This document shows, piece after piece, positions 1 through 64,000 of a DNA stretch of 64,000 nucleotides (within the stretch, counting starts at the first letter, position 1; every line of letters begins with the position of its first letter). Position numbers and translations under genes: made by a program. The notes under the pieces are model-generated. The model was not told the origin of the DNA. It saw only the letters and a program-made list of their open reading frames with translations, and searched no databases. Source of the DNA: Rhodobacter capsulatus (GTDB lineage Bacteria; Pseudomonadota; Alphaproteobacteria; Rhodobacterales; Rhodobacteraceae); assembly GCF_003254295.1 (NCBI RefSeq), contig NZ_QKZO01000001.1:186001-250000 (forward strand), given 5' to 3'.

Positions 1-859
1 TCAAAAGGTTGCTTCGGGCTTCAAGGCGGACGTCGCCCACCCCTGTTCGCAGATGGTGTCGAAATACCGCGATGCCGGGCTGATCGAACCCTGGGACCCG
101 GCGAAAATCCCGGCGCTGGCCGACATCGACCCGAAATACCTCGATTCGCCGATCTTCAAGGATGACAAGGGCGTCTGGTTCATCCCGACCGACTGGGGCG
201 CCGCCGCCATCGCCTACAACCCCGAGGAAGTCCCGGCCGAAGACGTCGCCTCGCTGCAGGTCTTCGTGAACCCGAAATATCAGGGCCGGATCTCGCTGCC
301 GAATTCGTCCGATGACGTCTGGTCGCTGGCCTATCTGGCCACCGGCGTCACCGACTGGACCAAGGTCACCGACGCACAATTCGCCGCCGCTGCCGCCTGG
401 CTGCGCGAGGCGCACAAGAACGTGCTCAGCTACTGGGCCGATCCGGCCGAACAGGCGCAGACCATGGCCTCGGGCGAGGTGCTGATCTCCTGGTCCTGGA
501 ACGACGGCGTCACCGCGCTGCGCAACGAAAACTATCCCGTCGCCTTCCAGCGCGAGGCCAAGGAAGGCTCGGCGACCTTCTTCTGCGGCTATGTGAACCT
601 CAAGGACGGCCCCGGCGACGAGGCCCGCGCCTATGATTTCATCAATTCCTGGCTGCGCCCCGAATCCGCCCGCGCGCTTCTGGACAATATCGGTTACGGC
701 CATTCCAGCCTGAAGGCGATGGAGACGATCCCGCTGGAAGAACAGGTCACCGCGGGCATCGGCCCGGTCAAGGCGCCGATCCTGCCGCAAGTGCCGAACG
801 ATCCGCAGCAGCGCGAAAAGCAGCTGGCCGAGTTCGAAAAGATCAAGGCCGGGTTCTGA
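1..859 (+). CDS. ABC transporter substrate-binding protein, polyamine (PotD) type, 5' partial
   Basis: The reading frame is already open at base 2 and gives 285 residues to a TGA stop; the true start and signal peptide lie before the window. The fragment reads as the C-terminal part of a periplasmic spermidine/putrescine-type binding protein (SBP_bac family), with typical stretches such as WFIPTDWGAAAIAYN, SYWADPAEQAQTMASGE and FINSWLRPESARALLDNIGYG. Two cysteines (AHPC and FFCGY) could form a disulfide. Such proteins capture the ligand in the periplasm and deliver it to an inner-membrane permease, whose genes are not visible here. The exact ligand cannot be told from the fragment. A strong hairpin follows the stop. 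Confidence 0.85.
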   Translation, partial: QKVASGFKADVAHPCSQMVSKYRDAGLIEPWDPAKIPALADIDPKYLDSPIFKDDKGVWFIPTDWGAAAIAYNPEEVPAEDVASLQVFVNPKYQGRISLPNSSDDVWSLAYLATGVTDWTKVTDAQFAAAAAWLREAHKNVLSYWADPAEQAQTMASGEVLISWSWNDGVTALRNENYPVAFQREAKEGSATFFCGYVNLKDGPGDEARAYDFINSWLRPESARALLDNIGYGHSSLKAMETIPLEEQVTAGIGPVKAPILPQVPNDPQQREKQLAEFEKIKAGF

Positions 860-868
860 GATCACGGC

Positions 869-890
869 AAGGGCGCCTTCGGGCGCCCTT
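869..890 (+). terminator. hairpin terminator after the binding-protein gene
   Basis: AAGGGCGCC-TTCG-GGCGCCCTT is a perfect inverted repeat with a UUCG-type tetraloop starting 9 bases after the stop codon. There is no long T run. It separates the transporter gene from the glycan island. Confidence 0.65.
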
Positions 891-967
891 CGCCTTGGCC
901 CCGCGGCTTGACGGTTGCGGCCCGGGGTTCTATCGCCAAGGGGCGACATCAGCGAAGGGGACAGGCC

Positions 968-1996
968 ATGCAGATCGGAACGCGCAAGATCGGGCCGGAG
1001 CATCCGCCGCTGGTGATCGCGGAAATCGGCATCAACCATGGCGGCTCGCTGGCCGTGGCGAAGGAAATGGTGCGTCTGGCCGCAGCCTCGGGCTGCGAAT
1101 GCGTCAAACATCAGACCCATATCCTCGAAGACGAGATGACCGACGAGGCGAAGCAGATCTTTCCGCCCAATGCCGATGTCTCGATCTGGGAGGTGATGGC
1201 GCGCTGTGCTTTGTCGCAAGACGACGAGATCGAGCTGAAGCGCTACACCGAAAGCCTTGGGATGATTTATCTGTCGACGCCGTTTTCGCGCGCGGCGGCG
1301 GAGTTTCTCGAAAGCATCGGCGTTTTGGCCTACAAGATCGGCTCGGGCGAGGCGGACAACCTGCCGCTCATTCGCCACATCGCGCGCTTTGGCAAGCCGG
1401 TGATCCTGTCGACGGGCATGCAGACGATCGAGAGCATCCGCGCGAGTGTCGAGATTTTGCAGGCCGCGGGGGTCGAGTTCGCGCTGCTGGAATGCACCAA
1501 CCTCTATCCCAGCCCGCCCGAAATCGTGTCGCTGCGCGGGGTCAGGGATCTGCAGGACGCCTTCCCGGGCGTGCCGGTGGGTTTTTCCGACCACTCGATC
1601 GGGCCGGAAATGGCGCTGGCCTCGGTCGCGCTGGGCGCCTGCATCCTGGAGCGGCACTACACCGACACGCGCTATCGCGTGGGCCCCGACATCATCAATT
1701 CGATGGACCCGTCGGAGCTGCGCCATCTGGTTGATCGGTCAAAGGAAATCTGGATCGCCTCGCGCAACCCCAAGGAACGCACCGCGGCCGAGGAGCCGGT
1801 CTATCGCTTCGCCCGGGCGTCTGTCGTGGCGGATCGCGACCTGCCCGCAGGCCATCTGATCACCGAAGCCGACATCTGGGCCCGCCGCCCGGGCTCGGGC
1901 GAGATCGCGGGTTATGACTTCGACAAGGTGGTGGGCAAGCGCACCACCCGCGCCCTGCCCCGCAACACCCAGCTGAAATGGAGCGATCTGGCGTGA
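968..1996 (+). CDS. neuB: NeuB-family nonulosonic acid synthase
   Basis: 342 residues. NeuB-type enzymes condense phosphoenolpyruvate with N-acetylmannosamine or a 2,4-diacetamido hexose to make a nine-carbon sialic, legionaminic or pseudaminic acid in the cytosol. The N-terminal TIM barrel carries AEIGINHGG at residues 18-26, with KIGSGE and STGMQT further on; a C-terminal SAF (antifreeze-like) domain starts near residue 285 (RASVVADRDLPAGHLI). ATG 968 is chosen over an earlier in-frame start because GAAGGGGA lies just before it and the protein then starts at the family position. It overlaps the next gene. With neuC- and neuA-like genes nearby the nonulosonate role is well supported; which acid is made is not. 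Confidence 0.9.
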   Translation: MQIGTRKIGPEHPPLVIAEIGINHGGSLAVAKEMVRLAAASGCECVKHQTHILEDEMTDEAKQIFPPNADVSIWEVMARCALSQDDEIELKRYTESLGMIYLSTPFSRAAAEFLESIGVLAYKIGSGEADNLPLIRHIARFGKPVILSTGMQTIESIRASVEILQAAGVEFALLECTNLYPSPPEIVSLRGVRDLQDAFPGVPVGFSDHSIGPEMALASVALGACILERHYTDTRYRVGPDIINSMDPSELRHLVDRSKEIWIASRNPKERTAAEEPVYRFARASVVADRDLPAGHLITEADIWARRPGSGEIAGYDFDKVVGKRTTRALPRNTQLKWSDLA

Positions 1997-2730
1997 TCCC
2001 GGGTCTCCAGACACGGGTGATCAACTTGGACCGTTCGCCGGATCGGCTTGCCCGTATTGCAACTGATCTTGACCAGATCGGGCTGGAGTGGCGCCGTCTG
2101 CGTGCGGTCGAACCGGATGCGGCAGGTGATACGGAACAATTTCTTTACAATCGCAACGCGGCGATGCAGTTTCACGGCATCGATATGACACTTGGCGAGA
2201 TTGGCTGTTTCGCCAGCCATGTGCAGGCACTGAAAGAGTTTCTTGACGGCAACGCCGCAGCCTTGCTGGTGCTGGAAGACGATGCCCAACCCGATGCCGC
2301 CTTCGCTCAAGGACTGACGCAAAGCCTCGACACGCTCCGCAACCTCACGGACCTGCGCTGGTCCTGCGTGAACCTTGCGGCCGGTTATCACAAACGAAAC
2401 CGCCCCCTCGCCCCCGTCGGGGACCGGATGCTGCTGCGTGCTTATTACTTTCCCATACTGACGGCGGGGCTGCTCTGGAGCCGAACCGGCGCGCAGTGCT
2501 TTCTGCGGCATGTCGCGACCGCGGGGGCCTGTCTGCCGGTGGATCAACAGCTGCGCCGCCATCTGGCGCAAACAGGGCTGGGGCTGGCCTTCGACCGCCC
2601 GCTGTTGCGGCTGCGCGCGGAAAAAAGCACGATCGACGACCGGCCTACAGCCCGGCGACAGCTTGCGCGGGTGCGGCGAAACCTGCCGAATTACCTGCAT
2701 GCAGCCCTGCACCAACTGAGAAGGACCTGA
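1993..2730 (+). CDS. glycosyltransferase family 25 protein
   Basis: 245 residues if it starts at GTG 1993, inside the neuB stop (GTGA overlap) with GGAG about ten bases upstream; ATG 1978 is the alternative and adds five residues. GT25 (LgtB/LpsA-like) hallmarks are present: RVINLDRSPDR at the N-terminus, GEIGCFASHVQAL, and the acidic LVLEDDAQPD that usually binds metal and nucleotide sugar. The family adds sugars to LOS/LPS or other surface glycans at the cytosolic face of the membrane. The coupling to neuB suggests that it works in the same glycan. Donor and acceptor are unknown. Confidence 0.85.
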   Translation: MIPGLQTRVINLDRSPDRLARIATDLDQIGLEWRRLRAVEPDAAGDTEQFLYNRNAAMQFHGIDMTLGEIGCFASHVQALKEFLDGNAAALLVLEDDAQPDAAFAQGLTQSLDTLRNLTDLRWSCVNLAAGYHKRNRPLAPVGDRMLLRAYYFPILTAGLLWSRTGAQCFLRHVATAGACLPVDQQLRRHLAQTGLGLAFDRPLLRLRAEKSTIDDRPTARRQLARVRRNLPNYLHAALHQLRRT

Positions 2731-2735
2731 GCATC

Positions 2736-3503
2736 ATGGAGCCGGTCGTCCCAGTTCAGGTGATCTCGCTGGCCCGCGCGACGGCGCGGCAGGCGCAGGT
2801 GGCGCAGGAATTCGCCCGGATCGGGATGGCGTACACGATCTTCGAGGGGATCGACGGTGCCGCGCGTCAGGCCGAGTTGCTCGGCCGCACCGATCTGGCC
2901 GCCTGGCATCGCAACATGGGGGCGCCGATCTCGGCCGGGCATATGGGCTGCTATGCCTCGCATGTCGAGCTGTGGCGCCAGATTGCGCAAGACGGCCCCG
3001 AGATCGTGCTGATCTGCGAAGATGACGTCACCTTCACCGCGGACTTCCCGCAGGCGCTGGCGGCGGGGCTGGCGGCCAGCGACCGCTGGGACATCTTGCG
3101 GTTTTCCTGCATCCGCGCCAAGGGGCGGCTGCCGCAGGCGCAGCTTGGCGCCTTCACGCTGATGGCCTATTGGGGGCCCTTCACCGGCAACGGCTGCTAT
3201 CTGATCAAGCGCGCGGTGGCGGCGCGGCTGGCCGCGCGCTTCTATCCGATCCGCCGCGCCCATGACCACGAGCTGAACCGCTTCTTCGACCATGACATCA
3301 GGCTGATGGGGCTTGAGCCCTTCACCGCGCCGCCGCGCGACCGGGGCGAAAGCTTCATCACCGGCACCGCCATGGCCGGGGCGAAGAAATTCCCGAAACG
3401 CAAGCGCCTGCCGCATTATCGGCAGAAGCTGGCGAATTACGCCCGGCGGCTGATCTGGCTGGCCCGCAAGGGGCTGCTTTCTTTCCGCCGCCCGAAAGGG
3501 TAA
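2736..3503 (+). CDS. second glycosyltransferase family 25 protein
   Basis: 255 residues, starting five bases after the previous stop with GAGAAGGA as ribosome site. Same fold as its neighbour: VISLARATAR replaces the usual INLDRS opening, followed by GHMGCYASHVELW and the acidic ICEDDVTF. The C-terminus is strongly basic (KKFPKRKRLPHYRQKLANYA), as in membrane-surface-associated transferases. The two tandem GT25 genes have diverged widely, so they more likely add different sugars than duplicate each other. Longer upstream reading frames in this region are out of context and not used. Confidence 0.82.
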   Translation: MEPVVPVQVISLARATARQAQVAQEFARIGMAYTIFEGIDGAARQAELLGRTDLAAWHRNMGAPISAGHMGCYASHVELWRQIAQDGPEIVLICEDDVTFTADFPQALAAGLAASDRWDILRFSCIRAKGRLPQAQLGAFTLMAYWGPFTGNGCYLIKRAVAARLAARFYPIRRAHDHELNRFFDHDIRLMGLEPFTAPPRDRGESFITGTAMAGAKKFPKRKRLPHYRQKLANYARRLIWLARKGLLSFRRPKG

Positions 3504-3545
3504 ACGGGGCCCGGTTCAAGGTCGTTTTTCGAAGGAGTGTTCAGC

Positions 3546-4688
3546 ATGGTCCCCGCCTGGAAAATCAAGCGCGAGCTGAACCGGATCAAGGATCAGATCC
3601 TGCAACTCCCCCGGACCCTTGCGTCGCTGCCCGGACGCCTGCGCGAACCCGCCCGCCGCAAGGCCTATCTGCGCGATTTCGACCGATTGACGAAACGCCA
3701 TGCCGGGCGGCTGCCCATGGGCCAGAAGATCGCCATCTTCCTGATCTATCAGCCGCATGGCATTTCCCCCTCGGCGATTGCGACCTGCAACTGGCTGATT
3801 TCCGAGGGCTATGCGCCCTTCCTCGTGCTGAATTGCCCGGTGTCCGAGGCCGACCGGGACCGCCTGCTTGATCTGTGCTGGAGCCTGCTGGAACGGCCGA
3901 ATTTCGGCTATGATTTCGGCGGTTATCAGGATGCGATCCGGCTTTTGAACCGCGAGGGTGCGCGCCCCGAACGGCTGATCGTGATGAACGACAGCATCTG
4001 GGCGCCGATGCGGACCGACCTGCTGGCGCAGCTCGAGACCGATTTCGCCGCGGTCGACATCTGCGGGCTGTTGCAGGACGAAAAGGTGATCCACGACACC
4101 AGCGGCGGGCGGCCCAGCACGCGCAGCCATGTCGAAAGCTATTTCTACCTGATCCGCCGCAGCGCCTGGGATCATCCGGCCTTTCAGGCGTTCTGGCGCG
4201 ACTACCAGATGACCGATTACAAGCCGCATACGATCAAATTCGGCGAGATCGGCTTTTCGCGGCAGATGGCGGCGGCGGGGCTGAAGCTTGACGCGTTCTC
4301 GCGTCGCGAAGCGTTCCTGCAGCTTCTGCGCGAGAAGGACGATGCCTTCCTGCGCCAGACCCTGAAATATGCCGCCTATGCCGATGCCGACCGGATCAAG
4401 GCGGCGCGACGCATCGCGGCGCTCGACCCGGCCAGCCCCGGCTGGCGCGCGGCGGTGCTTGACCACATCCGCCGCACGGTGAACCGCAAGCGCTTCAACG
4501 CCTCGTTCCCCTTTGCCAATGATCATATCTTCGGCACCGCCTTCCTGAAGAAAAGCGGCGAGCCGATTTTTGCGAACATGCGCGCCGCCTATCTGCGCGC
4601 GCTGGAAGATGGCGCGGTGGCCGAGCCCCCGGCCGAAATCCGCGCCGAGATCGCGGCGATGGTCGCACAAGCGCGCAGCCGTCGCTGA
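3546..4688 (+). CDS. RgpF-like rhamnan synthesis F family protein
   Basis: 380 residues from ATG 3546, with GAAGGAG eight bases upstream (a GTG three codons earlier overlaps that site and is rejected). It matches the rhamnan synthesis F family (RgpF), putative glycosyltransferases of polysaccharide assembly: KIAIFLIYQPHG at about residue 60, FGYDFGGYQDAIR, and MNDSIWAPM. No membrane segment is evident. It ends the first plus-strand run of the island and converges on the next gene with five bases between the stops. Substrate unknown. Confidence 0.75.
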   Translation: MVPAWKIKRELNRIKDQILQLPRTLASLPGRLREPARRKAYLRDFDRLTKRHAGRLPMGQKIAIFLIYQPHGISPSAIATCNWLISEGYAPFLVLNCPVSEADRDRLLDLCWSLLERPNFGYDFGGYQDAIRLLNREGARPERLIVMNDSIWAPMRTDLLAQLETDFAAVDICGLLQDEKVIHDTSGGRPSTRSHVESYFYLIRRSAWDHPAFQAFWRDYQMTDYKPHTIKFGEIGFSRQMAAAGLKLDAFSRREAFLQLLREKDDAFLRQTLKYAAYADADRIKAARRIAALDPASPGWRAAVLDHIRRTVNRKRFNASFPFANDHIFGTAFLKKSGEPIFANMRAAYLRALEDGAVAEPPAEIRAEIAAMVAQARSRR

Positions 4689-4693
4689 CCGGC

Positions 4694-5452
4694 TCAGTTT
4701 CCGCCGTAGCGCAGCCAGTAATCCCGCATCCAGCCCACCGGGCCGCGGCCGATATTGGGCAGCTCGCCCCACCAGCCCTTGCGGATCAGATCGAGCGGCC
4801 GCGGTCGGCCATGGAAGGCCAGAACCTTGGCGCTGGCGGGCGGGCGCCGCACCGGCAGCACCGCCCCCAAAAGCGCCGGCGGGCGCAGGTGGCGCTTGAA
4901 GCTGATCACCCAGTCGGCGGGCCAGCAGGTGACGGAATGCGCGAAAGCCGCGACGCAATTCTGTTCCAGCCCGAAACGATGCGCATGGCCGTTGCGATCC
5001 TCGTTGAAGCGCTCGAAGATCTGCGGCTCGGCGCCCAGGGTGAAGGCGAACAGGCAGGTGCCCGGCTCCTCGGGGCCCTTGCCCGCCCGCGGCTTCCAGT
5101 TCGCGCCCATATCGGTGGCGATGAAGGGGGCGGGATGGTCAAAGAAGGGCGTCAGATCCGACAGGATCATCATGTCGAGATCGATGAACAGCGCCCGGCC
5201 GCGCAGCCCGTAAAGATCGCGCTGAAACACCCCGATCTTCGGCCAGCCGCCGATCTGCCACAGATCGGGGCGCAGACCGAAATCGGGCACCGGGAAACAT
5301 TCGACCCCCGGATCGATCCCGGTCGCATCATCGGTCAGGCAGACGAAGCGGAACGGCCCCGGCAGATGCGCCCGCACGGCGTTGTAAAGCACGTTGACGT
5401 AATCGGGGCCGTAAAGCGTCCCCCATTTCATGCACAGAACGACGCGATCCAT
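4694..5452 (-). CDS. putative glycosyltransferase
   Basis: 252 residues. Start taken at 5452 because GAGGGGGAG sits directly upstream and the sequence begins MDRVVLCMKWGTLYGPDYVN; the longer frame upstream reads through promoter-like DNA. A DxD-type metal site lies in ALFIDLDMMILSDLTPFF and a conserved-looking GGWPKIGVFQRDLYG precedes it, as in nucleotide-sugar-dependent glycosyltransferases of the GT-A fold. It lies alone on the minus strand inside the nonulosonate island. Family assignment below 'glycosyltransferase' is uncertain. Confidence 0.7.
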   Translation of the reverse strand: MDRVVLCMKWGTLYGPDYVNVLYNAVRAHLPGPFRFVCLTDDATGIDPGVECFPVPDFGLRPDLWQIGGWPKIGVFQRDLYGLRGRALFIDLDMMILSDLTPFFDHPAPFIATDMGANWKPRAGKGPEEPGTCLFAFTLGAEPQIFERFNEDRNGHAHRFGLEQNCVAAFAHSVTCWPADWVISFKRHLRPPALLGAVLPVRRPPASAKVLAFHGRPRPLDLIRKGWWGELPNIGRGPVGWMRDYWLRYGGN

Positions 5453-5482
5453 CGCGCTCTCCCCCTCGCAGCCTTTTGCCGC

Positions 5483-5513
5483 ATTATAACCCTTCCGCCG
5501 GGGGCACAAGCAA
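5483..5513 (-). promoter_or_regulatory. possible sigma-70 promoter for the minus-strand glycosyltransferase
   Basis: A perfect TATAAT on the minus strand at 5488-5483 lies 31 bases before the start at 5452. The -35 is less clear: TTGCTT at 5513-5508 gives a 19-base spacer, TTGTGC at 5509-5504 gives 15. The gap between the two divergent genes is only 101 bases, so any promoter for the NeuC-like gene must overlap it. Confidence 0.4.
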
Positions 5514-5553
5514 TGTAATGGCGACCCGAACAGCGCAGGAGAGAAAGCCCGGA

Positions 5554-6675
5554 ATGACCCGCGAAATCCTCTTCGTCACCGGCACCCGTGCCGATTTCGG
5601 AAAGATCGAACCGCTGGCGCTGGCCGCCCGCGATGCCGGGCTCAAGGTGTCGTTTCTGGTCACCGGCATGCATATGCTCGACCGCTACGGCCTGACCAAG
5701 ATCGAGGTGCACCGGGTGCAGGGCGCCACCGTGCATGAATTCCTCAACCAGCGCGAGGGCGACCCGCAGGACACGATCCTCGCAAAGTCAATCATCGGCT
5801 TTTCCGACATCTTCGCCGAATTGCGCCCCGATCTGGTGGTGTTTCACGGCGACCGGATCGAGGCTTTGGCCTGCGCGCTCGTCTGTGCCACGAATTACAT
5901 CCGCTCGGCCCATATCGAGGGCGGCGAGGTCTCGGGCACGATCGACGAGGTGTTCCGGCATTGCAACACCAAGCTGGCCGCCTGTCATTTCGTCTCCTCC
6001 GAGGCGGCGGCGAAGCGGGTGATGACGCTGGGCGAACCGGCCGAAAAGATCCATGTCATCGGCTCACCGGAACTCGATTTCCACGCCCGGCCCTCGGGCG
6101 TCACCCTGCCCGAGGTGCTAGAGCGGTATGACATTCCGTTTGACGATTACGGGGTGACCTTGTTCCATCCGGTGACGTCCGAGGCCGCGACGATGGGGCG
6201 GCAGGCGGCAGATCTGTTTGGCGCGCTTGACGCCTCGGGGCGGAATTTCGTCGTCATCGCGCCGAACAACGATCCGGGCTCGCGCGAGATCTTTGCCGTG
6301 CTGGAACAGCTGCCGCGGGAGCGGTTCCGGCGGATCCCCTCGATGCGGTTTGCGCATTTTTCCGAGCTGATGAAACACGCCGCCTGCCTGGTCGGCAATT
6401 CGAGCGCCGGGGTGCGCGAGGCGCCGTTTCTGGGCATCCCCTCGCTCGATATCGGCACGCGGCAGACGAACCGGGCCGAGGCGCCGTCGCTGTTTTCCGC
6501 CGATGCGGCGGAGCGGGACAAGATCGGCGATTTTCTGGCCCGCGAATGGGGCAAGCGCTATCCGCCCCACACCGCCTTTGGCGAGGGCCGGGCGGCGGAG
6601 CGGTTCATCGAAGTGCTGGCCGACGAAGGCTTCTGGCAGGGCGGGCTGCAGAAGACCTTCGCCGATCACGGCTGA
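5554..6675 (+). CDS. neuC: NeuC-like UDP-N-acetylglucosamine 2-epimerase (hydrolysing)
   Basis: 373 residues. Hydrolysing 2-epimerases of the NeuC/LegG type turn a UDP-HexNAc (UDP-GlcNAc or a 2,4-diacetamido sugar) into free ManNAc-type sugar plus UDP, the substrate of NeuB. Motifs: FVTGTRADFGKIEPL at residues 7-21, VVFHGDRIEALA, HIEGGEVSGTIDEVFRH and the UDP-binding GNSSAGVREAPFLGIPS. ATG 5554 follows GGAGAG; an in-frame ATG 26 codons earlier has no ribosome site and adds a non-family leader. It is divergent from the preceding transferase and convergent with the dehydrogenase. Whether it is NeuC or LegG in specificity cannot be read from sequence alone. Confidence 0.85.
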   Translation: MTREILFVTGTRADFGKIEPLALAARDAGLKVSFLVTGMHMLDRYGLTKIEVHRVQGATVHEFLNQREGDPQDTILAKSIIGFSDIFAELRPDLVVFHGDRIEALACALVCATNYIRSAHIEGGEVSGTIDEVFRHCNTKLAACHFVSSEAAAKRVMTLGEPAEKIHVIGSPELDFHARPSGVTLPEVLERYDIPFDDYGVTLFHPVTSEAATMGRQAADLFGALDASGRNFVVIAPNNDPGSREIFAVLEQLPRERFRRIPSMRFAHFSELMKHAACLVGNSSAGVREAPFLGIPSLDIGTRQTNRAEAPSLFSADAAERDKIGDFLAREWGKRYPPHTAFGEGRAAERFIEVLADEGFWQGGLQKTFADHG

Positions 6676-6677
6676 GC

Positions 6678-7625
6678 TCAGCCCATCTCCGTCGCGACCT
6701 GTCCGGTGAACTGCCGGGCGGACCAGGCGCTCGCCACCATCTCGTTCACCGGGCGCATAGTGGTGAAGCGCGGCGCGAGCGGGGACAGATCCGCCCCCGG
6801 GCCCTCAGTGACCAGCCGCAGGAAGTCGCGCATCGCGGCCAGAAACATGTCATTGCGTTCAAAGACGTAAGACTGGCTGGTGCGCCGTCCGGGGGTCTGG
6901 AACGTGATCTCGGGGGTCAGGAAATCGACCTCGATCAGGCGTTTCAATCCGACCAATCGCGCGCGGCGGATGAAGACCGGCGAGAGGTAATCCATCGCGA
7001 CGGTGCCGACCGGCCCGCCTTCAGACGCAAGCATCAAGGTGGTGGCGAAATCGACGCCGGGGAACGACGGATGGCCCAGGCTTTCGGCCCGTGCGAGCGT
7101 CAGGCCGGGGAAAAGCACCATCGCCAGATCGACCTCGTGCGAGAGGTCGAGGAGCACCCCGCCGCCTTCGGGCCGCGCGGCGTAGCTGTCGGCGAAGCGC
7201 CAGTTCGCCCGCCATTGCCGCACGTCATGGCCGATCTCGAAGGAAAAGCGGTAGATGTCGGAGAGGTCTTCGGCGGCGAGCGCCCGCAGCGCCGGGTTGT
7301 AGCGCATCATGAAGCCGATCAGGCTGCGATCCGCGACCGGCGCGGCGGCGGCGTAGATCGCCGCCACCTGGTCGGGCGTGTAGGCCAAGGGCTTTTCGAC
7401 GTAAAAGGGCAGGCCCATCTTCGCGCAGGTCTCGATCAGCTCGAGCCGGATCTGGGTTTCGGTGGCGATCACCACGCCATCCAGATCGGTCCGCGCCGCG
7501 AAGGCTTCGGCATCGAAGCTGCGCCAGGGCAGATGCGAGACGGTGCAACCCAGCGTCGTCAGGTTGGCCGCATGCCGCCGCCCGATCGAGCCCGCGCCGA
7601 TGACGGCGATATGCGCGCTTACCAC
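6678..7625 (-). CDS. Gfo/Idh/MocA family oxidoreductase
   Basis: 315 residues from GTG 7625, which overlaps the stop of the upstream SDR gene by seven bases. The N-terminal Rossmann fold shows HIAVIGAGSIGRRHAANL and the family lysine occurs in YVEKPLAYTP. A C-terminal sugar-binding half includes GGVLLDLSHEVDLAMVLF. Members are NAD(P)-dependent sugar dehydrogenases, often acting on nucleotide-sugar precursors. Its position between NeuC- and NeuA-like genes, coupled to an SDR, suggests it tailors the nonulosonic acid or its precursor. The substrate is not known. Confidence 0.8.
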   Translation of the reverse strand: MVSAHIAVIGAGSIGRRHAANLTTLGCTVSHLPWRSFDAEAFAARTDLDGVVIATETQIRLELIETCAKMGLPFYVEKPLAYTPDQVAAIYAAAAPVADRSLIGFMMRYNPALRALAAEDLSDIYRFSFEIGHDVRQWRANWRFADSYAARPEGGGVLLDLSHEVDLAMVLFPGLTLARAESLGHPSFPGVDFATTLMLASEGGPVGTVAMDYLSPVFIRRARLVGLKRLIEVDFLTPEITFQTPGRRTSQSYVFERNDMFLAAMRDFLRLVTEGPGADLSPLAPRFTTMRPVNEMVASAWSARQFTGQVATEMG

Positions 7626-8410
7626 GCCGAGAACCCGCCATCGACATTGACCAGCTGCCCGGTCATGTAGCCCGCCCCCGCCGAACACAGAAACAGCATC
7701 GCATCGGCGATTTCATCCGGTTTCGCCATCCGGTTCAGCATGATCAGCTCGCCGACGCGGCGCTGGAATTCCTCGGAATGGTTGTTGAAGACCGCACCGG
7801 GGGCGATGGTGTTGACGGTGGCGCCGCGCGGCGCCCAGTAGCCCGCCAGCCAGACCGTCAGCCCGTGGATGCCCGCCTTGGTCACGCCGTAAGCCGAGAA
7901 ATTCTTGAACGGCATGCCGTCATAGATCGGGTGATGGGCACCGTTGAGCGCATACATCGACGCCACGTTGATCAGCGCTGCGGGCCAGCGGCCGACGATG
8001 TCGCGATCCATCTGCCGCGCCACCATGAAGGCGCCGGTGAGGTTGGTGCGGAGCGTGCGTTCGAAATCGGCCACGCTCGTATCGGCGAAATCGGGGAAGG
8101 GCTTGCCCGCGCCCATCAGCATCTCGCCGGTGATCGCGGCATTGTTCAGCACCACGTTCGGCTCCCAGCCGTCGGCCAGAACGCGTTTGAAAATCTCGGT
8201 CACCTGGGCCTCGTCGCCCACGTCGAGATCGTAGAAGCGGAAGGCCTCGTTGCCCGCATGGGCGGCCTGCAGCGCCTCGGCCCGATGGCCCGGCAGGTCG
8301 GTCGCGACGACGCGGGCGCCCTGCTCCAGCATCCGGCGCACATAGGTCGAGCCCAGCACGCCGCCCGAGCCGGTGATGAAGATGGTGCGGCCGGTCAGTT
8401 GTTTCGTCAT
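7619..8410 (-). CDS. SDR family oxidoreductase, PtmA-like context
   Basis: 263 residues. Classical short-chain dehydrogenase: TGSGGVLGS nucleotide motif at about residues 13-21, NNAAI, catalytic-type Ser in NVASMY and YxxxK in SAYGVTKAG. It lies one base downstream of the neuA-like gene and overlaps the Gfo/Idh/MocA gene. In Campylobacter and other flagellar or surface nonulosonate loci an SDR (PtmA) sits next to a CMP-sugar synthetase (PtmB/LegF), and the order here is the same. By analogy it may oxidise or reduce a precursor hexosamine. That role is inferred from context. Confidence 0.8.
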   Translation of the reverse strand: MTKQLTGRTIFITGSGGVLGSTYVRRMLEQGARVVATDLPGHRAEALQAAHAGNEAFRFYDLDVGDEAQVTEIFKRVLADGWEPNVVLNNAAITGEMLMGAGKPFPDFADTSVADFERTLRTNLTGAFMVARQMDRDIVGRWPAALINVASMYALNGAHHPIYDGMPFKNFSAYGVTKAGIHGLTVWLAGYWAPRGATVNTIAPGAVFNNHSEEFQRRVGELIMLNRMAKPDEIADAMLFLCSAGAGYMTGQLVNVDGGFSAW

Positions 8411-8411
8411 C

Positions 8412-9116
8412 TCAGTTTCCTTCCGCGATGCGGTCGTTCATCAGCATTTCGACCAGCCGGAAATCAAACGGCGTGTCGATGTCAAGGCAGCGCTCGGGCG
8501 GCATCTCGAAGGGGATCACCCGGCCTTCGTAGATCGTCTTTGCCCGGCGCAGATATTCGGCCGAAAGCACATAGGTCGAGGCCGCATGTTCCCAGACCTT
8601 GGGCGCCGATTGCCGCGACCAGACCCCGCCCGGCAGCGGTTTTGACACATGCAGCGCCCCGGTTTCATCGGCCTCGACCAGATTGAAATAGGGGTTCTTG
8701 CGCGCCTCGCAGACGCTCATCACCATGTCGGGCTGTTCGCGGGCGAAGAGATCGAGGGCGCCCTCAAGATCCTCGGGCAGGCGCAGGGGCGAGGTGCAGT
8801 CGAGATCGACAAAGGTGGTGACGGGCTGCCCCAAGGCCGCCTGTCCGGCTTCCAGCGCATGTTGCCAGACGCCCCATTTCGGCGCGGCATCGGTGGCCAG
8901 ATGATCGGGCCGCAGCCCGATATCCAGCGCGCCCTTCGCCACCGCGTGATCATAGATGCGCGCGTCATCGGTCGAGACGACGACGGCATCAATCCGCGGA
9001 TTGGCGAAAAGCTGGTCGAGCGACCAGTCGATCAGCGGCTTGCCCGCGATCGGACGGAAGTTCTTGCCGGGCACGCCTTTCGAGCCCTTGCGTGCGCCGA
9101 TATGGCCCAGAATCAT
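8412..9116 (-). CDS. neuA: CMP-nonulosonic acid cytidylyltransferase (NeuA/LegF-like)
   Basis: 234 residues. Activates a nonulosonic acid with CTP to give the CMP-sugar used by transferases. The nucleotide-binding opening GHIGARKGSKGVPGKNF is at residues 4-20, followed by VVSTDD and VDLDCTSPLR (metal-binding aspartates), and PPERCLDIDTPFDF near the C-terminus. It is about the usual length for a single-domain NeuA without a fused esterase. Its start codon overlaps the stop of the upstream glycosyltransferase (ATGA), so the two are translationally coupled. Confidence 0.88.
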   Translation of the reverse strand: MILGHIGARKGSKGVPGKNFRPIAGKPLIDWSLDQLFANPRIDAVVVSTDDARIYDHAVAKGALDIGLRPDHLATDAAPKWGVWQHALEAGQAALGQPVTTFVDLDCTSPLRLPEDLEGALDLFAREQPDMVMSVCEARKNPYFNLVEADETGALHVSKPLPGGVWSRQSAPKVWEHAASTYVLSAEYLRRAKTIYEGRVIPFEMPPERCLDIDTPFDFRLVEMLMNDRIAEGN

Positions 9117-10012
9117 GGTTGTTCCCCTTGCCTCAAACGGGCGTTCAGGTCGGTGTAATAAGCGATGATGCGGGCGCGGACCGGCCCCAGGGCGCGGTCC
9201 GACCAGATCAGGCGGCGGCCCTTGCGGTCGGCGATCTCGGCGCCCTCGGGCAGAGTCAGGAGCTCGGGGCCCTTGACCTCATTGCCCGGCAGGGTGATCG
9301 CGACAAGCCCGGCCCAGCGGCGCCGCAGCCAGGGCAGACGCGCCCGCAGATGGATCAGCCAGCGCCAGGGCCACATGAATTCGGTCGGGAATTTCACCGC
9401 CAGCCGCTTCGGGATCGCCCGCAGCTGCGCCTGGGCGGACCAGGAGATGAAGCGCTCATCCGCGATCATCGGGCGCAGGCCGTTGTAGCCATGCGCCGCG
9501 TGCAGCCGTTCATAGCTGGTGGCGATATGGCTGCAATGCGCCGGGTGATAGACGACGATCGAGGAATTGCCGCGCGCGTAATGCCGCCCGCCGCTGAGCC
9601 GGTGCAGCGCCCGCCCCAAAGCCCCGAAGGGCAGCACGACGCTTTGCAGCATCGCCATGCGCTCGGGCCGGTCAAGCAGGTCAAGGAACCGGGTGACATC
9701 GCCCAGAACCAGCGTGTCAATATCAAGATAGATCGCGGGCAGATCCGCGGGCACGACGCCCGGCGCGAACATCGCCAGCTTCGCCTGACAGCCGCCCGCC
9801 AGCATCGGCGGCGACAGGTAGAAGTCGGGGAAGCGCCGCAACAGCACCTGCGGCAGCAGGCCGGGCCGGTCGCGGTCGGAAATCAGCACGACGCGCGGCG
9901 GGGTGGAGGCCCGGGCCAGCACGGTCTCGATCAGGGCATTGAGTTCGGCAACCGGATATTTCGTCCCCCACAGGATCACCACGAGCTGCCAGCGGGGGGC
10001 ATCTTGTTGCAC
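9113..10012 (-). CDS. putative glycosyltransferase
   Basis: 299 residues starting at GTG 10012 with GAGG eight bases upstream. A DxD motif lies in AIYLDIDTLVLGDVTRFLDLL, preceded by VVILWGTKYPVAELNALI, features of GT-A nucleotide-sugar transferases. The C-terminal part is rich in Trp and Arg (EFMWPWRWLIHLRARLPWL), suggesting membrane-surface contact. It is the first gene of the minus-strand operon that continues through neuA, the SDR and the Gfo/Idh/MocA gene. It resembles the transferase at 4694-5452 in overall plan. Donor unknown; a CMP-nonulosonate transferase role is only a possibility. Confidence 0.65.
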   Translation of the reverse strand: MQQDAPRWQLVVILWGTKYPVAELNALIETVLARASTPPRVVLISDRDRPGLLPQVLLRRFPDFYLSPPMLAGGCQAKLAMFAPGVVPADLPAIYLDIDTLVLGDVTRFLDLLDRPERMAMLQSVVLPFGALGRALHRLSGGRHYARGNSSIVVYHPAHCSHIATSYERLHAAHGYNGLRPMIADERFISWSAQAQLRAIPKRLAVKFPTEFMWPWRWLIHLRARLPWLRRRWAGLVAITLPGNEVKGPELLTLPEGAEIADRKGRRLIWSDRALGPVRARIIAYYTDLNARLRQGEQP

Positions 10013-10085
10013 GGGCGGGCCTCATTGGATGGGAAAGTCGCGCGCACCATCGGCGCGGGGGGGAGGAAAGTCAAGCCGGGCGGGG

Positions 10086-10436
10086 TCAGACCACGTCCCA
10101 GTCGTCCTCATGGGCGCAGCCGCCGATCGCCAGCCAGTCGGCGCGGACGCGGGCGACGCGGGTGTCGCCCCAGGTGCGAAAGACGATCACGAAGCCCTCG
10201 GCCGTCACCATGTCGGCGGAAATGTCCATGCGCGGATTGTGCTTCTGGTCGATGTCCCACATCGACAGCGACACCTGCACCGCCGGGATGTCGCGGAAAG
10301 CCTCGTCAAAGACCACCACCCGGCGCAATTCGCGCGGGCCTTCGCCCGTCCACATCGCCCCGCCGTCCAGATAATCCGAGAACAGCACCAGCGAACCCTG
10401 CGCCACGCCGATGCGGGTCGAGGAATACTTCTTCAT
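10086..10436 (-). CDS. H-type lectin domain protein
   Basis: 116 residues covering a single H-type lectin (discoidin II / Helix agglutinin-like) domain: VVFDEAFRDIPAVQVSLSMW, the DIDQKHNPRMDI stretch, and GFVIVFRTWGDTRVARVRADW followed by AIGG. Eukaryotic members bind GalNAc-type sugars as trimers. There is no signal peptide, so it is cytosolic unless exported by another route. It stands between the glycan island and the ATP synthase terminator, on the same strand as both. Its ligand and link to the neighbouring glycan genes are unproven. Confidence 0.8.
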   Translation of the reverse strand: MKKYSSTRIGVAQGSLVLFSDYLDGGAMWTGEGPRELRRVVVFDEAFRDIPAVQVSLSMWDIDQKHNPRMDISADMVTAEGFVIVFRTWGDTRVARVRADWLAIGGCAHEDDWDVV

Positions 10437-10489
10437 CCGTTCCTATCGCTCATTCCGGCTCTGCCCCGGCCAAGCTAGACTGCGGCGCC

Positions 10490-10537
10490 GGAAGACAAAA
10501 GCAAAAAGCAAGGGCCCCGGCGCGAAGACCGGGGCCC
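10490..10537 (-). terminator. rho-independent terminator of the atp operon
   Basis: On the minus strand a nine-base-pair stem (GGGCCCCGG at 10537-10529 with CCGGGGCCC at 10520-10512) with an eight-base loop is followed by a T-rich tract. It begins 24 bases after the atpC stop. Confidence 0.85.
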
Positions 10538-10560
10538 GAGATGTCCGGCGGGATGTCCCG

Positions 10561-10959
10561 TCAGAGATTGATATGCGTGCCAAGCGCTTCCATGTCGGCC
10601 AGCATCTTCGCGGCGGCGTCAGCCACCGTCGGATGCGCGGCGTCCGCGACTTTCTTGGCCTCGGCCAGCATCTCGGCATGAACCGCGGCGGTCAGTTCCG
10701 CCCGGGTCAGACCGCGCTCGGCCAGAACGGTCACCTGCTCGCCCGAAACCTCGGCGAAGCCGCCGGTCACGGCGTATTCGGCCGTGCCCGCGGCGCTGAC
10801 CACGGTCAGGATGCCCGGCCGCAGCGAGAGGATGACGGGCGCATGGCCCGGCATCGCCGTCAGATCGCCTTCCACGCCGGGAAGACGGACCTCGCGCGCG
10901 GCAACGGAGGCAAGCCTCCGCTCCGGGCTGACGAGGTCGAACTGCATGGTATCGGCCAT
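10561..10959 (-). CDS. atpC: F1F0 ATP synthase subunit epsilon
   Basis: 132 residues, the last gene of the F1 operon. The epsilon subunit links the gamma shaft to the c-ring and regulates hydrolysis. The N-terminal beta-sandwich shows FDLVSPERRLAS and GVEGDLTAMPGHAPVI; the C-terminal helices are in place (LTRAELTAAVHAEMLAEA). Nine bases separate it from atpD. Confidence 0.95.
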   Translation of the reverse strand: MADTMQFDLVSPERRLASVAAREVRLPGVEGDLTAMPGHAPVILSLRPGILTVVSAAGTAEYAVTGGFAEVSGEQVTVLAERGLTRAELTAAVHAEMLAEAKKVADAAHPTVADAAAKMLADMEALGTHINL

Positions 10960-10968
10960 GGTTCCCCC

Positions 10969-12393
<1,425 letters not shown>

Positions 12394-12408
12394 CTATCTC
12401 CGGTTCCG

Positions 12409-13281
12409 TCAGAGCGCCTCGGCGCCCGAGATGATTTCGATGAGCTCTTTGGTGATGGCGGCCTGACGCGAGCGGTTATACTCGATCGTCAGTCGGTCGA
12501 TCATGTCACCCGCGTTGCGGGTGGCGTTGTCCATGGCCGACATCTGCGCCCCGTTGAAGGACGCGTTGTTTTCCAGCAGCGCGGCAAAGATCGCCGTGGC
12601 CACCGCACGCGGCAGCAGCGCGGTCAGGATTTCCTGATCGCCCGGTTCGTAGTCGTAGACCGCCGAGGACGCCGCCCCGTCGGTTTCGAACTGCGCCGGG
12701 ATCACCTGCTTGGCGGTCGGCACCTGGCTGATCACGCTCTGGAAGACCGAGAAGAAGATCGTCGCCACATCGTATTCGCCCGCCTCGAAGCGGTCGATGA
12801 TGTTTTGCGCGATCTTCTGCGCCACCGGGTAGCTCAGCTTCTTCACGTCGCTCAGGTCGATGTGGTCGATGTAATACTGGCCCAGATCACGACGCAGCGC
12901 GTCGCGACCTTTCTTGCCGACGGTGAGGATCTTCACCGTCTTGCCCTGGGCGAGCAGTTCCATCGCCTTCGACTTCGCGAGTTTCGCGATATTGGCGTTG
13001 AAGCCGCCGCAAAGCCCGCGCTCGCCCGTCATGATGACGAGGAGATGGACCTTGTCGGAGCCCGTGCCCGCAAGCAGGCGCGGCGCGCCATCGGTCGAGC
13101 CCACCGCACCGGCAAGGCTCGACATCACGGCGTTCATCCGCTCGGCATAGGGCCGGGCAGCTTCAGCGCTTTCCTGGGCGCGGCGAAGTTTCGCCGCCGC
13201 GACCATCTGCATCGCTTTCGTGATCTTGCGAGTGTTCTTGACACTCACGATCCGGTTCTTGAGGTCCTTAAGGCTGGGCAT
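12409..13281 (-). CDS. atpG: F1F0 ATP synthase subunit gamma
   Basis: 290 residues. Central rotor shaft of F1. N-terminal coiled-coil helix with [20 protein letters not shown] and C-terminal helix with [18 protein letters not shown] are both characteristic. Ribosome site AAAGGACAGGGAG directly upstream of the start. Lies 20 bases after atpA. Confidence 0.97.
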
Positions 13282-13301
13282 CTCCCTGTCCTTTCAGGCC
13301 G

Positions 13302-14831
<1,530 letters not shown>

Positions 14832-15392
14832 TTATCCGACCTCTTTCATGGCGTTCTGAAGGGAAGCGAGTTTGGCTTTGACCGTGGTGTCGATCATGCG
14901 CGAACCCAGCTTGACGATCATGCCACCGATGAGGCTTTCATCGACGGCGACGTTCAGTTTGACGGTCTTGCCCGTCTGTTTCGCCAGCGTCGCCGCCAGC
15001 TTCTCGGCCTGCGCCGCGCTCAGCGCGGTGGCCGAGGTGACATCCGCGGTCATCTCGCCCTTGGCCTCGGCGATCGCGGCGGCAAGGCCCTTGAGCAGCT
15101 GCGGCAGCGCGAACAGACGGCGCTTCGTCGCCATCAGGTTCAGACCGTTGGCAAGCGGTGCCGACAGGCCCATCTTCGCAGCCACCGCGGCGATCGCGGC
15201 GCCCTGTTCGTCGCGGGTATAGACCGGCGAGGAAATCAGGTCACGCAGCTCGGCCGAACCGGCCAAGGCGGCGCTCAGCGCGTCCACGTCGGCCGAGAGC
15301 GCGTCGATGCCCTTGGCCTCCTGCGCGAGGTCAAAGATGGCCGTGGCATAGCGCCCGGCAATGGCTGCGGAAATCGAAGCTGGTTCGGACAC
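14832..15392 (-). CDS. atpH: F1F0 ATP synthase subunit delta
   Basis: 186 residues from GTG 15392 (GGAAGG six bases upstream), giving the normal delta N-terminus [20 protein letters not shown]; the longer frame from 15440 adds a leader with no family match. Delta (OSCP) joins F1 to the peripheral stalk. First gene of atpHAGDC. The F0 genes are not nearby, as is usual in alphaproteobacteria. Confidence 0.93.
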
Positions 15393-15510
15393 GTCCACCC
15401 TTCCGATGCTTTTGCCTCCGCACGCGGACGACAGGAACAAAATATCCCGTCACCGATTCAGAGGCCCCCCTCGGCGCCCAAGATGGTCTCACGCGCCGCA
15501 TTCGGGGTTG

Positions 15511-15539
15511 CGTCTAGCAGAGCATCAAGACCCTCGCAA
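15511..15539 (-). promoter_or_regulatory. candidate promoter of the atp operon
   Basis: On the minus strand TTGCGA (15539-15534) and TAGACG (15516-15511) are separated by 17 bases and lie about 120 bases before atpH. Both hexamers are only partial matches. The rest of the 312-base gap 15393-15704 shows no gene that I can support. Confidence 0.3.
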
Positions 15540-15704
15540 CCATCTTGGCGGCAGGAAACCGCATCAGGCTGGCACATTTTCTGCACCGGCACGGAGTGTT
15601 AGCGCAAAGGGTCGAAGCCCGCCCCGCTGCGTTTCCCCGCCGCAGGGCGAAGTGCCGCGGAAACGGGCTTTTCCGGCCGGGCGATTCTTGCGGCCGCGGG
15701 CGGC

Positions 15705-16463
15705 TCAGATCCGGCCGACCACCGGCTTGGGCGCCCCTTCGAGGATCGAGAGCGGCTTGCGCACCGCCGCGCCAAGCCCCGAGCGGCGCACCGAATGCAC
15801 CTGCTTGATCACCTCGAGCATCACCACCCCCGCCGCCAGATAGCCAGCCGCCCTTGTGCCCAGCCGCTCCCACATCTCGGAGGAGCGCAGCCAGAACCGC
15901 CGCTGCGAGGGCGGGATGTACAGCGCCGCCGCCTGACGCTCGGGGGCGAACCCCACCCGTCGTGCCTGCGCCTCGAGCTGGCCCATCGTATAGGGGCGGC
16001 CAAAGCCGAACGGCGTGGTTTCGCGCGGCGCCCAAAGCCCGACCCGGTTCGGCACGATGAACAGCGCCCGCCCGCCGGGGCCAAGCGTGCGCCAGCATTC
16101 CTCCATCAGCGCATCGGGGTCGTCGGACACTTCAAGCCCGTGCAGCACGACGAGCCGGTCGATCATCCCGGTCTCCAGCGGCCAGCTGGTTTCGGCACAC
16201 AGCACCGAGACATTGGGCTCTCCGGCGGGCCAGGGCATCACGCCCTGCTGCGCGGGCATCAGCCCGATCACCCGGCGCGCGCGGCCCAGATAGGGGCGCA
16301 GAAGCGGCACCGCGAACCCGTAGCCCGCCATCGTCAGCCCGGCCATGCCGGACTGGGTATCCGGCCAGAGTTCGACCACCTTGTCGCGGATCGCCTTTTG
16401 CGCCGTGCGCCCCAGCTGGGTGCGGTAGTAGAAATCACGCAGGTCGAGCACGTCGAGATGCAT
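15705..16463 (-). CDS. class I SAM-dependent methyltransferase
   Basis: 252 residues from ATG 16463. Reads as a methyltransferase-domain protein: [20 protein letters not shown] at the N-terminus, [15 protein letters not shown] in the cofactor-binding region and [21 protein letters not shown], a typical methyltransferase strand. A hydrophobic stretch near the C-terminus ([17 protein letters not shown]) is unusual and may be amphipathic. It is divergent from glyoxalase II with 60 bases between the starts, an arrangement in which the protein is often annotated only as a methyltransferase. A longer frame through 17489 is the antisense of gloB and was discarded. Substrate unknown. Confidence 0.75.
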
Positions 16464-16523
16464 TGCAGGTTGGCCTTCCTTGGGCGAAGCTGGGTCAGGA
16501 TAGCGAAAGATGCGCAAAAGGCC

Positions 16524-17294
16524 ATGACCCTCGAACTGACCCCGATCCCCTGCCTGACCGACAATTACGCCTGGCTCTGGCACGACACTGCCACCGATAC
16601 CGTCGTCGTCGTCGATGTCCCCGAGGCGGCGCCGGTGCTGAAGGTTCTGACCGAACGGCGCTGGCAGCTGCACCACATCCTGATCACCCATCACCACGCC
16701 GATCACATCGCGGGGGTCGAGGCGCTGGCGCTGGCGACCGGGGCAAAGGTGGCGGGCGCCGCGGCCGACGCGCACCGGCTGCCGCCGCTCGATCATCCGG
16801 TGGCCCCGGGCGACGTGCTGCCTCTGGGGATGGAGGCGGCGCAGGTTCTGGCCGCCGACGGCCACACGCTCGGCCACGTCGCCTGGTATCTGCCCGGGGC
16901 GGGGCTGCTCTTTTCCGGCGACAGCCTGATGAGCTGGGGCTGCGGGCGGCTGTTCGAGGGCACGCCCGCGCAGATGTTCGACACGCTCGCCCGTCTGGCC
17001 GCGCTGCCGCCCGAAACCCGGGTCTGTTCGGGGCATGAATACACCGCCGCGAACGGCCGTTTCGCCCTCAGCCTGGAGCCGGAGAACGGCCAGCTGCAGG
17101 AGCGGATGGAGCGGGTGACGGCGCTGCGGCAGGCCGGGGCCCCCAGTTTGCCGGTGACTTTGGGCGAGGAACTGGTCACGAATCCGTTTTTGCGCGCCGA
17201 TGACGCCGCGTTGCGCGCCGCGCTCGGCCTGCCCGAGGACACCGCGCCGCTGGCCGTCTTCACCGCGGCGCGGGCACGCAAGGACCGGTTCTGA
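16524..17294 (+). CDS. gloB: hydroxyacylglutathione hydrolase (glyoxalase II)
   Basis: 256 residues. Hydrolyses S-lactoylglutathione to lactate and glutathione in methylglyoxal detoxification. Metallo-beta-lactamase fold with the metal motif THHHADH at about residue 55, [19 protein letters not shown] with the bridging aspartate, and SGHEYTAAN with the C-terminal glyoxalase II domain after it (NPFLRADD). ATG 16524 gives the family N-terminus [14 protein letters not shown]. Confidence 0.95.
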
Positions 17295-17300
17295 AAGCAC

Positions 17301-17332
17301 TTTCGCGCGCCGCCTGCGGATCGCGCGAAAGC
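17301..17332 (+). terminator. hairpin after gloB
   Basis: CTTTCGCGCG and CGCGCGAAAG form a perfect ten-base-pair stem around a 12-base loop, seven bases after the gloB stop. No T run follows, so it may be a weak terminator or an mRNA 3' stabiliser. The rest of the gap to clpA (17333-17469) must hold the clpA promoter; no convincing heat-shock promoter is visible. Confidence 0.5.
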
Positions 17333-17469
17333 CCCCCGCGCTGGTCAGTTTTGCAACAAAGCGGGGTGCGGTGGAAAAAACACGTGTCCGGGCCTTGAAG
17401 CGCGGCGAAATCCACCGAAACTTAACCCCATGAGGCCAGTATCGGGAGACCCGAGGAAAGGAGCGCCGC

Positions 17470-19791
<2,322 letters not shown>

Positions 19792-19870
19792 GCCGCGGCT
19801 TCCGGGAACAGGCCGCGGATTGCCCCCGATCGGGCGTGACCCTGTCGGCAAGACCGTGCTAGGCTTTTCA

Positions 19871-19899
19871 GGCGCTCCCCAGGGGGCGCCTGATCTTTT
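19871..19899 (+). terminator. terminator after clpA
   Basis: GGCGCTCCC and GGGGGCGCC pair over nine bases (one G-T), followed by TGATCTTTT. It ends 13 bases before the start of the next gene, so it also lies in that gene's leader. Confidence 0.6.
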
Positions 19900-19912
19900 G
19901 GGGGATGTGTCG

Positions 19913-20917
19913 ATGCCTCTGTTCCGCCCGCGACCTTGCGGCTGCCGTGCCATCCTGCTGTCGCTGTCGCTCGGCCTCGCCGCCCTGCCGGGGGCCGTCC
20001 CGGCGCAGGACATCGTGCTGAAACAGCCGATCGCCTGCACCCTGGGCGAAACCTGCTACATCCAGCATTATGTCGATCACGGCCCCGGCCCGGAGCTGCG
20101 CGATTTCGGCTGCGGAACCGCCAGCTATCAGGGCCACGACGGCACCGATTTCGCCCTGCCGACCCTGGCCGCGATGGCGGCGGGCGTCGATGTTCTGGCG
20201 GCGGCGCCCGGCCGGGTGCGCGCCGTCCGCGATGGCGAGGCCGACGGCGCCTTTGCCGCCGGGGCGAGCGTCGCGAACAAGGAATGCGGCAATGGCGTCG
20301 TGATCGACCATGGCGGCGGCTGGCAGACGCAGTATTGCCACCTCAAGCAGGGCTCGGTCGCGGTGAAGCCGGGCACGAAGATCGGCGCGGGCACAAGGCT
20401 TGGTCAGGTCGGCCTGTCGGGCAAGGCCGAATTCCCGCATCTGCATCTGGCCCTGCGCCACGACGGCGTCGATGTCGATCCGTTCCAGCCCGATCCCGCC
20501 GCCGCCTGCGACCCCGCGCCCCGCCGCACGCTCTGGCAAGACCCGCCCGCCTATGTCGGCGGCGGCCTGCTGCAGGTGGCCTTGACCGATGCCCCGCCCG
20601 ATTTCGCGGCGGTGAAGGCCGGTCTGGTGCCGCAGGACGTCCTTGCGGCCGATGCCGCCGCGCTCGTGCTCTGGGCTTACGGCTTTGACAGCCGCAAGGG
20701 CGACGTGGTGCGGCTGACGATCACCGGCCCCGGCGGCTTTGCCTTTGCCCATGACGCGGTGCTGGAAAAACCGCAGGCGCTGTTCTTTCGTTACGCGGGC
20801 AAGCGCGCCCCCGCGGGCGGCTTCGTCCCGGGCCGCTACGAGGCGACGGTCACGCACAGCCGCGACGGCGCCGAAATCAGCCGCAAGGCGGTTTCCGTCC
20901 CCCTCGCCGCACCTTGA
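19913..20917 (+). CDS. M23 family peptidoglycan metallopeptidase
   Basis: 334 residues from ATG 19913. Signal peptide of about 31 residues ending AVPAQD, so periplasmic. LytM/M23 core: zinc motif region [10 protein letters not shown] near residue 78, [20 protein letters not shown], and HLHLALRH carrying the HxH. A C-terminal extension of about 130 residues (after [12 protein letters not shown]) is beta-rich in appearance and not recognised. Usually cleaves peptide cross-links of the cell wall. It stands alone between clpA and rpsD. Confidence 0.85.
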
Positions 20918-20940
20918 CCGGCAAAACCGCCGCGGGGGCG

Positions 20941-20968
20941 TTGACTCTGCCCGCGGCCTCTGTATAAG
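20941..20968 (+). promoter_or_regulatory. sigma-70 promoter of rpsD
   Basis: TTGACT (20941-20946) and TATAAG (20963-20968) with a 16-base spacer, in a gap before rpsD. It implies a 5' leader of about 130 bases, which contains a CCGGCA/TGCCGG hairpin and could carry S4 autoregulation; that last point is inference. Confidence 0.7.
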
Positions 20969-21104
20969 CCCCCCATCCCGGCAGCGGCGACGCTTGCCGG
21001 GGCTTTCATTGGTGTTGGTGGACCCCGCAAGGGGAAGCCTGTCGCCCAAGGCCCAAAGCCGCGGGAAAGGACAACGCCCTTCACAGACAAGAAGGAGATC
21101 AGCG

Positions 21105-21725
21105 ATGACCAAACGCACCGCTGCCAAGTACAAGATCGACCGCCGCATGGGCGAAAACATCTGGGGCCGCGCCAAGTCGCCGCTGAACAAGCGCGACTAC
21201 GGTCCGGGCCAGCACGGCCAGCGCCGCAAGAACAAGCTGTCGGACTTCGGCACCCAGCTGCGCGCCAAGCAAAAGCTCAAGGGCTACTACGGCGATCTGA
21301 CCGAAAAGCAATTCCGCAAGATCTACGGCGAAGCCGAACGGGTCAAGGGCGACACCGGTGAAAACCTGATCGGCCTGCTCGAGCGCCGTCTGGACGCGAT
21401 CGTCTACCGCGCCAAATTCGTGCCGACGATCTTCGCCGCGCGTCAATTCGTGAACCACGGCCACGTCACGGTGAACGGCGCCCGCGTCAACATCGCCTCC
21501 TACCGCGTCAAGGAAGGCGACGTGATCGCTGTCCGTGACCGTTCGAAGCAACTGGCGATCGTCCTTGAAGCCGCCCAGTCGGGCGAGCGCGACGTGCCGG
21601 ATTACCTCGAAGTCGACCACGGCAAGATGACCGCGACTTTCGTGCGCACCCCGGCTCTGGGCGACGTGCCCTATCCGGTGCACATGGAACCGAACCTGGT
21701 CGTCGAATTCTACGCGAAGAACTGA
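21105..21725 (+). CDS. rpsD: 30S ribosomal protein S4
   Basis: 206 residues. Primary 16S rRNA-binding protein that nucleates 30S assembly and represses its own operon in many bacteria. N-terminus [35 protein letters not shown], and the S4 domain near residues 95-155 ([28 protein letters not shown]). Strong GAAGGAG ribosome site; own promoter and terminator, so monocistronic. Confidence 0.98.
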
Positions 21726-21748
21726 TCCGGTTCTTTGCGCTCCAAACG

Positions 21749-21775
21749 AAAGGCCGCCCTTTTGGGCGGCCTTTT
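21749..21775 (+). terminator. terminator of rpsD
   Basis: AAAGGCCGCCC and GGGCGGCCTTTT form a strong stem with a short T-rich loop, ending in CTTTTGCGTTTT. Since the next gene converges, it may serve both directions. Confidence 0.9.
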
Positions 21776-21793
21776 GCGTTTTGGGCGTCCGGG

Positions 21794-22180
21794 TCAGCCG
21801 CCCAGCTGGATCCGGCGCCAAAGCGCGCCGCCACCCGAAAAATCGCCGCGGCGCAGATAGGCGGAATAAGAGCCCTCGGCCAGCGCCTCCAGATAGCTTT
21901 GCATCGCCGGGGTGCTGGTCAGCTGCGGCCGGACGCGCGCCCCGGAATTCAGCGAAATCGCCTCGACCGAGCGCAACACGGCCCGTTCGGTCGCGGCGCT
22001 CCAGTCGCCATCGGGATCGGCAAGATAGAGATCGACCTCGGCCAGCTCGGCCTGCACCGCCACGCGGGTATCGACCGGCAGGGCATGAAAGGCGGCGCCA
22101 AGATCGCCCGCAAGGGCGGCGGATCCGAACGGCAGGCACAGGGCGGCAAGCAGCAGGGCACGGAGAGAGGGGTGTTTCAT
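21794..22180 (-). CDS. small secreted protein of unknown function
   Basis: 128 residues starting at ATG 22180 with GGAAGG upstream. A clear signal peptide (MKHPSLRALLLAALCLPFG, cleavage near ALAGD) indicates export to the periplasm. The mature part, with VDTRVAVQAELAEVDLYLAD and WSAATERAVLRSVEAI, loosely recalls peptidoglycan-binding helical repeats, but I do not recognise a family. It converges on rpsD and diverges from hisC. Confidence 0.7.
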   Translation of the reverse strand: MKHPSLRALLLAALCLPFGSAALAGDLGAAFHALPVDTRVAVQAELAEVDLYLADPDGDWSAATERAVLRSVEAISLNSGARVRPQLTSTPAMQSYLEALAEGSYSAYLRRGDFSGGGALWRRIQLGG

Positions 22181-22409
22181 CTGGACCTTCCAACATTTAC
22201 CGACCGGCCTCCTTTCAGCCCGAAATGTGGCACGGGGCGGCGGCCGAGAGGGCAATATGCGGCTGATGTTCTAAAAATTTCCTAAAATTTGATCGGTGAG
22301 CTGCGGTCTGACGGCCTCACCGCCGCTTTCAGGCGTATTTCCGGTTGAAACAGCGCTTCCCATGCGGCTTTGCCCCGGCTATTGAGGCATCCAGGACAAG
22401 GACCTCATC
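22181..22409. other. intergenic region between a secreted protein gene and hisC
   Basis: 229 bases without a gene. It contains the most AT-rich patch in the neighbourhood, a near-repeat CTAAAAATTT-C-CTAAAATTT at 22271-22290, consistent with promoter or UP-like DNA serving the divergent genes. No clear -35/-10 pair could be assigned. Confidence 0.4.
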
Positions 22410-23501
22410 ATGACAGACCCGATCCGCCCCCAGCCCGGCATCCTCGACATCGCCCTTTACGAGGGCGGCGCTTCGCATGTGGCCGGCATCAGCGATGCGA
22501 TCAAGCTCAGCTCGAACGAGAACCCGCACGGGGCCTCGGACCGGGCCAAGGAGGCGTTCTCGCGCACGGTGCACAAGCTGCACCGCTATCCCTCGACCGA
22601 CCATGGCGCGCTGCGTCAGGCGATCGGCGACGTGCACGGGCTTGACCCCGCGCGGATCATCTGCGGCGTCGGTTCCGACGAAATCATCCGCATGATCGTC
22701 AACGCCTATGCCGGGCCGAAGGACGAAGTGGTGCACAGCGAACACGGCTTCCTGATGTATCGCATCGCGGCCTTGGGCGCGGGGGCGACGCCGGTTTCGG
22801 TGCCCGAACGCGAACGCACGCTGGATGTGGACGCGATCCTGAAGGCTTGCGGAAAAAAGACCAAGCTCGTCTTCATCGCCAACCCGAACAACCCGACCGG
22901 CACGATGGTCGGTCTGGCGGAACTCGAACGGCTGGCCATGGGCATCCCGAAACAGGCGATGCTGGTGATCGACAGTGCTTATGCGGAATATGTCGAAGGC
23001 TACGATGGCGGCGCCGAGCTGGCCTCGCGTCTGCCCAACGTGATGATGACGCGGACTTTTTCCAAGATCTACGGTCTTGGCGGGCTGCGCATCGGCTGGG
23101 GTTACGGCCCGAAGGACATCATCGATGTGCTCAACCGCATCCGCGATCCGTTCAACCTCTCGACCTCGCAGCTGGAAACCGCCGAGGCGGCGGTGCGCGA
23201 TCAGGACTGGGTCGCCCAGTCGCGGTCGGAAAACGCAAGGCTGCGGCATTGGCTGTCCGAGGCTCTGGCCGAACGCGGCGTGCCCAATGACACCTCGATG
23301 GCGAATTTCGTGCTGGCGCGGTTCGGCTCGGATGCCGAGGCCGAGGCCTGCGACGAGTTCCTGAAAAAGGACGGGCTGATCGTGCGGCGCGTGGCCAGCT
23401 ACGGGCTGGCGCATTGCCTGCGCATCACGGTGGGCGACGAGCCCTCGTGCCGGCGCGTGGCGCATATGATCGGGCTGTTCAAGGCGGGCGCCTCGGCATG
23501 A
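22410..23501 (+). CDS. hisC: histidinol-phosphate (or aromatic amino acid) aminotransferase
   Basis: 363 residues. PLP-dependent class II aminotransferase acting in histidine and often also in tyrosine/phenylalanine synthesis. Motifs: [33 protein letters not shown], and the PLP lysine in [17 protein letters not shown]. Its stop overlaps the start of tyrC (ATGA), which supports a role in aromatic amino acid synthesis as well as in histidine synthesis. Confidence 0.92.
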
Positions 23502-24427
23502 CCCACTACAAGCGCGTCGCCCTGATCGGGCTGGGGCTCATTGCCTCCTCGATGGCGCATGCGATGCGCGAAAAGGGTCTGGCGGGCGAGATCATCGGCC
23601 ATGCGAAATCGGCCGAGACCCGGGCGACGGCGCTGGAAATCGGCCTCTGCGACCGGGTTTTCGACACCGCCGCCGAAGCGGTCAAAGACGCCGATCTGGT
23701 GGTGCTTTGCGTGCCGGTGGGCGCGATGGCGGCGATTGCCGCGGAAATCGCGCCGCATCTGGCGGCGGGCGCCACCGTGACCGATGTCGGCTCGGTCAAG
23801 CAGGCGGTGGTGGCGGCGGTGGCCCCGCACATGCCCGACCATGTGCAGTTCATCCCCGGTCACCCGCTTGCGGGCACCGAACATTCCGGGCCGCGGTCCG
23901 GCTTTGCGACGCTCTTCGTCAACCGCTGGTGGCTGCTGACGCCGCTCGAGGGCAACGACCCGGCGGCAGTGGCGCGGCTGAAAGCCTTCCTGACCGCGCT
24001 GGGCGCCAATGTCGACGAGATGGAGGTGGCCCGGCACGATCTGGTGCTGGCGGTCGTCTCGCATACGCCGCACCTGATCGCTTACACGATGGTGGGCGTG
24101 GCCGACCACCTGCGCCGGGTGACGCAGGAAGAGGTGATCAAATATTCCGCCTCGGGCTTTCGCGATTTCACCCGCATCGCGGCCTCCGACCCGACGATGT
24201 GGCGCGACGTGTTCCTGACCAACCGGGAGGCGACGCTCGACATTCTGGGCCGCTTCACCGAGGAACTGTTCATGCTGCAACGCGCCATCCGCATGGGTGA
24301 CGGGCAGATGCTGTTCGACTATTTCACCGAGACCCGCGCGATCCGCCGCGGCATCATCGAGGCCGGTCAGGACACCGCCGCCCCCGATTTCGGCCGCGTG
24401 CCGCCGCCGAAGGCGGAGACGCGCTGA
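23498..24427 (+). CDS. tyrC: prephenate/arogenate dehydrogenase
   Basis: 309 residues. Oxidative decarboxylation of prephenate or arogenate in tyrosine synthesis. NAD-binding opening [18 protein letters not shown] at residues 6-23 (the usual third glycine is Ala), [19 protein letters not shown] and SHTPHLIAY with conserved histidines. Coupled to hisC upstream and, by a TGATG overlap, to the extensin-like gene downstream. Confidence 0.92.
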
Positions 24428-25605
24428 TGCGCGGTCCTCGGAGCCTTGCGCTGGCGCTGATCACGGCGCTGGCGTGTGGGCCCGTTGCGGCCGAAAGCCT
24501 GAAGACCTCGCCGCTGCCGCGCCCCCGTCCGCCAACCGCCGCCCCCCTGCCCGCCCCCCCCCTGCCTGCGGCGCCGAAGGCCACCCCGGGCGGGGTGGCG
24601 CTGCCCGCCAGCGCCGGGCAATCGCCGCTCGACACGCCGCAGCCCGCCCCGGCCGCGGGCGCCGCCGATCCCGCACCCGCGGGCCGTCACCCGGTACCGC
24701 GGCCCGCCTCGATCGCCGCAACCGCCCCGGCCGAAAGCCTGCCGCCCCCGGCCGATCCGCGCCTTGCCGGGGCGCATCCGAAACCCCGGCCCGCGGGGCT
24801 GGTGACAGAACCGCCCGCAGAGGCCGAAGCCGGTCCGGCGCCGAAGGCCGATCCGCGGCTGGCGGGGTACCGCCCGAAACCGCGCCCCGCGGCGCTCGCC
24901 GGTCCGCCCCCCGAAGCCGCGCCGCAAAAGACCGCCGCGGTCGCCCCCCCGGCCCAGCCCGCGGCGCAGAAACCGCCGCCGGGCGGTGTGCTGTCCCGGC
25001 TCTTTGGCGCCCCGCGCAAGCGCAACGCGCCCGCCCCCGAAGCCCCCGTCCCCGAGGCCCCGGCCCCCGCGCCCGGCCCGCGCGGCGCGGTCTGCGGCGT
25101 GCCCGGCCTGATCGGGCAGGAGGTGGCCCCGATCGGCAATGGCGGGCGTGGCTCGGGCTGCGGCATCGCCGCGCCGGTGAAGATCACCGCGGTCTCGGGC
25201 ATCCGGCTGACGCAGCCGATGACCGTCGATTGCGCCACCGCCACCGCCTTCAAGCGCTGGGTCGACCGCGGCATCGTCCCGGCGGTGGGCGGCAAGGGCG
25301 GCGGCGTTGCGAAACTGGACGTGGGGCCGGGCTATGTCTGCCGTCCGCGCAACAACCAGCGCGGCGCAAAACTGTCGGAACATGGCCGCGGCAAGGCGAT
25401 CGACCTGATGGGGCTGGTGCTGAAGAACGGCCAGGCCCTGGATGTGAAGACCGGCTGGAAAAGCCAGCCGCGGATCTTCAAGGCGATCCATGCCGCGGCC
25501 TGCGGCCCCTTCGGCACGGTGCTGGGGCCCAAGGCCGACCGCTACCATCAGGACCACATCCATGTGGACACGCAGCGCTACCGCTCGGGCACCTATTGCC
25601 GCTGA
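24427..25605 (+). CDS. extensin-like C-terminal domain protein, proline-rich, exported
   Basis: 392 residues. Signal peptide to about residue 22 (GPVAAES), then a low-complexity Pro/Ala linker to about residue 215 with repeated PADPRLAG-type and PKPRPAG-type units, then an extensin-like C-terminal domain from AVCGVPGLIGQEVAPI. That domain has conserved Cys (VDCATATAFKRW, YVCRPRNNQ, AACGPFGTVLGP) and KLSEHGRGKAIDLMG, HQDHIHVDTQRY. Bacterial members are envelope proteins of unknown activity. It overlaps the convergent DUF2125 gene by 13 bases. Confidence 0.8.
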   Translation: MRGPRSLALALITALACGPVAAESLKTSPLPRPRPPTAAPLPAPPLPAAPKATPGGVALPASAGQSPLDTPQPAPAAGAADPAPAGRHPVPRPASIAATAPAESLPPPADPRLAGAHPKPRPAGLVTEPPAEAEAGPAPKADPRLAGYRPKPRPAALAGPPPEAAPQKTAAVAPPAQPAAQKPPPGGVLSRLFGAPRKRNAPAPEAPVPEAPAPAPGPRGAVCGVPGLIGQEVAPIGNGGRGSGCGIAAPVKITAVSGIRLTQPMTVDCATATAFKRWVDRGIVPAVGGKGGGVAKLDVGPGYVCRPRNNQRGAKLSEHGRGKAIDLMGLVLKNGQALDVKTGWKSQPRIFKAIHAAACGPFGTVLGPKADRYHQDHIHVDTQRYRSGTYCR

Positions 25606-26582
25606 GCCAGCCGCGGCGCCGGGCCCAGCGGGATCGCCGCAAGGCTCATCCGGCCCTGCGCAAAGGACAGCGGCAGCCGCACCGACCCGTCCGGGCTTTG
25701 CCGCGCCAGATACTCGCCCATCGCCGCCAGCATCGTCTTGCGCTCGGGCGGCACCAGACCCGCGGCCAGGGCCAGATCGAGCCAGACCGGAAAATCACCA
25801 AGCGCGATCGTCAGCGTGCCCTCGGGCCAGCCCGCCGGGGTGATGCTCAGGCGGCCGGAAACGCCGATCCGGTGCCCGCCCCACAGCAGATCCGCCCGGC
25901 GCAGATCCAGCGCCGTCAGCGCGACGGGCGCCGGGGCCAAAAGCGCCGGCGGCTGCGCGAGCTCGACCCCGGCCTCAAGCGCGATGCGATCAAGCCGGTC
26001 GGGCAAGGGCGTTGCAAGCCCGGCCTGACGGCTGAGCGCCCCCGCCAGCCCGGGCGGCAGTTCCGGCGCGGCGATGGCGCCGGTCAGCCGGAAGACGCGC
26101 GGATCCGCGGTCGGCTGCAGGGTCAGCGCGATGCTCTCGGCCGCAAGCGAAGGCGCCCCGGCCGCTTCGACCCGCAGCGCCGGACGGTCGATGCCAAGCG
26201 CGATCCCGGCCAGCGGCAGTTCAGGGCCGGGCGCCAGATCAAGGCGCAGCGCCGCCGCCGCGCCGGTCAGCTCGAAGGGCAGGCCCTGCAGGATGATCCG
26301 TTGCGGCAGCGGCAGATCAAGCCGCCAGGACAGCGGGTTCCAGACCGGGGCGGTGATCGTTGCCCGCTCCAGCGCCAGGACCGTCCGGCCCGCCTCGGTC
26401 AGACGCGGCGCGTCAAGCCGCACGCCGACCCGGGCCGGAAAACCCTCGGCCGAAACCTGCGCCGCGACGGTCTTCGAGCCCGCAACCGCCGCGCGCAGCC
26501 AGGCCGCAAGCCCCTGCCCAGCGCCCCAATCGGCCAGCGCCAGCCCGCCCGCCAGAACCACGCCCCAAACCCAGACCCGCAT
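25593..26582 (-). CDS. DUF2125 domain protein
   Basis: 329 residues from ATG 26582. A single N-terminal hydrophobic segment (VWGVVLAGGLALADWGAGQ) anchors it or serves as a signal; the remainder is a repetitive beta-rich body with Leu/Ala/Pro content (ITAPVWNPLSWRLDLPLPQ, DLRRADLLWGGHRIGVSGR) matching the alphaproteobacterial DUF2125 family. Function not known. It is divergent from the ChaC-like gene with 60 bases between starts. Confidence 0.75.
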   Translation of the reverse strand: MRVWVWGVVLAGGLALADWGAGQGLAAWLRAAVAGSKTVAAQVSAEGFPARVGVRLDAPRLTEAGRTVLALERATITAPVWNPLSWRLDLPLPQRIILQGLPFELTGAAAALRLDLAPGPELPLAGIALGIDRPALRVEAAGAPSLAAESIALTLQPTADPRVFRLTGAIAAPELPPGLAGALSRQAGLATPLPDRLDRIALEAGVELAQPPALLAPAPVALTALDLRRADLLWGGHRIGVSGRLSITPAGWPEGTLTIALGDFPVWLDLALAAGLVPPERKTMLAAMGEYLARQSPDGSVRLPLSFAQGRMSLAAIPLGPAPRLAQRQ

Positions 26583-26642
26583 TGCAGCCTCTTTCCAAAC
26601 CTCGGCCTTCCTTTTATCCCCCGGGACCAAGGAGGGCCAGAC

Positions 26643-27176
26643 ATGCCCGAAGCGCTCTGGATTTTCGGCTACGGATCGCTGATCTGGGATCCCGGCTTCA
26701 CCCCGGCCGAGGTCTGCCCGGCACGGCTTGACGGCTGGCATCGCAGCTTTTGCATGCATTCGATCCATTTCCGCGGCACGCCCGCGGCGCCGGGTCTGGT
26801 GCTGGCCCTTGATGCTGCCGCGGGCGCCCGGTGCCGCGGCCTTGCGCTGCGCGCCCCCGCGGCCGAGGCCGCCCGCATTCTGGCCGAGATCCGCGCCCGC
26901 GAACTGGTCACCGACGCCTATCTGGAACGCGCGCTGCCGGTGCGGCTTTCCGACGGGCGGCAGGTGACGGCGATCACCTATGTCATCGACCGCGCCGGGC
27001 CGCAGTATTGCGCACTCGATTTCGAGACCCAGGCGCAGACCATCGCCCATGCCGTCGGCGCGCGCGGCCCGAACCGGGACTACCTGTTCAATACCGCCGC
27101 GCATCTGGCCAGCCTCGGCCTTGCCGATCCCGATCTGGAGGCGCTGGCCGCAAGGGTGCGTGAGCTGCTGGCTTGA
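26643..27176 (+). CDS. gamma-glutamylcyclotransferase (ChaC-like)
   Basis: 177 residues. Family enzymes cleave glutathione to 5-oxoproline and Cys-Gly in the cytosol. N-terminal WIFGYGSLIWDPGF is the substrate-binding signature; IRARELVTDAYLERAL provides the likely catalytic Glu region; YLFNTAAHLASLG is the conserved C-terminal motif. GGAGGGCC upstream fixes the start. Short, as in prokaryotic ChaC. Confidence 0.88.
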   Translation: MPEALWIFGYGSLIWDPGFTPAEVCPARLDGWHRSFCMHSIHFRGTPAAPGLVLALDAAAGARCRGLALRAPAAEAARILAEIRARELVTDAYLERALPVRLSDGRQVTAITYVIDRAGPQYCALDFETQAQTIAHAVGARGPNRDYLFNTAAHLASLGLADPDLEALAARVRELLA

Positions 27177-27235
27177 GGCTTGGCAGGGGGGCGCGCGCAG
27201 CCTATCCTTGCAGCAACGAGCACAAGAGGCAGAAC

Positions 27236-28441
27236 ATGCGCGCACCGGTCCGGGTCCAGGCCCCGCAGTTTTCGCAACCCGTCCGACAGATCGTCTCGAT
27301 GCTGGTCGTGCTGGGGCTGGTCGGCGCGGGGGGCTTCCTGGCCTATGCCCGCATCTATCCGATCTTCCAGACCAATCCGCTGCTCAACGGGCTCATCGGC
27401 GGGGTCTTCGTGCTGGGCGTGCTGGGCTGTTTCTGGCAGGTGGTGCAGCTGGTGAAAGCCGTCAGCTGGATCGAGAGCTTCGCCGCCGACCGCCCCGGCC
27501 GGCCGATGTATCGCCCGCCGCAGATGCTGGTGCCCTTGGCCGCGCTTCTGGGCCGCGGCGGGGCCAGCCGCACCATCGCAACGACTGCTGCGCGCTCGAT
27601 CCTTGAATCGGTGGCGGCGCGGATCGACGAGGCCCGCGACATCACCCGCTATCTGGCGAACCTGCTGATTTTTCTGGGTCTTCTGGGCACGTTCTACGGC
27701 CTTGCCACCACCGTTCCGGGCGTCGTCGACACGATCCGCGCGCTGGCCCCGCAACAGGGCGAGCCCGCCACCGCGGTCTTTTCCCGGCTGATGTCGGGGC
27801 TGGAGGGCCAGCTGGGCGGCATGGGCACGGCCTTTTCCTCCTCGCTTCTGGGTCTGGCCGGATCGCTGGTCGTGGGCCTGCTTGAGCTTTTCGCCACCCA
27901 TGGGCAGAACCGCTTTTACGGCGAGCTTGAGGACTGGATTTCCTCGATCACCCGGCTGAGTTTCGCCTCGGCCGAGACCGAAGGCGCGGGCGAGGCCTCG
28001 GCGGTGGCGGGGGTGCTGGACCACATGGCCGAGCAGATGGACGCGCTGCAGACGCTGTTCATCCGCGCCGAACAGGCCCGCGGGCAGACCGAGACGCGGC
28101 TGGCGCAGCTGACACAGGGCTTTGCCGATCTGGCGCAGAAGCTCGGCGCCGAGGTCGAGACCCGCGCCGGGCAGGCCGAGGCTTTGGCGCGGATGGCCGA
28201 GGGGCAGGACCGGCTGATCGCGGCGCTGGACCGGCTGGCCGAACAAAGTGCCGCCGACCGCAATGCCGAGATGGATGTCGATGCGGAAATGCGGATGCGG
28301 CTGCGCTCGATCGATCTGCAGATGTCGCGGATGCTGGAGGAAATGTCCGCCGGGCGGCAGGAAAGCATGGCCGATCTGCGCAACGACTTCGCGGCGCTGA
28401 CGCGGGCGCTGATGGCGCGGGCGCGCGGCGGGGAGGGCTGA
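27236..28441 (+). CDS. MotA/TolQ/ExbB-like inner-membrane protein
   Basis: 401 residues. Predicted membrane segments near residues 18-40 and 55-75, then the MotA/ExbB-type pair LANLLIFLGLLGTFYGLATT (about 141-160) and GTAFSSSLLGLAGSLVVGLL (about 200-220), followed by a long cytoplasmic helical tail of about 180 residues rich in Ala, Glu and Arg. It ends one base before its MotB-like partner, so the two probably form a proton-driven complex. Not a flagellar stator by length and context. Related pairs occur across Rhodobacteraceae; role unknown. Confidence 0.75.
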   Translation: MRAPVRVQAPQFSQPVRQIVSMLVVLGLVGAGGFLAYARIYPIFQTNPLLNGLIGGVFVLGVLGCFWQVVQLVKAVSWIESFAADRPGRPMYRPPQMLVPLAALLGRGGASRTIATTAARSILESVAARIDEARDITRYLANLLIFLGLLGTFYGLATTVPGVVDTIRALAPQQGEPATAVFSRLMSGLEGQLGGMGTAFSSSLLGLAGSLVVGLLELFATHGQNRFYGELEDWISSITRLSFASAETEGAGEASAVAGVLDHMAEQMDALQTLFIRAEQARGQTETRLAQLTQGFADLAQKLGAEVETRAGQAEALARMAEGQDRLIAALDRLAEQSAADRNAEMDVDAEMRMRLRSIDLQMSRMLEEMSAGRQESMADLRNDFAALTRALMARARGGEG

Positions 28442-28442
28442 G

Positions 28443-29708
28443 ATGGCGCTCTCGGGCCGCCGCGGGCAGCGTTTCACCACCAATGTCTGGCCCGGCTTCG
28501 TCGATGCGATGGGCGCGCTGTTGATGGTGCTGATCTTCGTGCTGTCGATCTTCATGATGGTGCAATCGATGCTGCGCGACACGATCACGACGAAGGATCA
28601 TGAGCTGGACGCGCTTTCGGCGCAGGTGGCGGGGCTGGCGCAGGCGCTGTCGCTGGAGCAGGCGCAGACCGAGGCGCTGACCGGGCGGCTGGAGGCTGCG
28701 GGGGCGCGGATCACCGCCTTCGAGGCGCAGGTGGCCGGGCTTTTGGCCGACAAGACGGCGCAGGAGGCAGTGATCGCGGGCCTGCAGGGCGATCTGAAAT
28801 CCTCGGACACGGCCTTGACGGCGGCGCGGTTGCAGCTGGAGGACGCGCGCAAAAAGGCCGAGGAAACGCTGACGCTTCTGGCCGCGGCCGAGGCGGCGCA
28901 AAAGGATCTGCAGGGTCGGCTTGAGGTGCAGCTGAGCGCGGCCGAAAAGCAGGCGGCGCTGCAGGCGCTGGCGGAAAAGACCCTGACCGAGACGCGGGCC
29001 GAGGGCGATCGCAAGGCGGAACAGGTCGCGCTGCTCAATCAGCAGGTGGCGGCGCTGCGCGGGCAACTGTCTGATCTGCAAGCGGTTCTGGATGCGGCCG
29101 AGGCGAGGGATGCCGACGCCAAGGTGCAGGTCGAGGCATTGGGCAGCCAGCTCAATTCGGCCTTGGCGCAGGTGGCGGCGGAACAGAAACGCCGCGCCGC
29201 CCTTGAGGAAGAGGCGCGCAAGAAAGCCGAGGCCGAGGCGAAGGAGCTGGCGCGCTATCGGTCTGAATTCTTTGGCCGGATGTCGCAGCTTTTGGACGGG
29301 CGCGCGGGCGTGCGGGTGGTGGGCGACCGCTTCGTGTTCTCGTCGGAGGTGCTGTTTCAGCCCGGCTCGGCCGATCTGTCACCCGAGGGGCAGGCGCAGA
29401 TTTCGCGCGTGGCCGAGACCTTCCGCGAATTGGCCTCCGAGATCCCGCCCGAGATCGACTGGCTGCTGGAGGTGGACGGCTTCACCGATGACACGCCGCT
29501 CTCGGGTCAGGGCGCGTTCAAGGACAACTGGCAGCTGTCGCAGGCGCGCGCGCTTTCGGTGGTGAAATATCTGATCGAGGCGCAGGGCTTTGCGCCGAAG
29601 CGGCTGGCGGCGGCGGGTTTTGGCGAATTCCGCCCGGTGGCGGCGGGCAAAAGCCCCGAGGCCCGGGCACAGAACCGCCGCATCGAGCTGAAGCTGACCG
29701 AACGGTAA
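28443..29708 (+). CDS. MotB/OmpA-like peptidoglycan-binding protein with coiled coil
   Basis: 421 residues. A single membrane segment near residues 19-42 carries Asp21 in VWPGFVDAMGALLMVLIF, matching the position of the proton-binding aspartate of MotB. Residues about 50-275 are an uninterrupted coiled coil rich in Ala, Gln and Glu. The C-terminal OmpA domain (about 300-421) shows VLFQPGSADLSPEGQAQI, DGFTDDTPL and NRRIELKLTER, so it should grip peptidoglycan. The coiled coil is far longer than in MotB, implying a long reach across the periplasm. Confidence 0.78.
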   Translation: MALSGRRGQRFTTNVWPGFVDAMGALLMVLIFVLSIFMMVQSMLRDTITTKDHELDALSAQVAGLAQALSLEQAQTEALTGRLEAAGARITAFEAQVAGLLADKTAQEAVIAGLQGDLKSSDTALTAARLQLEDARKKAEETLTLLAAAEAAQKDLQGRLEVQLSAAEKQAALQALAEKTLTETRAEGDRKAEQVALLNQQVAALRGQLSDLQAVLDAAEARDADAKVQVEALGSQLNSALAQVAAEQKRRAALEEEARKKAEAEAKELARYRSEFFGRMSQLLDGRAGVRVVGDRFVFSSEVLFQPGSADLSPEGQAQISRVAETFRELASEIPPEIDWLLEVDGFTDDTPLSGQGAFKDNWQLSQARALSVVKYLIEAQGFAPKRLAAAGFGEFRPVAAGKSPEARAQNRRIELKLTER

Positions 29709-29737
29709 GCGCAGTTCTATTGCCGCGGCTTGCCATG

Positions 29738-29931
29738 ACCGAGGAAATCGCCGAGGTCACGCGAGACATTGGTCCTCGGACCGCCGGGGCGCCAAAGCGT
29801 CCCGGCCAGCGTCCGCCCCGCCCATGGCGGGCGCTGGCCTCTGTCATGCTTGGGGAAACGGCCTTGCCACGGGCCTTGCACTGACGGGCGGGAAACGCGG
29901 ATCGCGTTTCCTTTTCGCCCGAAACTGTCGC
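29738..29931 (+). repeat. dispersed intergenic repeat, copy A
   Basis: Most of the 223-base gap 29709-29931 matches a second intergenic stretch at about 34780-34998 in the same orientation. The best-conserved block is 29781-29834, including GCGTCCGCCCCGCCCATGGC; flanking GCGAGACA and the GCGTTTCCTTTTCGCCCGA end also match. Short inverted repeats (CCGCCCCGCCCATGGCGGGCG) suggest RNA structure. No convincing gene lies in it. Confidence 0.65.
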
Positions 29932-31017
29932 TCAGGCCGCCAGATCGTGGCGCAGGATCGCCGCTTCCGAGGCGCTCAGCACGCGCCGCGCAAAGGGCCC
30001 GTAGGTCATCGGATCGGCGTCGATCCCGGGGCACAGCCGCAACAGCGCCTGTCGCTGATCCTCGGCGATGCTCTCGACCTCGGTCGCGGCGGGGTGGAAG
30101 CTTTCGGTCTCGACCCCGTTCGCCCGGATCACCTGATGGCGCGCGAACAGCAGATGCAGATAGGTGACCTCGGGCAGCCGGGTCGCAACCCGCACCGCGG
30201 CGTCATCGACCAGATCGCAGGCCTGCACCAGTACCTCGGGCTCGTTGAACAGCGCCCGTGCCGCGGCGCCGCGCACCAGCAGCCGATGCTGCGGCGAGAC
30301 CAGCAGATCGGCGCCGGGCCGGATCAGGCCGAAAGCCCCCGCCCGCAGCCGCACCGCCCCAAGTCGCACTGGGCGCAGATGCGGCAGCGCGTAAAGCCTG
30401 GCCCCGCTCATCCGCCGCGCGCCGATCCACAAGATCTCCTGCGCGCCGTCATCGCGCGTCAGGACCCGGTCGCCGGGCCGCAGCGTCTCGACCGGGTGCG
30501 GCCCGGCGGGGGTGTCGATCAACGTGCCGGGCGTGAAACAGATCACCCCGGGCTCGGGCAGGCGCAGCCCCGCGGGGCGCGGATCGACGCGGCTTTCGAC
30601 CAGCCACAGATCGGTGTCGCGCGGCGGCAGACCGCCCGCAAACATCAGCAGACGCGCCCGCGCCGCGGGCAGTTCGATCAGCGTGATGTCATGGGCCCGA
30701 ATGCCGTCGGTCACGGTAAAGCTTTGATCAGGAAGCTCGGGCAGATCGGCCCGGGCGCGAAAGGCGGCGCTGTCGCCGCCCTCGATCGCCACGCCCAGAA
30801 GGCGGCGCACCACCCTGGCGGCGCGTTGGCGCAGCGCCTCGCTGCCCTCGGCCCCGCTTAGGATCAGCAGGTCGGTGGGGCCATCGACCCGCACCGCCTC
30901 GCCGCTCCAGCGCCAGCAGGCGCCGGTCGCAAGGCTTTCGATCGGGGCGCCTGCGGCGCCGTCGATCTCTGTCTGGTCCCACGCGATCACGAAGGTGCCC
31001 AGATAGCCCGGCTTCAT
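29932..31017 (-). CDS. Hint-domain protein
   Basis: 361 residues from ATG 31017 (AGGCAGGA upstream). Residues 1-155 are an unrecognised beta-rich region. From residue 157 a Hint (Hedgehog/intein) domain begins: GVICFTPGTLIDTPAGPHPV with Cys160 at the nucleophile position, then PGDRVLTRDDGAQEILWIG, SPQHRLLVRG and VTYLHLLFARHQVIRANGVE. Rhodobacteraceae carry many such proteins. Hint domains can cleave the preceding peptide bond, so the N-terminal half could be released or linked to a partner; that is not shown. An FNR-type site lies 91 bases upstream. Confidence 0.8.
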   Translation of the reverse strand: MKPGYLGTFVIAWDQTEIDGAAGAPIESLATGACWRWSGEAVRVDGPTDLLILSGAEGSEALRQRAARVVRRLLGVAIEGGDSAAFRARADLPELPDQSFTVTDGIRAHDITLIELPAARARLLMFAGGLPPRDTDLWLVESRVDPRPAGLRLPEPGVICFTPGTLIDTPAGPHPVETLRPGDRVLTRDDGAQEILWIGARRMSGARLYALPHLRPVRLGAVRLRAGAFGLIRPGADLLVSPQHRLLVRGAAARALFNEPEVLVQACDLVDDAAVRVATRLPEVTYLHLLFARHQVIRANGVETESFHPAATEVESIAEDQRQALLRLCPGIDADPMTYGPFARRVLSASEAAILRHDLAA

Positions 31018-31107
31018 TGCCTGTATGTCCTGCCTCGTTTTATGGACCCTTCGGTCCTTGATTAAGCAAAACCTAACATGGGTGATTCGGCTTGTGAATC
31101 CCCCATT

Positions 31108-31121
31108 TTGACCCAGATCAA
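31108..31121 (-). promoter_or_regulatory. FNR/FnrL-type binding site
   Basis: TTGACCCAGATCAA fits the FNR half-site pattern TTGAY-N4-RTCAA known for Rhodobacter FnrL. It lies in the 130-base gap upstream of the Hint gene and after the LpxR-like gene, both on the minus strand, so it would regulate the Hint gene with low oxygen. A clear -10 at the ideal distance is not seen. Confidence 0.6.
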
Positions 31122-31147
31122 GGAAAGGACGTTCTGGCGCGAAAAAG

Positions 31148-32059
31148 TCAGAATCGCAGCCGCAGCCGGACCGAGCCGACCAGCTGCCCCTCGGGCTGGC
31201 CGACGAATTCGCGCGAAAGCCAGGTGAGGCCGTAAAACAGCCCGACCCGGCCCAGCCGCGTCGAGATCCCGGCGCGCAGGCGGGTGCGGGTCTGTTCCGG
31301 GGCGACGCCCCAGCCGCCCGGCAGATAGGCGCTGTCGAAGAGATGCGCGACATCGGCCCCCAGCACGAAGGCGGTGCCGCCCGCATCGGTGCCGCCGATG
31401 CCGACATGGCGCTGCCCGGTGATCTCGTCGCGCAGCCAGAGCGCGCCCCGCTCGCGCTGCCCGAAGGCCAGATCGGCGCCCAGACGCAGCAGGGTTTCAT
31501 CGCCCGCCCGCGCCTCGGCAAAGGGGCGCAGCTCGGCGCCGCCAAGCGCGATCGGCCGGGCGATTTCCGCCGTGACGGTCGGGTAAAGATGGTTCGGCAG
31601 CTGGCTGTCGGCGGCGCGCGGCCGGGGTTCGCCCAGCAGATCATGCAGCTGGCGCTGCACCTCGGAAAGCCCGTTCGCGGGCCCGGTCCAGACCAGGCCA
31701 AGGCCCAGATCAGCCTCGGTCTGCGGCGTGGGGGCGAACTGCGTATGCAGCGAAAACGCGGATTTGCCGACATAACGCCGATCGCCGCGCAGGCTTTTCA
31801 GCCGCGAGGGCGCGATCACCGCCCCGCTCAGCCGGTATTCGAGGATCTCGAAGGGCTGACCGGGCAGGTGCCCCTGCCAGTCCGGGCCACGCAGCCACGA
31901 CAGCGTGTAAGAGCCGGTCTGCCAGCGATCCTTGCCGTCGCCCAAGGCATCGTTGTTGAGAAAATGGCCAAAGCCCAGCGGCCGGGTCTCGGCCGGGGCG
32001 GCGGGGGCAAGGGCGAACAGGCCAAGCAGGGCAAAAGCAAGCGGGATCAGGCGCGGCAT
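31148..32059 (-). CDS. LpxR-like outer-membrane lipid A deacylase
   Basis: 303 residues. Signal peptide to about residue 23 (APAAPAE), then an outer-membrane beta-barrel with alternating strands and a terminal Phe (LVGSVRLRLRF). LpxR removes the 3'-acyloxyacyl group of lipid A. Counterparts of its active-site residues are visible: Asn36-Asp37 in FLNNDALGDGKDRW, a Thr/Ser pair at 48-50, and His139 in RQLHDLLGEPRP. Length fits the family. Upstream of the Hint gene on the same strand. LpxR is known mainly from gammaproteobacteria. Confidence 0.8.
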   Translation of the reverse strand: MPRLIPLAFALLGLFALAPAAPAETRPLGFGHFLNNDALGDGKDRWQTGSYTLSWLRGPDWQGHLPGQPFEILEYRLSGAVIAPSRLKSLRGDRRYVGKSAFSLHTQFAPTPQTEADLGLGLVWTGPANGLSEVQRQLHDLLGEPRPRAADSQLPNHLYPTVTAEIARPIALGGAELRPFAEARAGDETLLRLGADLAFGQRERGALWLRDEITGQRHVGIGGTDAGGTAFVLGADVAHLFDSAYLPGGWGVAPEQTRTRLRAGISTRLGRVGLFYGLTWLSREFVGQPEGQLVGSVRLRLRF

Positions 32060-32141
32060 GGGGCTCCAGAGGGCGGAGGGGAAGGGTTAACCTTGGTATC
32101 GCGGCGAATTCCGGCGAAACTGCGACGCGGGCGTGACATCC

Positions 32142-32179
32142 GGGGCGATCAGGGCGGGGCGATCAGGGCGCGGCGATCA
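32142..32179. repeat. short tandem repeat at the ybaK 3' end
   Basis: GGGGCGATCAGGGC occurs twice in direct succession (32142-32155, 32156-32169) followed by a third diverged unit GCGGCGATCA. The last units overlap the final codons and stop of the YbaK-like gene. Confidence 0.6.
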
Positions 32180-32642
32180 GATCCCGGGCCAGACCGCCCG
32201 AGACCGTCAACGCCGCCTCGGGGGTCAGCCGCACCATCAGCCCCCGCTTGCCGCCATTCACGACGATCTGCGCCTGCCCCAGCGCCGCGGCCTCGAAGGC
32301 CACCGGCACCCGCTTCTTCTGCCCGAAGGGCGAGATTCCCCCGGTGTGAAAGCCGGTCAGCCGCTCGGCCTTGTCGACGGGCATCATCGCCGCCGCCTTG
32401 GCCCCGAAGGCCGCCGCCACCTTCTTCATCGAGAGCGTGCAATCCGACGGGATCACCGCGCAGGCGGGCTTGCCATCGACCTCGACCATCAGCGTCTTAA
32501 GCACCTCGGCCGGATCGGCGCCGATCGCCGCCGCCGCATGCAGGCCGATCTTGTCCTGCCCGGCGACGTAGTCATATTCGATCCGCTCGAACGCCACCTT
32601 GGCGGCCTCGAGCGCCCGGGTGGCGGGGGTGGCTGTGCTCAT
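32163..32642 (-). CDS. ybaK: YbaK/EbsC-type Cys-tRNA(Pro) deacylase
   Basis: 159 residues. Cleaves misacylated Cys-tRNA(Pro) made by ProRS, in the cytosol. Conserved regions: [33 protein letters not shown], and the [18 protein letters not shown] loop typical of YbaK. The final codons lie within a 14-base tandem repeat, so the very C-terminus may vary. Confidence 0.9.
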
Positions 32643-32803
32643 CGGGCTCTCCTTTCCCCTGTCTTGCCAAGACCCCTGCCCGCCGTCAACGCCCCCGTCA
32701 ACGCCCGGATTCCGTTGCGTCGCAACCGCAGGATGTCCCGCCTTTGCCGTTGCCAGACACCCCCCGCCCGATAGGATTTGACGTCAGGGAAAGGGAGGAG
32801 AAG

Positions 32804-33571
32804 ATGCAGATTTCAGAGAGGGTGTTTGTCGTCACCGGCGGCGGCTCGGGGCTGGGGGCGGCCGTGGCGCGGATGGTCGTCGATGCGGGCGGCAAGGTGG
32901 TGATCGTCGATCTGAACGCCGAGGCCGGGATGGCGATGGTCTCGGATCTGCGCGCGGCCTCGCGGTTCTGCCGTGCCGATGTGGCGCAGGAAGCGGACGG
33001 CAGGGCCGCCATCGCGCTGGCGGTCTCGGTCTTTGGGCGGCTGGATGCGCTGGTGAATTGCGCGGGCATCGCGCCGGGCGAAAAGATCCTTGGCCGCGAG
33101 GGGCCGCACCGGCTGGACAGTTTCGCCCGCGCGGTGACGGTGAACCTTGTCGGCACCTTCAACATGCTGCGGCTGGCCGCCGAGGCGATGGCGGGCAATG
33201 CCCCCGGCCCGGGCGGCGAGCGCGGGGTGATCGTCAACACCGCCTCGATCGCGGCCTTTGACGGGCAGATCGGACAGGCGGCCTATGCCGCGTCCAAGGG
33301 CGGCGTGGCGGCGCTGACGCTTCCGGCCGCGCGCGAACTCGCCCGGCATGGCATCCGCGTCGTCACGGTGGCGCCGGGGATTTTCCGCACGCCGATGATG
33401 GCGGGTCTGCCGCAGGAGGTGCAGGACAGTCTGGGCGCCTCGGTCCCCTTTCCGAACCGGCTGGGGGACCCCGCGGAATATGCCGCGCTGGTGCGTCACA
33501 TCTGCGAAAACCAGATGCTGAACGGCGAGGTGCTGCGGCTTGACGGCGCTTTGCGGATGGCGGCGAAATGA
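32804..33571 (+). CDS. SDR family 3-hydroxyacyl-CoA dehydrogenase-like protein
   Basis: 255 residues from ATG 32804 (GGGAGGAG upstream). SDR of the 17-beta-HSD10 / short-chain hydroxyacyl-CoA dehydrogenase type: [22 protein letters not shown] for NAD preference, [14 protein letters not shown], and catalytic NTASIAAF ... AYAASKGGV. Coupled by ATGA overlap to a thiolase, so the pair probably performs two successive steps of acyl-CoA breakdown. Substrate chain (for example 2-methyl-3-hydroxybutyryl-CoA) is inferred from family only. Confidence 0.85.
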
Positions 33572-34761
33572 CGGGGGAGACGATGGATCCGGTGGTGATC
33601 GTGGGGGCGGCCCGCACGCCGATGGGCGGGTTTCAGGGCGCTTTTGCCGATCTTGCCGCCGCCGATCTGGGCGCGGTGGCGCTTGGCGCGGCGCTGTCGC
33701 GGGCGGGCATCCCCGCCGAAGATGTCGACGAAGTGCTGATGGGCTGCGTCCTGCCCGCGGGTCAGGGACAGGCCCCGGCGCGGCAGGCGGCGCTGAAGGC
33801 GGGTCTACCGCTTGCGGCGGGCGCGACGACGGTCAACAAGATGTGCGGCTCGGGCATGAAGGCGGCGATGCTGGGCCATGACCTGTTGCTGGCCGGTTCG
33901 GCGCGTGTCGTGCTGGCGGGCGGGATGGAGAGCATGACGAATGCCCCCTATCTGCTGCCGAAAGCCCGCGGCGGGCTGCGGCTGGGGCATGGGCAGGTGC
34001 TTGACCACATGTTTCTGGACGGGCTTGAAGATGCCTATGACCGCGGCCGGTTGATGGGCACCTTTGCCGAGGATTGCGCCGAAGCGTTCGGGTTCACCCG
34101 ACAGGCGCAGGACGATTACGCCATCGCCTCGCTGACCCGGGCGCAGGCGGCGATTGCGGCGGGGCATTTCGCGGCGGAAATCGCGCCGGTGGTGATTTCG
34201 GGCAAGACCGAGGTCCGGGTGGACACCGACGAGCAGCCCGGCAAGGCGCGGCTGGACAAGATCGCGACGCTGAAACCGGCTTTCCGGCCGGGCGGCACGG
34301 TGACGGCGGCGAATTCCTCCTCGATCTCGGACGGGGCGGCGGCGCTGGTGCTGATGCGCGCCTCGGAAGCCGAGGCCCGCGGGCTGACGCCCTTGGCCCG
34401 GGTGCTGGGCCATGCGACCCATGCCGATGCGCCGAACCTGTTTCCGACGGCGCCGATCGGCGCGCTGAGGAAGCTGTCGGGAAAGCTCGATCTGGATCTG
34501 CGCGCGGTCGATCTGTTCGAGGTGAACGAGGCTTTCGCGGTGGTCGCCATGGCGGCGATGCGGGCGCTGGACCTGCCGCAGGAACGGGTGAACCTGCATG
34601 GTGGCGCCTGTGCTTTGGGGCATCCGATCGGCGCCTCGGGGGCGCGGGTGCTGGTGACGCTGATTGCGGCGCTGCGGACGCACGGGCTGAAAACCGGCGT
34701 CGCGACGCTCTGCATCGGTGGCGGCGAGGCCACGGCGATGGCGGTCGAGCTGATGGCGTAG
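33568..34761 (+). CDS. acetyl-CoA acetyltransferase (thiolase)
   Basis: 397 residues from ATG 33568, overlapping the SDR stop; ATG 33583 after GGGGGAGA is also possible. Thiolase: acyl-enzyme Cys93 in [53 protein letters not shown] with the catalytic His, and [10 protein letters not shown] with the second Cys. It cleaves or forms acetoacyl-CoA. Context with the hydroxyacyl-CoA dehydrogenase suggests degradation rather than PHB synthesis. Confidence 0.9.
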
Positions 34762-34779
34762 GCCGGGTTCGTGCGGCTC

Positions 34780-34998
34780 GTTGGCCAAGGCCATCGCCTT
34801 GGCCATGCGAGACAGAGGCCCCGGGACCGCCGGGGGCCCAAAGGCCCTCGGCCAGCGCCCGCCCCGCCCATGGCGGGCGCTTCTCGCCCGCCGGGGCAGG
34901 CGCCGGCCTCTGTTGCGCTTGCCGGAAACGGTCCCCGGGACGCGGGCTCACCGGCGGGCGGGGAAAGGCGATGCCTTTCCTTTTCCGCCCGAGATCGA
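34780..34998 (+). repeat. dispersed intergenic repeat, copy B
   Basis: Second copy of the element at 29738-29931, same orientation, longer by an internal insertion that itself holds GC-rich inverted repeats. Best-matching block 34824-34880, sharing GCCCATGGCGGGCGC and its flanks; the ends GCGAGACA and TTTCCTTTTCCGCCCGA also match. It fills most of the 356-base gap 34762-35117 between the thiolase gene and ilvD, where no gene is supported; the remaining stretch 34999-35117 must hold the ilvD promoter. Confidence 0.65.
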
Positions 34999-35117
34999 CG
35001 GCAGCCAATTTGCCCCGCACCGCAAGGCTTCGTGTTCATGTCGCAAGGCTTCGGGTTGGCATCGCCCCCCGGCCTGCGCTAGAAGAGCGCAAGCCAAAGC
35101 CAGCCCGGAGACGCCAG

Positions 35118-36953
35118 ATGCCGCATTATCGTTCCCGCAAATCGACCCATGGCCGCAACATGGCGGGGGCGCGTGGCCTCTGGCGCGCGACCGGCATGAC
35201 GGATGGCGATTTCGGCAAGCCGATCATCGCCGTCGTCAACTCCTTCACCCAGTTCGTGCCGGGGCACGTGCATCTGAAGGACCTTGGCCAGATGGTCGCG
35301 CGCGAAATCGAGGCCGCGGGCGGGGTCGCCAAGGAATTCAACACCATCGCCATCGATGACGGCATCGCCATGGGCCATGACGGGATGCTCTATTCGCTCC
35401 CCTCGCGCGAGGTGATTGCCGACAGCGTCGAATACATGGTCAACGGCCACTGCGCCGATGCGATGGTCTGCATCTCGAACTGCGACAAGATCACCCCCGG
35501 CATGATGATGGCGGCGATGCGGCTGAACATCCCCGTCATCTTCGTTTCCGGCGGGCCGATGGAGGCGGGCAAGATCAGCCCCGACGTGATCGACCATGAC
35601 CTGGATCTGGTCGATGCGATGGTGGTGGCCGCCGACGACAGCTACACCGATGAACAGGTCGAGGCGATCGAGAAAGCCGCCTGCCCGACCTGCGGATCTT
35701 GTTCCGGCATGTTCACCGCCAATTCGATGAACTGTCTGGCCGAGGCGCTGGGTCTGGCGCTGCCCGGCAACGGCTCGATGCTGGCGACCCATGCCGACCG
35801 CAAGGCGCTGTTCCTCGAAGCCGGGCGGCGCATCGTCGACATCACCAAGCGCCACTACGAGGGCAACGAACCGGGCCTTCTGCCGCGCGACATCGCCACC
35901 CGGCAGGCGTTTGAGAACGCCATGAGCCTTGATATCGCGATGGGCGGCTCCACCAATACCGTGCTGCACCTCTTGGCCATCGCCTACGAAGGCGAGGTGA
36001 ATTTCACCATGGACGACATCGACCGGCTGTCGCGCAAGGTGCCGGTGCTGTGCAAGGTCGCTCCGGCGAAACAGGACGTGCACATGGAAGACGTGCACCG
36101 CGCCGGTGGCATCATGGGGATTCTGGGCGAAATGGGCCGGGCGGGGCTGCTGCATCTGGACGCCCGCACCGTGCATTCCGCCTCGATGGGCGAGGCGATC
36201 GCGACCTGGGACGTGATGACGGCGAATGATCCGGCCGTCGACAGCTTCTACCGCGCCGCGCCGGGCGGCGTGCGCACCACCGAGGCGTTTTCGACGCAAA
36301 ACCGCTACAAGGAGGTCGACCGCGACCGTCAGTCGGGCGTGATCCGCGCGGCCGAACATGCGTTCTCAAAGGACGGCGGTCTGGCGGTGCTGTTCGGCAA
36401 TATCGCGCTGAATGGCTGCATCGTGAAGACGGCGGGCGTGGACCCGTCGATCCTGAAATTCACCGGCACGGCAAAAGTCTTTGAAAGCCAGGACGATGCG
36501 GTCTCCGGCATCCTGACCGGCAAGGTCACCGAGGGCGAGGTGGTGGTGATCCGCTACGAAGGCCCGCGCGGCGGCCCCGGCATGCAGGAGATGCTTTACC
36601 CGACCAGCTATCTGAAATCGAAAGGCCTGGGCAAGAAATGCGCCCTGCTGACCGATGGCCGCTTCTCGGGCGGGACCTCGGGGCTCTCGATCGGCCATGT
36701 CAGCCCCGAGGCCGAGGAAGGCGGGCTGATCGGTCTGGTGGAAACCGGCGACGTGATCGAGATCGACATTCCGAACCGCAGCATCCATCTGGCGGTGGCC
36801 GAGGCGGTGCTGGACGCGCGGCGCGCCGCCAAGGGGCCGCTGCCCTGGACGCCCGCGGCGCCGCGTCCGCGCCAGGTCTCGACCGCGCTCAGGGCCTATG
36901 CGATGTTCGCGTCTTCGGCGGCAAAGGGTGGCGTGCGCATCCTGCCGAAGTGA
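35118..36953 (+). CDS. ilvD: dihydroxy-acid dehydratase
   Basis: 611 residues. Iron-sulfur enzyme of valine, leucine and isoleucine synthesis, dehydrating 2,3-dihydroxy acids in the cytosol. N-terminus [19 protein letters not shown] is the family start. Cluster and metal motifs: [14 protein letters not shown] and [21 protein letters not shown]-terminal [21 protein letters not shown] much longer upstream frame is antisense/alternate-frame thiolase DNA and is not used. Confidence 0.97.
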
Positions 36954-36975
36954 TCGCGGCATCGGCGCAGGGAAC

Positions 36976-37000
36976 AGGCCCCCGCCGCGGGGGCCTTTTT
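36976..37000 (+). terminator. terminator of ilvD
   Basis: AGGCCCCC-GCCGC-GGGGGCC followed by TTTTT, starting 22 bases after the ilvD stop. The next gene converges. Confidence 0.92.
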
Positions 37001-37012
37001 CATCGCCGATCC

Positions 37013-37696
37013 TCAGGACCAGGTGTGCAAGACATGCGCGGCGGCGGCGATCATCGCCCAGATCACCCCATGCACCAGCGCCAGCGCGCCCAGCCCCGCC
37101 ACCACCCCGGCCATCACCCAAAGCCCGTCCCGCTCGAACAGGCCGATGCCGATCAGCGCCAGCGCGAAGGCCGGACCGATATTGCCAAGCGGGATCGGCA
37201 GCGTCAGGACGATCGCCAGCACCAGCGCCAGAAGCCCCAGCCCCTGCTCGGCCCAGCGCGAGGACAGGAAGCTCAGCCGCGGTTGCAGCATCTTCTCGGC
37301 GCGCAAGAGCCGCGGCACGACCACCGCCGCCAGACGGGCGAAATCCGCCCGCGCGATCGAGCGTGTGGCGATGAAGGCGGGAAACCGCGGCGGCCCGCCG
37401 ATCAGCATCTGAAAGGTCAGGAAGATCAGCGGCAGCCCCAGCACGGCCGAGGTCCCCGGCGGCGTCGGCAGCACGTTCGGCAGCGAAAAGATCACCAGAA
37501 GCGGGCCGAAGGCGCGCACGCTGAGCCGGTCGAGCAAATCGGAAAGCGCGATCCTTTCGCGGCCCTGATCCTCGGCCAGTTCCGTCAGCAGATCCGACAG
37601 CCGCTCGGGCCGCGGCTGACGCGCCAGACGCGCGCGCAGCTTCGCGGCGACGGCCCGGGCGCGGGCCCGGGCGGCGGGGCCGGACATCCGGCTCAT
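37013..37696 (-). CDS. ExoD-family membrane protein
   Basis: 227 residues taken from ATG 37696 (ATG 37687 is possible). Matches the exopolysaccharide-synthesis ExoD family: N-terminal soluble region with LSDLLTELAEDQGRERIALS, then hydrophobic segments (FGPLLVIFSLPNVLP, GLLALVLAIVLTLPIPLGNI, FALALIGIGLFERDG, and a C-terminal GLGALALVHGVIWAMIAAA). ExoD affects exopolysaccharide and alkali tolerance in rhizobia; the biochemical role is unknown. Confidence 0.8.
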   Translation of the reverse strand: MSRMSGPAARARARAVAAKLRARLARQPRPERLSDLLTELAEDQGRERIALSDLLDRLSVRAFGPLLVIFSLPNVLPTPPGTSAVLGLPLIFLTFQMLIGGPPRFPAFIATRSIARADFARLAAVVVPRLLRAEKMLQPRLSFLSSRWAEQGLGLLALVLAIVLTLPIPLGNIGPAFALALIGIGLFERDGLWVMAGVVAGLGALALVHGVIWAMIAAAAHVLHTWS

Positions 37697-37856
37697 GCGC
37701 GGCGCCCCGGGGGACTGCCGGTCAGGGAAGCGGGGCACATGGCAATTCGGCACGACATGAGCGGGAATCACAAGGGTCAGAAGAGGATATCTCGCAGATA
37801 GGCCGCCCCTTCGCGGCGCGCAAGTCCGCGGCAGCCGATTGTTGCGCCCGGGCCGT

Positions 37857-38300
37857 TCAGGGGGTGACGGCGTAAAGGATGAAACCCGAGGCCGGGGCAT
37901 AGCTGTCATAAAGCGCCCGCGCCGGGGTGTTCGTCTCCGCCGTCAGCCAGCGCACCGAGCTGTAGCCGCGGCCGCGTGCAAAAGCCCGGACATGGTCGAT
38001 CAGCGCCCGGCCGACGCCCTTGCCGCGCGCCTGCGGCAGGGTGAACAGGTCGCTCAAATAGACCACCATCCCGCCCGAGAGCGAGCGATGCATCAGCGAA
38101 TATTGCACGAGACCCAGCGCGGTGCCATCCGCGTCGCGGGCAATGTCGGCCCAATAGGGCTCGGTTTCGGACTGGATCCAGTCCCAGACCCGAGCCTCGG
38201 CCGCGGTGGCATCGGTGCGATAAAACGCGGCATAGGCCCGGAACAGGGCCTCCCAATCGGGGCGGTCGGCGGGGGTGACGGGGGCAATGGTCAGGGTCAT
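37857..38300 (-). CDS. GNAT family N-acetyltransferase
   Basis: 147 residues from ATG 38300 with AAAGGAGACC upstream. The acetyl-CoA binding signature LPQARGKGVGRALIDHVRAF near residue 90 is clear, preceded by VVYLSDLFTLP and followed by the motif B region TPARALYDSYAP. Substrate unknown. Confidence 0.88.
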   Translation of the reverse strand: MTLTIAPVTPADRPDWEALFRAYAAFYRTDATAAEARVWDWIQSETEPYWADIARDADGTALGLVQYSLMHRSLSGGMVVYLSDLFTLPQARGKGVGRALIDHVRAFARGRGYSSVRWLTAETNTPARALYDSYAPASGFILYAVTP

Positions 38301-38411
38301 CGGCGGTCTCCTTTGGCACAGGGAAGCGCAGGCAGATGGCGACGGCAAGCGGGCAAAACGGGCGATCACGGCCCGGATTGCACGAAACCCGGCCCCGTGC
38401 GATGCTGCGCC

Positions 38412-38606
38412 ATGGCCGAGATCGTCAATCTGAACCGTTTCCGCAAGCAAGCCGCCCGCGCCGAGGCCAAGGCCGCGGCCGATGCCAATGCCGCCAAATT
38501 CGGCCGCACCAAGGCGCAAAAAAAGCTGGAAGAGGCCGAGGCCGCCCGGGCTCGCGCCGCGCTTGAGGCGCATCGGCGCGCCGACGACTCCGGGGACGAG
38601 GCGTGA
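38412..38606 (+). CDS. DUF4169 family small protein
   Basis: 64 residues. Begins MAEIVNLNRFRKQAARAEAK and continues as one charged Ala/Arg/Glu helix, the pattern of DUF4169. Its stop overlaps the start of a ribbon-helix-helix gene (GTGA), a pairing common in this family. Function unknown; the basic helix may contact nucleic acid or a partner. Confidence 0.75.
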   Translation: MAEIVNLNRFRKQAARAEAKAAADANAAKFGRTKAQKKLEEAEAARARAALEAHRRADDSGDEA

Positions 38607-38881
38607 GCGAGGCGCCGCGCAAACATTCGCTGACGCTGGGCGGGCACCGCACCTCGGTCTCGCTCGAGGACGCGTTCTGGACCGGTTTCAAGGAGCTGGC
38701 CGCCGCCCGCGGCCTTGGCCTGAACGAGGCCGCACGCGAGATCGACGCCGGCCGCGATCCGGGCACCGGGCTGGCCACGGCGATCCGGCTTGCGGTGTTG
38801 CGCCACTACCGCGACCGCTGCACCAGCCCCGAGCGCACCGCGGCTTCGCAGGCCGCCGCCAGATCCTTGCGCGAGGGATAG
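38603..38881 (+). CDS. ribbon-helix-helix domain protein
   Basis: 92 residues from GTG 38603. RHH_4-type small DNA-binding fold: HSLTLGGHRTSVSLEDAFWT supplies the strand and first helix, FKELAAARGLGLNEAAREID the second. Probably a regulator, target unknown. The last 76 bases overlap the 3' end of the convergent acyltransferase gene, an unusually long overlap that either constrains both ends or means the RHH stop is further than its functional end. Confidence 0.75.
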   Translation: MSEAPRKHSLTLGGHRTSVSLEDAFWTGFKELAAARGLGLNEAAREIDAGRDPGTGLATAIRLAVLRHYRDRCTSPERTAASQAAARSLREG

Positions 38882-39636
38882 TCCGACACATCGAGCGGCG
38901 CGTGGAACACCACCTCGGCCGCGCCCTGCCGGGCGACCGAGAGCACCTTGGCCAGATGCGCGGCAAAGGGCATGTCCCGCCACCAGCCGTAAAACCGCGG
39001 ATCCTCGCCCTCGGGGGCGGTGTAATTCACCGTGACGGGCTGGATCTGCATCACCTTGTCCAGCCCGTGGGTGTAAAAGGCGGCAAACAGCGTCGTCTTG
39101 AACGGCAGCACCTGCAGCCCGTCGGTCGAGGTGCCCTCGGGGAAGAACAGCAGATGGTGGCCGTCGCGGATGCGGCCCTCGAACAGCGCCTGCTGCGCCT
39201 TCGCCTCGCGCGGGTCGCGGCGAATGAAGACGGTGCCGGTGGCGCGGGCCAGCCAGCCGATGAAGGGCCAGCCCGCCACCTCGGCCTTGGAGACGAAATA
39301 AAGCCGCTGGCAGGCGTTCAGGGTGAAGATGTCGAGCCAGCCGGTGTGGTTGGCGACGACGGCGCCAATATGCCGCATGGGGCGGCCGCGCACGGAATAG
39401 CGCAGCCCGAGGATGGCGAGGCAGATCCGGCAGACGACGGTGGTGATCGCCGGGGTCCAGGGCCGGTGCCCGCCATGCAGCGGCCGCTCGATCAGCCGCA
39501 GCGCGAGATGCAGGGCCAGCCCGAGCAGCAGCACCAACGCCATCGGCCCGCCGCGCAGGATCAGCCGCGCCCGCCCCGCCAGCGTCGGGGGCTTCTCGGG
39601 CGGCGGTTCGTCGCCCATCCAGATCGGCCGTGTCAT
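38806..39636 (-). CDS. olsA: 1-acyl-glycerol-3-phosphate / lyso-ornithine lipid acyltransferase
   Basis: 276 residues. PlsC-type acyltransferase: catalytic NHTGWLDIF (HxxxxD) near residue 96, FIRRDPREAK, FFPEGTSTDG and a hydrophobic N-terminal anchor (GPMALVLLLGLALHLALRLI). Start overlaps the stop of olsB (ATGA). With OlsB upstream it is the expected second step of ornithine-lipid synthesis, O-acylating lyso-ornithine lipid; R. capsulatus olsA is also known to act as an AGP acyltransferase. Membrane-associated. Confidence 0.9.
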   Translation of the reverse strand: MTRPIWMGDEPPPEKPPTLAGRARLILRGGPMALVLLLGLALHLALRLIERPLHGGHRPWTPAITTVVCRICLAILGLRYSVRGRPMRHIGAVVANHTGWLDIFTLNACQRLYFVSKAEVAGWPFIGWLARATGTVFIRRDPREAKAQQALFEGRIRDGHHLLFFPEGTSTDGLQVLPFKTTLFAAFYTHGLDKVMQIQPVTVNYTAPEGEDPRFYGWWRDMPFAAHLAKVLSVARQGAAEVVFHAPLDVSDYPSRKDLAAACEAAVRSGLVQRSR

Positions 39637-40412
39637 CCGCGCCCCTCCGCCCGTCGGGTATAGAACTCCCGGTGCTTTTCCGACATCGCCTGCGTATCCA
39701 TCAAAAGCATGACATCGGTGGTGTTGAAGGGCCGGTCGACAAAGGCGCCCTCGCCGACGAAACCGCCCAGCCGCAGATAGGCCTTGATCAGATTGGGCAT
39801 CGCATCGAGCGCCGCGCGCCGGTCCAGCGCCTCTTTCGGCACCAGATCCATGTTTTGAAACTGCGTCGCGCGCGGGCGCAGCCCCTCGGGGGCAAGATGG
39901 TGGTGATGCAGCCAGGAGAGCGGCTGTCGCAGCGCCGCGACATCGGTGCCGTGAAACGAGGCGACGCCGAACAGGATCTCGATCTCATGCGCCAGAACGT
40001 AATCGGCCAGCGCATTCCACAGCATCAGCATCGCCGCGCCGCCGCGGTGATCGGGATGCACGCAAGACCGCCCCAGCTCCAAGAGCCGCCGTCCCGAGGC
40101 GCGCAGCGGCGTCAGATCATATTCCGCATCGCAGTAAAAGCGCCCGATCTCGGCCGCCCGGTCCGAGCGCAACAGCCGGTACGCCGCCACCACCCGATCC
40201 AGATCGTCTTCAGGCCGCGCCGTGTCGATCAGCACGAGATGGTCGTAAAGCGGGTCGAATTCATCGGCTTCGAGCCGGTTTTCGTGATCGATCAGCGGCC
40301 CCGCCCCGCCCAGTTCCTCGACGAAAACGGCATAGCGCAGCCGTTGCGAGGCCCTGATCTCCTGTGCATCCCGCGCCAATCTGATTTCATAAGAAAGCGG
40401 TGCTGCCGCCAT
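39633..40412 (-). CDS. olsB: L-ornithine N-alpha-acyltransferase
   Basis: 259 residues from ATG 40412. First step of ornithine-lipid synthesis: transfers a 3-hydroxyacyl chain from acyl-ACP to ornithine. Typical OlsB/hemolysin-like GNAT features: SQRLRYAVFVEELGG, ENRLEADEFDPLYDHLVL, EIGRFYCDAEYDL, ELGRSCVHPDHRGGAAMLML and LFGVASFHGTDVA. A longer frame starting at 40490 lacks a ribosome site. In R. capsulatus these lipids affect membrane cytochrome content. Confidence 0.92.
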   Translation of the reverse strand: MAAAPLSYEIRLARDAQEIRASQRLRYAVFVEELGGAGPLIDHENRLEADEFDPLYDHLVLIDTARPEDDLDRVVAAYRLLRSDRAAEIGRFYCDAEYDLTPLRASGRRLLELGRSCVHPDHRGGAAMLMLWNALADYVLAHEIEILFGVASFHGTDVAALRQPLSWLHHHHLAPEGLRPRATQFQNMDLVPKEALDRRAALDAMPNLIKAYLRLGGFVGEGAFVDRPFNTTDVMLLMDTQAMSEKHREFYTRRAEGRG

Positions 40413-40522
40413 GCTCAAAGCCTTCCGTCTGCGTTCACGTGTACGCGCCCGCGCGCAAGGCTGCAATGACGCGGGACACATGCCCCGCACGGCGAAAGGG
40501 TCCGGGCCGTGAGGCGGGGCTG

Positions 40523-40556
40523 TTAACCATTCTTAAAGCTGTTAACCTTTTATCAA
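40523..40556 (-). promoter_or_regulatory. candidate olsBA promoter overlapping a TTAA cluster
   Basis: On the minus strand TTGATA (40556-40551) and AAGAAT (40534-40529) are 16 bases apart, about 120 bases before olsB. The same stretch holds TTAACCAT, TTAA and GTTAAC at 40523, 40533 and 40541, recalling CtrA half-sites, although the spacings (6 and 5) are not the standard seven. It overlaps the end of the DUF3553 gene. Confidence 0.35.
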
Positions 40557-40732
40557 CCTTGGTCGGGAATAACGAGGGCAAGCTGCACCCGTCGCCCGTC
40601 GATCACCTGTTTGCCTGCATGTTCGAAATTGACCGTCACCCTGTCGCCGACGCGCGACTGCACCTGTCCCAGCCCCCAATCGGGGGCCTGGGGGTTTTTC
40701 ACCAGCATCCCCGGTTCCAGAAACGCGTTCAT
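40553..40732 (-). CDS. DUF3553 small protein
   Basis: 59 residues from ATG 40732: FLEPGMLVKNPQAPDWGLGQ followed by VQSRVGDRVTVNFEHAGKQV, the DUF3553 pattern, a small beta-barrel like those of CarD/Tudor-type nucleic-acid-associated modules. It is divergent from chpT with only 40 bases between starts, so the two share a promoter region. Function unknown. Confidence 0.8.
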   Translation of the reverse strand: MNAFLEPGMLVKNPQAPDWGLGQVQSRVGDRVTVNFEHAGKQVIDGRRVQLALVIPDQG

Positions 40733-40772
40733 CCTGCCCTCGCTTCGGCGACCCCCGAAAGGGAAATCCACC

Positions 40773-41405
40773 ATGACCCATGACGCCTTCGTCCCTGCCC
40801 CGCCGCCCGAGACCGCGCCTACCGAGGCCGATCTTGTTGCTCTTGTCGGGTCGCGACTCTGCCACGACCTTATCAGCCCTTTGGGGGCGATCGGCAACGG
40901 GGTGGAATTGCTGACCATGTCCGGGCTGGCCGACAGCCCCGAAGTGCAGCTGATTTCCGAAAGCGTCGCGGCGGCCAATGCGCGGATCAAGTTCTTCCGC
41001 ATCGCCTTTGGCCAGGCCTCGGCCGATCAGCGCATCGGCACCCCGGAAATCCTTGGCGTGCTTGAGGAAATCTCGCGCGGGGGGCGGCTGAAATACCACT
41101 GGCTTGGCGCGGGCGACCAGTCGCGCCGGGTGGTGAAACTGATCTTCCTCGGGCTCTTGTGCCTGGAGCCCGCGCTGCCCTGGGGTGGCGAAGTCGTGAT
41201 CTCGGAAGAAGACGGCGAATGGCGTCTGGTCGCCCAGGCCAAGCGCACCAAGCCCGATCCCGAGCTCTGGGCGCGGCTTTCGGGCAGTCTTGCCACGGTC
41301 TCCCCGGCGCAGGTGCAGTTCCTGCTCTTGCCGCGCGAGGCCGGGCATCAGGGGCGGCGCGTCGTCTGGGAGGTGGCCGAGACGGGCGTCGAGATCCGGT
41401 TCTGA
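40773..41405 (+). CDS. chpT: histidine phosphotransferase ChpT
   Basis: 210 residues. ChpT passes phosphate from the hybrid kinase CckA to CtrA (and CpdR) in alphaproteobacteria; in R. capsulatus this relay controls motility and gene transfer agent release. The phospho-accepting His31 lies in VGSRLCHDLISPLGAIGNGV, inside the dimerising helical hairpin; the C-terminal half is a degenerate kinase ATPase-like domain (RRVVKLIFLGLLCLEPALPW). The frame before ATG 40773 is open but has no start with a ribosome site. Confidence 0.9.
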   Translation: MTHDAFVPAPPPETAPTEADLVALVGSRLCHDLISPLGAIGNGVELLTMSGLADSPEVQLISESVAAANARIKFFRIAFGQASADQRIGTPEILGVLEEISRGGRLKYHWLGAGDQSRRVVKLIFLGLLCLEPALPWGGEVVISEEDGEWRLVAQAKRTKPDPELWARLSGSLATVSPAQVQFLLLPREAGHQGRRVVWEVAETGVEIRF

Positions 41406-41415
41406 GCCTTTGGCC

Positions 41416-42681
41416 CTAGGCCCGGATCGTCCCGTCGCCGCGCACCAGATATTTGAACGAGGTCAGCTGCTCGGCCCCCACCGGGCCGCGCGCATGCAGC
41501 TTGCCGGTGGCGATGCCGATTTCCGCCCCCATGCCGAATTCGCCGCCATCGGCGAACTGGGTCGAGGCATTGCGCATCAGAATGGCGCTGTCGAGCCGTT
41601 CGAAGAACCGCGCCGCGGTGGCGTCGTTTTCCGTCAGGATCGATTCGGTGTGGCTCGACCCATAACGGCGGATATGGTCGATGGCGCCGTCCACCCCGTC
41701 CACGAGCTTCGCCGCGCAGATCATGTCGAGGAATTCGCGGCCGAAATCCTCCTCGGCCGCGGGTTTGGTGCCCGGGATATGCGCCAGATCGACCGAAACC
41801 CGCATCTCGACGCCCTTGGCGATCAGGTCTTCGATCAGCACCGCGCCGTGTCTTTCGTAAAACGCCCGGTCGATCAGCAGGCATTCCATCGCGCCGCAAA
41901 TGCCCGTCCGGCGGGTTTTCGCATTCACCACCACACGGCGGGCTTTCTCCAGATCGGCCTCGGCATCGGCGTAGATGTGACAGATGCCCTCCAGATGCGC
42001 GAAAACCGGCACCCGCGCCTCGGCCTGCACAAGGCCCACCAGCCCCTTGCCGCCGCGCGGCACGATCACGTCGATATGGGCCACCGCGCGCAGCATCTCG
42101 GCCACGGCGGCGCGCTCACGGGTGGGGACAAGCTGGATCGCCGCTTGCGGAAGCCCGGCCGCCTTCAGACCCTCGACCATGCAGGCGTGAATGGCGCGCG
42201 AGGAATGGAAGCTTTCCGAGCCGCCGCGCAGGATCACCGCATTGCCCGCCTTGAGACAGAGCGCGCCCGCATCCGCCGTCACATTCGGGCGCGATTCGTA
42301 GATCACCCCGATCACGCCCAAAGGCGTGCGGACGCGCTGGATGTGCAGCCCCGTCGGCCGGTCCCATTCGGCGATCACCTCGCCCACCGGATCGCGTTGC
42401 GCAGCGACCGCGCGCAGCCCCGCGACGATGCCGCGGATACGGCCCTCGTCCAGCATCAGCCGGTCCATCATCGCGGGGGAAAGGCCTTTTTCACGGCCAA
42501 AGACCATGTCTTCGGCATTGGCGGCCAGGATTTCGTCCTTGCGGGCGGCGACGGCCTCGGCGGCGGCGATCAGCGCGGCCTCCTTGCGCGGCGCCGGGGC
42601 AAAGGCCAGCTCGGCCGCCGCGGCCCGGGCCGCCCGGCCCATGGTGTCGATCAGGGTTTTCGCATCCAGCTCGTCGCGCAT
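41416..42681 (-). CDS. proA: gamma-glutamyl phosphate reductase
   Basis: 421 residues from ATG 42681 (GGAGGA upstream). NADPH-dependent reduction of glutamyl-5-phosphate in proline synthesis. Motifs: [34 protein letters not shown], catalytic Cys in [16 protein letters not shown], and [19 protein letters not shown]. proB is not adjacent. It is followed upstream by the first tRNA-Asp gene on the same strand. Confidence 0.96.
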
Positions 42682-42741
42682 CAGACATCCTCCGTTGGGC
42701 GCGTGATACGCCACGAAGGGGGAAGCGTCCAGAGGGAGGGG

Positions 42742-42825
42742 GAAAGTGGCGCGGTTGACGGGGCTCGAACCCGCGACCCCCGGCGTGACAGGCCGGTACT
42801 CTAACCAACTGAGCTACAACCGCGC
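42742..42825. repeat. 84-bp perfect direct repeat, left copy
   Basis: Identical base for base to 44498-44581. It contains a full tRNA-Asp gene plus five bases on its 3' side and two on its 5' side. The period of the duplication is 1756 bases. Confidence 0.95.
42747..42823 (-). tRNA. tRNA-Asp (GTC), copy 1
   Basis: 77 bases including an encoded CCA. Acceptor stem GCGGTTG/CAACCGC with discriminator G, D arm GCTCAGTTGGTTAGAGT, anticodon stem CCGGC-CTGTCAC-GCCGG with GTC at 42787-42789, T loop TTCGAGC. Sequence identical to copy 2. No clear terminator follows on its 3' side. Confidence 0.97.
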
Positions 42826-42928
42826 GATGGGGGTTCACTACCGGCTGCGGCAGGGGGCGTCAAGCGGGAAAGCGCAGTTGTCTGGCGGGGGCGGTCGGGT
42901 AAGCTGGGAGGAGTGCGAGGGGTATGAG

Positions 42929-44419
42929 ATGACCGAGGCAGAGACGGCCTATCAAGCGGCGCTGGAAGAAATCGAGCGGGTGAAGCGGGAGAAGCGGGTT
43001 GAACTGGACCTCTCTGGCGAGGCGCTCCGGGCGCTTGACCGGATTCCGTCCGCGCTTGCCGAGCTGAGGTGGCTGCAGGGGATTTATCTTAACCAAACAG
43101 CCGTCCGAGATCTGTCTCCGCTGGCCGGACTGTCAGCGCTGCAAGGTCTCCGGCTTGAGGAAACCGCCGTCTTCGATTTATCCCCGCTGGCTGGAATGAC
43201 GGGGTTACAAGCCCTGTGGCTCGAGGGAACCGCCGTCCGCAATATAGATCCGCTGGCCGGGCTAAACGCGCTTCTAATTCTACAGCTCAGCGAAACAGCC
43301 GTAAGCGATCTGTCCCCGCTGGCTGGGATCACCGGACTGCAAGCCCTTGAGCTTGCCAGAAGCGCGGTGGTCGATTTGAGGCCCATTCGAGGGCTCGACA
43401 AATTGGGCACGGGTGCGCGCCCTGGCCTGCACTTCACCAACACCCCCGCCACCCGTGCCGATGCGGAACTGGCGCGGCTGTCCGATATTGACGACGACGC
43501 GATCAGAACCCGCGAAACCCTCGCGTATCTGAACACCCTCCCGCCGTGGCCCGAGCCCTATCTGCCCAAAGCCCGCCCCGACGGCAAACCGCCCGAGTGG
43601 ATCGGGCAGCCTCCTGCCCCTGCCATCCCCGTATCCGCTCCCGCGCCGCTGCAGGTCATCGAAGTGGATGGGGTGTTGCGTCCAGCAATGCTAGGGGATG
43701 GGCTTGATACGAAAAACCGACTGTTGGCACAGCAGGGCTGGCAAGCCTTGCGCGACTATCTCGCCGATCTGGCCGAGTTACGCCCCCGCATCGGCAATCA
43801 GATGCCGACCATGGACAAGGCCCTGACCCGGTTCGAGGCCGGTTTGGGCGAGAATTTCGGGCAGGTGAACGCCATCGCTCTTGGCACGCATGGCAACCGG
43901 ATCATACGCTTGGCCGCGACCGCGGAAGATTCGCTTGCCGCCGCCGATGCCGCCGAACTCGTGGAGTTTGCCGCCGCCATTGCGCTGTTCCTTGAGCGGC
44001 TTGCGGACTGGCGGGCCTATCGGGAGGATGCCCTTTCGCATCCCCCGAGTGCAGCAGAGGTGCAAAGCGCCCTGCCCCCCATCGAGGCGATTGTCGATGA
44101 ACTGTTCGACCGCGCCGAAATCGACCCCGAGATTGGCCAAAACCTTAAAGACCAACTGGCCGCCGTGCACGAGGAGACCGGGGATGCGCTTACCGCCAAG
44201 GGCCTGATCGCCTCGACACGCAACGTGCTGGGCCGCTTGGCCGAAGTGGCGTGGCGAGGTGTCAAAACCGTTGGGAAACTCAGCGGTGAAACGGCAAGCT
44301 TTGCCGCCAATGTCCTTACAATCTTGACCACGACAAGGGACGCACTTCATACACTTGCGACGACGCTGCCCGAACAGTTCGGCTGGCTGGAGGCGGTGCT
44401 GAAGGCGCTGAAGATTTAG
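42929..44419 (+). CDS. leucine-rich-repeat protein of unknown function
   Basis: 496 residues from ATG 42929, preceded by a purine-rich GGGAGGAGTGCGAGGGG. Residues about 20-150 hold five 22-residue leucine-rich repeats of the form LxxLxLxxTAVxDLSPLAGL, like SDS22/internalin repeats; a proline-rich linker follows (YLPKARPDGKPPEWIGQPPA), then a helical C-terminal half of about 280 residues with no recognised domain (LERLADWRAYREDALSHPPS, and a hydrophobic C-terminus). No signal peptide. An in-frame extension back to 42746 reads through antisense tRNA and is an artefact. Codon choice appears less GC-biased than neighbours. It is the only gene between two identical tRNA-Asp genes, so probably acquired. 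Function unknown. Confidence 0.8.
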   Translation: MTEAETAYQAALEEIERVKREKRVELDLSGEALRALDRIPSALAELRWLQGIYLNQTAVRDLSPLAGLSALQGLRLEETAVFDLSPLAGMTGLQALWLEGTAVRNIDPLAGLNALLILQLSETAVSDLSPLAGITGLQALELARSAVVDLRPIRGLDKLGTGARPGLHFTNTPATRADAELARLSDIDDDAIRTRETLAYLNTLPPWPEPYLPKARPDGKPPEWIGQPPAPAIPVSAPAPLQVIEVDGVLRPAMLGDGLDTKNRLLAQQGWQALRDYLADLAELRPRIGNQMPTMDKALTRFEAGLGENFGQVNAIALGTHGNRIIRLAATAEDSLAAADAAELVEFAAAIALFLERLADWRAYREDALSHPPSAAEVQSALPPIEAIVDELFDRAEIDPEIGQNLKDQLAAVHEETGDALTAKGLIASTRNVLGRLAEVAWRGVKTVGKLSGETASFAANVLTILTTTRDALHTLATTLPEQFGWLEAVLKALKI

Positions 44420-44465
44420 CGACGCCAAAACTCCGCTGGCTTCGGCCTGCCCCGCCACCCCGAAA

Positions 44466-44497
44466 AACAAAAGCCCCCGCTTTCGCGAAGGCTTTTT
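44466..44497 (-). terminator. terminator of tRNA-Asp copy 2
   Basis: On the minus strand AAAAGCCTTCGC-GAAA-GCGGGGGCTTTTG forms a strong stem with a T-rich tail five bases after the tRNA; the same hairpin may end the convergent leucine-rich-repeat gene. Confidence 0.8.
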
Positions 44498-44581
44498 GAA
44501 AGTGGCGCGGTTGACGGGGCTCGAACCCGCGACCCCCGGCGTGACAGGCCGGTACTCTAACCAACTGAGCTACAACCGCGC
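44498..44581. repeat. 84-bp perfect direct repeat, right copy
   Basis: Second copy of the repeat at 42742-42825. Sequences diverge immediately outside it on both sides, apart from weak similarity (GTCAAGCGG) further out. Confidence 0.95.
44503..44579 (-). tRNA. tRNA-Asp (GTC), copy 2
   Basis: 77 bases, same sequence as copy 1, with encoded CCA and anticodon GTC. This copy has a rho-independent terminator directly downstream, which suggests that it or its 3' flank is the original arrangement. Confidence 0.97.
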
Positions 44582-44663
44582 ATTTCTCCCGGGCCGTAAC
44601 CGCGGGCGTGGGAGGCTTCTACGCATCCGCGCCCCCCCCGTCAAGCGGTCAAACGCGAAAATT

Positions 44664-45656
44664 TCACCACAGCAGCGCCGCGAACTCCGCCTGCTCCTCT
44701 TCGTCAAGCAAAGCCACCGCCGTGCGGCTGTCGGTCACCAGATCCTGCAGCAGATGTCCCGCCAGCGCCGCATGCAGCGCCACGACCTTGTCGGTCCCGC
44801 CCGCCAGACCGATCACCCGGCGGCGCCGGAAATCGGGCGCGGCGGGCGCCAGCGTGCGGGCGGCCAGCGCCGTTTGCAGCTCGCGGCCCTCCTCGTCGAA
44901 GAATCGGCCCAGAATCTCGCAGGCGGCGCCAAGGCCGACGATTTCCGCCAGATCCTCGGCGCCGATCATCCCGAACTGATGCAGCTGGTTTTCCGGCGCG
45001 CCGCGGCCGATGCCCACCACCCAGACCTCGGCCTGCAGCGCCATCTCGGCGACCCGGCGCAGCATCGGCTGGCGCAGCAGATCCGCCGCCTCCTCGGGCG
45101 TGGTCGCGTAAAGCGGGCTCGGAAAGGGAAAGGCCTGCGCCCCCAGCCGCTGCGCGATCTGGCTCATCACCACATGCGGATAGGCGGCATGGGCACAGGT
45201 CAGCTCGCCCAGAAGCGAGACGAAGCGCAGGTTGCCCACCCGCATCTCGGGCAGTTGCGCCACCATCGCGGCGATGGTCCGGCCATGCGACACCCCGACG
45301 ATGCCCGGGGCCGAGCGCGCCTGCAGCACCCGCATCAGATGCCGGGCCGCGGCGGCGGCGATCATCGGCCGCGGCTCGGTCTGGTCGCGCGGCATCAGCG
45401 CGATGCAGACGGTGCCCAGCCCGAAACGGTCGCGCAGGCGGCGGGCGAGACGGCGGATCAGCCGCGCCCCCTCGGCGGCGCCCGGCGGCGGCACGGCCTC
45501 GCTCGGGCGCTGATCCAGCAGCGCCTGCACCCGTTCGGGCGGCAGACCAAGCCGCCAGCCGATCTCCTCGACCGAGAGGCCGCCGATGTCATGCAGCCAG
45601 CGCGCCCGCGATTCGGGCGTGTCGGGATGGGGAAGCCTGTGCGGCGGTGCGGTCAT
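44664..45656 (-). CDS. SorC/DeoR-type sugar-binding transcriptional regulator
   Basis: 330 residues. N-terminal helix-turn-helix around residues 18-50 (WLHDIGGLSVEEIGWRLGLP), then a sugar-phosphate-binding domain: GVSHGRTIAAMVAQLP, VVMSQIAQRLGAQAF, VWVVGIGRGAPENQLHQFG, and GLAGGTDKVVALHAALAG. Such regulators sense a phosphorylated sugar (LsrR, CggR, SorC). It overlaps the stop of the GGDEF/EAL gene (ATGA). The effector and targets are unknown; no sugar operon is adjacent. Confidence 0.82.
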   Translation of the reverse strand: MTAPPHRLPHPDTPESRARWLHDIGGLSVEEIGWRLGLPPERVQALLDQRPSEAVPPPGAAEGARLIRRLARRLRDRFGLGTVCIALMPRDQTEPRPMIAAAAARHLMRVLQARSAPGIVGVSHGRTIAAMVAQLPEMRVGNLRFVSLLGELTCAHAAYPHVVMSQIAQRLGAQAFPFPSPLYATTPEEAADLLRQPMLRRVAEMALQAEVWVVGIGRGAPENQLHQFGMIGAEDLAEIVGLGAACEILGRFFDEEGRELQTALAARTLAPAAPDFRRRRVIGLAGGTDKVVALHAALAGHLLQDLVTDSRTAVALLDEEEQAEFAALLW

Positions 45657-48169
45657 GCGCCTGATCCTCCGATACCGGCCAGAACGATGGCGCGCGGCCG
45701 CGGCTCTTCGGTCAGGTAGCGCGCCTCGAAACTGCGCAACGACAGCGGCCGCCCCAGCAGGAACCCCTGCATCGCCGGGCAGCCCTCCTCCTTCAGGATG
45801 CTGAACTGCGCCTCGGTCTCGACCCCCTCGGCGATCGCGCGCAGGCCCAGCGCCCCCGCCATCGCCAGAATCGCCCGCATCAGCGCCCGGGCGCGGCCGG
45901 GCTCGGGCCCCTCCAGACCGCGCACGAAGGACCGGTCGATCTTGATTTCCGCCACCGGCAGGCTTTGCAGCACCCCCAGCGCCGATTGCCCGGTGCCGAA
46001 ATCGTCGATCGCGATCTTGTAGCCGACGTCGCGCAGCCGTTCGAGATTGCGCCGCTGCCGCAGCCCCGGCGCGGCCAGCCCGGTCTCGGTCAGCTCCACC
46101 GTCACCTGTTCGGGGTCCAGCCCGACGCGCAACAGCCGCTCGGCCAGATCGACATGGCCCGGCGCGTCCAGCGTCGTCGCATTGATGTTCACCGCCAGCG
46201 GCAGCCGGATCCCCCGCGCCGCCCAGTCGGCCATCATCATTCCGGCCAGCCGCATCACCTCGAGGTCGATCGCCGAGACCAGCCCGTCCACCTCGGCCAC
46301 CGGAATGAATTCCGCAGGCGAGATCGGCCCCAGCTCGGCATCGGTCAGCCGCAAAAGCGCCTCGGCGCCGATCAGCCGGATCCCCTCGCGCACGTCGAAT
46401 TTCGGCTGCAGATGCAGCTCGAAACTGCTCTCCTCCAGCGCCCGGTGCAACGCCTGCGCCACCGCGGTGCGGCGTTCGAACTGCGCCCCGATCTCGGGCG
46501 AGAACAGCGTCACCGTGTTGCGGCCGCGCGCCTTCGACTGGTGCATCGCCATGTCGGCCGCGCGCAACAGCGCCTCGGCGCAGCCGCCGGGCCCCGCGTG
46601 CAGCGCCACCCCGATCGAGACGGTCAGGAAGCATTGCCGCCGCTGCAGCCGCATCGGCCGGGCAAAGGCGCGCACGATGTCCCAGCTGCGCGATTCGGCG
46701 GCCAGCGCATCCGCCCCGGGCAGCAGCACGACGAATTCATCTTCGTTGGTGCGCGCCAGCAGCGCCCCCTCGGGCAGGCCCTGCTCCAGCCGCTTCGCCG
46801 CCGATTTAATCAGCTGATCCGCGGTCTCGTGGCCCAGCGTGTCATTGATCAGCCGGTGATTGTCGAAATCGATGCACAGGACCGCGATTCCGCCGCCCTC
46901 GGCCTCCGGACGGGTCAGCCTTTCGCCCAGACGCCGCATCATCAGATAGCGGTCGGGCAGGCCGGTCATCAGGTCATGGGTGGCGATGAAGCGGGCATTG
47001 TCGATCGATTGCTCCAGCTGCTGGCCAAGATCGTGCAGGGTGGTGATGTCCGACAGCGACAGCAAAAGCCGCCCGCCCCCGGGATCGCCCGGCAGCGGCA
47101 CCAGATCGACCTGCAACAGCCGCAGCCGCCCGGCGCGGCGCAGCCGGATCAGCACCGGGCCGCTGTGGCCGGGATCCTCCATCGCGGCGGCAAGGTCCGC
47201 CCGCCCCTCCTCGATCGGCAGCACGTCGAACACCGCCCGCCCGCAGACCGCGACCGCGCCGAAACCCGTCAGCGCCGAGGCCTCGGGATTGGCGAAGACG
47301 ACGCGGTCCTGCGCATCCAGCACGATCTTGCCGCTGGGCAGCGCATCAAGGATCGTCGTCAGCCGGTCGCGTTCGCGCGCCAGCTCGCCCTCCAGCGTCG
47401 AGACCGCGGTCATGTCGAGATCGCAGCCCATCAGAAAGCTCATCTCGCCCGAGGGATCCCAGCGCACGGCGCGGCAAAAGGACAGGAAGGTGACCCAATG
47501 CCCCAGCCGATGCCGCGAGCGCGACAGATGTTGCACCAGCGCGCCGCGACGCAGGCGGGCACGCGTCTCGGGGGAATCGAAGCCCGCGACATCCTCGGGG
47601 TGGCTCATCCGCGCCCAGTCGTCATGGCTCAGGGGCTCGAGCGCGTCGGGGCTGTAGCCCAGCCGCTCCTTCCACGAGGCCGACACGTTCAGCGCGCCGC
47701 TGCGCAGATCGACATTCCACGACGAGGTGGGGGTAATTCCGGCGTTTTCCAGCGTGCTGCGCGCCACCTGCAGCGCGGCATCAAGGCGAAACAACCGCCC
47801 CGAGGCCGAAAAGCGCGGGCTGACGGCGGCGGGCTCGGCCGGTTCGAGACAGGTCAGGATGAAATCCTCGCCGCCCGCCCCCCAGCGCATCCGCAACAGG
47901 ATCCCCCGCGCCGAAGAGGTCTCGGGCAGGTCCAGCCCCAGCCGCGCCGGAGCGGGGCCGACGCTCAGGAAGCGGCACAGATCGGCGCGGTCGTCGGGGT
48001 GGAAAAGCTGCGCGAAGGCGGCAAGGTCAAGGGTCAGATCCCCCGGCGCACAGCCCAGAACGATCAGCGGTCCGGCGGCGCCGATCCGCAGCCGCCAGGA
48101 CAGCTCGCCGACACAAGCGGACGCCAGAGCGCCGGATGCCGGATCGAAACGGGGGGTGCGAACGACCAA
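45653..48169 (-). CDS. PAS-GGDEF-EAL cyclic-di-GMP protein with degenerate GGDEF
   Basis: 838 residues. PAS-like sensory regions at about 150-260 (SASWKERLGYSPDALEPLSH) and 265-390 (ANPEASALTGFGAVAVCGR), GGDEF-fold at about 400-560, EAL at about 575-825. The GGDEF signature reads NEDEF (ARTNEDEFVVLL), so cyclase activity is doubtful. The EAL domain keeps the catalytic set: GAEALLRL, VNINATTLD, ELTETG, IDDFGTGQSALG, EIKIDRSFV, AEGVETEAQ and QGFLLGRPL. It is most likely a c-di-GMP phosphodiesterase tuned by its GGDEF module. No membrane segment is evident, so cytosolic sensing through PAS is likely. Confidence 0.88.
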   Translation of the reverse strand: MVVRTPRFDPASGALASACVGELSWRLRIGAAGPLIVLGCAPGDLTLDLAAFAQLFHPDDRADLCRFLSVGPAPARLGLDLPETSSARGILLRMRWGAGGEDFILTCLEPAEPAAVSPRFSASGRLFRLDAALQVARSTLENAGITPTSSWNVDLRSGALNVSASWKERLGYSPDALEPLSHDDWARMSHPEDVAGFDSPETRARLRRGALVQHLSRSRHRLGHWVTFLSFCRAVRWDPSGEMSFLMGCDLDMTAVSTLEGELARERDRLTTILDALPSGKIVLDAQDRVVFANPEASALTGFGAVAVCGRAVFDVLPIEEGRADLAAAMEDPGHSGPVLIRLRRAGRLRLLQVDLVPLPGDPGGGRLLLSLSDITTLHDLGQQLEQSIDNARFIATHDLMTGLPDRYLMMRRLGERLTRPEAEGGGIAVLCIDFDNHRLINDTLGHETADQLIKSAAKRLEQGLPEGALLARTNEDEFVVLLPGADALAAESRSWDIVRAFARPMRLQRRQCFLTVSIGVALHAGPGGCAEALLRAADMAMHQSKARGRNTVTLFSPEIGAQFERRTAVAQALHRALEESSFELHLQPKFDVREGIRLIGAEALLRLTDAELGPISPAEFIPVAEVDGLVSAIDLEVMRLAGMMMADWAARGIRLPLAVNINATTLDAPGHVDLAERLLRVGLDPEQVTVELTETGLAAPGLRQRRNLERLRDVGYKIAIDDFGTGQSALGVLQSLPVAEIKIDRSFVRGLEGPEPGRARALMRAILAMAGALGLRAIAEGVETEAQFSILKEEGCPAMQGFLLGRPLSLRSFEARYLTEEPRPRAIVLAGIGGSGA

Positions 48170-48265
48170 TCTCGTCTCCGATTTCTCCCTTTTGTTGAAA
48201 ATCCTAGCATGGTTTCAGGCATCGGGCGAGCGCTATCACTCACCCCGGAGCTGTCCTGCCGCGCG

Positions 48266-49216
48266 TCAGGAGGCCTTGGGCGGCGGGGCGCTGCGGTCGG
48301 CCCCGGTCAGGCAGATCAGCTCGGCGCCGAAGCGTGCCGCCAGCGCCCTGCCCCGGCTTTCGCCCAGCACCATGCAGGCACTGGCCAGCGCATCGGCGCG
48401 CATGCAGCTCTCGGCCAGCACCGTGACCGAGGCCGGACCGCCGATCAGCGGCGCGCCGCGCGACGGGTCCATCGTATGCGCCAGATGGCGGTCGCCGACG
48501 CGGACCCAACGCCGGTAATCGCCCGAGGTGGCGATGGCGATGTCGTTGAGTTCAAACATCGCATGGATGGCGCGATGGCCGAAATCGGGGCGTTCGAGCG
48601 CCACCGCCCAGCCGCGGTCGTTTCCGTCCCGGTCGCGGGGCGGTCTGCCGATGGCGCGCAGCTCGCCGTCGATCGCGGCCAGCGCACCCTCGATCCCCGC
48701 CGCGCGGGCGGCCGCGATCAGCCGGTCAACGCCGTAGCCCTTGGCGATGCCGCACAGATCAAGGCTCATCTCGGCATGTTTGCGGGCGCGGCCCTGCGCC
48801 GGGTCCAGGTCCAGCACCTCGAAACTGGGGCGGCGTTCCCGGGCCATCGCGGCCCGGATCGCGATTTCATCCGCGGGCACCGGGCCGAAGCCCCAGGCGC
48901 GGACGGCATCGCCCATCGCGATCTCGAAGGCGCCGCCACTTTCGCGGCCGATGAAGAGCGCCTCCGCCAGCACCTCCATCAGCTCGGGCGGCAGATCCTG
49001 CCAGACCCCGAGCCGCGCCGCATTGAAGCGCATCAGATCGCTTTGCGGCTTCCAGGTCGACATCTGCGCATCGATCCGGTCCACCTCGGCCTGACAGGCG
49101 GCGCGCAGGGGCGCGGGGTCGAAGCCCGGCTCGGGATGCAGCGTCAGCGCCCAGCGCGTGCCCATCGTCGCCCCGTTCAGCACCAGGCGGGCGGTTTCAG
49201 TAGACATCTTCGGCAT
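48266..49216 (-). CDS. apbE: FAD:protein FMN transferase
   Basis: 316 residues from ATG 49216 (GAGGGA six bases upstream; ATG 49207 is possible). ApbE attaches FMN covalently to Thr/Ser of target proteins outside the cytoplasm. Motifs: NGATMGTRWALTLH, SGGAFEIAMGD, LDLCGIAKGYGVDRLIAAAR, and the C-terminal HTMDPSRGAPLIGG that binds Mg. There is no obvious signal peptide in the chosen frame, so the protein may act or fold in the cytosol or use an unrecognised signal. It overlaps the reductase gene upstream; a likely substrate is the DUF2271 protein at 51429-51896. Confidence 0.9.
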   Translation of the reverse strand: MPKMSTETARLVLNGATMGTRWALTLHPEPGFDPAPLRAACQAEVDRIDAQMSTWKPQSDLMRFNAARLGVWQDLPPELMEVLAEALFIGRESGGAFEIAMGDAVRAWGFGPVPADEIAIRAAMARERRPSFEVLDLDPAQGRARKHAEMSLDLCGIAKGYGVDRLIAAARAAGIEGALAAIDGELRAIGRPPRDRDGNDRGWAVALERPDFGHRAIHAMFELNDIAIATSGDYRRWVRVGDRHLAHTMDPSRGAPLIGGPASVTVLAESCMRADALASACMVLGESRGRALAARFGAELICLTGADRSAPPPKAS

Positions 49217-51404
49217 AGCGTCCCTCGGCTTTCAGGCTGGCGGGCGTCTGCCCGATGGTGGACAGGATCTCGGCCAGCGCCGCGCGCACCGCCCCGGCCA
49301 TGTCGCGCCCGCCGCAGACCATGATCTGCGCCCCCGCGCCGATCAGCCGCGCCAGTTCGGACGCGTCGGCGCGCAGCGCGTCCTGCACATAGGTCTTCGG
49401 CCCGTGACGGGAAAAGGCGGTGGTGAGGCGCGTCAGCTGCCCCGCGGCCTGCCAGTCGCGCAGCTCGGCCTCATAAAGCAGGTCGCTTTGCGGCGCGCGG
49501 GCGCCGAAATAAAGCTGCATCGGCTGGTGGCGGCGATTGGCACGGATGAAGCCCGCCAGCGGCGCGACACCGGTGCCCGCGCCGATCAGGATCACCGGCT
49601 TGCGGCCCTTTTGCGGCCGGAAACCGGGGTTGCGGCGGCCAAAGCCCGCGATCGTCGCGCCGGGGGCCAGATCGGTCAGCTGCCCCGAACAAAGCCCGCC
49701 CGGATGCCGACGCACGCAGATCTCCAGAAATCCGTCCTGCGCCGATGAGGCGAGCGAATAGAACCGCGGCAGGTCCGAGCCCCGGGGCAGGATGCCGATC
49801 AGATCGCCCGCCTCGAAGCGCGCAAGCCCCTGCCCGGTCAGCCGTTGCCAAAGCGTCGGGCGCGGCAGGGCAAAGCGCAGGATCGAGGTCGGCGCCTGCA
49901 CCTCGGCGCCATGATCGCGCCGCGAGATCAGCGTGAGGGTGCTGGTCTTCGGCCGTTCGGGCAGATGCGTCAGATCAAGCGGCAGCGACAGGACGGCGCC
50001 CAGATCGCGGCTCCAGCGGGCGAAATCCTGCGCCGATTGCCGGTCGACGGTGGCCATCGGCAGCAGGTCCGTCCAGCCGATCCGCGCCGCCACCGCGCGC
50101 AGGCTTTCGGCAAAGCCGCAGAACTGCGGGAAGGAGCGGTCGCCAAAGCCAAGGATTGCCAGCGGCGCAGTCGGGGCGGATGTCAGCGCCGCGATGCGGT
50201 CCAGCACGCCCTTGGCGGCGGTCGGCGCTTCGCCCTCGCCATAGGTGGCGGCCAGGATCAGGAAGCGGCGGGCCTGGGGGTAGCGGGCGGGGTCGAATGT
50301 GGCCAGCGGCGCGGTGTGAACCTTTTGCCCGGCTGCGGTCAGGCCATTGTGAAGCGTCCGGGCAAAGCCCCAGGTCGTGCCGCCCTCGGAGGCCACGAGC
50401 ACCACGGTTTCGGCCAGCTGGGCGCGGGCATTGCGGCGGATACGACGGGTCGCGCGCAGACCGGCCCACCAGTGTTGCGCCCCGCTCAGCGCCAGCGCGG
50501 GCACCGACAGGGACATCAGCCCCAACAGCAGACCCAGCACCGAGGCCCCCTGCCCCGTATGCAGCATCACCATGATTTCCGTGGCTTTTTCGAAAAACCC
50601 GGGGGTGGCCGAGGACAGCATCGCCCCGGTTCCCGGATCGATCAGCGCCACGCCCCCCTCGGTCACCAGCTTGAACGTGTCGGTCGGATCGTCGGGCGAG
50701 GGCAGCGAGAGTTCCCTCAGCGCATGGGCAGGGGTATTGGCCAGCGCCGGGATCTGGTCATAGGCGAGCCGCGGCAGGTTCGCCGCAGCCAGCGCGGGCG
50801 CGGGTTCCGCCGCACCATCGGGCAAAAGCGAGAACATCGACGCGGTCATCCAGAGCGCGGTGACCGAGGACAGGATCAGCCCGCCCACGGCAAAGCGCGC
50901 CAGTTCGACATGCAGCCGCCCGGCAAAGGGGCCGCGGCTGCGGCCAAACCAGCGGTTCCAGCCGCCCATCCGCCGCGCCACGAGCCACAGGCCCGAGATC
51001 GCCAGCGCCAGCATCAGCGCCGCGCCCGCCGCCGCGACCAGCCGCCCGGTGTCCCCGGCGAACAGTTCGCGGTGCAGATCGGTCAGGACCCGCGATCCCG
51101 GCAGCGGATCGGGGCTGCCAAGATCGGCGCCGGTCGCGGGGTCGATCACCGCCGCGCCGGGCCTGCCGCCCTCGAACCACCAGGCCACCACGCGCCCCGA
51201 AGGCGCGCGGCGGATCTGTTCCAGACCGGGATGGGCCGAGGCCACCCGTGCCGCCAGATCGGCGACCGTCAGCGTGCTTGCGGCCTGCGGCACGGCAAGC
51301 CGTTCCAGCGCCGGGTAAAGCGACAGCGCAGCCCCAGAAAGCGCCAGAACGAAAACCAGAAGCGCCGCCAGAAGGCCCGGCCAACGGTGCAGATGTCGCA
51401 GCAC
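49197..51404 (-). CDS. PepSY-membrane / flavodoxin / FNR fusion reductase
   Basis: 735 residues. N-terminal half: PepSY_TM-type membrane region with segments near residues 9-33 (LLAALLVFVLALSGAALSLY), 123-143, 170-195 and 290-315, and periplasmic PepSY loops (LADLAARVASAHPGLEQIRR). C-terminal half: flavodoxin-like domain from about 350 (VVLVASEGGTTWGFARTL) and an NADPH-flavin reductase domain with RFYSLASS (FAD), GAGTGVAPLAGFIRANRR and YFGARAP. It resembles sulfite-reductase-flavoprotein fused to a membrane module and should carry electrons from NADPH across the membrane. Overlaps apbE. Confidence 0.88.
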   Translation of the reverse strand: MLRHLHRWPGLLAALLVFVLALSGAALSLYPALERLAVPQAASTLTVADLAARVASAHPGLEQIRRAPSGRVVAWWFEGGRPGAAVIDPATGADLGSPDPLPGSRVLTDLHRELFAGDTGRLVAAAGAALMLALAISGLWLVARRMGGWNRWFGRSRGPFAGRLHVELARFAVGGLILSSVTALWMTASMFSLLPDGAAEPAPALAAANLPRLAYDQIPALANTPAHALRELSLPSPDDPTDTFKLVTEGGVALIDPGTGAMLSSATPGFFEKATEIMVMLHTGQGASVLGLLLGLMSLSVPALALSGAQHWWAGLRATRRIRRNARAQLAETVVLVASEGGTTWGFARTLHNGLTAAGQKVHTAPLATFDPARYPQARRFLILAATYGEGEAPTAAKGVLDRIAALTSAPTAPLAILGFGDRSFPQFCGFAESLRAVAARIGWTDLLPMATVDRQSAQDFARWSRDLGAVLSLPLDLTHLPERPKTSTLTLISRRDHGAEVQAPTSILRFALPRPTLWQRLTGQGLARFEAGDLIGILPRGSDLPRFYSLASSAQDGFLEICVRRHPGGLCSGQLTDLAPGATIAGFGRRNPGFRPQKGRKPVILIGAGTGVAPLAGFIRANRRHQPMQLYFGARAPQSDLLYEAELRDWQAAGQLTRLTTAFSRHGPKTYVQDALRADASELARLIGAGAQIMVCGGRDMAGAVRAALAEILSTIGQTPASLKAEGRYAEDVY

Positions 51405-51428
51405 GGGAATGCCTCCTATTTCAGGGGT

Positions 51429-51896
51429 TTACTTGGAAACGGTCAGGCTCTGGACGAAGTATTTCCCCGCCACCGGCTTGCCCAGATTGTCCGAGGTGAG
51501 CGGGATGGTGACATCGTCGCGCACGTCCGACATCTTCTCGACCGAACTGTCGACATGCAGGACATAACCCTGATCAAACAGCGTGTCGGCCAGATCGAGG
51601 GTGATCGTCAGTTCCCGACCCGCCCCCACCGAGGCCCCGGTGATGCCATCGACCTGCGCGGTATTGCCGCCGGTCGCGGCATACCAGCCGCCCAGGTGGC
51701 TGTAATATTTCGCCTTGCCGCCCGCCATCCACAGGCTGCCGACATAGCCGCCACTCGCATCGGTGACGTAATAGGCGAGATAGGCGCCATCGCCGCCGTA
51801 GGCGCTCATCTGCGTGGTGAAGGTGACCGGGGTGGCCAAGGCCATCCCCGGAACAAGCGCGGTCGAAAGCGCCAGAGCGGTGTGAAACGGTTTCAT
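51429..51896 (-). CDS. DUF2271 periplasmic protein with flavinylation-like motif
   Basis: 155 residues with a signal peptide ending near ALATPV, so exported. Matches DUF2271 (TFTTQMSAYGGDGAYLAYYV, GSLWMAGGKAKYYSHLGGWY). Residues 83-89 read DGITGAS, the form of the FMN_bind attachment motif in which ApbE links FMN to the Thr (Thr86 here). Lies 24 bases upstream of the reductase on the same strand. Probably the flavin-bearing electron acceptor of the system; attachment is predicted, not shown. Confidence 0.83.
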   Translation of the reverse strand: MKPFHTALALSTALVPGMALATPVTFTTQMSAYGGDGAYLAYYVTDASGGYVGSLWMAGGKAKYYSHLGGWYAATGGNTAQVDGITGASVGAGRELTITLDLADTLFDQGYVLHVDSSVEKMSDVRDDVTIPLTSDNLGKPVAGKYFVQSLTVSK

Positions 51897-51906
51897 CGCG
51901 GCCCCC

Positions 51907-52284
51907 TCAGTTCGTTTGCACTTGCGGTTTCGAGCCCGGCGCGAAAAGGCCGTTCGCGGGCGGGGCGACGGTGCCAGCCGCCGCCGGGGCGGCGCCGCAG
52001 CCGGTCGCGCCGGGCGGGCAGTTGCGGCCGCGACGATCATCATCGTCATCGTCGTGATGGCCGTGGTGGCCGTGATGGCCGAACCAGCCGAAAAAGCCGT
52101 CATCGTCGTCATCATCGTGGTCATTTCCGGCCAGCTGCACGGGCTGCGCGGGGGCGATCTGCGCCGCATCGGCCGGGACGGTGCCCGCGAAACGCGGCGC
52201 GTCGATCGGCGCGGCCGAAAGCGCGCCAACCACGGTCGAGGACAAAAGCACCGCAAGGGCGATCAGGGGAAGAGAGGATTTCAT
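51907..52284 (-). CDS. exported His/Asp-rich protein
   Basis: 125 residues. Signal peptide to about residue 24 (VVGALSAAP), then a low-complexity core with DHDDDDDDGFFGWFGHHGHH and a second acidic run, flanked by Pro/Ala segments and a Cys pair (NCPPGATGCG). The Asp and His clusters look made for metal binding. Ten bases upstream of the DUF2271 gene, so co-transcribed with the redox genes. No family recognised. Confidence 0.75.
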   Translation of the reverse strand: MKSSLPLIALAVLLSSTVVGALSAAPIDAPRFAGTVPADAAQIAPAQPVQLAGNDHDDDDDDGFFGWFGHHGHHGHHDDDDDDRRGRNCPPGATGCGAAPAAAGTVAPPANGLFAPGSKPQVQTN

Positions 52285-52419
52285 CTGCGATTTCCTTTGG
52301 TTGCATGAGACATGAGAGCACCCTGCCCGGACCGTGGGTCCGGGGAAGATGCTGTGTCGGGAAGGGTGGGCGACGGCTCCGACCAAGGAAAAACCGCCGC
52401 CCTGCCGGGCGGGCCCGGA

Positions 52420-52770
52420 TCAGTCGTCGTGATGGGAGGAACGATCCTTGTCGTCGTGGTCATCGCCGCGGCGGCGGTGATGGTCATCATCATCGTCGTC
52501 GCCGCGGCGCAGGATCTGCAGCGAGCCGGGGTCCAGCCGCATCCGCACCCGCGCCCCGGTGCCGTCCCGCGCATCGACTTCGTAACAGCCGTCGTCGATC
52601 TTGATGCGCCGCACCGTCAGGCCCTGCTGTTCCACCAGCGCCCGCACCGCCTCGCGCGGTTGCCAGTCGGCCATCGGCACGGTGCAGTCATTGTCATGCG
52701 CGGCGGCGGCGGGGGCCTGCGCCAGCACCGCCAAGGCGGCGAAAGCGGACAGGAAGCGGAAAGCGGTCAT
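52420..52770 (-). CDS. small exported PepSY-domain protein with acidic His-rich tail
   Basis: 116 residues from ATG 52770 (GGAGGA six bases upstream). Signal peptide ending AAAAHDND, a PepSY fold (REAVRALVEQQGLTVRRIKI, DGCYEVDARDGTGARVRMRL) with two cysteines, and a C-terminal Asp/His/Arg tail (RRGDDDDDDHHRRRGDDHDD). First gene of the minus-strand redox operon, facing the two-component genes. PepSY proteins of this kind often accompany OmpR-type systems that sense periplasmic conditions. A 135-base gap separates it from the next gene. Confidence 0.8.
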   Translation of the reverse strand: MTAFRFLSAFAALAVLAQAPAAAAHDNDCTVPMADWQPREAVRALVEQQGLTVRRIKIDDGCYEVDARDGTGARVRMRLDPGSLQILRRGDDDDDDHHRRRGDDHDDKDRSSHHDD

Positions 52771-52808
52771 CGGGTCCTCCAATCAGGATGAGGCCCTTCT
52801 GACCTCCG

Positions 52809-52863
52809 AAACTGACGACAAGCTGAAGCATTCGAAAAACCTGCTTCAGCTTCCCGTCAGCTT
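52809..52863. promoter_or_regulatory. mirror-image response-regulator box between pepSY and the two-component genes
   Basis: Plus strand: TCAGCTT at 52846-52852 and TCAGCTT at 52857-52863, offset 11 bases. Minus strand: TCAGCTT at 52826-52820 and TCAGTTT at 52815-52809, also offset 11. Together they make a 19-base inverted repeat (52812-52830 and 52842-52860, 17 of 19 positions paired) around an 11-base centre. The 11-base phasing fits OmpR/PhoB-type dimer binding, one box per divergent operon. Confidence 0.7.
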
Positions 52864-52901
52864 GGCACAGGATAGGGCAAGGGTGAACAAGGAGCCCCGC
52901 C

Positions 52902-53561
52902 ATGCGTATCCTCATCGTGGAAGACGACGCCGTTCTGGGGGCCGCGGTGCGCGATCAGGTGGCGGCCGACGGCCATTCGGTCGATTGGGCGATGCGGCTT
53001 GATCAGGCCGCGGATGCGCTGGCGGTGGCGGCCTATGATCTGATCCTGCTGGATCTGATGCTGCCCGACGGCCGCGGCATCCCGTTTCTGAAAACCCTGC
53101 GCACGCAGGGGGTTGCGACGCCGGTGATCATCCTGACCGCGCTGGATCAGGTCTCGGACCGGATCGAGGGGCTGAATGCCGGGGCGGATGATTATCTGGT
53201 CAAGCCCTTCGATCTGGCAGAGCTGACGGCGCGGATCGGTTCGGTGGCGCGGCGCTATGCGGGCAATCCCAATCCGGTGCTGAAGCTGGGCGAGCTGGAA
53301 ATCGACCTTGCCGCGCGCGATCTGCGCCGGGCGGGCAAGGCCGTCGCGCTGACGGCGCGGGAATGGGCGCTCTTCGAGCTGCTTCTGTCCCGCCCCGGGC
53401 AGATCTTTCCCAAACGCGATCTGGAAGACCGGCTTTATTCTTTCGATGACGAGATCGGCTCGAACACTTTGGAAGTGCATGTCTCGCGGCTGCGCAAGAA
53501 ACTGGGCGCGCGCGTGATCGAGACCGAACGCGGCCTTGGCTACCGGCTGGTGCGCGGATGA
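52902..53561 (+). CDS. OmpR-family response regulator
   Basis: 219 residues. Receiver domain 1-115 with phospho-acceptor Asp in LILLDLMLPDGRG, acidic pair VEDDAVLG, and Lys in YLVKPFDLAEL; C-terminal winged helix 125-219 with ALTAREWALFELLLSRPGQI and VSRLRKKLGARVIETERGLG. Transcription activator/repressor of the PhoB/QseB type. Overlaps the kinase gene (ATGA). Likely controls both itself and the divergent PepSY/flavin operon through the mirrored boxes upstream. Confidence 0.94.
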   Translation: MRILIVEDDAVLGAAVRDQVAADGHSVDWAMRLDQAADALAVAAYDLILLDLMLPDGRGIPFLKTLRTQGVATPVIILTALDQVSDRIEGLNAGADDYLVKPFDLAELTARIGSVARRYAGNPNPVLKLGELEIDLAARDLRRAGKAVALTAREWALFELLLSRPGQIFPKRDLEDRLYSFDDEIGSNTLEVHVSRLRKKLGARVIETERGLGYRLVRG

Positions 53562-54895
53562 AACGCCGGTCGCTGCAATCGCGTCTGGCCATTGCGGTCG
53601 GGCTTCTGGTCACCGTGCTGTGGATCGCGGCGGCCAGTGTCACCGCCTGGCGGCAAAGGCTGCAGATGGATGCGATGTTCGATGCCTCGCTGCAGGAAAC
53701 CGCGCATCGGGTCTTGCCGCTGGTGGTTTCCGACATCCTGAGCCGCGGCGATCTGGTGACGGGCACGCAAAGGGTGCCCGCGGTGCGGCCGCATGACGAC
53801 AGCTTCAGCTACATCGTGCGCGACGACAAGGGCGCGATCCTGCTGATCTCGCATGGGGCCGATCCGGGGCTGTTTCCGGCCTGGGACGGGATCGGCTTTC
53901 GCACCACGCAGGCGCTGCGGCTTTACAATGACGCGGCGCTGCAGGGCACGGTGCGGATCTCGGTGGCCGAGCCGATGGCGCATCGCAAGCGCATGGCTTT
54001 CGAGGTGCGGATGGGGCTTCTGGCGCCGATCGCGCTGGTGCTGCCCTTGACGCTCGCCGGGATTGCCGGGCTGATCCGCTACGGTTTCGCGCCGCTGCGG
54101 CAGTTCCGGCTGCGGCTTGCCCGGCGCGGGGCGGCCGATCTGACGCCGGTGGACGCGACCGACCTGCCCGCCGAGGTGCAGCCGCTGGCCGAGACGCTGA
54201 ACGCGCTTCTGACCCGGCTGGACGACGCCTTTCAGGCCGAACGCAGTTTCGCCGCCAATGCCGCGCATGAGCTGCGCACGCCGCTGGCCGGGGCGATCGC
54301 GCAGGCGCAACGGCTGCGCGCCGAGACCACCGACCCGGCGGTGATCGCGCGGGCCAGCGACATCGAAACCGTGCTGAAGCGGCTGACCCGGCTCTCCGAG
54401 GGGCTGATGAGCCTTGCCCGGGCCGAGGGCGGGCGGCTGCGGCGCGAGGCGGTGCAGGATCTGCGCCCGGTGGTGCGGATCGTCACCGAGGATGCGATGC
54501 GGCTGGCGGGCGGCGCCAAGGTCACGCTCGATCTGCCCGAGACGCCGGTTCTGTCCGATCTCGACCCCGATCTGTTCGGCATTCTGGTGCGCAATCTGGT
54601 GTCGAACGCGCTGCGCCATGGCGCCGCGGGGGCCGAGGTGCGGTTGCGGCTGGAACCGGGGCTTTTGCGGGTCGAGAACGACTGCGATCCGGTCGCGCCC
54701 GAGGATCTGGCGCGGATCGGGGCGCGGTTCGAACGCGCCCCGGGCGCCGGGCGCGGCGGCGCGGGGCTTGGTCTTGCCATCGTGCAGACGATCCTGACCC
54801 GCGCCGGGGGCGAGCTGCGCCTGACCTCGCCCCTGCCCGGTCAGAGCCGCGGCTTTGCCGCCGAAGCCCGGTTCGCCCTCCGCCAGCAGATGTGA
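53558..54895 (+). CDS. sensor histidine kinase
   Basis: 445 residues. First membrane segment about 9-30 (AIAVGLLVTVLWIAAASVTA), periplasmic sensor about 30-150, second segment about 155-175 (LLAPIALVLPLTLAGIAGL), HAMP-like linker, phospho-acceptor His in FAANAAHELRTPLAGAI near 240, and an ATPase domain with NLVSNALRHGA and GAGLGLAIVQTI. QseC-like architecture. The signal is unknown, but the context points to metal or redox conditions in the periplasm. Confidence 0.93.
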   Translation: MKRRSLQSRLAIAVGLLVTVLWIAAASVTAWRQRLQMDAMFDASLQETAHRVLPLVVSDILSRGDLVTGTQRVPAVRPHDDSFSYIVRDDKGAILLISHGADPGLFPAWDGIGFRTTQALRLYNDAALQGTVRISVAEPMAHRKRMAFEVRMGLLAPIALVLPLTLAGIAGLIRYGFAPLRQFRLRLARRGAADLTPVDATDLPAEVQPLAETLNALLTRLDDAFQAERSFAANAAHELRTPLAGAIAQAQRLRAETTDPAVIARASDIETVLKRLTRLSEGLMSLARAEGGRLRREAVQDLRPVVRIVTEDAMRLAGGAKVTLDLPETPVLSDLDPDLFGILVRNLVSNALRHGAAGAEVRLRLEPGLLRVENDCDPVAPEDLARIGARFERAPGAGRGGAGLGLAIVQTILTRAGGELRLTSPLPGQSRGFAAEARFALRQQM

Positions 54896-54896
54896 A

Positions 54897-54924
54897 AAAG
54901 CCCCGGTGCTGCGCCCGGGGCTTT
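54897..54924. terminator. bidirectional terminator
   Basis: AAAGCCCCGG and CCGGGGCTTT form a ten-base-pair stem between two convergent genes, with A and T runs on the outer sides. Confidence 0.85.
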
Positions 54925-54943
54925 CGGGGATTTCCGGGCGGGA

Positions 54944-55819
54944 TCAGCCCTTGAGATCCAGGAAGAACTGATAGGCTTCCTTGGCCGTGTAGTTTTCATG
55001 CACGACCTTCGCCACCGCCTGGATCATCGCCACCGGGGCTTCCGACTGGAAGATGTTGCGCCCCATGTCGACGCCCGCCGCGCCCTGATCGATGGCTTTA
55101 TAAGCCATGTCGAGCGCCTCAAGCTCCGGCAGTTTCTTGCCGCCTGCGATCACCAGCGGCACCGGGCAGCCCGCCGCAACCTTCTCGAAGCCCTCTTCGA
55201 CGAAATAGGTCTTCACGTAATGCGCGCCCAGTTCCGCCGCGATCCGCGTCGCCAGACCGAAATAGCGGGCGTCGCGGGCCATGTCCTTGCCGACCCCGGT
55301 CACGGCCAGCGTCGGGATGCCGTAACGGGTGCCGGTGTCGATCAGCTTCAAGACGTTGGTGATCGATTTGTGCTCGTATTCCGAGCCGATATAGACCTGC
55401 GCCGCCATCGCGCAGGCACCGAGACGGATCGCATCCTCGATCTCGACCGCGACGGTTTCATTCGACAGTTCCGTCAGGATCGAATTGCCACCCGAACAGC
55501 GCAGCGCGACGGGCTTGGTGTTCGTCGGCGGCACGGTCGAGCGCAGCGCGCCCCGCGTGCACATCAGCACGTCGGCATGATCGGCGAGCGGCAGGATGTT
55601 CAGATCCATCCGCTCGAGCCCGGTGGCCGGGCCCTGGAAATAGCCGTGGTCAAAGGCCAGCATCACCGTGCGGCCGGTCTTCGGGTTGAAGATGCGGCTC
55701 AGGCGATTCTTCATCCCCCAGTCGTAATGGGCCGCGCCCTTGAGGAAGAAGCCCTGCAGATCGGCCGGTCGGTCGAGCCCGAAATCCTTGCCTTCCTTGA
55801 TGTCGTCGAGATCGGCCAT
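54944..55819 (-). CDS. lsrF: LsrF/DhnA-type class I aldolase family protein
   Basis: 291 residues from ATG 55819 (AAAGGAACG upstream). Closest to 3-hydroxy-5-phosphonooxypentane-2,4-dione thiolase (LsrF), which breaks down phosphorylated AI-2, within the DhnA aldolase family: [55 protein letters not shown] with the Schiff-base Lys, and [19 protein letters not shown]. No other lsr gene is next to it. The LsrF role is known for the family in enteric bacteria; here it is inferred. Confidence 0.8.
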
Positions 55820-56065
55820 GGTCGTTCCTTTCAGTTCAGGCCGGAGCCGGACCCCGGTCCCGGAGGGGGCAGACGGGGTCCGCCCCCCGCCCGCGATCGG
55901 CGGCAAGATACCGTGCCCTCTGCGAATGTCCCAGCGAAGCCGTGGCCCCGCAGCCGACATATTGCCGCATCCGCAAGCCTTTGGCGCCGTTTTCAGGGGC
56001 GCTGTTTACGCAATGTTTCCGCTTCTGCCCTAGGGTCGGGGCGTCTTGGAAGGGAACAGGAACCG

Positions 56066-58354
56066 ATGAAACACCCGTTGAAATCCGTCTCGGGCAAGCT
56101 TGGTCTCGCGGCAGGCCTTGCAATTTCGCTGATCGTTCTGGGCTATACGGCCTATAGCGGCTGGAAAACCTCGGCCCGGGTCGAGGCGCAGGTGATGGAG
56201 ACGGCGACCGGCAAGGCCAGATTCGCCGCCGGCGAAGTGGCCCGGCAGATGACCGAGGCCGTCGCCACCGCCGAAGCGCTCAATGGCATGATCACCGGCT
56301 ACCTGCAAAACGGCAAGGCCGAGACCTCCGAGATCATCGCGATGCTTGAAAACGTCCCGATGCGCTACGACAACCTGTTTTCCTCCTGGATGTCGGCGAT
56401 CCCCGGCGGGCCGACCGACAGTTTCCTGACCGGCGCCGAGGGGCGCAATGCGGCGGGCGAGTTCTCGCCCTACTGGACCAAGGACGGCAAGGGCGGGCTG
56501 ACCTTCCAGACCTTCCCGATCGATCCGAAGGAAATGTGGTTCGACGTGCCGACGAAAACCGGCAAGAGCCTGACGACAGAGCCCTATCTGACCCAGCAGG
56601 GCTATGTCGTCACCTCGATCTCGGTGCCGGTGCAGATCGACGGCAAGATGGTCGGGCTGGTCGGCGTCGACATCACGCTGGACGAGATGTCGAAGATGAT
56701 GGGGGCGATGGAGACCTTCGAGGGCGGGCGGATGATGCTGGTCGATGCGGCCGGCAAATGGATCGCCAACCCCGACGCGGCGCTGTTCACCAAACCCTAT
56801 GAAGGGAACGGCGCCGATCAGGTCAAGGCCGCGCTGGCCGATGGCCAGCCGCGGGTGATCGAGGGCTTTGCGGATGGCACGCGCCGACTGGTTTATCCTT
56901 TCTCCGCCAAGGGGATGAATGTCACCTGGGCGACCATCCTCGACGTTCCGGGGGCGGTCTTCACCACCCCGGTTCACCATGAGGTGCTCTCGAGCACGCT
57001 GAGCGGGCTGGCGATTCTGGTGATGACGCTGGGGGTGATCTATCTGGCGGCCTCGGCGCTGGTGCAGCGCCCGCTGGCGCGGATGCTGGCGGCGGTGAAC
57101 GGGCTGGCGGCGGGGGTCTATGACACCCCGGTTGCGGGCACCGAACGGCACGACGAGATCGGCGCCATGGCCGCCTCGGTCGAGACGCTGCGCCATGTCC
57201 TGGCCGACCGCAAGCGACTTGAGGCCGAGCAGGACCGGCTGCGCGCCGAAGCCGAGACGCAGCGCCTGCAACGCGAGGCCGAAGCGGCACGGATGCGCGA
57301 CGAGCGCGAGGCAGGCCGTCTGGCCGAGGTCGAACGCGACCGCCGCGAGGCCGCCGCGCTCGAAGAGGCCCGCCGCGCCGAGGAAGCGCAGCGCGCGGCC
57401 CATGCGAGCGAGCAATCGCAGGTGGTCGACAGCCTGGCCTCGGGCCTGCGCGATCTGGCGCGGGGCGATCTGTCGGTGGCGATTTCGACCCGCTTCCCGC
57501 CCGCCTATGAACAGCTGCGGATCGATTTCAACGAAACCGTGGCGCGGCTGTCGGAGGTGATGGGATCGATCGATGCCGCGACGCGTTCGATCACCGGCGG
57601 CGTCGCCGAGATCACCAGCGCGACCACCGATCTGTCGCGGCAGGCCGAAACCGCGGCGGCGACGCTGGAGGAAACCGCGGCGGCGCTGAACGAGCTGACC
57701 GCCTCGGTGCAATCGGCGGCGCAAAGCGCGCGGCAGGTCGACACCATCGTGCGCGGCGCCACGGAAAAGGCGCGGACCACGACCGAGGTGGTCGAGGAAA
57801 CCGTGACCGCCATGGGCGCGATCCAGACCTCGTCGGAACAGATCTCGCGGATCATCACCGTGATCGACGACATCGCCTTCCAGACCAACCTGCTGGCGCT
57901 GAACGCCGGCGTCGAGGCCGCCCGGGCGGGCGAGGCGGGCCGCGGCTTCGCCGTCGTCGCCTCGGAGGTGCGGGCGCTGGCGCAACGCGCCTCGGAAGCC
58001 GCGCGGGAAATCGGCGCGCTGATTTCCAGCTCGGGCGATCAGGTGACGACCGGGGTCGCCCTTGTCGGCCGCGCCGGAGAGGCGCTGCAGGTCATCGTCG
58101 AGGCGATCGAGACGATTGCCGGCCATGTCGGCGAGATCGCGGCTTCGGCGGATGAACAGGCCTCGGGCATCGGCGAGATCAATTCGGCGATGAACCAGCT
58201 CGACCGCACGCAGCAGCACAATGCCGCCGCCTACGAGGAAACCGCCGCCGCCTGCATGACGCTGAGCGGGCAGACCCGCGGCCTTGAGGAAATGGTCAGC
58301 CAGTTCCGCATCGGCAGCGCGCCGTCCGACGCGCAGGACAGCGCCGCCGCCTGA
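56066..58354 (+). CDS. methyl-accepting chemotaxis protein
   Basis: 762 residues. First membrane segment about 10-30 ([20 protein letters not shown]), a double-Cache-type periplasmic sensor to about 300 ([35 protein letters not shown]), second segment about 310-335, HAMP, a charged coiled coil with many Arg/Glu/Ala, and the signalling domain with the hairpin tip [20 protein letters not shown]. Cache sensors bind small organic acids, amino acids or amines. It is a free-standing gene; the ligand is unknown. Confidence 0.93.
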
Positions 58355-58383
58355 GCCCCCCGCCCTGACCGGGCGGCCCTCCT

Positions 58384-58426
58384 CCTGCGGCGGCGCCCTC
58401 CGGTCGGACGCTCTGCCGCAGGTTTC
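58384..58426 (+). terminator. possible terminator after the chemoreceptor
   Basis: CCTGCGGC and GCCGCAGG pair around a 23-base loop, followed by TTTC; a smaller hairpin CCGCCC/GGGCGG precedes it at 58360-58376. Confidence 0.35.
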
Positions 58427-58470
58427 ACGTCGCCTCTGGCGTCCGCGGCGCGGGCGTGGTTGAACATCCC

Positions 58471-60243
58471 ATGTCCATTGCATCCGAAATCGGCCTCTAC
58501 CGCGAGGCGCTCGTGTTTCTCGGCACGGCCGGGGTCATCATTCCGCTGATGACCCGGTTCCGCATCAGCCCGGTGGTCGGCTTTCTGGTCGCCGGTCTGC
58601 TGCTGGGTCCGAATGCCATCGGCCGGTTTGCCGAGGCCTTCCCCCCGCTGGGCTGGATCACCATCCGCTCGCAGGAGGCGGTCGATCAGCTGGCCGAACT
58701 GGGCGTGGCCTTCCTTCTGTTCACCATCGGGCTTGAGCTCTCGCTCGACCGGCTCTGGACGATGCGGCGCTCGGTCTTCGGGCTGGGCATGGCGCAGGTG
58801 GCGCTGACCACGGCGGCGATCGCCGTGACCGCCTTTTCCTTCGGCAACCCGATCGACGCCAGCCTGGTGATCGGCGCCTGTCTGGCGCTGTCCTCGACCG
58901 CGATCGTGGTGCAGCTTCTGGCCGAACAGCACCGGCTGACCTCGGTCGCGGGGCGCAACATCTTTGGCGTGCTTCTGGCGCAAGATCTGGCGGTGGTGCC
59001 GATCCTGTTCCTGATCGTCGTCTTCGGCGAGGCCGGAAAGGGCGGCACCGAAACGATCACCCTGCAGACGGTGCTTTCGGGCCTCGGCATCGCGGTTTTG
59101 CAGGCCGTTGCCGCGATCAGCCTGATCGTCGGCATCGGCCGGGTGATCCTGCGCCGCCTGTTCCGCTCGGTGGCGCGCACCCACAACCGCGAATTGTTCA
59201 TGGCGGCGATCCTGTTCGTCGTCGTCGGCACCTCGCTCTTCACCCGGTTCGCGGGCCTCTCGATGGCGCTGGGCGCCTTCCTGGCCGGGCTTCTGCTCGC
59301 CGAGACCGAGTTCCGCCGTCAGGTCGAGGTCGATATCGAACCCTTCAAGGGCCTGCTGCTCGGCCTTTTCTTCATCTCGGTCGGCATGCGGATCGACCCT
59401 GCGGCGGTGGCGCAGCATCCGGTGATGCTGGCGATGTCGGTGATCGGCATGACCGGGCTCAAGGCGGCAGTGATCGCGGTTCTGGCGCGGCTCTTCGGCC
59501 TTGCCTGGCCCGTCGCGCTCGAGGCCAGCCTGCTGCTGGCGGGCGGCGGCGAATTCGCCTTCCTCGTGCTCAGCCTGGCCAGTTCCTCGGGGCTGACCAC
59601 GCCCGAGGTGGAACAGTTCATGTTGCTCGTCGCCTCGGGGACGATGCTGGCGACGCCGATCCTGGCGCGAATGGGCCGCAGCCTTGGCCAACGCAGCACC
59701 CGCGCCACCGCGCTGACCGATCTGCCCGCCGAGACGCCCGAAACCGTCGCCAGCCGTCCGCTGGTGATCGGCGGCGGCCGGGTCGGCAAGCTTGTCTGCG
59801 ACGTGCTGGCGGACGAGGGCTACAACTGTCTTGTCATCGACCGCGACGCCGAGCTGGTGGCGCGCGGCCGGGCCGAGGGGCGCGACATCATCTTCGGCGA
59901 TGCCCAGCGCCCCGGCATCCTGCGCAAATGCGGCATCGAGACCGCGCCGATCGTCGTCGTCACGCTGCATGACGCGGCGATCACCGAACAGGTGGTGACG
60001 ATGCTGCACCGGCTGCGCCCCGAGCTGCCGGTGATCGCCCGCGCCCGCGACGCCGAACATGCGGTGCGGCTCTTTTCGATGGGCGCGGTGCAGGTGATCC
60101 CCGAAGCCTTCGAGACCGGGCTGGATCTGGCGGGTGTGGCGCTGCGTCGGCTGGGCGCCCCGGCCGAGCAGACCCATGCGCTGCTCGAATCCCGGCGCGA
60201 GGCGATGTTGCGGCTGTTGCGCAGCGACCCGGGCCCGCGCTGA
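58471..60243 (+). CDS. Kef-type cation:proton antiporter (CPA2) with RCK_N domain
   Basis: 590 residues from ATG 58471 (GTG 58456 is an alternative; no strong ribosome site for either). About twelve membrane segments across residues 10-390 (GFLVAGLLLGPNAIGRFAEA, ACLALSSTAIVVQLLAEQHR with the CPA2 signature, VLLAQDLAVVPILFLIVVFG), then a cytosolic RCK/TrkA-N domain opening with VIGGGRVGKLVCDVLADEG and INVHD-like acidic residues. Exchanges K+ for H+, probably gated by NAD(H) or glutathione adducts. The family is KefB/KefC-like, and the specific member is not determined. Confidence 0.88.
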   Translation: MSIASEIGLYREALVFLGTAGVIIPLMTRFRISPVVGFLVAGLLLGPNAIGRFAEAFPPLGWITIRSQEAVDQLAELGVAFLLFTIGLELSLDRLWTMRRSVFGLGMAQVALTTAAIAVTAFSFGNPIDASLVIGACLALSSTAIVVQLLAEQHRLTSVAGRNIFGVLLAQDLAVVPILFLIVVFGEAGKGGTETITLQTVLSGLGIAVLQAVAAISLIVGIGRVILRRLFRSVARTHNRELFMAAILFVVVGTSLFTRFAGLSMALGAFLAGLLLAETEFRRQVEVDIEPFKGLLLGLFFISVGMRIDPAAVAQHPVMLAMSVIGMTGLKAAVIAVLARLFGLAWPVALEASLLLAGGGEFAFLVLSLASSSGLTTPEVEQFMLLVASGTMLATPILARMGRSLGQRSTRATALTDLPAETPETVASRPLVIGGGRVGKLVCDVLADEGYNCLVIDRDAELVARGRAEGRDIIFGDAQRPGILRKCGIETAPIVVVTLHDAAITEQVVTMLHRLRPELPVIARARDAEHAVRLFSMGAVQVIPEAFETGLDLAGVALRRLGAPAEQTHALLESRREAMLRLLRSDPGPR

Positions 60244-60325
60244 GCCGGGCAGGAAACGGGCCAGCCCGCGCCTGCGCGCAAACGCACCCTTCCCAGACCC
60301 GGGGCGAGGCCGCATCATCCCGGGC

Positions 60326-61150
60326 ATGGATGACACCCTTGCACAGAACGGACCCGGCAGCGGCCATTCGACCAATCTTGTCGGGCGGTCCTCGGCTTTC
60401 ATGGCCAGCCCCGCCTTCAACGCGGCGCCGATCCCGCTGCACATCTGGGGGGTGCGGGAAATGAACCCGGCGCTCTTCGCCATGCTGGATCAGGCCGAGA
60501 CCCTGGTCGAGGCGAGCGAGGCCTTTCTGGCCTATATGGTCGCGATGTTCGGCATCGACCCCGAGCAGCGCGAGGCCGCGCCGGGCAGCCGCAAGCGGTT
60601 CCGGTCGTCCTTTCTGCGGCTCATTCAGGGCTGGGGCTTCGACAGCAACGGCCCCGAGGGTGCGGTGCTGAAAGGCTGGGTCGAAAGCCGCTTCGGCATC
60701 CTGCCCAGTTTCCACAAGGAGATCATCGCCGACATCCACGGCCCGGTCTGGCAGACCTATGTCGCGGAACGGATGCAAAGCCGCTTTCATGACAATGCGA
60801 TCCTCGTGCAGCTCGATCTGCTGTTCGAATTCTGCCAATGGGCGATTTCCCGCTTCGCCTTTCCGGGGCAAAGCCATGTCACGCTTTACCGCGGCATCAA
60901 TGCGGTGGACCGGCACGGCATCCTGGAACAGCCGGACAAGCGCGCGGCGGTGATCCGGCTCAACAACCTTGTCTCGTTTTCCTCCGACCGCGAGGTGGCG
61001 GACTGCTTTGGCGACCGGATCCTCACGACGCGGGTGCCGCTGGCCAAGGTGCTGTTCTTTCCCGGCCTGCTGCCCTCGCATCTGTTGCGGGGTGAGCGTG
61101 AATTTCTGGTGCTTGGCGGCGCGTTTCGGGTCAGTATCGAGGATATCTAG
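60326..61150 (+). CDS. draT: dinitrogenase reductase ADP-ribosyltransferase
   Basis: 274 residues from ATG 60326. DraT transfers ADP-ribose from NAD+ to an arginine of NifH and so switches nitrogenase off when ammonium appears or energy falls. Characteristic stretches: LPSFHKEIIADIHGPVWQTY, FCQWAISRFAFPGQSHVTLY with the Arg of the RSE-type toxin fold (YRGINAVD), NNLVSFSSDREVADCFGDRI and a C-terminal LRGEREFLVLGG carrying the catalytic-type Glu. draG follows after 11 bases. Regulation known from relatives runs through GlnB/GlnK, whose genes are not in this window. Confidence 0.93.
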   Translation: MDDTLAQNGPGSGHSTNLVGRSSAFMASPAFNAAPIPLHIWGVREMNPALFAMLDQAETLVEASEAFLAYMVAMFGIDPEQREAAPGSRKRFRSSFLRLIQGWGFDSNGPEGAVLKGWVESRFGILPSFHKEIIADIHGPVWQTYVAERMQSRFHDNAILVQLDLLFEFCQWAISRFAFPGQSHVTLYRGINAVDRHGILEQPDKRAAVIRLNNLVSFSSDREVADCFGDRILTTRVPLAKVLFFPGLLPSHLLRGEREFLVLGGAFRVSIEDI

Positions 61151-61161
61151 GGGGATGCGCG

Positions 61162-62046
61162 ATGGGCGATGTGCAGGATCGGGCGATGGCGGCCTTTCTC
61201 GGCTTTGCGCTGGGCGATGCGCTGGGGGCGAGTGTCGAATTCCTGACCCCGCGCGAGATTGCCGCGCGGCACGGCCTGCACCGCGAGATCATCGGCGGCG
61301 GCTGGCTGAAGCTGAAGCCCGGCGCGGTGACCGACGACACGCAGATGGCGCTGGTGCTGGGGCGCTCGCTGATCGCGCGGCAGGGCTTTGACGCGAAGGA
61401 CATCTGCTGCGGTTTTGCCGCCTGGCTGAAATCGGGTCCGGCCGATGTCGGCAACACCTGTCGGCGCGGCATCCGGCGGTTTCTGGAGCAGGGCACGGTC
61501 GAGGGCCCTTATGCCGAGGATGACGCGGGCAATGGTGCGGCGATGCGGGTGCTGCCGGTGGCGCTGGCGACGCTGGGCCATCCCGAACGCGCCGCCGCCT
61601 GGACCGTGGCGCAGGCGCATGCGACGCACAATCACCCGCTCTCCGATGCCGCCTGTGTCGCGCTGGTGCGGATGGTGCAGGGGCTTATCCTGGGCGCGGG
61701 CGGCGCCGTCCTCGCGCAGGAGGCCGAAGCTTTGATCGCGGCGCATCGCGATTTCCGTTTCACCCCCTATCGCGGCCGGTCCTCGGCCTTCGTGGTCGAG
61801 ACGCTGCAGACGGTGCTGCATTACACGCTGTCGTCCGAGAGTTTCGAAGAGGTGCTGATCGGCACCGTCAATCAGGGCGGCGATGCCGATACGACCGGCG
61901 CGCTGGCGGGGATGCTGGCGGGCGCGCGCGGCGGGATGGCGGCGCTGCCGAAGCGCTGGCTGGACGCGCTTGACCCGGCGGTGACGGCCGAGATCCGCGC
62001 TCAGGTGCCGCAGCTGCTGGCGCTTTCGGGGATCAGTGACAGCTGA
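61162..62046 (+). CDS. draG: ADP-ribosyl-[dinitrogen reductase] glycohydrolase
   Basis: 294 residues. Removes ADP-ribose from NifH and so restores nitrogenase; binuclear Mn enzyme of the ADP-ribosylglycohydrolase fold. Metal ligands are visible: TDDTQMALVLG, AEDDAGNGAAMRVLP and NQGGDADTTGALAGMLAGA. Same operon as draT. The last 46 bases overlap the 3' end of the convergent phosphatase-fusion gene. Confidence 0.95.
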   Translation: MGDVQDRAMAAFLGFALGDALGASVEFLTPREIAARHGLHREIIGGGWLKLKPGAVTDDTQMALVLGRSLIARQGFDAKDICCGFAAWLKSGPADVGNTCRRGIRRFLEQGTVEGPYAEDDAGNGAAMRVLPVALATLGHPERAAAWTVAQAHATHNHPLSDAACVALVRMVQGLILGAGGAVLAQEAEALIAAHRDFRFTPYRGRSSAFVVETLQTVLHYTLSSESFEEVLIGTVNQGGDADTTGALAGMLAGARGGMAALPKRWLDALDPAVTAEIRAQVPQLLALSGISDS

Positions 62047-63257
62047 CGCGCCAGATCGGCCTTGCGGGCCAGAAGCTTCTCGGCCAGGCCCACGCGGCCC
62101 TTATGGCGGGCGACGACCTTGCGGATCGCCGCCTCGGGCAGGGCGATCACCACGGTCAGGGCGGCGCGCAGGGCCGCGGGCGGCATCGGCCCGAAAAGCT
62201 GCCGGGCAAAGGGGTTGTCCGGGTCTTCGCGCAGCCGCGTGACCTCGGGTACTTCGGGGCCGAAGGCGCTCCCCTTGGGGTCGCCCTGGGCCCGAAACTC
62301 CAGCGCGCCGCCGACATCCAGCGTCGTCACCACGCCGCCGATCACGCCCTGATTGTCACCCTGAAACCCGGCGGCGTCCCAGTTCGCCAGCCAAGCATGC
62401 ACGCCGAACCAGTGCCAGGCCTGCGCGCGCTCGGCCTCGCTCAGCTGCGACAGGCGGGATTTCTCCAGATCGACGAAGACCGTCGCCACCTGATCTGGGG
62501 CCGCGCAGGGCAGATAGGACAGCACCGGCGCCCCGGCCAGCCGATAAAGCGCCGCCGCCAGATATTCGTTCTGCGCCTGGGCGGGGCTTTCCAGTTCCTT
62601 GACGTAGATGCGCCCGCCTGCCGCATCGGCCCAGATCCCGCCGGGGTTCGAGCCGAGCCGCCCGCCGATGCGCTCCATCTGCGCCGGATCGACCCGCGCC
62701 GGTTCCTTGATCGCAACCGTCGCGCGCACAAGCGCCAGCTGCGCGGGCGTCTCGATCGCGCCGGGCCGGGCCGTACGCACCGCCTTGACCGCCGCTTTCG
62801 GATCGGCGCCCAGTTCCACCAGCAGCCGCGCCGCGATCATCCCCGCGCGCCCCAGACCGCCCTTGCAATGCACGACGACATCGGCGCCGGCGCGCAGGGC
62901 GGACCGGATCACCCGCCCCTCGGCCCGCCAGCGCGCCTCGAAAGCCGGGGTCGGCACGGAATAATCGGCAATCGGCAGGGGATGCCAGTCCATCCCCCGC
63001 GCCCGGACCTGCGTGCCAAGCTCCGGCACCTTGAGCGCAGCCAATTCCTGCGGCTCGACCAGCGTCACGACATGGGTCGCGCCCCAGCTCGCGATAGCGT
63101 CAAGATCAAGGTCCAGATCGCGCGCCCAGGCGCCCGACATCGCGGCGCGGTCGTGCTTGCCGGGGCAGAAGGTGATGCCGATCCGGCCCAGGCCGGGCCC
63201 GGCCGGAACTTCGGCGATCTGCAACGGATGGGTAAGGCTGGTGCGGGCGGTGGCCAT
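62001..63257 (-). CDS. dual-specificity/tyrosine phosphatase fused to a kinase-like C-terminal region
   Basis: 418 residues from ATG 63257 (GAGAGGGGATC upstream). The N-terminal part (about 20-180) is a cyclin-dependent-kinase-inhibitor-3/DSP-type phosphatase: VVHCKGGLGRAGMIAARLL holds the CX5R loop with Cys131 and Arg137. The C-terminal part (about 200-418) has GGIWADAAGGRIYVKELESP, NEYLAAALYRLAGAPVLSYL, HAWLANWDAAGFQGDN and LDVGGALEFRAQGDPKGSAF; Lys220, Asp294 and Asp314 fall where HipA or PI4K-like kinase folds keep catalytic residues. That second assignment is by pattern only. It overlaps draG tail to tail. Role unknown; a link to DraT/DraG control is conjecture. Confidence 0.72.
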   Translation of the reverse strand: MATARTSLTHPLQIAEVPAGPGLGRIGITFCPGKHDRAAMSGAWARDLDLDLDAIASWGATHVVTLVEPQELAALKVPELGTQVRARGMDWHPLPIADYSVPTPAFEARWRAEGRVIRSALRAGADVVVHCKGGLGRAGMIAARLLVELGADPKAAVKAVRTARPGAIETPAQLALVRATVAIKEPARVDPAQMERIGGRLGSNPGGIWADAAGGRIYVKELESPAQAQNEYLAAALYRLAGAPVLSYLPCAAPDQVATVFVDLEKSRLSQLSEAERAQAWHWFGVHAWLANWDAAGFQGDNQGVIGGVVTTLDVGGALEFRAQGDPKGSAFGPEVPEVTRLREDPDNPFARQLFGPMPPAALRAALTVVIALPEAAIRKVVARHKGRVGLAEKLLARKADLARQLSLIPESASSCGT

Positions 63258-63324
63258 GATCCCCTCTCGGACGGACGGGATCAGGATAGGGGCGGCACGC
63301 GGGGCGCCCAAGGCCCGGAACGTC

Positions 63325-63350
63325 GCAGGGCCGGGAAAACCCGGCCCTGC
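63325..63350 (-). terminator. hairpin after the TRAP permease gene
   Basis: GCAGGGCCGGG and CCCGGCCCTGC form a perfect 11-base-pair stem with a four-base loop, eight bases after the stop codon. There is no T run downstream. Confidence 0.6.
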
Positions 63351-63357
63351 GCGAAAC

Positions 63358-64000
63358 TTACATGCCAAGCAGATTTGGCAAGCCAAGGCTGATCGCCGGG
63401 ACATAGGTCACCAGAACCAGGAAGGCGAGCATGGTCAGAAGCCAGGGCCAGACCGCCACCGTCAGCTCGGTGATCCCCATCTTGGTGATCCCCGAGGCGA
63501 CGTAAAGGTTCAGCCCCACCGGCGGGTGACACATGCCGACTTCCATGTTCACGACGATCATGATGCCGAAATGCACCGGGTCGATGCCCAGCCGCACCGC
63601 GACCGGAAACAGGATCGGCGCCATGATCAGCACGATCGACGAGGGCTCCATGAAATTGCCCGCGGCCAACAGCAGCACGTTGACGATGATCAGGAACATC
63701 CACCACGAGAGGCCCGCGTTGACCATCCATTCGCCCAAAGCCTGCGGGATGCCCTCATGCGCCATCAGGAAGCTGAACAGCACCGCGTTGGTGATGATGT
63801 AAAGCAGCATCGCCGACATGTTGGCCGAGGACAAGAGCACGCGGGGCACGTCGCGCAGGGTCAGGTCTTTATAGACGAAGACCGAGATCACGAAGGCATA
63901 GACGGCGCTCATCGCGGCGGCTTCGGTGGGGGTGAAGATGCCCGCATAGATCCCGCCGATGACGACGATGATCAGCATCAGCCCCCAGGCGGCCTCGCGG
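63358..64000 (-). CDS. dctM: TRAP transporter large permease DctM-type, N-terminus beyond the window
   Basis: The frame is open to the window edge, so only the C-terminal 213 residues are seen. Membrane segments and family motifs of DctM: IIVVIGGIYAGIFTPTEAAA, VNVLLLAAGNFMEPSSIVLI, ILFPVAVRLGIDPVHFGIMI, and VNMEVGMCHPPVGLNLYVAS. Forms the ion-coupled channel for C4-dicarboxylates or similar acids with a DctQ and a DctP, which should lie outside the window. Substrate is inferred from the family. Confidence 0.9.
   Translation of the reverse strand, partial: REAAWGLMLIIVVIGGIYAGIFTPTEAAAMSAVYAFVISVFVYKDLTLRDVPRVLLSSANMSAMLLYIITNAVLFSFLMAHEGIPQALGEWMVNAGLSWWMFLIIVNVLLLAAGNFMEPSSIVLIMAPILFPVAVRLGIDPVHFGIMIVVNMEVGMCHPPVGLNLYVASGITKMGITELTVAVWPWLLTMLAFLVLVTYVPAISLGLPNLLGM

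Follow-up and report, generated by a model that had tools for sequence, protein, structure and literature searches.

Positions 48266 to 54895 of the window, by which we mean the whole 64,000-nucleotide stretch of Rhodobacter capsulatus DNA analysed here, hold a cluster that we read, with about even confidence, as a self-contained, horizontally mobile and signal-responsive reductase of the periplasm whose acceptor would most likely be Fe(III). The gene set and its order, the motifs, the operator and the co-inheritance of the parts are read directly from the DNA.

We infer the enzymatic and sensing steps, as well as the metal, as follows. The cytosolic diflavin half of the reductase would take electrons from NADPH and hand them from its FAD to its FMN; they would then cross two b-haems in the PepSY_TM half to a covalent FMN on Thr86 of a periplasmic DUF2271 protein. 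From this FMN they would reach an acceptor outside the cytosol, most likely Fe(III), probably with contact to an Asp/His-rich protein. A QseC/PmrB-type kinase would watch the periplasm, gated by a small PepSY_2 protein that may report either metal, through its acidic tail, or redox state, through its cysteine pair, and the regulator would bind a 49-nt operator and turn on its own genes together with the reductase operon. Such a circuit joins two literatures, that of ApbE/DUF2271 flavin chains without a known trigger and that of PepSY-gated two-component systems without a known redox output.

Gene content and layout

The original prediction of a seven-gene cluster proved correct: all seven ORFs are intact, and their domains were matched by Pfam. 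The minus-strand genes are transcribed in the order PepSY_2, Asp/His-rich, DUF2271, reductase and ApbE. They encode a small exported PepSY_2 protein (52420 to 52770; PF13670, 83 bits, 1.5e-23), an exported Asp/His-rich protein without Pfam match and with the C-terminal tail APPxNGLFxPGxxPxVxxN (51907 to 52284), the DUF2271 protein, which has a Sec-like signal and is the predicted FMN acceptor (51429 to 51896; PF10029, 109 bits, 2e-31), a reductase with a GTG start (49197 to 51404; PF03929 at 4e-34, PF00258 and PF00175), and, overlapping the reductase gene by 20 nt, ApbE, an FAD:protein FMN transferase (48266 to 49216; PF02424, 241 bits, 2e-71). A terminator-like hairpin with a T run lies on the same strand between the PepSY_2 and Asp/His-rich genes (52397 to 52412); it is weak, one hairpin having been found against a mean of 0.4 (sd 0.7) in shuffled sequences. 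On the plus strand lie the genes of an OmpR-type, PmrA/QseB-like response regulator (52902 to 53561; PF00072, Response_reg, and PF00486, Trans_reg_C) and of a QseC-like sensor histidine kinase (53558 to 54895; PF02518, HATPase_c, and PF00512, HisKA), which overlap by 4 nt. The best NCBIfam model of the regulator, PmrA, reaches 213 bits and QseC reaches 201 bits for the kinase, below the respective cut-offs of 330 and 475.

According to Pfam, the reductase, of 735 residues, combines a PepSY_TM membrane part with a cytosolic flavodoxin/FNR part, FAD_binding_6 scoring slightly below its cut-off. Both sequence search and Foldseek of the model grouped the cytosolic half with diflavin reductases of the P450-reductase/CysJ type; the 50 Foldseek matches listed were diflavin reductases and fusions of them, and FoxB was not among these. 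In an alignment of 20 of the 81 sequences, H6, H111, H165 and H282 were invariant in all 20, and these four histidines would fit, as expected, two b-haems in the PepSY_TM half. The available text of a flavoproteome paper on B. ovis names a PepSY_TM/flavodoxin/FNR set beside ApbE as sulfite reductase. We rejected this identity (CysJ) for the window protein because the similarity is limited to the cytosolic half: the NCBIfam model, which has a cut-off of 668, scores 149 bits, its best stretch being residues 546 to 735.

The DUF2271 protein carries DGITGAS at residues 83 to 89 (51630 to 51650, minus strand), so that Thr86 had been numbered correctly as the predicted FMN site, and T86-G-A-S conforms to the substrate motif [ST]GA[ST]. 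Of 27 aligned rows, one of them the window's, 26 have threonine at this residue and one has serine; the motif was also seen in two further alignments, one of 12 sequences and one of 25 of the 81. In A. ursilacus, the equivalent threonine is required, as stated in the available text of Meheust et al. 2021 (PMC8238504). Thr86 is predicted from sequence to bear covalent FMN, and the protein is the only DUF2271 match in the window's genome. A fold search against the PDB gave nothing at E 0.001 or better, and the flavinylation loop (residues 81 to 90) has a mean pLDDT of 59 in the model, too low for geometry. Overall, the extracytosolic flavin electron transfer originally proposed for the cluster fits all domains and agrees with the published PepSY-like flavinylation class (PMC8238504).

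The PepSY_2 protein has two conserved cysteines, C29 and C62, and an Asp/His-rich tail. A called PepSY_2 gene was obtained from 69 of the best 80 loci described below (12 PepSY_2 sequences were aligned). Of these 69 relatives, 65 keep both cysteines and 61 contain two cysteines and no more, and such a pair in an exported protein suggests a disulfide. In the Asp/His-rich protein, the acidic run is variable (longest D/E/H run of 4 to 24 residues) and the C-terminal tail APPxNGLF...PxVxxN rather constant. This NGLF tail is present in 74 of the best 80 loci, and a PepSY_2 core precedes it in 23 of 72 tail-bearing proteins. The Asp/His-rich protein may buffer metal in the periplasm and use its tail for docking. 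The available text on DbfQ, a small PepSY protein of V. cholerae (Vibrio cholerae), reports that it binds its kinase and shifts it to phosphatase activity, and that neighbourhoods combining PepSY with a two-component system are more than 60-fold enriched (PMC12714742). By analogy with DbfQ, the PepSY_2 protein is a candidate modulator of the kinase.

Operator, co-inheritance and mobility

The regulatory region that the two arms had been predicted to share corresponds to a 49-nt candidate operator at 52812 to 52860. The intergenic region holds a 22-nt inverted repeat, and the operator consists of two inverted pairs of direct pentamer repeats, CTGAC-N6-CTGAA-N17-TTCAG-N6-GTCAG, with no mismatch in the window; this doubled, inverted layout suits divergent promoters. 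At least 544 DUF2271 relatives were found, of which the best 80 form our set of named loci, so that frequencies within this set do not hold for DUF2271 clusters in general. All 77 loci of the set with an adjacent regulator and kinase carry the operator at up to three mismatches (none in 45, one in 12, two in 17 and three in 3), with an N17 spacer in 59 and N18 in 18, while no shuffle out of 385 came below five mismatches and no coding-sequence control out of 77 below seven. A second, less symmetric copy lies upstream of the reductase operon in 60 of these 77 loci; none was found at that place in the window.

In the window's genome, 52812 to 52860 is the sole place of the full operator (N17, up to three mismatches). 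A wider regulon was rejected: of seven places matching a half-site, two are the operator itself, and the other five were taken as chance because they lie inside predicted ORFs. Given the single full site, the circuit appears to be local, with apparently one target. As the operator is precise, the target apparently single and the host, R. capsulatus, genetically tractable, the trigger lends itself to direct experiment.

Across 101 genomes, the operator pattern matched in 32 and a reversed control pattern in 3. Off-locus sites with three mismatches were mostly unconvincing, and the pair in genomes G002 and G017 lies in one shared 348-nt stretch with 96% identity. The site in G096 (locus L143) is real and goes with a regulator, a kinase, PepSY_2 and b561, without DUF2271. 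Two further loci, L178 and L180, have a three-mismatch operator before DUF2271, yet lack a nearby two-component system, and their genomes gave no match to PepSY_2. Taken together, synteny and operator conservation strongly support the claim that the cluster has its own two-component control. As to the kinases of the family (77 loci and the window), 57 of 78 have ExxE directly after TM1, where the window kinase has Q36 and A39 instead; such a motif may be general to QseC-type kinases.

The clustering itself also exceeds chance. Of 26 same-family regions, 25 have the regulator and kinase genes opposite those of DUF2271 and the reductase, and so do 77 of the best 80 loci (genes of the 26 regions, and those of the neighbour clustering below, were called with a codon-based script written for this analysis). 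Regulator, kinase and ApbE were each found in 77 of the best 80 loci and PepSY_2 in 76. The three loci without an adjacent two-component system are L070, L090 and L133, of which only L090 is cut there by a contig end; ApbE was not matched in L097, L113 (contig ends first) and L125 (reductase match breaks off). Among the 25 same-family regions with facing regulator and kinase, L055 is without both small proteins and L052 without a PepSY_2 match. No two-component system was found at L056, L057 and L058. An even sample of the phylum had one at 6 of 20 opened DUF2271 loci, and 12 of the 14 loci without it carry a DUF4198 gene. Five proteins, namely regulator, kinase, DUF2271, reductase and ApbE, have correlated pairwise distances over 58 dereplicated loci, with r between 0.72 and 0.93 and a permuted maximum of 0.25; 8 of the 80 loci had been dropped for a missing protein of the five or an in-frame stop, and then 14 of 72 for a reductase more than 92% identical to another.

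The nearest DUF2271 proteins among the matches listed, from which very close records were possibly omitted, are those of Rhodobacter capsulatus SP108 (97%) and R. viridis (92%). A DUF2271 relative occurs in 97 plasmid records, 71 of them typed conjugative, not all of which need be this variant. On two of the five plasmids opened, both conjugative, a cassette with a ferric-reductase-like gene, ATPase and VIT is found a few kilobases downstream of repABC, and the cassette is therefore very likely a portable unit.

Site of flavin attachment

The ApbE ORF, taken at its longest start after the in-frame stop, encodes 316 aa without a visible signal peptide. As a proxy for export, we used one measure of N-terminal hydropathy with a threshold of 1.5, and not SignalP. 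The window ApbE scores 0.59, compared to 2.48 and 2.24 for its two paralogues in the same genome, which has three ApbE matches. Within the best 80 of at least 544 relatives, none of 77 cluster ApbEs exceeds the threshold (maximum, 1.31), while all 80 DUF2271 proteins do; a twin arginine is absent from the first 15 residues of all 80. As a check of the measure, 83 of 85 PepSY_2 and 44 of 44 Asp-rich proteins lie above the threshold. The measure is crude and unspecific, as 5 of 78 cytosolic regulators also exceed it, and the window DUF2271 protein (1.62) lies little above the window regulator (1.47). In most loci, the ApbE start is fixed at about five codons after the preceding in-frame stop. 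Low ApbE scores were also found in the phylum sample at L178, L180, L188 and L189, and a high one at L187, the remaining starts being unclear; an ApbE-DUF2271 fusion at L185 has a signal. The signal-less ApbE is a trait not unique to the window's cluster family.

Because ApbE has no visible signal while DUF2271 looks exported, the simplest reading suggests that the flavin is attached in the cytosol before Sec export of DUF2271. This is chemically possible, since the available text of Meheust et al. describes signal-truncated versions of ApbE and DUF2271 used in E. coli; the ApbE of that test, from another lineage, had a signal peptide, which was cleaved off (PMC8238504). The available part of a review calls ApbE membrane-bound (PMC12052999), and a membrane association by other means is possible.

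We put forward a joint reading only tentatively. ApbE would act in the cytosol and put FMN on unfolded DUF2271 ahead of Sec, so that a ready-made flavoprotein would be exported and no periplasmic FAD supply needed. This would be part of a plasmid-borne, portable "sense and reduce" cassette, whose single PepSY_2-gated regulator, acting through a single operator, could be connected to carriers of the flavin, b561 or ferric-reductase-like kind. If true, a cytosolic ApbE with a Sec-exported substrate would change the view of how some extracytosolic flavoproteins form.

Metal, signal and known systems

Metal transport genes recur beside the best 80 loci: a VIT gene at 39 and a metal P-type ATPase at 34 by direct search (32 by neighbour clustering). 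Cytochrome b561 adjoins 17 (16 by clustering) and a ferric-reductase-like gene 12 by both counts, and clustering of all predicted neighbours gave no further non-core family above 11 of 80. At loci with ATPase or VIT downstream of ApbE in the same direction, the matched stretches are mostly about 30-215 nt apart. In 29 of the 34 ATPases, DKTGT is preceded by TPCP, which we take to be the mark of P1B-5 ATPases, the rest having CPC (one) or SPC (two) or being cut short (two); NCBIfam names one such ATPase only "heavy metal translocating P-type ATPase." P1B ATPases export metal from the cytosol. For Nia of S. meliloti, of the P1B-5 class, the available text gives a link to Fe/Ni detoxification (PMC4932525). 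TPCP ATPases together with VIT neighbours therefore favour iron, and its excess over its scarcity.

Since ATPase and VIT follow downstream in the same direction in many relatives, the likeliest role would be the handling of iron, or of another divalent metal, at the inner membrane, and the operating condition would probably be metal excess or redox stress rather than ordinary siderophore-type uptake. In the window, neither VIT nor ATPase adjoins the cluster, and the genome's only VIT belongs to a ferritin-like + VIT protein, presumably MbfA-like, encoded away from it. With no such neighbours and no second operator in its own genome, the iron link is therefore borrowed from relatives. Of the metal role (iron or copper) in the original prediction, the part that stands is support from frequent VIT and P-type ATPase neighbours, which point to metal, probably iron rather than copper, and do not discriminate between acquisition and detoxification. 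For a metal, most likely iron, as signal or acceptor, we consider the case evenly balanced.

The exporting P1B ATPases and the detoxification link of Nia, the control through a dedicated two-component operator, and the absence of any TonB-receptor-sized or DUF4198 family above 11 of 80 among the neighbours of the best loci all make it rather unlikely that the enzyme is an assimilatory ferric reductase, supplying Fe(II) for uptake and induced by the two-component system at iron scarcity. In agreement with such a role, however, the available texts propose iron reduction for the class and VIT as an uptake partner within it (PMC8238504), and describe the Caulobacter DUF2271/PepSY locus CCNA_03155-03159 as Fur controlled and needed under EDTA (PMC12004947). 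The exporter neighbours argue against the iron assimilation published for the class, yet reduction in iron excess has no obvious purpose.

The regulator-PepSY_2 module also stands beside b561 alone. Indeed, DUF2271 is missing and regulator, kinase, PepSY_2 and b561 are present at 8 of 14 further loci with a PepSY_2 match and at L143; 4 of these 8, plus L143, carry the operator at up to three mismatches. This is not explained by a pure iron role. That the module has varied carriers as neighbours, in part with this operator as well, and that 65 of 69 PepSY_2 proteins keep both cysteines would suit a metal-unspecific circuit for periplasmic redox balance or oxidant repair, in which the PepSY_2 cysteines would sense oxidation and the regulator would call the linked carrier (b561, ferric-reductase-like or flavin chain). 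HprSR-MsrPQ is the model for such an oxidant-repair circuit. We nevertheless hold it to be unlikely here, as metal transporters recur beside the operon and poly-Asp runs fit metal better than oxidants.

On two plasmids, the locus has an mgtC- or mgtA-type gene in its vicinity, and a Mg or general cation signal is possible. These two plasmid copies, and a regulator nearest to PmrA/QseB models, would be in line with a Mg/Ca or envelope-charge circuit like PhoPQ/PmrAB/CarRS, in which the acidic proteins would act as a buffer for divalent cations and the reductase would be carried along by chance. However, the constant part is the reductase and not cation transport, and no further transporter family exceeds 11 of 80 among the best loci's neighbours; we regard this circuit as very unlikely.

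Read as a signal-responsive periplasmic reductase, the cluster has counterparts for both of its halves (PMC8238504, PMC12714742), and the statement that the combination is without assigned function stood, no description having been recognised in the accessible part of the literature searched. The available text of Meheust et al. counts 3220 PepSY-like flavinylation clusters, 2833 of them with DUF2271, 1077 with an NAD-binding domain on the PepSY protein and 1500 with a DUF4198 partner, which is frequent and not universal; VIT adjoins some clusters, flavin was shown on one DUF2271, and iron reduction was inferred for the class (PMC8238504). The window shares with this class the PepSY_TM protein, ApbE and an exported DUF2271 protein with [ST]GA[ST]. 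It differs in that its ApbE has no visible signal peptide, unlike the signal-bearing ApbE tested for the class, and the two-component system, PepSY_2, the poly-Asp NGLF-tail protein and the operator are unmentioned for the class in the available text (PMC8238504). DUF4198 was absent from the eight window proteins scanned. In some relatives, a cassette slot is filled by b561 (PF01292) and ferric-reductase-like (PF01794) proteins, which have membrane domains other than PepSY_TM and are absent from the window cluster. The Caulobacter locus shares DUF2271, a PepSY-family membrane protein and a flavin-dependent reductase but, unlike the window, is Fur regulated and has DUF4198, with no two-component system mentioned in the available text (PMC12004947).

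On the regulatory side, DbfQRS-like modules likewise place a small exported PepSY-fold protein beside an OmpR-type system, also in divergent layout, and in the window a small secreted PepSY-fold protein lies within four genes of kinase and regulator. The window differs from DbfQRS, as described in the available text, in having PepSY_2 (PF13670) and not PepSY, a poly-Asp/His tail and a linked reductase (PMC12714742). PepSY genes also adjoin the gene of the BqsS/CarS kinase (PMC12714742), and BqsS binds Fe2+ (PMC12666569), according to the available texts. The ExxE of the family kinases is placed similarly to this Fe2+ site (PMC12666569), as judged by position and not by alignment to BqsS, and the window kinase is without it. 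BqsR sites of Pseudomonas aeruginosa are TTAAG-N6-TTAAG, with 432 candidate operators in the available text; the window operator shares the pentamer-N6-pentamer of BqsRS/CarRS in architecture only, and differs in its pentamers (CTGAC/CTGAA), its two facing pairs and its one full site in the genome (PMC4682146). Overall, the core of PepSY_TM reductase, DUF2271 and ApbE is an already published class, and what is new, as far as the accessible literature was searched, is a regulated, mobile variant of it with its operator, a tail-protein family and a signal-less ApbE.

Genes bordering the flavin cluster

The kinase gene is adjoined by a gene for an LsrF-like thiolase (54944-55822 in the window; NCBIfam PRK08227, above the cut-off), and the ApbE gene by one for a large GGDEF/EAL-like signalling protein (45653-48169), whose domains were named by sequence reading and not from a family search. 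Among the 80 named loci, the best 80 of at least 544 DUF2271 relatives, the thiolase lies beside the cluster in two, the window's closest relatives only; the GGDEF/EAL-like gene likewise adjoins the cluster in two.

Possible variants of the regulatory circuit

At L143 (5134-8075), L231-L234, L236-L238, and L240, a cytochrome b561 gene adjoins regulator, kinase, and PepSY_2, while DUF2271 is absent. Part of this set carries the same operator as the DUF2271 cluster, and the arrangement is possibly a simpler form of the circuit. At L178 and L180, an operator with three mismatches lies upstream of DUF2271-reductase-ApbE; no two-component system was found beside these genes, nor any PepSY_2 match anywhere in the genome.

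VIT proteins and plasmid cassettes

At a place away from the flavin cluster, the window's genome encodes a ferritin-like and VIT membrane protein (L254, 778-1755), which we take to be MbfA-like. On two conjugative Roseobacteraceae plasmids (L244 and L245), repABC is followed within a few kilobases by a cassette that includes a ferric-reductase-like gene, a P-type ATPase, and VIT.

Related arrangements and their annotation

In Brucella ovis (PMC9045290), a PepSY_TM/flavodoxin/FNR set adjoining ApbE is split across several genes and publicly annotated as sulfite reductase alpha component, which looks like a wrong name. At L185 (6072-7445), ApbE is fused to DUF2271 and the fusion has a single hydrophobic signal, the reverse of the window cluster, where ApbE shows no export signal.
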